This document shows, one piece after another, positions 1 through 26,160 of a DNA stretch of 26,160 nt (its first letter is position 1; each line of letters begins with the position of its first letter). The notes under the pieces were generated by a model. It had not been told where the DNA came from. It ran no database searches and saw only the letters and a list, made by a program, of their open reading frames with translations. The DNA lies in IMG/VR virus record IMGVR_UViG_3300037234_000173, positions 1 to 26,160 of that record; one strand, given 5' to 3'. The position numbers were made by a program, and so were the translations under genes. The DNA comes from a virus.

Positions 1-1685
1 TGAAAGAAATCAAAACTTGTACCGAATATATTATTGATACCTGATTGCGCCCAACCCAAAGCCATGTCAACAACGACATTAGCCATCTTGTTTAGCATAC
101 CATCCCACAAAGCACCCCACGCAGAATCAATTCCTCCAAACTGGTCAACGAAGAAATCTCCTAAACCATCGCCCATAACGGTTTCAACATCGTCACCGAA
201 GTCTTCAAACTCTTCTGTCATGGAAGATGTTACGGTCTTTGTCTCTTCTTCAAGTTGCCCTAACAGTTGAATACCACGCCTTGTAGCCTTCTCTGCTTCT
301 TTGGCTTGTATCAACCAGGAGTCTTTGCCAAGTTTTGCGCCTGCCTTGGCGTATCCTGCGTGCTTTTTGGCTAATGCTTTTTCTGCTTTGTCAATCTGTT
401 TGGTTGTGGTTTCTACAACTTTTACACGTTTAACGCTTTCAACCTTGACAATCTCGGTTGTATTCATCCAACTGTCTTGGTAGTCTTCGCTGATAACACT
501 AATAAGGTTCTTGGTTGTTTCCATTTCAAGGTCAATGGATTTCAACCTATCTTGCTTTCCTTGTCGCTCTATGCTAGTAAACGCCCAAGAATTTGCAACT
601 TCTTCTCGGTTGTGCTTTAGTTCAACAAGTTTTTCGTTCAGGTCAACCAGGCCAGCCGTGTCTTTCTTCATCCACTCAGCAAGTTCTTCTGCATCCATAG
701 TGGCAAATTCGAAGATTGAAAGCCTGTCATCCCCAACAGCTTTCCAGCCTGCAAGAGAGTTTGTGATATTAATTATTGTGGAGAGTAGTTCTGTGGTAAG
801 TTCTACAGCAATAACAAAAGCACTTGCAATTCCTTCTTTGTTGTCTTCAACGAATCTAGCTAATTGTTGTATTGCCTCAGATATGGCAATGGTTGAACCG
901 CTCGCTGTGTTGGCATCGTTTACAAGATCACCCCAAGCGTTTTTAAGCTCAGTGACAGCGCGACCAATAGTTATTGGTAACTGCTGGAATTTCTCGTCTA
1001 TCTCTTCAAACATCGCTGGGATAGCTGCACGTATCACATCAGTAGTCAGCAAACTCTCTTTACTCATGGCACGAAGTCCAGCAATATCAGTATCAAGTGC
1101 CTCTGCAAGTTTCAAGCCAAAGAAACTATTACTTTCCATCATGGCACGAAATTCATCGCCTTGTAGTACGCCAGAACCCATAGCTTGACGAAACTGCAAC
1201 ATGAATGAACTTGCTTCTTCTGTGCTTGCACCAGTAACAACCAATGACTTATTTACAGTCTCGAATATGCGCACTAATTCATCACTTTGTATATTCGTTG
1301 ACTCCATGGCAAGAGCCATGTTTGCAAAGTTCTTAGCGTTATTGAGAAAGCTTGTGCCGGTGTTCTGCGACAATTTGAAAAGAGCATCATAGTTCTTTTC
1401 AAACTCTTCTGTGGTGTCTGATGTTAGCTTGAGTTTTGCGTTTAGAAGGGTATATTCATCTGCAAGTTTTGCGGTTGCAAGTATGCCTTGCGCTCCAAGA
1501 TAAATAGAGCCAAGAGCAACTACTGACTTCCCAACAGAAACGAATGATTTTGATATAGCTTTGTTTGATTTTACAACTTTTTCGGCTACTTTAGGAGGTT
1601 GTTTTGCGAAGTCTTGCAAGGACGCTTTAGCTTTTTTTACGTCCCTTGTATCTACTTTGACAACTAGTGTGGAGATATCAGCCAT
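1..1685 (-). CDS. Tape measure protein, N-terminal part (runs off the window)
   Basis: This is the length-setting scaffold inside the tail tube. The frame is open from ATG at 1685 to base 1, giving about 561 visible residues. It starts MADISTLVVKVD, then has a Lys-rich coiled region and a short hydrophobic stretch (about residues 49-66, SVGKSVVALGSIYLGAQG). Next comes the tape-measure N-domain typical of siphophages, with the segment QFRQAMGSGVLQGDEFRAM near residue 155. Further helical, Lys/Glu-rich stretches follow. The ATG lies one base after the stop of the G-T frameshift product, the classical position for a tape measure. The C-terminus is outside the window, so total length and any C-terminal peptidase domain are unknown. 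The function is secure from both position and sequence. Confidence 0.93.
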   Translation of the reverse strand, partial: MADISTLVVKVDTRDVKKAKASLQDFAKQPPKVAEKVVKSNKAISKSFVSVGKSVVALGSIYLGAQGILATAKLADEYTLLNAKLKLTSDTTEEFEKNYDALFKLSQNTGTSFLNNAKNFANMALAMESTNIQSDELVRIFETVNKSLVVTGASTEEASSFMLQFRQAMGSGVLQGDEFRAMMESNSFFGLKLAEALDTDIAGLRAMSKESLLTTDVIRAAIPAMFEEIDEKFQQLPITIGRAVTELKNAWGDLVNDANTASGSTIAISEAIQQLARFVEDNKEGIASAFVIAVELTTELLSTIINITNSLAGWKAVGDDRLSIFEFATMDAEELAEWMKKDTAGLVDLNEKLVELKHNREEVANSWAFTSIERQGKQDRLKSIDLEMETTKNLISVISEDYQDSWMNTTEIVKVESVKRVKVVETTTKQIDKAEKALAKKHAGYAKAGAKLGKDSWLIQAKEAEKATRRGIQLLGQLEEETKTVTSSMTEEFEDFGDDVETVMGDGLGDFFVDQFGGIDSAWGALWDGMLNKMANVVVDMALGWAQSGINNIFGTSFDFF

Positions 1686-1686
1686 A

Positions 1687-2432
1687 TTATTTGCCCATTA
1701 TATTGTCAAATTTTGCTAGTAGTGAGGTTGCCTGATCTTTTGAAACTGCAACAAGTGGGTTTGGTGCATCTTTGTCGTGTACCATCTGGCAGAATGCTTT
1801 TGACATATTCTTAATCGTTCTACCTTCCCATGATGTAAGTGGTATACCTGTTACTTCTTGCCAATCCAATATATCGCCAAAACTAATTGGTGTTGCACCT
1901 TGCCCATTATTAACACACCAACCTATTTCAAATATGTATTCTAAAACGTGTTGTTGGTTTACTGGTGGATAAACTATGTTTCCCATGCCTAGTTGAATAC
2001 GTGGTACGCTCGCTCCCTTTGGTGTGCAATAAATCCAACCGTGAAAGCGAGCGTACAGGATTAATTCCTCTAGGCTTTCTGCAAAAAATTGGCACGGCTT
2101 GCGCCAAAACTATCTACTTGCGCCTTAATCCACCTATGCTCAGTGAGTACGCGTATCTTGTTTTCCTTGGTACACTTTAGCTCTTCGCCATTATCAGATA
2201 CGTTTGACCAACTAGGAATACACTCAGCAAGCAATTCAACACCCCTTGCCTCTGATTCCTCGTCCGTTGAGCTACCGTCTTTTGGGATACTAGCTACCAT
2301 ATTTTTAATTGCTACTTGTCGCTCTTTTGAATCCACGCCAAATAGATCAATTTCAATATCGGTTTTGCTTCCATCAGGAGCTAATATCTTACAAGGTGCG
2401 ATGTTGTCAAATACAATTTTACTAATGTCCAT
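1687..2432 (-). CDS. Tail assembly chaperone G-T fusion, made by -1 ribosomal frameshift
   Basis: This is the long form of the tail assembly chaperone, which in lambda-like phages coats the tape measure and recruits tail tube subunits. Ribosomes read the G frame for 117 codons to the slippery run at 2088-2082. They then slip back one base, re-read base 2082 and continue through about 131 codons to TAA at 1687, giving about 248 residues. The frame after the slip is open with no stop: it reads AESLEELILYARFHGW and joins the 99-residue stretch that begins MGNIVYPPVN. That stretch has an ATG at 1986, but it has no convincing Shine-Dalgarno site and lies inside the extended frame, so independent translation is less likely. 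Slippage itself is inferred from the slippery sequence, frame layout and gene order. Confidence 0.85.
2070..2432 (-). CDS. Tail assembly chaperone, short form (G)
   Basis: A 120-residue protein between the tail tube and tape measure genes, the position of lambda gpG. It starts at ATG 2432 behind a GGGGAAC Shine-Dalgarno site and stops at TAG 2070, eleven codons... after the slippery codons only three more sense codons are read before the stop. It is acidic in the middle (a DEESEARGVELLAE stretch) and helical toward the C-terminus, as chaperones of this kind are. It shares its first 117 residues with the G-T fusion. Assignment rests on position, size and the frameshift signal, because these chaperones are poorly conserved in sequence. 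Confidence 0.85.
   Translation of the reverse strand: MDISKIVFDNIAPCKILAPDGSKTDIEIDLFGVDSKERQVAIKNMVASIPKDGSSTDEESEARGVELLAECIPSWSNVSDNGEELKCTKENKIRVLTEHRWIKAQVDSFGASRANFLQKA
2082..2088 (-). promoter_or_regulatory. -1 frameshift slippery heptamer U UUU UUG
   Basis: On the minus strand the G frame reads AAT TTT TTG CAG AAA GCC TAG. The heptamer T TTT TTG fits the X XXY YYZ rule for tandem -1 slippage, and the G stop lies only three sense codons later. Downstream, GAAAGC (2079-2074) can pair with GCTTTC (2048-2043), and AGGA with TCCT inside it, giving a possible stimulatory hairpin. The spacing from the heptamer to the outer stem is only 2 bases, shorter than usual, so the inner stem may be what matters. 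Confidence 0.85.
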
Positions 2433-2456
2433 GTTTTTTGTTCCCCGTTTATACTA

Positions 2457-2936
2457 TTATACTACTGCGTTAACTTTAACTTCATCGGTAGTAACTGCGA
2501 TTGTCATTGAATACGTTACTACATTGTCAATCGTTCCCATTGAAACAGGATCACCCATTACAAGCCCCTGAAAGAAGCGGAATGTGTTACTCGTACCATC
2601 AGGATTATCGTTGAACTCCAACTCAAAAGCCAAAGGCGAATCAGAATCAACACCAGCTTGTAACAATACCTGCCCAGCATCGTCATCTTTTACGTTGACA
2701 ATAATTGTCAAATCGCCTACATCATAGGAGCCTTTTTGTTTCTGAACTCTACGATCATCAATTGGAGTGGATGAAACAGTGTTGTATGCTTTACCAAGTC
2801 CAGAACCAAGATCAGTAATTGAACCCACATTAGTAAAACTAAGTGCTTGATAACCTGCTGCGTCCTCTGTGGCCGGTAGCGTGACGCTTGCGCCCAGCGT
2901 ACAACCTGCAACTGCGAAAAATTCTTTTAATGCCAT
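2457..2936 (-). CDS. Major tail tube protein
   Basis: A 159-residue protein directly upstream of the tail chaperone genes, where siphophages encode the tube subunit. It is rich in beta strand, starts MALKEFFAVAGCTLGAS, and contains the typical tube-protein pattern of a strand-rich core (KGSYDVGDLTIIVNVKDDD) followed by a terminal strand pair (VTYSMTIAVTTDEVKV). It is expected to form stacked hexameric rings through which the DNA passes. There is no second, sheath-type protein next to it, which argues against a contractile tail. The start at ATG 2936 follows immediately after the stop of the terminator-like gene at 2939. Confidence 0.85.
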   Translation of the reverse strand: MALKEFFAVAGCTLGASVTLPATEDAAGYQALSFTNVGSITDLGSGLGKAYNTVSSTPIDDRRVQKQKGSYDVGDLTIIVNVKDDDAGQVLLQAGVDSDSPLAFELEFNDNPDGTSNTFRFFQGLVMGDPVSMGTIDNVVTYSMTIAVTTDEVKVNAVV

Positions 2937-2938
2937 GT

Positions 2939-3337
2939 CTAATCTCCGTATACGTTATATTCTACTGTAACCGGAATACTCAAGCTATTGTCACTCTGCA
3001 AAGGTGGCACTTGATATCCTAGTTTATTAAATTCCACCAGGGTGCTACCGTTCTGCAACGATAACCCCCTGGGGAACAATGAAATTACTTCATCGGCTTT
3101 TTCCATTGCAAGTATTATACCATATCCAACAGAAAAAACAACTGTGAACTGTGTGAATCCGGTATAGAAATTGCAATCGTTCACGCTTGCAGCAATTGTA
3201 GGAGCAGGTAAATGCGAAACTGCAAGGTAAGGTAGAGTGCTTTCGTTGTCCACTCCAGGCCATGCAATTGGTATAGACAGACCTCCTGCCGCCAAGTGGT
3301 CAAAGATTGCAATTGCTATGTCACTTTGTTTTGACAC
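2939..3337 (-). CDS. Tail terminator / completion protein (DUF4128, gpU-like)
   Basis: A 132-residue protein of the DUF4128 family, related to the lambda U tail terminator that caps the tail tube and joins it to the head. Family features seen are IPIAWPG near residue 22, the ADEVISLFPRG segment near residue 82, GSTLVEF, and a final strand IPVTVEYNVYG. The start codon is GTG at 3337, preceded by GGGAG at a good spacing. The first 17 bases overlap the end of the preceding gene, so the two are likely translationally coupled. Confidence 0.8.
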   Translation of the reverse strand: MSKQSDIAIAIFDHLAAGGLSIPIAWPGVDNESTLPYLAVSHLPAPTIAASVNDCNFYTGFTQFTVVFSVGYGIILAMEKADEVISLFPRGLSLQNGSTLVEFNKLGYQVPPLQSDNSLSIPVTVEYNVYGD

Positions 3338-3755
3338 TATTTATCTCCCTATTCAATTCTTTAAACGCAAGTCTTACCATTCCTTTTGGAGCTTGTTTGG
3401 AGAAACCGCCCTTGGTCTTTTCTGTTTCTGACTTGGTGGTAAACTCGCCATATTCAATAACTCGAATGGCTGGCAAGTTGTTATATAGGTAGTATACGCT
3501 ACCAATTGCCCCTCTTGCTATGTTGTTTACTTTTGAGGTAGTTCCAACACCAGTACTGTCAAATCCATGTGCGTAACCCAATGGCATAGTGTTGACACTA
3601 GCCGTCCAACCACCACGGTGAAAACCAGTATCAACAGGCGTTCCCATGATAATACGGCTATTAAGCTCAACCAAAGCAGCCCTGTTAACGTCCACAAGGT
3701 TCTTCGTGGTCTTCTTAGCCCACTTCTCAATGTCGATAACGAATGAGTCAGCCAT
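3321..3755 (-). CDS. HK97 gp10-like tail/neck completion protein
   Basis: A 144-residue protein with the pattern of HK97 gp10-like proteins: an N-terminal helix (WAKKTTKNLVDVNRAALVELNS), then TPVDTGFHRGGW, then a YYLYNNLPAIRVIEYGE segment, and a basic C-terminus. Such proteins sit at the head-tail interface or help finish the tail. The gene starts at ATG 3755, immediately after the TAA of the upstream gene, and overlaps the downstream gene by 17 bases. Family membership is judged from the TPVDTG...W and IEYGE motifs. Confidence 0.75.
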   Translation of the reverse strand: MADSFVIDIEKWAKKTTKNLVDVNRAALVELNSRIIMGTPVDTGFHRGGWTASVNTMPLGYAHGFDSTGVGTTSKVNNIARGAIGSVYYLYNNLPAIRVIEYGEFTTKSETEKTKGGFSKQAPKGMVRLAFKELNREINSVKTK

Positions 3756-4097
3756 TTACTTTCTCACGTGTAGTTTATACATGACACTAGTATCCCCTGG
3801 CGTAATGTCCATAATATCTACAACTTCATAGACAAAACCCTCATCAATAACAGAATCGGCTTTGCTTGGCTCAATAGCTGAATCAATCAAAATCACCTTA
3901 TCGCCTTCTTTAATCAGCGTCCCGTCTATATCACTTGTCTTAAATGAAGTGAATACACCAATCACAGGAGAGTCCACAGGCGTTTTAGTTGGACTGTATG
4001 CAGTGCCACCAATGGTGTATTTACGCAGTATCATAGGTCTACCAAACTCCGTAATAAGGTCGGTGGCAAGTTGCGCCATGTCGCTATAGAATGTCAT
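3756..4097 (-). CDS. Head-tail connector / head closure-type protein
   Basis: A 113-residue protein with the sequence DLITEFGRPMILRKY near the N-terminus and a beta-rich remainder (GDKVILIDSAIE, VYEVVDIMDITPG). This is the pattern of the small head-closure or adaptor proteins encoded between the capsid and tail genes. Its ATG at 4097 overlaps the TGA of the upstream gene (ATGA), a coupling arrangement. The function is assigned from size, order and the EFGRPM-type opening; the exact role in the neck is not determined. Confidence 0.65.
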   Translation of the reverse strand: MTFYSDMAQLATDLITEFGRPMILRKYTIGGTAYSPTKTPVDSPVIGVFTSFKTSDIDGTLIKEGDKVILIDSAIEPSKADSVIDEGFVYEVVDIMDITPGDTSVMYKLHVRK

Positions 4098-4543
4098 GCT
4101 CTATCCACCCATAAACCACCAGCGTTATCAAGATAGTAAGCCAGTAAGCGTGTGATTTGTGGATACGTTGTAACGGTTTGAGCGTTGTCCATAAACTCAC
4201 GTTCGATAACATCCACTTTCTCACGCTTAACAGCACGCCCAAATGAAGGTGTTAGGTCTGCACCTTGGTCAATAAGTAATGCCGATACAAGTTGAGCCTC
4301 TTTAACCTTTGGAGGCACTTCTCCTGCGTCCTCAGTGTCCCAATTATAAAACGTGCGTGGAAACACCAAATCTTGACCATCGACATACAGCAAGCCCTTG
4401 TAGCTCTGCATTTCGATATAGTCCATAGCTTTGATAAGCAGAACTGACGTATCACCACTTATGGTTTCCCCGCGGTCATCTGCATAGGTGGTTAGTTCTG
4501 CTTCTGTTACGTAGCTATTTTCGCCAACTACTATTGTTGCCAT
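4094..4543 (-). CDS. Head-tail adaptor, DnaT-like domain family
   Basis: A 149-residue protein resembling the phage family labelled 'putative DnaT-like ssDNA-binding protein', which in phages lies among neck genes and acts as a head-tail adaptor. Visible features: the GENSYVTEAELTTYADDRG opening, a helix beginning LLIKAMDYIE, the motif LVFPRTF near residue 60, VPPKVKEAQLVSALL near residue 78, and a final helix RLLAYYLDN. The 'DnaT' name is historical; nothing here suggests DNA replication. It starts at ATG 4543, with GGAG about seven bases upstream, directly after the upstream stop. Confidence 0.75.
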   Translation of the reverse strand: MATIVVGENSYVTEAELTTYADDRGETISGDTSVLLIKAMDYIEMQSYKGLLYVDGQDLVFPRTFYNWDTEDAGEVPPKVKEAQLVSALLIDQGADLTPSFGRAVKREKVDVIEREFMDNAQTVTTYPQITRLLAYYLDNAGGLWVDRA

Positions 4544-4891
4544 TTAATACTCCAGTATAGAGGCTTCGATTCCATCACCACCTGTTACGGCAATCACGCC
4601 TTGCAGATATTGAAAGATACCATCAAGAGGAATTGCAACAACTAATCCAGCACCAATTGACGCAGTAGAAAAGCCTCCTGTAATATCAATTTCACCAACA
4701 CCTCTTACGGGTACAGTAGTTCCACCGTCACCATCAATATTGACCGTTAAAGCACCAACTGTGACGTTGTTAAGTATGAGCGTTGCGCCTTTACCTGTTA
4801 GATAGTCGAACGTGTCAGAGGCACCAAGAGTTGTAATTGAAACTGCTACTTCGCTGTTACCTTGAATCGTTGTCTTTGTAATAGTTGCCAT
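4544..4891 (-). CDS. Small beta-rich virion protein, function unknown
   Basis: A 115-residue protein with start MATITKTTIQGN. ATG 4891 was chosen over an in-frame upstream codon at 4936 because GGAGAG lies six bases before it and the upstream codon would fall inside the preceding gene. It is rich in Gly, Thr, Val and Ile with alternating strands (ATLILNNVTVGALTVNIDG, VRGVGEIDITGG). It resembles small capsid-decoration or adhesion-type proteins in composition only. Its place among head and neck genes suggests a minor particle component. Confidence 0.6.
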   Translation of the reverse strand: MATITKTTIQGNSEVAVSITTLGASDTFDYLTGKGATLILNNVTVGALTVNIDGDGGTTVPVRGVGEIDITGGFSTASIGAGLVVAIPLDGIFQYLQGVIAVTGGDGIEASILEY

Positions 4892-4902
4892 GTTTCTCTC
4901 CG

Positions 4903-5994
4903 TTATAGGGTATTCTTGTTTGTGTGCTCGTACCAATCGAAAACTATATTTACTACTGTTGCTTGTATGTTCTGTTCAGTTAATCGTAAAAGATAAGCTG
5001 TGTTTTGTTTAAGTAATATTTCTTCAGAATCCCTAGCCTCTCCGCCACCTTTGTTCTTTCCAGCCCCTAGCCAATAGTCTTGCAACAAATCTGCGCCAAC
5101 TACGCCAACAGGATTTTCATAAATAACAGTTGTGTTGTTGTCTGGAAAGTTTCTGTTTCGGTTACGTGTGTTTTCAATGTTTCCAGGGCTTGTGTATGTT
5201 ACATCTTCGATGATCTCAACCACAACGCTAGACTCTACTGCTTCAACGCCAATTGTCATGTGCGCCCATCGTGTCGCGTCAGGCGTAATAATCAGATGTT
5301 CTTGCACTCCATCCTTTAACATTAGGTGATATTCACGATAAACATAGTGACTACCGCTGTGTAATTCTGCATGGCTATAGCTTATCACCTTTAAACTGTC
5401 TGTAGTAGGCTCTGTTTGGCTTACTGATACACTTGTGGACTTTGGTATGGTTATGTTGGAAAGGCTAACAGTGTCGGCTGTATGGAATGTGAATCGTACT
5501 GCGTTAAATACGTCATTTGTAAATTCAAAGTTTCGACTTGTGTATTTCGTGCTATCTGTTGATTCGTCTATCGCTGTTCTTGTGACTCCGCCTGAACCAA
5601 TTAATTCAATCTGCACATTGGAGAAGTCACCACCACCAGTGCAACCTAAACCAATTTCAGAAGCACGAACAGAACGGTTAAAGTGTATAAGTAGTATCTT
5701 CGGATTATCTCCAGTGCTGTTTTCTATTCGTGTATGTAAGTTGGTGAACGGGATACATGGCAAAGGCTCGCCAGAATCGTCTATATCGTCCCAATCAGTT
5801 GTTATGCTGTTTTCAGTCCATATATCCTGACAATAAACACTCCCACCATCAGTCGGCAATGGATTTTGTACACTGACAACTTGACCGTCATTGATTACAG
5901 GTTCAAAACGCAAGCGTCCGTTGCCTTGATCGTGTTCACCAGCAAAACAATCAGACCAAATCCCATCAACAATTGTACGGTCATCGTTGCCCAT
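4903..5994 (-). CDS. Uncharacterised structural protein between coat and neck genes
   Basis: A 363-residue protein, not recognised with certainty. It is acidic and mostly beta-strand, with repeated short strands separated by Asp/Asn/Ser turns (e.g. KILLIHFNRSVRASEIGLG near residue 99, SVSVSQTEPTTDSLKVISY near residue 187). The C-terminal half has YREYHLMLKDGVQEH and AYLLRLTEQN. The strand-rich build and the location suggest a surface-exposed particle protein such as a decoration or head-attached fibre. The start ATG 5994 follows two tandem stop codons (TAATAAATG) of the 42-residue gene. Function is inference from position. Confidence 0.6.
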   Translation of the reverse strand: MGNDDRTIVDGIWSDCFAGEHDQGNGRLRFEPVINDGQVVSVQNPLPTDGGSVYCQDIWTENSITTDWDDIDDSGEPLPCIPFTNLHTRIENSTGDNPKILLIHFNRSVRASEIGLGCTGGGDFSNVQIELIGSGGVTRTAIDESTDSTKYTSRNFEFTNDVFNAVRFTFHTADTVSLSNITIPKSTSVSVSQTEPTTDSLKVISYSHAELHSGSHYVYREYHLMLKDGVQEHLIITPDATRWAHMTIGVEAVESSVVVEIIEDVTYTSPGNIENTRNRNRNFPDNNTTVIYENPVGVVGADLLQDYWLGAGKNKGGGEARDSEEILLKQNTAYLLRLTEQNIQATVVNIVFDWYEHTNKNTL

Positions 5995-5997
5995 TTA

Positions 5998-6126
5998 TTA
6001 TGCCTTATCTGCTTTTTTCTTTGGTTCTTGATAAACCTTATCACTGGACTTCTTGTCTTTCTTGTTAATAACCACAAAATCAGCAGGGTGGTCTTTAACA
6101 ACAATTTTCACTGTCTCAGGTTTCAT
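5998..6126 (-). CDS. 42-residue Lys-rich protein downstream of the coat gene
   Basis: A short gene reading MKPETVKIVVKDHPADFVVI and ending in a very basic tail with repeated Lys (KKDKKSS, EPKKKADKA). It starts at ATG 6126 behind a modest GGTGAAAG site and ends TAA 5998, followed at once by the next gene. The basic tail with acidic spots is like the small Lys-rich proteins that often follow capsid genes, but no function is known. It is the first gene after the terminator that follows the coat gene. Confidence 0.7.
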   Translation of the reverse strand: MKPETVKIVVKDHPADFVVINKKDKKSSDKVYQEPKKKADKA

Positions 6127-6146
6127 GCTTTCACCATATAAAAGTA

Positions 6147-6168
6147 AAGGGGCTTTTTACAGCCCCTT
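6147..6168 (-). terminator. Intrinsic terminator after the coat gene
   Basis: AAGGGGCT (6147-6154) and AGCCCCTT (6161-6168) form a perfect 8-bp stem with a 6-base loop. On the minus strand it is followed by TTTACTTTTATA. It lies 15 bases past the coat stop, so it would cut down transcription into the 42-residue gene and the neck genes, leaving the coat protein in excess. The U tract is interrupted, which suggests partial rather than complete termination. Confidence 0.75.
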
Positions 6169-6182
6169 ATTTATCCTACAAC

Positions 6183-7328
6183 CTAACCAAGAAGAATCAT
6201 TGAATGCTCAGGCTTGATATTCTTAACACCCCAAGTCAATGCGATTTCGTAGCGTACTTTACGATAACCACCATAAATGGAAACCTCGAAAGTAAGGCCA
6301 CTACGTGGATCGGTAAGGGTCATTCTATCAAGAGCAAGATCACCTTCCTGCGGCAGTGCAGGTAAACGACTAGCAAGTACAATTGCATTCTGGCTAAAAG
6401 CCATATTTGCAGTGTAGTCAGCAGTAACGGTAAGAGCGGTTGCGCCAACAATTGGCTCTACCAGTCCAGGTGCAGCGAGTGTAATAGTTCCACCAGATAC
6501 AGCACCTACACCAACTGCAACAACATATTGATTGTCATCACCAGCGAAGGTAAGAACATCACCGATAACGATTGTACCAGTACCAACACCAGCAAGGGTG
6601 ATAACGGTATCGCCAACAGCATAACCAGCAGTATCAGTGGTTGCACTTGCGCCAGTACCTTGAGTATGAGTCTTAATCTGTGCAGACTCTTTGATACTGA
6701 TACCGTGAACGTCGAGCAATTCACCTTGACGGAGTGTCATGGTGGTTCCAGCTTCGTTCGCTTTGGTGAGCTGGGTCAAGGTACGAAGTTTAGCACCAGC
6801 GGTGGTATTAATTACCAAAGAACGGAATGATTGCGGTGCGCCATTATCATCGAGAATTTTCTTGACGTTTGCTGTGTCGGTCAGTGTCGAAGCAAATGGT
6901 GTAACACCAGCAGTTCCGAATGCTCTGGAGGTTGCATAGTAGGTTGCAGCAATATCGCTTTCCACTTCATTTGCAAGTGTTCGCATTGCTTGTGCAATCA
7001 TATCACCTTGAACAGTAAGATACCCAGCACCATAAGAAAGTCCACGTTGTTCTTCGCCAACAAAACCAAATTCAGCAGCACGACTTTTGGTCATGACGAT
7101 ATCTACATTATCAACAGTCTGATCCGTAGGCTCTGGAATAGCCATTGATGGTGCAATATCAACAACATTTGCTGCACCAGTTACTGGAACCCTTACAGGT
7201 TTTCCAACTTCTGCACGTTCGGCGGTTGAGTTTCGGTTAACTGCTGGGATGAAACCAATAAGTTCACGTGACACAACGTCAAGTGCTGCATATAGGTCGG
7301 GGACTAAATCGGTAAGTGTATTTGCCAT
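6183..7328 (-). CDS. Major capsid protein, P22 coat-protein family
   Basis: A 381-residue coat protein of the P22 family (HK97 fold). The opening MANTLTDLVPDLYAALDVVS, GEEQRGLSYGAGYLTVQGD (about residues 91-109), DDNGAPQSFRSLVINTTAGA and the ending YEIALTWGVKNIKPEH are all family hallmarks. A Gly/Thr/Val-rich beta insertion (about residues 225-300, with GYAVGDTVITLAGVGTGTIV) sits before TANMAFSQNAIVLASRLP; it corresponds to a surface domain common in this family. The start has GGAG at seven bases. Coat needs the scaffold encoded immediately upstream. The terminator downstream fits a highly expressed gene. Confidence 0.95.
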   Translation of the reverse strand: MANTLTDLVPDLYAALDVVSRELIGFIPAVNRNSTAERAEVGKPVRVPVTGAANVVDIAPSMAIPEPTDQTVDNVDIVMTKSRAAEFGFVGEEQRGLSYGAGYLTVQGDMIAQAMRTLANEVESDIAATYYATSRAFGTAGVTPFASTLTDTANVKKILDDNGAPQSFRSLVINTTAGAKLRTLTQLTKANEAGTTMTLRQGELLDVHGISIKESAQIKTHTQGTGASATTDTAGYAVGDTVITLAGVGTGTIVIGDVLTFAGDDNQYVVAVGVGAVSGGTITLAAPGLVEPIVGATALTVTADYTANMAFSQNAIVLASRLPALPQEGDLALDRMTLTDPRSGLTFEVSIYGGYRKVRYEIALTWGVKNIKPEHSMILLG

Positions 7329-7341
7329 GGTAAAACTCCTG

Positions 7342-7947
7342 TTACTCTGTTAGTGTGCCACCTTCAAGAACAAATTTAGATTGTTCATGTGGTGGTAGTG
7401 TTTGAAATGCTTCTCGCTTCATTGTTTTTCCTGTGGCTCCCCCACTACCGCCCGAGGCTCCCCCTCCTGACGCTTGGCTTCCATCTACTAAATATGGCCG
7501 ATCCGCTTTGATACGGTCAATCAGTTGCTCTTTCGTACATTCAATCCCTGAATGTGTAAAGACAACACCATTCTCCGTATGTTGAGCGTGGCTTTTATAA
7601 AGCGCAGTAATATCGTCACGCTTGTTACCATCTTTTGTAATGCTGTTTGCAATTGACTTTAGTGCGCTGTCGATATCTTTTTCTTTGATCTGTGTTTGTA
7701 GTGCTGTTAGTTTTTCCTGTCCATCGTTGTAAAGCTTTTCAAAGTTGCCTTTTTCCTCCAAGGCTTTACGCTCCAACTCTTCTTGCTTTGTTTCAAAATC
7801 TTTGTTCTTCTTCTCTGCGTCCTTCCTTGCCTGTCGCTCGCTTGCTAGTGCCGATTTAAGCCCTGCAAGGTCATCGTCACCATCTTTTTTCTTGTCTTGC
7901 TCTGCTTTAAGTCTTGCTTCAATCTCTTCTGGTGTTTCATCTGCCAT
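7342..7947 (-). CDS. Capsid scaffold protein
   Basis: A 201-residue protein upstream of the coat gene, where the internal scaffold is encoded. The N-terminal half is a charged coiled coil (Glu/Lys/Gln-rich, about residues 1-95). A Gly/Ser-rich linker (ASGGGASGGSGG) near residue 160 precedes a basic C-terminal segment ending FQTLPPHEQSKFVLEGGTLTE, a common ending in such scaffolds that binds the coat. ATG 7947 was chosen because GGGAGG lies six bases upstream; an in-frame ATG at 7968 lacks a good site. It is the first gene after the promoter at 8011-8039. Confidence 0.85.
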   Translation of the reverse strand: MADETPEEIEARLKAEQDKKKDGDDDLAGLKSALASERQARKDAEKKNKDFETKQEELERKALEEKGNFEKLYNDGQEKLTALQTQIKEKDIDSALKSIANSITKDGNKRDDITALYKSHAQHTENGVVFTHSGIECTKEQLIDRIKADRPYLVDGSQASGGGASGGSGGATGKTMKREAFQTLPPHEQSKFVLEGGTLTE

Positions 7948-8010
7948 AATCAACCTCCCGTCGATCATTGTTGGCTCAGTGTCCCACTAAACCATATTTA
8001 TATTGCATTA

Positions 8011-8039
8011 ATTATGCCACTTTTATATTAATTTGTCAA
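8011..8039 (-). promoter_or_regulatory. Strong sigma-70 promoter for scaffold-coat-tail genes
   Basis: On the minus strand TTGACA (8039-8034), a 17-base spacer and CATAAT (8016-8011) give a near-consensus promoter. The start point would be near 8004, about 57 bases before the scaffold ATG. It lies next to the plus-strand cassette, so it re-starts late transcription beyond the inserted genes. Confidence 0.8.
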
Positions 8040-8072
8040 GTGTTGTTTATTTAGGTTTTGTTGTTTTACTGC

Positions 8073-8101
8073 TTGACTGTGTATTACTTGTTTGGTAAGG
8101 T
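8073..8101 (+). promoter_or_regulatory. Candidate promoter of the methyltransferase-like gene
   Basis: TTGACT (8073-8078), 17-base spacer, TAAGGT (8096-8101). The -35 is good and the -10 is weak. Its placement, 44 bases before the plus-strand gene and back-to-back with the minus-strand promoter, supports it. Confidence 0.45.
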
Positions 8102-8144
8102 TTGTTTAATGGTGGTTAACGTTGTTTAATTTAATGGAGATAGT

Positions 8145-8708
8145 ATGAAAGTACTAATTGCATGTGAAGAGAGCCAAGCAGTATGCAAAGAGTTTAGAAA
8201 GCTAGGGCATGAAGCATATAGTTGTGATATTATGGAGTGTTCTGGTGGTCATCCAGAGTGGCATCTACAGCAAGATGTAACTGAGTTATTGAAAGATAAG
8301 TGGGATATGATAATTGCTTTTCCTCCTTGTACTGATTTGTGTGTTAGCGGTGCTAGGTGGTTCAAAGAAAAGATTGCAGATGGAAGGCAGCAAAGATCAA
8401 TAGAATTTTTCAATAAGTTTACCAAGGTAAATGTTCCGTTCGCTATAGAAAATCCAATAGGTATCATGAGTACTAATTACCGAAAACCAGACCAGATAGT
8501 CCAGCCTTGGCAGTTTGGGCATGGTGAAACAAAAGCAACTTGTTTATGGCTCAGTGGTTTACCAAAACTAGAACCAACTAATATTGTTGACGGCAGGGAG
8601 CCTAAAGTATGGAAGTTGCCTCCTAGCCCAGAAAGGGCGAAACTAAGATCAAAAACATTTCCAGGAATTGCAAAAGCAATGGCAGAACAATGGGGTGGTA
8701 AAATATAA
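8145..8708 (+). CDS. Cytosine-C5 methyltransferase-like phage protein
   Basis: A 187-residue protein of a widespread phage family often annotated as DNA cytosine methyltransferase. It opens MKVLIACEESQAVCKEFRKL with the following GHEAYSCDI, the cofactor-site region. It has PPC at residues 60-62, equivalent to the catalytic motif IV Cys, and ENP at 102-104, equivalent to motif VI. The C-terminal part has PWQFGHGETKATCLWL and FPGIAKAMAEQW, conserved in this family. It is much shorter than true C5 methyltransferases and lacks an obvious target recognition domain, so it may act on a nucleotide or small target, or need a partner. It lies on the opposite strand to its neighbours with its own leader (GGAGATAGT before ATG), like an independently expressed moron. 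Confidence 0.75.
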   Translation: MKVLIACEESQAVCKEFRKLGHEAYSCDIMECSGGHPEWHLQQDVTELLKDKWDMIIAFPPCTDLCVSGARWFKEKIADGRQQRSIEFFNKFTKVNVPFAIENPIGIMSTNYRKPDQIVQPWQFGHGETKATCLWLSGLPKLEPTNIVDGREPKVWKLPPSPERAKLRSKTFPGIAKAMAEQWGGKI

Positions 8709-8769
8709 CCAACCCCAAAACGCTGTAGCAATCCACAGCTACAACGTAAAAATTAATGGAGGATTTAAA

Positions 8770-8937
8770 ATGGATGAAGAAAAATATAGTTATATGATAG
8801 ATAAAGGGTTATGGATTATAGACACAACAATAGAATACGGTACGCGTGGACACTTATTGGAGTTTTACCATTACGGGTCTGCCACCATCGACGAAATAGA
8901 GGCTAGAGTCGCAATGCTAAATACACCTACAACGTAA
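8770..8937 (+). CDS. 55-residue acidic protein, function unknown
   Basis: A short gene starting at ATG 8770 with an ideal GGAGG site seven bases upstream (ATGGAGGATTTAAA). The protein begins MDEEKYSYMIDKG and ends IDEIEARVAMLNTPTT; it is acidic with a central strand-like stretch. It follows the methyltransferase-like gene by 61 bases. In that gap, CGCTGTAGC (8721-8729) and GCTACAACG (8738-8746) form an imperfect hairpin without a U tract. The last 11 bases overlap the end of the convergent minor head gene. No family is recognised. Confidence 0.7.
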   Translation: MDEEKYSYMIDKGLWIIDTTIEYGTRGHLLEFYHYGSATIDEIEARVAMLNTPTT

Positions 8938-9952
8938 GCCCCTCTTTCATACGCAACTCATCAATAGTAAGTGTACGCCCTAAATCATCCGTGAAAGCAG
9001 TTATATTCAATCGCCCAGACTTATACATATCAAATCTGGTTGTACCTAAATAATCTTTCTGCCATGCTTCAGACTGACGACCAAAGAAACTATTGAAAGT
9101 GGTTCGTGCGCTCGTTGTTCCTGGTTCACCGCTACCGTGTTGTGGTCGTTGTCCAGATAAAGAGTCTATGCCAAAACTATCATCTATGAAACCAACACGC
9201 ACCGATCTGCAACGGTAATGAAGTGGAGGTTGTGGCCCTTGTCCCATCGCAAACATCATGCCGTCATAATTGGCACATGTCAGGGTGGTACGTCCATCTA
9301 GCGTGGCAACGAAACGCTCACGGCTTATCACATCACTGTTCTGCTCGTAAAACGTGCTACGTGCTACGTTGCCAACATGCAGATTGACCGTCCGTGTTAG
9401 TGCTTCAGCATTACGGTATAATTGCGACTTACTTAACTTGCTGATATCTCGTGCAATAGTTTCAACGCTCTTGCCCTCATTAATTCCAACACGTATCTTC
9501 TTTAGCACTTGTGCCGTTACGTCTTGGTCGAAAGTCTCCACTAATTGCTCTATGGTGCGCTTCCTGTAGTCCTTGCCTTCCAATAGTGACATTGGTTTAC
9601 TTGTCACTGAAGCAATTACACGGTCAACGCTAACACCTGTAAGTTCAGCAGTGACAGCACCTTGATACAACCGCTCGACGAATCCAGTTTCGTATGTAGC
9701 AAGGTCGGTTGCGCTATCAATTACTATCTCAGTAGTTTTAAGGTTACGTGTTATCTGCTCAATCTGTACACGCATAGTCGTATAGCGTGCCTGTTGCGCT
9801 TCAGTGATTGTTTCAGACAGCAGAACGCTATTAACCTCTTTCACCATATCATCCAACACAACCTTGATTTCTCGTGAGGCTGTGCCGGAATATCTTAGTA
9901 AGTAGATTTGGTGTCTGATTAGGCTTTCTTCTACGTATTGGTTTGCGCTCAT
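8927..9952 (-). CDS. Minor head protein, Mu F / SPP1 gp7 family
   Basis: A 341-residue head morphogenesis protein. The N-terminal two thirds is helical. The family core appears around residues 200-250: ATLDGRTTLTCANYDG, then PPLHYRCRS, with C226, H245 and C248 in the positions expected for this family's conserved C...H..C cluster. These proteins associate with the portal and are packed in small numbers inside the head. Its ATG overlaps the portal stop by one base (TAATG), so it is coupled to the portal gene. The end overlaps the convergent 55-residue gene. Confidence 0.9.
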   Translation of the reverse strand: MSANQYVEESLIRHQIYLLRYSGTASREIKVVLDDMVKEVNSVLLSETITEAQQARYTTMRVQIEQITRNLKTTEIVIDSATDLATYETGFVERLYQGAVTAELTGVSVDRVIASVTSKPMSLLEGKDYRKRTIEQLVETFDQDVTAQVLKKIRVGINEGKSVETIARDISKLSKSQLYRNAEALTRTVNLHVGNVARSTFYEQNSDVISRERFVATLDGRTTLTCANYDGMMFAMGQGPQPPLHYRCRSVRVGFIDDSFGIDSLSGQRPQHGSGEPGTTSARTTFNSFFGRQSEAWQKDYLGTTRFDMYKSGRLNITAFTDDLGRTLTIDELRMKEGLTL

Positions 9953-11379
9953 TATTCGGCACCCGTAATATTAACCCCACGCCCAAAACCATCAGTGTCA
10001 ACTTCAGCATCAATCTCTTCATCAATCCTATCAGCGTCCAACACATCAACCTTCTTCAGCTTACGACGAATATCAGACTTAGCAATGATACCATCATCTT
10101 TCAACATAATCATCTGTGCCAGGAGTTGTGGGTCAATAGTATTATCGTAGAAATCTTTGTTTAGTTCAATCTCCACTTGTTCTGGATCGCCACCCATAAA
10201 GCCAGTTGCATATTGGTGTAGCTTTATTATGAAATTCTCTGCATTATTAACAATCGTTGTGAGTTTGCTTGTTCGTTGGTTAGCGTCAATTGTTGCAGCC
10301 TTGGCTGTCTCATTACTCGAACGATCACGAATAACATCTGCACCCAACTGTATCATGGATTTAACTTTGTTATCCATCGCAACAGGAAGTGCGCCAGATG
10401 CGTCAATCTGTAGCATTGCACCCTTGAAACCTGCTCCAGCAATACCTGACCTAGCACCAACTTTAATACCATTCGGAAAAGCCTGATCTACTTGGTCGTT
10501 GGTCATAAGTCCAGTGTCAAGAATAAAAGTACCTTGTCCATGTACGAACAAGTTTTCCTCATAGTCTGCGCTATTGCGATAATGTGCAAGGTTCAACTTG
10601 GCGATGCTGTACAGTGGTGGCTTATCCACACTCGACTTATTATCTTCTGCACCACCGAAACAGAACGGTATGAAGTCCCACTTGGCACCGCTTTGCGTTT
10701 TGGGGTAAATGTCATCCGTCAATGGTTTGTCTTCTGCATCAGCCAAATAGTAATAATACTTACCTGCATCATCTATGCCTAAAACTCTAAATTGTTTCTT
10801 TGTGGTTCGCGTTGTAAGGTCGCTCCAATCTTCCACATCCTCTGCTAGCTTAACCATCTTCAGTTTAACATGCCCATTGATGCGCTGTACACGCCAGTCA
10901 AGGATAGATTCAGCTTTGTATATAGCGAAGGTCGCCATCAAATCAAGTTGGCTTACCTGTTCCTCGCTCATACCTTCCTCGGCTTGTGGGTAATCAACCA
11001 AACCACCTATACGCCCAACAACTTCAAGCTCGGTAATTGTCTGCTTAATTAACTGGTCTTTATCTGAGCCGTTACCGTCCCAATCATCGGCTAGATATTC
11101 AATCGTGCTTGGCAGTTCGTATTCTGTCGGTTCGAGCCGTGTAGCCATACCACGCAAGCCAAAAACAGTGTTCTCTGTGTAGTTGGAGAATACCGCACGT
11201 TCTGCGTATACTGCGAAGCGTTCCTTGTCGTCTGCTTTGAAAGTGGTCGGTAAGTAATCAATAAGCGTTTTGTCGTAAGCTGCTGTAGTGTTGTAGTCGT
11301 CATCACCATACATCACGACACGCATTAGCTCCCATTTATCATACATTCGGTAATATTCTGGATTACTGTTTTTAATCAT
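9952..11379 (-). CDS. Portal protein, DUF4055 family
   Basis: A 475-residue portal of the DUF4055 family; it forms the dodecameric DNA channel at one head vertex. Recognisable segments are FIPFCFGGAEDN, PPLYSIAKLNLAHYRNSADY with ENLFVHGQGTFI just after it, and the C-terminal helical part containing DANQRTSKLTTIVNNAE. The C-terminus is acidic (DEEIDAEVDTD). It lies 72 bases after the large terminase gene, with a weak GAGTG ribosome site. The gap holds only a 17-codon frame without a ribosome site. Confidence 0.92.
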   Translation of the reverse strand: MIKNSNPEYYRMYDKWELMRVVMYGDDDYNTTAAYDKTLIDYLPTTFKADDKERFAVYAERAVFSNYTENTVFGLRGMATRLEPTEYELPSTIEYLADDWDGNGSDKDQLIKQTITELEVVGRIGGLVDYPQAEEGMSEEQVSQLDLMATFAIYKAESILDWRVQRINGHVKLKMVKLAEDVEDWSDLTTRTTKKQFRVLGIDDAGKYYYYLADAEDKPLTDDIYPKTQSGAKWDFIPFCFGGAEDNKSSVDKPPLYSIAKLNLAHYRNSADYEENLFVHGQGTFILDTGLMTNDQVDQAFPNGIKVGARSGIAGAGFKGAMLQIDASGALPVAMDNKVKSMIQLGADVIRDRSSNETAKAATIDANQRTSKLTTIVNNAENFIIKLHQYATGFMGGDPEQVEIELNKDFYDNTIDPQLLAQMIMLKDDGIIAKSDIRRKLKKVDVLDADRIDEEIDAEVDTDGFGRGVNITGAE

Positions 11380-11451
11380 TTTTTACACTCACATTGAAAA
11401 GGAAATAGCCGTTTGTATAGCTGCCTGATTAATTGGATACATAGTTTCTAT

Positions 11452-12732
11452 TTACATTGCAAAGGCTATAGGTATATTCATTACAGGTTTTGATATAGGG
11501 TATTTATAAGCTATAAAATAACCGCCTGCATCATTTACATCTTCAGTTCCATCCTTCTCTGGTTCGCCGTTCTTGTAAACTTGCTTCTCTAGTTTGGATG
11601 CATATTCAGGACATGTTGAAGCGTTTATCTTATAAGACCTTTCACCTTTCATGTTGCAGAACTTTGCGTTCATAGCGCTAACACGGTCTTTTATAGCAGG
11701 ATTAGCTGGGTTTTTGTAAACCGAAAAACCAGCACGTTCAAGTTGTGCAACATCAGAGTTACTTGCCCCCTGACTCTTTCGGTTAGATCCTGACGCGTCT
11801 GGATATACATATATTTGCCTTGTCTTGATATATTCTGCTTGTGACCTTTCCACCCAATATCTTTGGCTTATCATACGTATCATGTCAGGAGTGTCATAAC
11901 CGCCTGTTATTTCATCAACTGCAATTGGTTTGTTATTGTCAATTACGTGAGTAACGGAACACATTCTACCAACGTTAAAATCCATTCCAATGTGTATAGC
12001 GTCACCGTCTCTCAGCTCTCTACTCGAACCATTCAACACTCGATCAAACTGAGGATAAACGCTTCCACTCGTTAAGTTTACAAACTCACCTTTGATATAT
12101 GCTTCAACAAGGTTAGCAGGGTATGTCTCCAACAAACTATCTATGTAGTCATCCGGTAAGTATTTGGCATTCTCATACGTGCTTGCCTGAACCATGGAAT
12201 ATCTTTTCGTTGGATTGCTTGCGAATTTCTCATGGACAAATTTAAAACCCTCTGGAGTTGTTGTAACTCCTAGCCAGTTCGTATCAAGACCCTTTACAAC
12301 AAGTCTTAGTCTTGCGTTTATCTTATTCCATGCCTCGCTTGCTTTTTCTCTTTTCAGTGTATCAAGCTCATCAACAATCCCACCTGCAACTTTATAACCG
12401 ACAATGCTACCAGGATCAGACATTGATCTACATATAACGCAACCGTACCATGCCTTCCCTCGGTAAACGTTTATTTCTTTGTCACCTTTGTTGATAACTA
12501 TATCAAAACCCATCATATTCGCTGCTTCTTCAAATGTTGGGTAAAAAACATCTCTAATAGCTGGATAGGATGTACTCCAGAAACCCCATCGCTGCAAAGG
12601 AAACTGGCTGATTGATATGAGTATTTTCAAACACCCAACGAATGTTTTACCTGAACCAAAACCACCGATATATGCAAAGTTTTTAGTATTGAGCTTATTT
12701 ATAAATATGTCCTGTGGGGCTGATAGTTCCAC
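11452..12732 (-). CDS. terL: Terminase large subunit
   Basis: A 426-residue packaging motor with both domains. The ATPase has Walker A GGFGSGKT (residues 23-30), Walker B GGIVDELD (D121, E122) and a coupling motif TTTPEG (157-162). The RNase H-like nuclease has IGMDFNVG (D251), VYPDASG (D312) and DVNDAGGYFIAYKYP (D401). It binds the portal and cuts concatemers. The start is GTG at 12732, which shares a base with the TAG of the small subunit (TAGTG), and AAGGGG lies just upstream. All catalytic residues appear intact. Confidence 0.95.
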   Translation of the reverse strand: MELSAPQDIFINKLNTKNFAYIGGFGSGKTFVGCLKILISISQFPLQRWGFWSTSYPAIRDVFYPTFEEAANMMGFDIVINKGDKEINVYRGKAWYGCVICRSMSDPGSIVGYKVAGGIVDELDTLKREKASEAWNKINARLRLVVKGLDTNWLGVTTTPEGFKFVHEKFASNPTKRYSMVQASTYENAKYLPDDYIDSLLETYPANLVEAYIKGEFVNLTSGSVYPQFDRVLNGSSRELRDGDAIHIGMDFNVGRMCSVTHVIDNNKPIAVDEITGGYDTPDMIRMISQRYWVERSQAEYIKTRQIYVYPDASGSNRKSQGASNSDVAQLERAGFSVYKNPANPAIKDRVSAMNAKFCNMKGERSYKINASTCPEYASKLEKQVYKNGEPEKDGTEDVNDAGGYFIAYKYPISKPVMNIPIAFAM

Positions 12733-13175
12733 TATTTACCCCTTGTAACCTTTATATCTCCAACAGGATCTTTAACCTCGAACGATATACCTATTGGGTT
12801 TACGCTTTTAACGACAGCATTCTCCTCTGCACCTATGCCATAGATACGTTCAAGCAACAATTCTGCTTCTTTAGCGTTTCCAGCTCTATTTGTAAGGCTT
12901 GCCTGAATACCTGATAGGTTCTTGGCTCTGGATATTAGGTAAATACGTTTTGCACTATCAAGTTCATTTGGTGTTAGGTCTTCGCTGGTTAAGCCCAAAT
13001 GATTAAGCGTATGCTCCAGGCTACCAGATTCTTTACCCATCATAAACACATGATACAGTGAGTCTTTAGTCCAACGACCACAAGCCCACATCTTACACTT
13101 AGCGTGAAGAGCAGGCTCTTTGAGTCCATCGTATTCTAGTGGCTTAAAACTTTTTATTTGCACAATATCATCCAT
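12732..13175 (-). CDS. terS: Terminase small subunit (probable)
   Basis: A 147-residue protein directly upstream of, and overlapping, the large subunit, the usual place for the DNA-recognition subunit. It has WTKDSLYHVFMMGKESGSLEHTLNHLGLT-like helices near residue 35 that could form a DNA-binding domain, a helical middle (DSAKRIYLISRAKNLSG), and a C-terminal extension (SFEVKDPVGDIKVTRGK). Sequence alone does not prove the family; the call rests on gene order. The ATG at 13175 lies only about 8 bases after a TATAAT box, so its message would have almost no leader. Confidence 0.75.
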   Translation of the reverse strand: MDDIVQIKSFKPLEYDGLKEPALHAKCKMWACGRWTKDSLYHVFMMGKESGSLEHTLNHLGLTSEDLTPNELDSAKRIYLISRAKNLSGIQASLTNRAGNAKEAELLLERIYGIGAEENAVVKSVNPIGISFEVKDPVGDIKVTRGK

Positions 13176-13183
13176 TATGCAAT

Positions 13184-13212
13184 ATTATAGCCTGTTTTGT
13201 AAAAAAGTGCAA
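13184..13212 (-). promoter_or_regulatory. Promoter of the terminase operon
   Basis: On the minus strand TTGCAC (13212-13207), a 17-base spacer and a perfect TATAAT (13189-13184). The expected start point, around 13176-13178, is at or next to the ATG of the small terminase at 13175. No Shine-Dalgarno sequence is present, which points to a leaderless message. Confidence 0.8.
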
Positions 13213-13223
13213 TGGTTGTTATT

Positions 13224-13397
13224 TTATTCGTCACTGAAAGGTGAACCACCACCGAAAGTTATAGATGGGGTTCTATTTATGTATTTCACCTCTTGAATGT
13301 TATCCCAACCACCAGTGACTTCATCTTCAACTATCACAACAACCTCATCTTCTTCAAACTTTTTCTCAAGCTCTAATACTAATTCTTTTCTTGTCAT
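13224..13397 (-). CDS. 57-residue acidic protein, function unknown
   Basis: A short gene from ATG 13397 to TAA 13224. The protein begins MTRKELVLELEKKFEEDEVV and ends TFGGGSPFSDE. The first part is a helix, then strands and a Gly-rich acidic tail. GGGAG lies six bases before the ATG, and the start overlaps the upstream gene's stop by one base (TAATG), so the frame is well supported. It is the last gene of the small-gene train before the terminase promoter. Confidence 0.7.
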   Translation of the reverse strand: MTRKELVLELEKKFEEDEVVVIVEDEVTGGWDNIQEVKYINRTPSITFGGGSPFSDE

Positions 13398-13561
13398 TAC
13401 CAACTCCCTAGCTTCTTCTTCAAAGCCCTATCGCTATAATCCCTGTCAACACGACGTCCGCACGCCCAACACCTATTTATTGTTGACTTGCCTGGATCAT
13501 AACCACATCGTTCACATGGTTTATACCATCTATCAAAGTCACTTAACTTCCTGTCCACCAT
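13397..13561 (-). CDS. 54-residue zinc-ribbon protein
   Basis: A short gene from ATG 13561 to TAA 13397. It has two Cys pairs, CERC at 16-19 and CWAC at 31-34, the build of a small zinc ribbon, and a basic C-terminus (RALKKKLGSW). GGGAGGGG lies about eight bases upstream. An alternative GTG start one codon later is possible. Its stop is shared with the next gene's start. Zinc binding is inferred from the Cys spacing; the target is unknown. Confidence 0.75.
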   Translation of the reverse strand: MVDRKLSDFDRWYKPCERCGYDPGKSTINRCWACGRRVDRDYSDRALKKKLGSW

Positions 13562-13587
13562 ACCCTAACCCCTCCCAAATTTCTAAA

Positions 13588-13800
13588 TTACGACACTGTT
13601 AATTCCTCAGCCCAAGGCAAAGACTTATCACCATATTCAACATCGTGACTATCAAGATATGTAACTACAGCCATAAGTAGTGCGTTGAACTTTGCAATCT
13701 CAAATTCATCACTCCTTACACAATTGTAAATTTGTTTTGTAGTTTCCATATCAACAACAGGCGAGTCAAAGTTATTCCCAATCGTTATTGTATTTTTCAT
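13588..13800 (-). CDS. 70-residue protein, function unknown
   Basis: A small acidic, mainly helical protein starting MKNTITIGNNFDSPVVDM and ending LPWAEELTVS. The ATG at 13800 overlaps the TGA of the ribbon-helix-helix gene (ATGA) and has GGGGAAACA upstream, inside that gene. The coupling suggests joint expression with the putative repressor. No family is recognised. Confidence 0.65.
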   Translation of the reverse strand: MKNTITIGNNFDSPVVDMETTKQIYNCVRSDEFEIAKFNALLMAVVTYLDSHDVEYGDKSLPWAEELTVS

Positions 13801-13940
13801 TGTTTCCCCAATTTCTCAACAATAGCCTCACGCACAAACGCTGAGAACGCTCCACGCTTAGTGCCTATTTGCTTGACCAGTTCTTCGTGTAATTCACTTG
13901 GTAGGCGTAGTGCTACCATCTTGCTTGGTTTTTGTTTCAT
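13797..13940 (-). CDS. 47-residue ribbon-helix-helix (CopG/Arc-type) DNA-binding protein
   Basis: A short gene from ATG 13940 to TGA 13797 with a strong AGGAGAAACC ribosome site. The sequence has the complete ribbon-helix-helix pattern: basic start MKQKPSK, strand MVALRLP (8-14), helix A SELHEELVKQ (15-24), a turn with GTKRGAFS, and helix B AFVREAIVEKL (34-44). The Pro-Ser at the strand-helix junction and the Gly turn match the family. Such proteins bind operators as dimers. It overlaps both neighbours by four bases, so it is locked into this operon. Likely a regulator of phage genes; operators are not identified. Confidence 0.8.
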   Translation of the reverse strand: MKQKPSKMVALRLPSELHEELVKQIGTKRGAFSAFVREAIVEKLGKQ

Positions 13941-14119
13941 GGTTTCTCCTTGTCAAATAGTGAGTTTAGTTCTTTATACAAAGCACGAACCTCTATATTA
14001 TATTCCTCGTACCTTGATGGATATTGATTAGACATACTGGCAAATGTTCCTTGATGGAATCTCTGACCAGCTATACTGCCAACAATCGAAAGTATCTTAG
14101 CCTTTATTTCTTCTTTCAT
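13937..14119 (-). CDS. 60-residue helical protein, function unknown
   Basis: The protein starts MKEEIKAKILSIVGSIAG and ends NSLFDKEKP; it is predicted helical. ATG 14119 was chosen; an in-frame GTG at 14122 is the next possibility. The ribosome site lies in an unusual run of ten G on this strand (14124-14133), directly upstream. The TGA overlaps the ATG of the ribbon-helix-helix gene (ATGA). No family is recognised. Confidence 0.65.
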   Translation of the reverse strand: MKEEIKAKILSIVGSIAGQRFHQGTFASMSNQYPSRYEEYNIEVRALYKELNSLFDKEKP

Positions 14120-14141
14120 CACTCCCCCCCCCCTCTCCCTC

Positions 14142-14354
14142 TCATATCCAGAATGAACCCTCAGCCCATAGTAGTGTGCTACCGTCTTTGAAAGTAAGCG
14201 TTAAGCCATCAGCATTGGTTGCGTGGTGTATAGCTTCTTGCTCCACCGTGTAGAATGTTTCGTTTATTAGTTCTTCTGCTATTGTCATTTTATCCAACCT
14301 CGCAAACTCTATGTAGCTTTTCTTTAGGTCTTCTCTTAGTTCGTCAGCCTTCAT
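14142..14354 (-). CDS. 70-residue protein, function unknown
   Basis: ATG 14354 was chosen because it overlaps the TGA of the upstream 28-codon gene (ATGA); earlier in-frame codons (ATG 14366, TTG 14372) fall inside that gene. The protein starts MKADELREDLKKSYIEFARL, a charged helix, and ends in strands (LTLTFKDGSTLLWAEGSFWI). It may be a small helix-plus-strand domain. No family is recognised. Confidence 0.6.
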   Translation of the reverse strand: MKADELREDLKKSYIEFARLDKMTIAEELINETFYTVEQEAIHHATNADGLTLTFKDGSTLLWAEGSFWI

Positions 14355-14437
14355 CCCATCACCCATCCCCAAAAATCACTCCAATCAAACCGCAGTTCGT
14401 CACTTAATAGAGCTTCGCCTAGTTCTTTTAGTGTCAT
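14351..14437 (-). CDS. 28-residue micro-gene, first of its transcript
   Basis: The frame runs from ATG 14437 to TGA 14351 and encodes MTLKELGEALLSDELRFDWS plus WVMG-type ending residues. It has a strong AAGGAGAAAGTT ribosome site, follows a good promoter and overlaps the next gene by ATGA, so it is very likely translated. It could be a true microprotein or a short leader that delivers ribosomes to the next gene. Confidence 0.6.
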   Translation of the reverse strand: MTLKELGEALLSDELRFDWSDFWGWVMG

Positions 14438-14467
14438 AACTTTCTCCTTATTGGTTGATGTTATATC

Positions 14468-14496
14468 ACTATAAACAATGCGTATTACAATTGCAA
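14468..14496 (-). promoter_or_regulatory. Promoter for the 14437-13224 small genes
   Basis: On the minus strand TTGCAA (14496-14491), a 17-base spacer, TATAGT (14473-14468). The start would be near 14461, 24 bases before the 28-codon gene. The AGTTATACT sequence at 14503-14511, just upstream, resembles a motif near other promoters in the window. Confidence 0.65.
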
Positions 14497-14509
14497 GGTT
14501 AAAGTTATA

Positions 14510-14701
14510 CTATTCTTTCTTCTTGTGAGCCTGCACAGTAACCTCTATCCATTTACCTGGATAATCTTCCTCGTTGATCGTTTCCGTCTCCCAAGGTTGC
14601 CCACAATTACAAGACAATCCTTGCTCGTACATTTCACACAGACTTTCACATTCTGTGCAGTAGTGACCATTGCCAGAATACAACAACTTACCAAAGATCA
14701 T
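14510..14701 (-). CDS. 63-residue zinc-ribbon protein
   Basis: The protein has CTEC at 15-18 and CNC at 31-33 around a Tyr/Glu-rich spacer, followed by an acidic segment and a Lys-rich end (VTVQAHKKKE). It is probably a zinc-binding microprotein. The ATG at 14701 has GGAGGAAGA upstream and overlaps the TGA of the next gene upstream (ATGA). It is the last gene before the promoter at 14468-14496. Confidence 0.7.
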   Translation of the reverse strand: MIFGKLLYSGNGHYCTECESLCEMYEQGLSCNCGQPWETETINEEDYPGKWIEVTVQAHKKKE

Positions 14702-14874
14702 TCTTCCTCCAATTGGCTATCAGCAGCAAACGCACGCTTCACGCTTCCATGTAAACGGTTATTCTCGCAACGTGGGCATCCGCCATGGTTACGGCACTTT
14801 TTGCTCACAGCTTTTCCATGGCGATACTCTTGACGCTTCTCTTTGCCATGTTTGATCGCTTTGTCGTGGCTCAT
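14698..14874 (-). CDS. 58-residue basic Cys/His protein of a common phage family
   Basis: The protein starts MSHDKAIKHGKEKRQEYRHG and has CRNHGGCPRC (C27, C33, C36). This is the pattern of a small, highly basic protein common in many phages, with an 'HDKAIKHGKEKR' opening and a Cys/His cluster. The function of the family is unknown; basic charge and Cys/His suggest nucleic acid or metal binding. ATG 14874 overlaps the TGA of the lipoprotein gene (ATGA), and the stop overlaps the next ATG. Confidence 0.75.
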   Translation of the reverse strand: MSHDKAIKHGKEKRQEYRHGKAVSKKCRNHGGCPRCENNRLHGSVKRAFAADSQLEEE

Positions 14875-14987
14875 CGAAAATAATACTCCGGCGATACAAT
14901 ATCCATAATAGTTGAGGTTACATCATAGCTTCCAGCGCAGCTAGTTAGCATAACAGCTATTGCTATTGCTAGTAGTAGGTTTTTCAT
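14871..14987 (-). CDS. 38-residue predicted lipoprotein
   Basis: The protein starts MKNLLLAIAIAVMLTSCAGS: a Lys start, a hydrophobic stretch at 4-14, and a lipobox LTSC with Cys 17. After processing only about 22 residues would remain on the lipid anchor. ATG 14987 has GGAGAAGCC upstream and overlaps its neighbour's stop; the end overlaps the next ATG. Small phage lipoproteins can block receptors or exclude superinfecting phage, or act as Rz1-like spanins. No Rz-type partner overlaps it, so superinfection exclusion is more likely than lysis (inference). Confidence 0.75.
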   Translation of the reverse strand: MKNLLLAIAIAVMLTSCAGSYDVTSTIMDIVSPEYYFR

Positions 14988-15211
14988 GGCTTCTCCAGAT
15001 CAAGCGGTTTATCACTTATGTACTTAAGCTCATCATCAGAAAAATTATATTCAGTGCCAATATTAGACCAACCAATAAAGTTATCCCAATACATAATAGA
15101 ATTTACCTCATCGTAATCAATCTTAACAATGTAATAGCCTTCTTCTCTTTCCACAATCAATCCTCCATTTGTTAAAGTGAATTCTAGGTTACCAATCCAG
15201 AGTTTCCGCAT
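14984..15211 (-). CDS. 75-residue protein, function unknown
   Basis: The protein begins MRKLWIGNLEFTLTNGGLIV and is strand-rich with many Tyr and Asp/Glu (EEGYYIVKIDYDEVNS); it ends SDKPLDLEKP. It is acidic and probably a small beta domain. The stop overlaps the lipoprotein start (ATGA), and the start lies 23 bases inside the end of the upstream gene. A weak AAGGG site precedes ATG 15211. No family is recognised. Confidence 0.65.
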   Translation of the reverse strand: MRKLWIGNLEFTLTNGGLIVEREEGYYIVKIDYDEVNSIMYWDNFIGWSNIGTEYNFSDDELKYISDKPLDLEKP

Positions 15212-15359
15212 AAACCAAAACCCTTATCTCAGCAGCTTCCTTTTTCGGATATTTAGCAGCAATGTAAGCAAAACTTGCAGCATCACACTTCTTCTGTTGT
15301 TTCTCAAGTTTCGCTTTCTCACGTTCATACTTCTTTTTCAGTGTTTCAAGTCCGGTCAT
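15189..15359 (-). CDS. 56-residue coiled-coil protein
   Basis: The start was set at ATG 15359, with GGTGGTG just upstream; an in-frame TTG at 15371 is an alternative. Residues 3-25 are a Lys/Glu-rich coiled coil (LETLKKKYEREKAKLEKQQK), followed by an Ala-rich helix. It overlaps the downstream gene by 23 bases. Function unknown. Confidence 0.55.
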   Translation of the reverse strand: MTGLETLKKKYEREKAKLEKQQKKCDAASFAYIAAKYPKKEAAEIRVLVYAETLDW

Positions 15360-15396
15360 ATCACCACCCAAAGTTAAATTTAAACCACTCCACCAA

Positions 15397-15576
15397 CTAT
15401 ACTTTATACTTACAAGAAAACTTCAGCGTTCCATCCCTGTATTGATACGTGTAAAGCCTAGACTTTCCAATATTATCTGGGTGTATCCCCATCTTTAATG
15501 CTTCCAGTGCATCAATTACCTTTTGTATGCTTTGTGCTTCTTTATCGTGGACATAAATATCTTCAGTCGTTTTCAA
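15397..15576 (-). CDS. 59-residue protein starting with TTG
   Basis: The frame has no ATG near its start. TTG at 15576 is preceded by AGGAGG at the ideal six-base spacing, whereas the TTG at 15582 would fall directly against it. The protein then reads MKTTEDIYVHDKEAQSIQ, with a helix (KVIDALEALKMG) and strand-rich end (SRLYTYQYRDGTLKFSCKYK). The strong ribosome site lies inside the end of the upstream gene. No family is recognised. Confidence 0.65.
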   Translation of the reverse strand: MKTTEDIYVHDKEAQSIQKVIDALEALKMGIHPDNIGKSRLYTYQYRDGTLKFSCKYKV

Positions 15577-15775
15577 TCTCAACCTCCTCTATTTTACCAC
15601 AGTCACATTCATAGTCAAACCAATAACCACCAACACCGAGCATCTCTCCGCATACGTTACAGACGAAGTGCTTCTGGCCTAAGCCATCCACACCCCATCC
15701 AACCTTTCTAGCGTAAACTGTTTTCTCTGTATTGGTCGCTAACTTGTGCGCTGTTGTTTCTTTCGTATTTCTCAT
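15563..15775 (-). CDS. 70-residue zinc-ribbon protein
   Basis: ATG 15775 was chosen over in-frame 15799 because AAGGG lies seven bases upstream. The protein has FVCNVCG and, 17 residues later, YECDCG, the Cys pairs of a zinc ribbon, followed by an acidic end (KIEEVEIEND). It overlaps the upstream gene by 68 bases in another frame and carries the next gene's ribosome site in its end. Target unknown. Confidence 0.65.
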   Translation of the reverse strand: MRNTKETTAHKLATNTEKTVYARKVGWGVDGLGQKHFVCNVCGEMLGVGGYWFDYECDCGKIEEVEIEND

Positions 15776-15914
15776 AATAAGCCCTTCCAGCTTCCACATA
15801 TAATTCGTTAAAGTCTACGTTGTTTTCTTCTGCTGCTTTCACGATAATTGCTTTGATCTCGTTTTCTTCTACCAGGTTTATTTGGTCTGCTATTTTGTTG
15901 GCTAAGTTTTTCAT
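15708..15914 (-). CDS. 68-residue acidic helical protein, first gene of the operon
   Basis: The protein begins MKNLANKIADQINLVEENEI and has a helical, Glu-rich body (KAAEENNVDFNELYVEAGRA). The ATG at 15914 has CGGAGAACGAA upstream and is the first gene after the promoter at 15962-15989. Its last 68 bases overlap the zinc-ribbon gene. No family is recognised. Confidence 0.65.
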   Translation of the reverse strand: MKNLANKIADQINLVEENEIKAIIVKAAEENNVDFNELYVEAGRAYYEKYERNNSAQVSDQYRENSLR

Positions 15915-15961
15915 TTCGTTCTCCGGTTAAGTTTTAAGTTGTCCCTCATTCCTATAACTAC

Positions 15962-15989
15962 ATAATAACATGTATAACAGTTAATGCAA
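15962..15989 (-). promoter_or_regulatory. Promoter for the 15914-14510 small genes
   Basis: On the minus strand TTGCAT (15989-15984), a 16-base spacer, TATTAT (15967-15962), with start near 15955. The spacer contains CTGTTATACAT, an 11-base sequence that recurs at 19137-19147; on the plus strand ATAACA is repeated at 15965 and 15974. Both suggest a bound regulator. Confidence 0.6.
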
Positions 15990-16200
15990 GCGTAATCGAC
16001 ATCCACCCAAAAATAAAACCAACCAACACCAAACGCTCACACAACACATTCTAAGCACGTTACAAGCTAACGCATACCAATAGACCAATTTACACTTTGC
16101 GTTGCGTGTTGGTAGCGTACAGCGTGTAGAAACGGTATTTCCATGTGTAAGCAATGGTGCTAGGTTTAGTCTGTCCAGAACAACCATTGTTTTGTCCAAA

Positions 16201-16510
16201 AGGTAGTTAAGGTAATTAAAAACCTATAGTCATATAGTAAATAGTAGTTAAATAATAATAATATAAATATAAATAAATAAGTAAATACATAGACTTAGGT
16301 TGGTTTGGATTGGCTTAACTACCTAGACCCCCCTCGCGTAAAAGTTAGGGTTGCCTGAACTTATACAAGAGAGCAAGTAAATGAGCTTTTGAATGCCCAC
16401 AATCCGATTTTAGGTATCTAACTATACCTAAATAGCAAATAAGCACGCACATACAAGTGCATATAACTACCTAACGCCTCTGGAATTAACTACTTTAACT
16501 ACTTTAAGTA
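16201..16510. repeat. Iteron-like TTAACTACYT repeats
   Basis: Copies by eye: 16201-16212 (inverted, AGGTAGTTAAGG), 16243-16252 (inverted, TAGTAGTTAA), 16314-16326 (CTTAACTACCTAG), 16463-16474 (ATAACTACCTAA), 16485-16497 (ATTAACTACTTTA) and 16494-16507 (TTTAACTACTTTAA). A weaker copy, CTAACTATACCTA, is at 16418-16430. The core is TTAACTACYT. The first two are inverted and flank the AT-rich stretch together with the third copy; the last two overlap in tandem. Confidence 0.55.
16411..16430. repeat. Inverted repeat TAGGTAT-6-ATACCTA
   Basis: Perfect 7-base arms (16411-16417 and 16424-16430) with a 6-base centre CTAACT. The size and symmetry are like an operator for a dimeric regulator. It overlaps the weak copy of the TTAACTACYT repeat. 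Confidence 0.45.
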
Positions 16511-16569
16511 CTATTTTGCTACTGTATTTGGTGATTATTTAGTATTCAATGGATTATTTTTGCGATTTG

Positions 16570-16578
16570 TGGTATAAT
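16570..16578 (+). promoter_or_regulatory. Extended -10 promoter for the HNH gene
   Basis: TGGTATAAT: a perfect -10 hexamer (16573-16578) with the TGN extension; no good -35 is visible. A start near 16585 gives a leader of about 89 bases containing GTTGG (16609-16613)/CCAAC (16623-16627), which can pair. Confidence 0.6.
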
Positions 16579-16673
16579 GAAGGAGTGGATAGACTTAGCG
16601 GTTGAAAAGTTGGATACTGTAGCCAACCTTCCACACTCACCCTACAGATAATCTCAATACAGAGAGGTTTCAA

Positions 16674-17201
16674 ATGGCAAAACTCACACAAGCACGACTC
16701 AAGGAAGTACTAAACTACGATAAAGAAACTGGTTTGTTCACTTGGATGGTAAGTAATTCGTGGTGCAGTGAAAAAGACACCGCTGGAACCAAAGAAAATA
16801 ATGGTTATATCCGTATAAGTATAGACGGGAATCGTTATGTTGCCCACAGGTTAGCATGGCTATATGTTAACGGTTATTTTCCAGAAAACCAAATCGACCA
16901 CATAGATAGAGCAAGAGACAATAATAAATGGGTAAATCTCCGTGAAGTTTCTACCCAGTGCAATATAAGAAACCGTGGGTTAAACTCAAACAATACGTCT
17001 GGAGTTGCTGGCGTTAATTTTGACATTACAAGTGACAAGTGGATTGCGAGGATAACGGTCAGTAGGCAAAAAAGGCAATTGGGAAGCTCTAAAGATTTTA
17101 TTGAAATGGTAGCACTTCGCTTGGCTGCCGAACAATGTGTCGGGTGGAGCGGTTGTGATAGTAGTAGTTCAGCATATCAATATATGCAGTCAATTAAATA
17201 A
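16674..17201 (+). CDS. HNH endonuclease with AP2 DNA-binding domain (homing type)
   Basis: A 175-residue protein. The N-terminal part has GYIRISIDGNRYVAHRLAWL (H58 R59), then the HNH core NQIDHID (D75, H76) and NKWVNLREVSTQCNIRN, with the conserved Asn residues. The second half (about 105-155) is an AP2-like three-strand plus helix domain: NTSGVAGVNFD, KWIARITV, and DFIEMVALRLAAEQ. This is the standard HNH-AP2 phage homing nuclease. It is on the plus strand between two minus-strand operons with its own promoter and AGAGAGG ribosome site, as expected for a free-standing selfish gene. Catalytic residues appear intact. Confidence 0.92.
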   Translation: MAKLTQARLKEVLNYDKETGLFTWMVSNSWCSEKDTAGTKENNGYIRISIDGNRYVAHRLAWLYVNGYFPENQIDHIDRARDNNKWVNLREVSTQCNIRNRGLNSNNTSGVAGVNFDITSDKWIARITVSRQKRQLGSSKDFIEMVALRLAAEQCVGWSGCDSSSSAYQYMQSIK

Positions 17202-17206
17202 CAACC

Positions 17207-17245
17207 AAAAAACCCCAACCACCGTTGATCTGGTAGATGGGGTTT
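17207..17245. terminator. Bidirectional terminator between HNH gene and minus-strand operon
   Basis: AAACCCCA (17210-17217) pairs with TGGGGTTT (17238-17245), with an inner ACCA/TGGT. On the minus strand six T follow the stem (17212-17207), a strong signal for the operon that ends at 17270. On the plus strand the tail is TTTGTTG, so it is weaker for the HNH gene. Confidence 0.75.
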
Positions 17246-17269
17246 GTTGCTACCGTGCAGGTTTTATGT

Positions 17270-17806
17270 TTACTTCCACTCCAACCATTCATCCAACCAT
17301 TCAAAATCATCGTCGTAATCAGCCCTGCCACAATGTACAAACATATTGTATGCAAAATCAATATTATCTTCGCTGTTCCAGTTTCCCTGCTTATCTACAG
17401 TGTACCCATTATCCTCCAACCACTCAACTATAGTGCTTGCTTTCTTAACGTACTGAGTATATGCAATCGGCTCAGCCTTGGTATAATAGCTTTCGCTTTT
17501 TTCTGTGCCGTACACTGGAATGTCTTTACTGGACAAGTGATAACTGGATACATACTGTTCTGTTGTTTTAATTCCACTAACTTCACACTCTACCTGCTCA
17601 CCACGCTTCAAATGCTCCGCAATAATGCTATTGCATCCAGTGTAATCAATTGGTTTTGTTTTGTACTTTTGCATTTGGTTCTCCTTTGGTAAATTAAATC
17701 CTTCTTGGAATATTTCGCTACGTTTGCAGTTTAATCTTTCGTAGTATTTAACGGTTACTTTGGCAATCTCAGATAATGCCTCTTCCTGTTCTGGTGTTAA
17801 ATTCAT
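17270..17806 (-). CDS. 178-residue protein with a strong internal start, function unknown
   Basis: The full frame starts at ATG 17806 (MNLTPEQEEALSEIAKV) behind a run of G. Inside it, AAGGAG followed by ATG 17674 gives a much better ribosome site in the same frame, starting MQKYKTKPIDYTGCNSI, 134 residues. Either the gene makes two products, or the short one is the real protein and the first 44 codons are a fused leader gene. The C-terminal half is acidic and Trp-rich (WLEDNGYTVDKQGNW, EWLDEWLEWK). No family is recognised. It is the last gene before the terminator at 17207-17245. Confidence 0.65.
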   Translation of the reverse strand: MNLTPEQEEALSEIAKVTVKYYERLNCKRSEIFQEGFNLPKENQMQKYKTKPIDYTGCNSIIAEHLKRGEQVECEVSGIKTTEQYVSSYHLSSKDIPVYGTEKSESYYTKAEPIAYTQYVKKASTIVEWLEDNGYTVDKQGNWNSEDNIDFAYNMFVHCGRADYDDDFEWLDEWLEWK

Positions 17807-17817
17807 ATCGCCCCCCC

Positions 17818-17940
17818 TTATTCCTCAACCACAAAACACTCACCACAAGCAACACACACCATCACAAGCTTTGTGGTAAGTACATTTACTTCGTGTTCAT
17901 GTCCACACTTGGGGCATGGTTCTATTATTGTTTTTAGCAT
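17818..17940 (-). CDS. 40-residue zinc-ribbon protein
   Basis: From ATG 17940 to TAA 17818, with GGAG six bases upstream. Residues CPKC (9-12) and CVAC (29-32) form the two Cys knuckles; between them are strands (HEVNVLTTKLVMV). It is little more than one zinc ribbon. It ends 12 bases before the next gene. Confidence 0.7.
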   Translation of the reverse strand: MLKTIIEPCPKCGHEHEVNVLTTKLVMVCVACGECFVVEE

Positions 17941-17949
17941 GGTTGGCTC

Positions 17950-18246
17950 CTATTTTGGCGTAACGGTGAATGGTTCGTATATTCTGGTAAAATTATGACG
18001 ACCTGAACCAAAAGCACCACTAATGGAGTTGTGAAGCTTTCCAGTATACGAATTACAATTATCTGGTGAAACAAGAGAATATTGTTCTAATGCACCAGCA
18101 AAAAAAACAAGTTGGTATTTTTCACCGTCCTTGTAGTGTTCAAACCACTGCCCAGCAGCTAGAAAAGGTTCCTCTTGTGGTGCAACCTGGCTCTCCAAGT
18201 TTTCAACTTCCAGTAAAAGCTCTTTTAACTTTTCACTTAATTTCAT
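17950..18246 (-). CDS. 98-residue protein, function unknown
   Basis: The N-terminal 25 residues form a Glu/Leu-rich helix (MKLSEKLKELLLEVENLESQ), followed by a beta-rich part with QLVFFAGALEQYSLVSPDN and GSGRHNFTRIYEPFTVTPK. GGAGGAGTGTGAA precedes ATG 18246, a strong site. No family is recognised. Confidence 0.65.
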   Translation of the reverse strand: MKLSEKLKELLLEVENLESQVAPQEEPFLAAGQWFEHYKDGEKYQLVFFAGALEQYSLVSPDNCNSYTGKLHNSISGAFGSGRHNFTRIYEPFTVTPK

Positions 18247-18258
18247 TTCACACTCCTC

Positions 18259-18675
18259 CTATCCATTATTAATCAAACAATCCAAATTATCAGCGAAGAT
18301 ACAAGCTAAACGCCTCTGCTCAATCGCACGTTCGCCACCTGTTGCATTATCAAGCTCAAGGCAAGCCTCTAGCAATGGTTCAAAATACTTTGCCTTGTTG
18401 GTGTCCTGTAGACCTCCAAAGATATACCCAATGGAAACAATCAAGAAAAGGCTCGTTACCGTTTCTGGAACCTTGGAGTTGATTGCTATTGCATTGGTAT
18501 TTATAAAACTGGACGCTCGGTTAAGGTCTTTTGTGGACTTTGGTATCTTGCGAAACACATTATCCAGTTCATCAGCCATCCATAGTAGTGTAGATGCCTC
18601 TGATGTGCTGCTGAGACCGCCTAGAGCGTTTCTGCATACTTCTATTTTTACTAGGGTTTTTGTTATGCTTTTCAT
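18259..18675 (-). CDS. 138-residue helical protein, function unknown
   Basis: The protein begins MKSITKTLVKIEVCRNALGG and is mostly alpha-helical. One hydrophobic helix near the middle (VTSLFLIVSIGYIFGGL) may be buried or membrane-associated; there is no signal peptide. The ATG at 18675 overlaps the TGA of the upstream gene (ATGA). Function unknown. Confidence 0.65.
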   Translation of the reverse strand: MKSITKTLVKIEVCRNALGGLSSTSEASTLLWMADELDNVFRKIPKSTKDLNRASSFINTNAIAINSKVPETVTSLFLIVSIGYIFGGLQDTNKAKYFEPLLEACLELDNATGGERAIEQRRLACIFADNLDCLINNG

Positions 18676-18818
18676 TTATTCATCCTCTGCAATTCACGCG
18701 CTATTATTAAACGCTGTTCAAGTTCTCTAATATACCATTTAAGATCAACAAGGTCTTTTGGTTTGAGTTTGTTTCCTTGATATAGGTGGTCTGCTCCTGG
18801 TGGGCGTTTTGGTATCAT
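18672..18818 (-). CDS. 48-residue basic protein, function unknown
   Basis: From ATG 18818 to TGA 18672 with a strong GGAGGTTAAACC site. The protein begins MIPKRPPGADHLYQGNKLKP and continues as a charged helix (DLKWYIRELEQRLIIARELQ). It overlaps both neighbours by ATGA. No family is recognised. Confidence 0.7.
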   Translation of the reverse strand: MIPKRPPGADHLYQGNKLKPKDLVDLKWYIRELEQRLIIARELQRMNK

Positions 18819-19105
18819 GGTTTAACCTCCGATAAAATTGCTTCATCAATCTTTAATTTACTTCTTACTGATACGCTATCTTTATTATTCTCATAGAACT
18901 CTTTTGCGTATTTTCTCTGGTAATCCCTTTGACCTTCAGCGTACTTTTTGTATTTTTCCTTGTTTTCTCTATAATCTTTTTTCTGAACTGAGCTATAACA
19001 CTCTTTACACCAACATGCTTGTCCATCTTTCGCACTTCTATCTTTGCCGAAGTCTTCTTTTGACTTTATTGTTTTGCATCTTGTGCATCTCTTTATTCCC
19101 AACAT
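18815..19105 (-). CDS. 96-residue Cys-pair protein, endonuclease VII-like N-terminus
   Basis: Residues 7-36 hold CTRC, then DFGKDRSAKDGQACWCKECY: the Cys-pair arrangement of the N-terminal zinc segment in T4 endonuclease VII-like and some HNH proteins. The rest is a very basic, Tyr/Lys/Glu-rich helix (KDYRENKEKYKKYAEGQRDY), with no visible catalytic HNH core. It may be a truncated or regulatory member. GGGGATTTGTA precedes ATG 19105. It is the first gene after the promoter-like region at 19148-19176. Confidence 0.65.
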   Translation of the reverse strand: MLGIKRCTRCKTIKSKEDFGKDRSAKDGQACWCKECYSSVQKKDYRENKEKYKKYAEGQRDYQRKYAKEFYENNKDSVSVRSKLKIDEAILSEVKP

Positions 19106-19147
19106 TACAAATCCCCTTTCTAGTTAATCTCAACTACTGTTATACAT

Positions 19148-19176
19148 ACACTAGCACCATACAAACAGCATTGCAA
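19148..19176 (-). promoter_or_regulatory. Candidate promoter for the 19105-17270 operon
   Basis: On the minus strand TTGCAA (19176-19171), 17-base spacer, TAGTGT (19153-19148). The -10 is weak. It lies just after the terminator at 19179-19221 and shares TTGCAATGCT with the plus-strand promoter at 22430. CTGTTATACAT at 19137-19147 lies just downstream of the -10, near the start point. Confidence 0.45.
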
Positions 19177-19178
19177 AC

Positions 19179-19221
19179 AAAAAAAGCACCAAAACCAAAT
19201 TTAATCGGTAATGGTGCTTTT
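19179..19221 (-). terminator. Intrinsic terminator of the primase operon
   Basis: AAAAGCACCA (19182-19191) pairs perfectly with TGGTGCTTTT (19212-19221), 10 bp, with an inner ACC/GGT. On the minus strand it continues as seven T in a row, a strong signal. It separates the primase operon from the next one. Confidence 0.85.
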
Positions 19222-19240
19222 CTCCTTGTCGGGGGTGGTT

Positions 19241-19420
19241 CTATTTATCTTTCATCATTTCAAATACAGCCTCCGCTATACCTTCAGCTATAGCCCTTGG
19301 TTTTTCCATTTCCATACGGTTCTCGTAAGGCACATTCACTTGGACAAAATCATTTCCAGTAATTATGTAATAATTTTCTCCTAGTATCTCAATACATTTT
19401 CTTTTGCATGGTTCACCCAT
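19241..19420 (-). CDS. 59-residue protein, function unknown
   Basis: From ATG 19420 to TAG 19241. The protein begins MGEPCKRKCIEILGENYYII, has strands in the middle and a helix rich in Met/Glu at the end (AIAEGIAEAVFEMMKDK). It overlaps the upstream gene's end by eight bases, and that region supplies a GAGGGTGG ribosome site. It is the last gene before the terminator at 19179-19221. Confidence 0.65.
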   Translation of the reverse strand: MGEPCKRKCIEILGENYYIITGNDFVQVNVPYENRMEMEKPRAIAEGIAEAVFEMMKDK

Positions 19421-19736
19421 TATTAGCCACCCTCTCCAGCTCTGCTAACTTACGCTTGGCAAAATAAATTATCTTATTAAGATCATACTCCAAACTAACA
19501 CCATCTTTCGTGCCGAGCCGATAAGTTGCCTTGAAAATATTACCTGTGGAAAAATCCATGTTCCTATGTTCGATCAAATCCTGTAACTCAATTGCTTCTT
19601 TTGGCAATGCGTACTGACTTGGTGTGCTACCACCTGTTTGTATATTCTTCACCTGTTTGGCACACAAGCAACATAAACCAAATTCAACAACCGCCAATTC
19701 ACCGCACACGCTACATTGCTGAAGCATCTTTGCCAT
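19413..19736 (-). CDS. Zinc-knuckle protein with DUF3310-like C-terminus
   Basis: A 107-residue protein. Residues 8-25 have CSVCG and CCLC, a zinc knuckle. The C-terminal part (IELQDLIEHRNMDFSTGNIF, then DLNKIIYFAKRKLAELE) matches the DUF3310 pattern of phage proteins. DUF3310 members are of unknown function and are often near nucleotide metabolism genes. ATG 19736 has GGAG upstream and overlaps the upstream gene by 26 bases in another frame. Confidence 0.65.
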   Translation of the reverse strand: MAKMLQQCSVCGELAVVEFGLCCLCAKQVKNIQTGGSTPSQYALPKEAIELQDLIEHRNMDFSTGNIFKATYRLGTKDGVSLEYDLNKIIYFAKRKLAELERVANNG

Positions 19737-19878
19737 CTTCTTTCTCCTTTTTAAGTTCCATTGTCATAAAAAACCAAATACCACAATTCTTTTCCGTACA
19801 CTTGTTAATCCCTAGTGCTTTACAGTCTCGAACACCTGACCGCCATGGGCATTTATATTGCATTTGTTGGAATTTCAT
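19711..19878 (-). CDS. 55-residue Cys protein, function unknown
   Basis: From ATG 19878 to TAG 19711. The protein starts MKFQQMQYKCPWRSGVRDCK and has four Cys at 10, 19, 27 and 32, followed by GIWFFMTM and a charged tail. The Cys pattern could bind zinc. GAGGG precedes the ATG, which overlaps the stop of the Lar-like gene (ATGA). Confidence 0.7.
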   Translation of the reverse strand: MKFQQMQYKCPWRSGVRDCKALGINKCTEKNCGIWFFMTMELKKEKEDGKDASAM

Positions 19879-20108
19879 TTTGTTACCCTCTTATTCCATG
19901 AAAAAAACGCCATGTGCTTTGCGCTGTTAAACCCAAATTGCACAGCATCGCTCTCCCAGCAATTACCACTCCGTGCGTCACATGGCAAGCACTCAACGTA
20001 ACAATATGTATACCCTGCTATCTCATCACAGGAACCATCATAAGTTTTAAAACGTATTGTTATATCCTCTTCTTCTCCGCAAAACGGGCATCTATTCAAC
20101 CTAACCAT
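19875..20108 (-). CDS. Lar-like restriction-alleviation family protein
   Basis: A 77-residue protein starting MVRLNRCPFCGEEED with CPFCG (C7, C10), a second Cys cluster (CYVECLPCDARSGNC) and a C-terminal AFFSWNKRV, the zinc-ribbon-plus-WN.R pattern of Lar-like proteins. In Rac prophage, Lar reduces restriction by type I enzymes; members in phages are often without tested function. ATG 20108 was chosen over an in-frame codon at 20183 because it lies eight bases after the primase stop, with AGGTG upstream. If functional, it would protect entering DNA. Confidence 0.7.
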   Translation of the reverse strand: MVRLNRCPFCGEEEDITIRFKTYDGSCDEIAGYTYCYVECLPCDARSGNCWESDAVQFGFNSAKHMAFFSWNKRVTK

Positions 20109-20116
20109 GCTTACAC

Positions 20117-22315
20117 CTAATCCTCTGGAATCCATACAAACTGCGTTGTTGCCCGAAACCCTCCAGGCTGTTGACCCATACAAATATCACCTTCTTTTAC
20201 ATATTGTTCAAGCTCCCTAGTCATTGCGCTACGTTCTAAATACTTTGGGAAATCATCACTGTAAAGTGCGTCAAACTTAGCGTGGAAATCTGCCCTGGAC
20301 ACTATGCCTTTTCCAATCAATTTAGCATATTCCTGTGCTTTGTTCTTGGATTTACTGGTAACAATTCCCTTCCCCTGCATGAAAACCTTTTCAATGGTAT
20401 CTTTGATCTCACGCATATATACTTGCTCACGCATGGCCACTTGATACTCGAACCATGGCATAATTGCCTTAACATCGCTCAACTCTATCACGTTACGCCC
20501 ATCCATCGCAACCCACGCGGTCAATCTTTTTTCAACACTCATACTGGTACGGCAAAGAAACTTACCAATACCATCTGTGGAATCGTATTTTTCTTTCAAT
20601 CCTATATCGTAATCCATAATGTAATTATACGCATCTTTCCTCCATGCTACTTGCCCTTCAAAGATATTACCAACCTTATGTAATATGGTTGCAATTGTTT
20701 GGTCACTAAAGCCCTTGGAAGCCTTCACAATGTCTTCTTGCGTAGCATCCGCACCAACTACCAGACCACCTTCAAAGCTGCTTCTAATGGCCTTCTCAGG
20801 GTTATAATCAAGGACATAATCAAACCGCCCTAGTGTGCCAATCTCCAATAGTTCTTGTGTGAGTTGCTTCTTGAGTTCTTTGAGCTGTGTTAACCAACAA
20901 ACAGGTATATTGGGATAGTTTACCGCAGCAACAGCCCCACCAGCTTTTCGTTTACCCGTTACTTCGTGTCCATCGTAACTGTCATTTAGAGCAGTTGCAA
21001 GGCTTGATCCTTGGTTCGCCATGGAACTATTGGCACTCAATTGGCGTAATGGTTCGGATGCTTCAGTTGTAAGCCATAGAAAACTACCCTGCGTTTCGTT
21101 TGCTTGGTTAAGAAAAGCCGTATCACCAGTGATATTACCAATTCCAGTGGTTAGCTTTTCAAACAGTATACCGCCCATTCCACCAGTGCAACCTGCGATC
21201 AGTTGTTCACGCAATTTTCGTAATGGATTCTTACTGGATAAATCCTTACCTGCACCAGAATGGCTACCACATAAACTGTATGTAACAACGGTTCTTGCGT
21301 GTCCTGGTGTGAGTACCTTTTGCCCGCATAAAACTTGCATTGCAGCTTCTATAGTAGCAAACGCAAAACCTGCAATTGGTTCAGTAACAGAATCTAACCA
21401 TTCGTCATATATACGTTTATACACATCTGGCGCACCCGCATACACCTCGTCCGTTGGAAATAATACCTGCTCACTCTCAACTTTATCTGGAGTATATACG
21501 CCAACCAAAGGCTCTAGTATTTGTTTTGTTTCATCCACTCCGATGTCATTAAAATCTCCAAGTGTAACTGGAAACTTTAATGTCTCGCCCGTTTTGTTCG
21601 CATGGTAAACACCACAACCTCCAACGTCTGGATATTTATCCTTTGGTTCGTCGTTATCAGCACATACAACGAGGTTTTGCCCTTTTAGCTCTTCACATAC
21701 ACGTTTCAAATTACCTGCGTTAAAAGCGATCACAACGGTTTTACCAGTGGCTTCTGCAATGGTGCAACCTGTTGCGTAACCTTCACAAACGTATATTGTG
21801 GTTGAAACCTGTTTAATGATGTAATAGGACGCTTTCATTTTTGTTCCGTATATAGGCTTTTTGAATCCGTCCTCGTATATGCGTTGGTATCCAACTAGCG
21901 ATTCATTATTGTAGATTGGCACAATAAGCTTGTTACCCTGAACTAAAGCACCAAACGGTTTGATGTTCTTTTTGGTTAAGTATGGATGTTCTGTTGCGAG
22001 TAGTAAAGTAGGTATTAACTCCTCAGCCTTGCGTTGTGCTTCTGCGTTCTTCTTCTCCTGTTCTTGTTGGGCAAGTTTGGCTAGCATTTTCCAATTCTCG
22101 TTAATCTCCGTGGACTCGCCTTCTTTACTGCACCATCTGTGTGTTTCATCCGTAACCCAATTGCCACACGTTACATAAGTATGTCCGTTTAGCTCTACGC
22201 CAGTATACCAACCGTTCTTAGATCGTGGCTTGTCTATGGTGCCTACACGGTGAATTACGCCGTCTGGTATAAACTGCTGTACCAGGATTCCAGCGTTTTG
22301 GAATGTTTGGTTCAT
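20117..22315 (-). CDS. TOPRIM primase-helicase
   Basis: A 732-residue replication protein. Residues 1-100 include a small beta domain and a charged helix. A TOPRIM domain follows at about 125-260: VCEG (E178), VVCADND (D220, D222) and DFND (D254, D257). The C-terminal 450 residues resemble the DUF3987-type helicase: the ATP loop GSHSGAGKD (350-358) and LWLTTEASEPLRQLS further on. The Lys-Asp in place of Lys-Ser/Thr is a variant of Walker A. It should make primers and unwind DNA at the fork. GGGGAACTAA precedes ATG 22315, and two tandem promoters lie upstream. Confidence 0.88.
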   Translation of the reverse strand: MNQTFQNAGILVQQFIPDGVIHRVGTIDKPRSKNGWYTGVELNGHTYVTCGNWVTDETHRWCSKEGESTEINENWKMLAKLAQQEQEKKNAEAQRKAEELIPTLLLATEHPYLTKKNIKPFGALVQGNKLIVPIYNNESLVGYQRIYEDGFKKPIYGTKMKASYYIIKQVSTTIYVCEGYATGCTIAEATGKTVVIAFNAGNLKRVCEELKGQNLVVCADNDEPKDKYPDVGGCGVYHANKTGETLKFPVTLGDFNDIGVDETKQILEPLVGVYTPDKVESEQVLFPTDEVYAGAPDVYKRIYDEWLDSVTEPIAGFAFATIEAAMQVLCGQKVLTPGHARTVVTYSLCGSHSGAGKDLSSKNPLRKLREQLIAGCTGGMGGILFEKLTTGIGNITGDTAFLNQANETQGSFLWLTTEASEPLRQLSANSSMANQGSSLATALNDSYDGHEVTGKRKAGGAVAAVNYPNIPVCWLTQLKELKKQLTQELLEIGTLGRFDYVLDYNPEKAIRSSFEGGLVVGADATQEDIVKASKGFSDQTIATILHKVGNIFEGQVAWRKDAYNYIMDYDIGLKEKYDSTDGIGKFLCRTSMSVEKRLTAWVAMDGRNVIELSDVKAIMPWFEYQVAMREQVYMREIKDTIEKVFMQGKGIVTSKSKNKAQEYAKLIGKGIVSRADFHAKFDALYSDDFPKYLERSAMTRELEQYVKEGDICMGQQPGGFRATTQFVWIPED

Positions 22316-22346
22316 TTAGTTCCCCTATATTTTTTAGTAGTCCTTT

Positions 22347-22375
22347 AGCATACTCCTTTTTAATCCACAATTCAA
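22347..22375 (-). promoter_or_regulatory. Promoter P1 of the primase operon
   Basis: Minus strand TTGAAT (22375-22370), 17-base spacer, TATGCT (22352-22347). The start point would be near 22340, about 25 bases before the primase ATG. Confidence 0.5.
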
Positions 22376-22404
22376 TACATACTCGGCTGTATGACTATAG
22401 TCAA
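22376..22404 (-). promoter_or_regulatory. Promoter P2 of the primase operon with a palindromic site
   Basis: Minus strand TTGACT (22404-22399), 17-base spacer, TATGTA (22381-22376), directly upstream of P1. A perfect 12-base palindrome TGACTATAGTCA (22392-22403) covers the -35 and could be an operator. Confidence 0.45.
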
Positions 22405-22429
22405 CAACTAAATTAAAAAAAGAAAAAGG

Positions 22430-22458
22430 TTGCAATGCTTTTTTGTCCGTGGTAGAAC
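22430..22458 (+). promoter_or_regulatory. Promoter for the plus-strand operon
   Basis: TTGCAA (22430-22435), 17-base spacer, TAGAAC (22453-22458). It shares the ten bases TTGCAATGCT with the minus-strand promoter at 19148-19176. The start near 22465 gives a 39-base leader to the first gene. Confidence 0.5.
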
Positions 22459-22503
22459 GGTGGTTAATGGATGTAAGACAACAGTTAAAAACGGGAGAGG
22501 ATG

Positions 22504-22764
22504 ATGAAACTATACCTAGAGCAAGAAGACGAAGAATACGAAGTCCACATTGAAGGTTGGGAGCAATGGTGCGAGGATAACGGTTTTGACGACCTAACAG
22601 GATATGTTGTCGACGAAGATAACGAGGATATGCCACTTGCTTTTTTCCAAGAAATATTGCAAGCTAATGTGAATAAGGTTGAAGAGAAATTAAATGAAGC
22701 TAAAGAAGAATATGATGAACAAGAACGAACGGAGGCTATGCTTGGCTATGTCGAACAATACTAA
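22504..22764 (+). CDS. 86-residue acidic protein, function unknown
   Basis: ATG 22504 (second of two tandem ATG) is placed slightly better against the GGGAGAGG site than 22501. The protein is very acidic: MKLYLEQEDEEYEVHIEGWE near the start, many Glu/Asp throughout, and a helix at the end (EKLNEAKEEYDEQER). Small acidic phage proteins can mimic DNA or bind basic host proteins; here that is inference only. It is the first gene of the plus-strand operon and overlaps the next. Confidence 0.65.
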   Translation: MKLYLEQEDEEYEVHIEGWEQWCEDNGFDDLTGYVVDEDNEDMPLAFFQEILQANVNKVEEKLNEAKEEYDEQERTEAMLGYVEQY

Positions 22765-23167
22765 GAACAAACTAACAACACGCATCATTATGGACGCAAC
22801 AGGACTAAGCTATAGTGCTGCATATAAGCGTAAACTGAAGTACGATGCTAAAGAGGTAACACGAAAAGAGGCATTGTGTGGAAAGAAAGAGTTTAACAAG
22901 CGTGTAGCCATTTTAAAAGACGGTACAACCTGGACGGCACCAGAACTTGCAGACTATAAAGGTTGCCAGCTTGCCCACGCATACCGTAAGATAACAGAAT
23001 ACAATGAAGAGGGTTTATCTGAAGAAAACCTGTTAAAGGCTACCACAAAAAGACCAGTTGCGATTCCGCAGCACCATATACCAATGCCAACCTCCAGTAA
23101 GGAACGTTTGTATAATTTGGATAAAATACCACAGCCTAGTGCTTGGGAACGGGAGAATATGCTATGA
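22748..23167 (+). CDS. Double helix-turn-helix protein
   Basis: A 139-residue basic protein beginning MSNNTKNKLTTRIIMDATGL. Two helix-turn-helix-like segments are visible: one at about 9-32 (TTRIIMDATGLSYSAAYKRK) and one at about 63-90 (TWTAPELADYKGCQLAHAYR). The Pro-rich C-terminus follows (AIPQHHIPMP). TTG at 22742 has better spacing to GGAGG and may be the true start; ATG 22748 is kept as default. It may be a regulator of the operon or an origin-binding protein. The stop overlaps the next ATG (ATGA). Confidence 0.65.
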   Translation: MSNNTKNKLTTRIIMDATGLSYSAAYKRKLKYDAKEVTRKEALCGKKEFNKRVAILKDGTTWTAPELADYKGCQLAHAYRKITEYNEEGLSEENLLKATTKRPVAIPQHHIPMPTSSKERLYNLDKIPQPSAWERENML

Positions 23168-23673
23168 TAACCGTTAGAAAAATAACAGACTTCGCCTTGA
23201 TGCAAGAGATTATAGAGTTTTGCACAGACGTAAAAGAGTCTAAATATTCAGAGTTTGAGGCATACAGAAACGAGCATTCACTTATACGTGTCCAGTTTTT
23301 CCTTATCAAGATGACCATACCAACATTTGTTTCTGTACATCTGGTAAGACACAGCCAAACGGGGCAATTTCACTTTGCGTATTCAAACCGTGAAGATCGT
23401 GGAGGCAAGGATAAAAAGGTTGACAGAAACACTCCAATCAACCACTGTATGGTTTTAAACGCAAAGCACTTGATAGACATGTCGCGGTATAGGCTTTGCA
23501 CGAAGGCGTCAGTTGAAACACATACAGTTTGGTCTGATATAAAGATTGAAGTTGAGAAGGTAGATAAAGAGCTGTCAAAAAGAATGGTTCCAAATTGCTG
23601 GTATCGTGGTGGGGTTTGTCCAGAACCAAAAAGCTGTGGAGTCAACAAACTATACACGGAGCCAACCAAATGA
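23164..23673 (+). CDS. ThyX-like phage protein (uncertain function)
   Basis: A 169-residue protein starting MITVRKITDFALMQEIIEFC. The segment MTIPTFVSVHLVRHSQTGQF (50-69) resembles the flavin-dependent thymidylate synthase region, with RHS in place of the RHR start of the ThyX signature. A helical DMSRYRLCTKASVETHTVWS (105-124) follows. The end has a Cys cluster, CWYRGGVCPEPKSC. It is shorter than ThyX and the nucleotide-binding motif is altered, so thymidylate synthesis is not assured. ATG overlaps the upstream stop (ATGA). Confidence 0.6.
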   Translation: MITVRKITDFALMQEIIEFCTDVKESKYSEFEAYRNEHSLIRVQFFLIKMTIPTFVSVHLVRHSQTGQFHFAYSNREDRGGKDKKVDRNTPINHCMVLNAKHLIDMSRYRLCTKASVETHTVWSDIKIEVEKVDKELSKRMVPNCWYRGGVCPEPKSCGVNKLYTEPTK

Positions 23674-23927
23674 AAGAAACAAGACCAACACTAGAGGCAA
23701 CCCGTAAATACCTTAAAATATGCCCTGTGATGCAAGGAGCGCAGAACCTACGCATTACACGCAAAGCATGGAAAATTGCCTGTGAACGTGCGCAGGTAAG
23801 GCCGCAGTTTGGTTTTGGAAGTGTTAGTAACCAATATTGTGCTGTCTGCTTGGGCAAGAAAATGCCAAAGGGTATTGAGTTTATCACACAAAAAGAGCTT
23901 GCGGAGTTTCGGAGGGTTCGGGGATGA
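23670..23927 (+). CDS. 85-residue basic protein, function unknown
   Basis: ATG 23670 overlaps the TGA of the ThyX-like gene (ATGA). The protein begins MKETRPTLEATRKYLKICPV and is basic, with a CAVC pair in the C-terminal half and a helical end (TQKELAEFRRVRG). It may be a small nucleic-acid-binding protein. No family is recognised. Confidence 0.65.
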   Translation: MKETRPTLEATRKYLKICPVMQGAQNLRITRKAWKIACERAQVRPQFGFGSVSNQYCAVCLGKKMPKGIEFITQKELAEFRRVRG

Positions 23928-24154
23928 AAGAAGCTATGATTGTTATTGGATTTGGGCTTTGTTTTTTGTATGGTGTTTTTATTGGTGCAGATGCCACAGA
24001 TAAAAAAGCAGGAAGTATTATCAACGAAAAACTTGCAACCAAACAACTTCAACTTAAAATTGCAACAGAACGCAACAAAGAGTGCCGTTACACGTTAAAA
24101 TTAATACTTGATGAGTTGGATTATATTCAACCACGGGCTATAACGGTGGATTAA
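23924..24154 (+). CDS. 76-residue single-span membrane protein
   Basis: ATG overlaps the upstream TGA (ATGA). Residues 5-22 (MIVIGFGLCFLYGVFIGA) are a clear transmembrane segment or uncleaved signal anchor; the rest is a charged helix (KKAGSIINEKLATKQLQLKI) likely outside the cytoplasm or coiled. The layout is like a small Rz-type protein, but it sits among replication genes and there is no lysis context. Function unknown. Confidence 0.65.
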   Translation: MKEAMIVIGFGLCFLYGVFIGADATDKKAGSIINEKLATKQLQLKIATERNKECRYTLKLILDELDYIQPRAITVD

Positions 24155-24385
24155 ATGAACGATTGCCAACACAACCAAAACAACTACTGCACCAACTTTA
24201 AACGTGCAAAACCACCACCAGGAGTATGCAAAAAGTGCAAGTTCTACCAAAGAGCGTACAGTAAGCAAAAGAAGTGTGAAGCGTATATTTTCGACGATGA
24301 GTGGTGTACCATGACTGACACAAAGTGGCACCACTGGCGAGAACGCAATACCAATAATTGTGCAAGATGCGAATGGTGCAAATAA
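24155..24385 (+). CDS. 76-residue Cys-rich protein
   Basis: ATG 24155 lies directly after the upstream TAA, with GGTGG upstream. It starts MNDCQHNQNNYCTNFKRAKP and contains nine Cys, including CKKC and a final CARCEWC, plus many Trp, Lys and Asn. It is likely a zinc-binding protein with two sites. No family is recognised. It is the last gene before the putative small RNA unit. Confidence 0.7.
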   Translation: MNDCQHNQNNYCTNFKRAKPPPGVCKKCKFYQRAYSKQKKCEAYIFDDEWCTMTDTKWHHWRERNTNNCARCEWCK

Positions 24386-24388
24386 GTG

Positions 24389-24417
24389 TTGACACCGTAT
24401 TACGAACATAGTAAGTT
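24389..24417 (+). promoter_or_regulatory. Promoter of the putative small RNA
   Basis: TTGACA (24389-24394), a perfect -35, 17-base spacer, TAAGTT (24412-24417). It begins four bases after the upstream gene's stop, and no gene follows for 225 bases. Confidence 0.6.
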
Positions 24418-24423
24418 GTTGTT

Positions 24424-24571
24424 TCGGGGTTTTCATAAAGTGACTGAGTGAAACTGATAGTTGGCTAGAATGCTAGTGAATCCAGTGCGAGGACTGCCCC
24501 ACCTCGATCCTTTAAAAATCATGCTGTGTGTGGTGGTGCATGGCTAAATAATTCTAGCAACCACCTTTTTT
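24424..24571 (+). ncRNA. Putative structured small RNA (~148 bases)
   Basis: The stretch has no open frame with a ribosome site, but is bounded by a promoter on the left and an intrinsic terminator on the right. Possible structure: GCTAGAAT (24464-24471) pairs with ATTCTAGC (24551-24558), enclosing the hairpin CGAGG/CCTCG (24488-24492 and 24502-24506) and the hairpin CATGC/GCATG (24520-24524 and 24538-24542). The long-range helix would compete with the terminator stem. Not recognised as a known RNA class; not a tRNA. Existence and ends are inferred. Confidence 0.5.
24532..24571 (+). terminator. Terminator of the small RNA unit
   Basis: GGTGGT (24532-24537) pairs with ACCACC (24560-24565), followed by six T (24566-24571). 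An inner GC/GC pair with one bulge extends the stem. The next promoter starts only one base later. Confidence 0.65.
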
Positions 24572-24572
24572 C

Positions 24573-24601
24573 TTGACACTACCAAAACCAATTGGTAGAA
24601 G
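24573..24601 (+). promoter_or_regulatory. Promoter of the recombination genes with inverted repeat
   Basis: TTGACA (24573-24578), 17-base spacer, TAGAAG (24596-24601). An inverted repeat CTACCAA (24579-24585) / TTGGTAG (24592-24598) fills the spacer and touches the -10, and AGTTATACA (24603-24611) follows. The repeat could be an operator. Confidence 0.65.
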
Positions 24602-24641
24602 TAGTTATACAAACAAGCAGCAAACCTTAAAGGAGACAACA

Positions 24642-24842
24642 ATGAACAGAGAAGAATGCACCAAACAACTAAAAAAACTTGCAGATGGTAGCTACTACGC
24701 TTTAATGCATGAGTTTGATTACCACACCACAGGTGAAGAAACAGTAACATACAGAGTTTATTTACACCCACACCACGGTATTAGCCATATTGGATGGGAA
24801 GAAGCATTAAGTAGTTTAAAATTTAAGTTGGAGGAATACTAG
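24642..24842 (+). CDS. 66-residue protein upstream of the Sak4-like gene
   Basis: ATG 24642 has AAGGAGACAACA upstream. The protein begins MNREECTKQLKKLADGSYYA and is strand-rich in the middle (HTTGEETVTYRVYLHPHHG) with a helical end (WEEALSSLKFKLEEY). Its stop lies one base before the next ATG, so it is co-translated with the Sak4-like gene. No family is recognised. Confidence 0.65.
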   Translation: MNREECTKQLKKLADGSYYALMHEFDYHTTGEETVTYRVYLHPHHGISHIGWEEALSSLKFKLEEY

Positions 24843-24843
24843 G

Positions 24844-25527
24844 ATGGAAATCAAACCACTACAAGAAACACTAACAGGATACGGTAATTTCCTGTTATAT
24901 GGAGCATCAGGAGCAGGGAAAACCCGTTCAATTGCAACCATGCCAAAAGGTACGGTTTTACTTTCGGCGGATAGCGGTAGACGTACACTGAAAGATATTG
25001 CGCCACAATTGCAAGTTGGTGTGATTGAAACGCTTGACGATTTACGCGACTCCTTAAAGCTGATAAAGGATTTCAAGTATGTAGTAATTGACGATCTCAC
25101 AGTAATTTCAAAAGTTGTGTTGAACGATGAAAAGTCCAAAACAAAGGATGGGCGACAAGCGTACATGAAGATGCAAGAGGTTGTGGATAAAATCATCCAA
25201 TCTTTCTTTGATCTTCCGCAGACTGTAATTTTCGTTGCACAGGAAGAACGTGTTAACCAAGAAGATGCTGGTTTATTTGATTACGTTTATTGTCCATCAG
25301 TACCGGGCAAGAAGTTTTCAGCAAGTATCCCGTATTTGTTTGATTATGTTTTCGCCATGAGAACAAAAAACGAGGAAGTGGATACCAAGCAAGTAACAAA
25401 AAGACGTTTCCAAACAGCTCTAAATGGTCTTGGTGACTATCTAGCAAAAAGCAGAACAGAACGATTAAGCCTTTATGAAGAAGCCAATTGGGTTTCAATT
25501 TTCAATAAATTAAACGACGGAGAATAA
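24844..25527 (+). CDS. Sak4-like RecA-fold ATPase (single-strand annealing/recombination)
   Basis: A 227-residue ATPase of the phage AAA_24/Sak4 type. Walker A YGASGAGKT is at residues 19-27; Walker B VVIDD at 80-84; DLPQTVIFVAQEERVNQED gives the sensor strand; FQTALNGLG lies near the end. Proteins of this family help anneal single strands and work with the SSB encoded next door. GGAGG is nine bases upstream, inside the end of the upstream gene. All key residues are present. Confidence 0.85.
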   Translation: MEIKPLQETLTGYGNFLLYGASGAGKTRSIATMPKGTVLLSADSGRRTLKDIAPQLQVGVIETLDDLRDSLKLIKDFKYVVIDDLTVISKVVLNDEKSKTKDGRQAYMKMQEVVDKIIQSFFDLPQTVIFVAQEERVNQEDAGLFDYVYCPSVPGKKFSASIPYLFDYVFAMRTKNEEVDTKQVTKRRFQTALNGLGDYLAKSRTERLSLYEEANWVSIFNKLNDGE

Positions 25528-25529
25528 AA

Positions 25530-25988
25530 ATGGCAATTATTAATGTAGATTTAGATGGTGTTGAAGCAGGAATGGGCGGTAACGGTTTATTAGCACCTGG
25601 AACCTATCCATGCCGGATTGTAAAGACTGAGGCAAAGCGCAACAGCAAGAACACTGGAAACGTGCTTGTTATTGAGTTTGAGACTAACGATGGAACAATT
25701 GTAAAAGATTGGATTTCCTACGAACACGAAAGCGAAAAAGCACAAAAGATTGGTCGTGGACAATTGAAGTTGTTGCTTGAGTGTGTTGGTAAAACGTCAA
25801 ACCAACTTGTGAAAGGCACTGAGATTATGCATGGTATACCAATGTCAATCAGCGTTGTGCAAGAGGATTCCACATCGTTGAAAGATGATGGTACACCTTA
25901 TAAAAACAATGTTGTTAAAAAGTATATGCCAAGCGGTCAAGCAGCAAGCGGAAACAATCCACCAATGCCAGAACAGCAAGGCTGGTAA
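25530..25988 (+). CDS. DUF669-family single-strand DNA-binding protein
   Basis: A 152-residue protein beginning MAIINVDLDGVEAGMGGNGL, with APGTYPCRIVKTEAKRNSKN and VLVIEFETNDGTIVKDWISY (around 48-67), the OB-like core of DUF669 proteins. The C-terminal tail is disordered and Gly/Pro/Gln-rich (GQAASGNNPPMPEQQGW) as in SSBs. DUF669 proteins occur beside Sak4 and RecB-type nuclease genes, exactly as here. GGAG lies upstream of ATG. Confidence 0.85.
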   Translation: MAIINVDLDGVEAGMGGNGLLAPGTYPCRIVKTEAKRNSKNTGNVLVIEFETNDGTIVKDWISYEHESEKAQKIGRGQLKLLLECVGKTSNQLVKGTEIMHGIPMSISVVQEDSTSLKDDGTPYKNNVVKKYMPSGQAASGNNPPMPEQQGW

Positions 25989-25999
25989 ATAAACCAAAC

Positions 26000-26033
26000 A
26001 AGCCCACCGTAAAAACGTGGGCTTTACTTTTTT
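26000..26033 (+). terminator. Terminator after the SSB gene
   Basis: AAGCCCAC (26000-26007) and GTGGGCTT (26017-26024), a perfect 8-bp stem with a 9-base loop, then TACTTTTTT. It would lower expression of the nuclease gene that follows, keeping SSB abundant. Confidence 0.85.
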
Positions 26034-26045
26034 AGAGGATAACAA

Positions 26046-26160
26046 ATGAACATTAACCAACTAATAGGTGGCGCAGTTGACAAGCACCAAGAGGACAACC
26101 AAGACCCACCAAGAGACTATCTAGGCATCTCCAAGATAGGTTGTGCCATGAAATGTGAGC
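26046..26160 (+). CDS. Start of a RecB/Cas4-type PD-(D/E)XK nuclease (partial)
   Basis: Only the first 38 residues lie in the window. They begin MNINQLIGGAVDKHQEDN and include DYLGISKIGCAMKCE, the N-terminal 'YLG.S.IG..C' segment with Cys residues typical of phage RecB/Cas4-like exonucleases. The catalytic D, E and K would be downstream. AGAGG precedes ATG 26046. Its place beside Sak4 and SSB supports a recombination nuclease. Confidence 0.6.
   Translation, partial: MNINQLIGGAVDKHQEDNQDPPRDYLGISKIGCAMKCE

Follow-up and report, generated by a model that had tools for sequence, protein, structure and literature searches.

The locus and its genes

The window analysed here, a stretch of 26,160 bases, comprises the whole of a virus record that IMG/VR lists as linear and as a probable fragment. 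The structural genes lie on the minus strand in the left part of the window, with a terminase that is 63% identical to a Vibrio breoganii phage terminase, and the early region runs on the plus strand from 22501 onwards. In this early region, 24386-24641 is the sole large gap and holds no convincing gene; the ORFs flanking it, up to 25988, overlap or are spaced by 0-2 bases. The gap separates the last gene of an upstream early operon from a cassette that encodes a Sak4-like annealing protein and a single-stranded DNA-binding (SSB) protein, and the features considered below are collected in Table 1. To the right, 24573-26033 reads as a module composed of a promoter, three genes and a terminator, with clear ribosome-binding sites at the genes starting at 24642 and 24844. 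Elsewhere in the window, 15915-16673 (approximately 760 bases) likewise has no convincing gene, contains a run rich in A+T together with ACTAC/CTACCTA-like words that recur, and is followed by an ORF (16674-17201) that has, judged by eye, a homing-endonuclease-type look.

Table 1. Features in and around the early-region gap (P, promoter or promoter-like site, named by its first position)
Feature	Position	Strand	Remarks
Primase	20117-22315	-	
Cys-rich 76-aa protein (ORF 24155), last gene of upstream early operon	24155..24385	+	ends in TAA
Candidate promoter P24389	24389..24417	+	TTGACA - 17 nt - TAAGTT, without extended -10; sigma-70 scoring, rank 9 on plus strand of window
Hypothetical transcript of the unit, ~148 nt	24424..24571	+	start placed from the -10 of P24389
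5' arm of long-range helix (GCTAGAAT)	24464..24471	+	complement at 24551-24558
Open 25-codon ATG frame	24470..24547	+	no ribosome-binding site; stop within terminator loop
Putative intrinsic terminator	24532..24571	+	GGTGGT...ACCACC stem, then T6; hairpin of -10.2 kcal/mol adjoining T6
Putative Sak4 cassette promoter P24573	24573..24601	+	TTGACA - 17 nt ending TGG - TAGAAG; top plus-strand score of window
Operator-like inverted repeat	24579..24598	.	CTACCAA-6 nt-TTGGTAG, between -35 and -10 of P24573
First cassette gene, 66 aa (ORF 24642)	24642..24842	+	clear Shine-Dalgarno AAGGAG; no homologue found
Sak4-like single-strand annealing ATPase	24844..25527	+	PHROG 124, E 9.7e-36; Pfam AAA_24
Single-stranded DNA-binding protein-like	25530..25988	+	PHROGs 2300, 6015, 378
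Terminator-like hairpin plus T6 closing the cassette	~25999..26033	+	

Terminator and promoter-like sites

An earlier, sequence-only reading had taken 24386-24572 (hereafter, the unit) as a geneless promoter-terminator unit that would encode a phage small RNA and act as a switch. Its description of the right end holds in full: a GC-rich stem, formed by GGTGGT (24532-24537) and ACCACC (24560-24565), directly abuts six T at 24566-24571, and a single C separates these from the TTGACA of the next promoter. This terminator is well supported by the sequence and exceeds chance, since the plus strand has 14 T6 runs and no other is adjoined by a hairpin of -10 kcal/mol (the next best reaches -5.0), and such hairpin-T6 sites are expected 0.25 times per 26-kb strand in Markov sequence. 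A Rho-independent terminator with a U tail, as usually demanded of a small RNA, is thus present in the form of 24532-24571.

The promoter next to it, P24573, is also well supported as such in the sequence, with a score of 12.0, the highest of any plus-strand site in the whole window; this and the other promoter scores come from a simple sigma-70 model. The pattern TTGACA-N14-TGGTANAA, allowing up to two mismatches, occurs at three places in the window, namely 8039(-), 22430(+) and 24573(+), all of them intergenic and each heading an operon. As 1.6 occurrences are already expected by chance against the three found, the weight of the pattern rests on these positions. The three sites (8012-8039 on the minus strand, 22430-22458 and 24573-24601 on the plus strand) are alike in their TTGACA-like -35, their 17-nt spacing and their -10 extended by TGG, and this is probably the main promoter type of the phage.

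P24389 does not belong to that class. A perfect TTGACA is present at 24389-24394, as the sequence-only reading had it, but it starts three bases after the TAA of the preceding gene and not four. With nine of the 12 consensus bases and a poor -10 (TAAGTT) that lacks a TG, P24389 would be a weak candidate and the weaker of the two promoters of the unit, a moderate match whose score of 10.1 ranks ninth on the plus strand; chance alone would give 0.11 sites of at least that score per 255 nt. It was absent from the output of an automated promoter scan. A further promoter-like site on the plus strand (8073-8101, TTGACT-17-TAAGGT) precedes the lone plus-strand gene at 8145-8708, and both sites contain GTATTAC and TAAG-T in register. 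A promoter family made up of the two was rejected, because their 19/29 similarity is reached by arbitrary 29-mers somewhere in the window; the pattern that links them was fitted to those same two sites, and their likeness counts only as a hint.

On the opposite strand, 24551-24579 carries a promoter-like GTGTCA-17-TGC-TAGAAT, the fourth best of the minus strand, which overlaps P24573 and, if used, would produce RNA antisense to both the unit and ORF 24155.

Interior of the unit and its relatives

Does the interior look like an RNA that has evolved as such? It has no coding, structural or conservation signal and shows no sign of it, and the minimum free energy of the unit equals that of its shuffles (z 0.18 and -0.02). 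The long-range helix that had been proposed to compete with the terminator does exist as an 8-bp complement, but in the transcript predicted for 24424-24571 it pairs with a probability of 0.00-0.01, versus approximately 0.47 for the terminator stem. A complementary run of at least 8 appears in 33 of 500 shuffles (6.6%), and the best duplex between upstream and terminator segments is equalled in 8.4% of them. Near-even competition (0.37 for the helix versus 0.42 for the terminator) is seen only when an arbitrary fragment beginning at 24455 is folded. On the transcript 24424-24571 there are no mutually exclusive folds of similar stability, the helix staying at a probability of 0.01 or less, and the switch reading is not supported.

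That the unit belongs to no recognised RNA class was borne out by Rfam, which gave no match at the gathering score and, in a permissive search, only eukaryotic long non-coding RNA noise; ARAGORN found no tRNA or tmRNA in it. The statement that it contains no translatable frame is nearly right: a 25-codon ATG frame at 24470-24547 is open, but with no Shine-Dalgarno-like site ahead of it; this frame has no match in phages.

No DNA homologue of the unit was found in any search run: the whole unit against phages returned only fragments of approximately 40 bases at E values up to 10, plasmids gave 34 bases at an E value of 0.8, and a 19-mer of the unit had no match in genomes. An exact 17-mer (GAGGACTGCCCCACCTC) occurs at nine loci in viral contigs and was discarded, none of these loci having the flanks of the unit or window-like surroundings. 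Searches with ORF 24155, an alignment of it, ORF 24642 and the primase brought no further useful relative, and the unit is absent from every locus retrieved through terminase or Sak4. In the V. breoganii phages related by terminase (one examined) the early region differs, and upstream of Sak4 in 81 loci no hairpin plus T run followed by a TTGACA-type -35 was seen.

The nearest loci by Sak4 with enough upstream sequence are L094 (51% identical) and L002 (47%). Both have the order minus-strand primase, small minus-strand gene, divergent intergenic region (146 or 192 bases), plus-strand gene and Sak4, where the small gene, of 58-66 codons, is ribbon-helix-helix-like (named by eye). Both retain a TTGACA region in front of their Sak4 genes: P24573 has a 13-base identity, TTTTTTCTTGACA, in common with L094 (3532-3544) and a 12-base identity, TTGACACTACCA, with L002 (850-861), and L002 contains a second TTGACA-17-TAAATA at 903-931 with TGG ahead of the -10. 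In L094 a T run precedes the TTGACA as well, but no strong hairpin lies ahead of that T run; for this reason, the T6 of the window may belong partly to the promoter and serve P24573 as an upstream AT-rich element, besides its role in the terminator. The sequence-only reading had named the lack of a unit at this position in relatives as evidence against itself, and neither of these two usable relatives has a promoter-terminator unit there. Conserved structure or sequence, which would argue for a small RNA, was thus seen neither in the two relatives nor in the fold (z about 0).

A probable operon boundary and its alternatives

Taken together, these sequence features make it fairly probable that the geneless stretch is an ordinary operon boundary within a tailed phage's early region. 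The upstream operon would be transcribed from near P22430, through the ORFs at 22501-24385, as far as the terminator at 24532-24571; P24573, with its operator-like palindrome between -35 and -10, would then start the Sak4/SSB recombination cassette, whose transcription would end at its own terminator (~25999-26033). The terminator would shield the separately controlled cassette from upstream read-through, and the TTGACA at 24389 would have arisen by chance within a long 3' untranslated stretch, or else be a weak secondary promoter which, if it fired, would give a short terminated RNA. The analysis shows the elements in the sequence, how they score against chance and which genes flank them; activity of P24573 and of the terminator in the cell, like the insulating role of the latter, is inferred. 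Such a boundary consists of a terminator that follows the last gene and a promoter that precedes the next operon; both are found here in the sequence, and a plain boundary accounts for the two. In tailed phages, the ordinary arrangement is that a hairpin and T run follow the last gene of one operon and a sigma-70-type promoter with an operator-like repeat serves the next; unlike it, the window has approximately 180 untranslated bases before the terminator, opening with a perfect TTGACA. This is what speaks against the boundary: the 3' untranslated stretch is long given how compact the phage is, and the account leaves it to coincidence that a perfect TTGACA, in a site with a score expected about 0.1 times per gap, lies three bases past the stop. 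The value of this reading is mostly one of annotation, in that it would set a terminator and a promoter between the early operon and the Sak4/SSB recombination genes of an uncultivated phage.

What could the leftover long untranslated stretch and moderate promoter match be? They could represent a small RNA, a scar left by a gene since lost, or nothing. A phage small RNA in its own right, transcribed from P24389, ending at 24571 after ~148 nt and base-pairing with phage or host messages, would fit the promoter-like site, geneless stretch and terminator, which stand in the right order and spacing, as well as the stem plus U tail that a released small RNA needs and the resemblance of P24389 to the site at 8073. 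However, the -10 is poor and lacks a TG, the likeness to 8073 is within background, and excess folding, an Rfam match, a homologue and a counterpart in L094 or L002 are all wanting, so this reading is rather unlikely. That P24389 is active and yields an unclassified ~148-nt RNA, with no known relative, where the early operon meets the recombination operon is a touch more doubtful still; if true, phage RNAs would gain an unclassified member, though no open question hinges on it. Phage-encoded small RNAs include VpdS of VP882 and OOP of lambda (reviewed in PMC12197685). The unit resembles them in being a short geneless stretch between promoter-like and terminator signals; it differs in being known from sequence only and in lacking conservation in relatives and, unlike OOP, it is not antisense to a neighbouring gene.

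In the leader of the lambda late promoter pR', a promoter, a short RNA and a terminator are followed by genes, and the terminator is read through with the antiterminator Q. The same order of promoter, approximately 150 nt with no gene, terminator and genes is seen in the window, where a phage antiterminator would open the terminator and polymerase would enter the Sak4 cassette (for the mechanism of Q, see PMC7171158). Nevertheless, the cassette has a stronger promoter of its own right after the terminator, and the early ORFs at 22501-24385, within a window that is a fragment, match no antiterminator in Pfam or PHROGs, with no Q-family protein among those tested; a leader of this type is very improbable. 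Scarcely credible is an attenuator linked to translation, in which ribosomes on the frame 24470-24547 would occupy the terminator's left arm and permit read-through: the stop codon of the frame does lie inside the terminator loop, but frames of 25 codons are common by chance, and this one has no homologue and, unlike genes 24642 and 24844, no ribosome-binding site. Somewhat less improbable than either, if still a poor prospect, is that the interior is what a lost gene left behind, or the scar of a rearrangement. L094 and L002 carry the ribbon-helix-helix-like gene on the other strand to the left of the Sak4 promoter, with a length of 177-201 nt versus 187 nt for the gap; against this, a hidden remnant of such a repressor gene was sought in the interior and rejected, no frame being similar to those proteins (best match of 10 residues, with an E value of 0.2 against the unit alone). 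Next to that gene and beside the primase, L094 has a homologue of ORF 24155 (3097-3351 on the minus strand, 31% over 64 aa), in the opposite orientation to that in the window, which points to local rearrangement within the early region.
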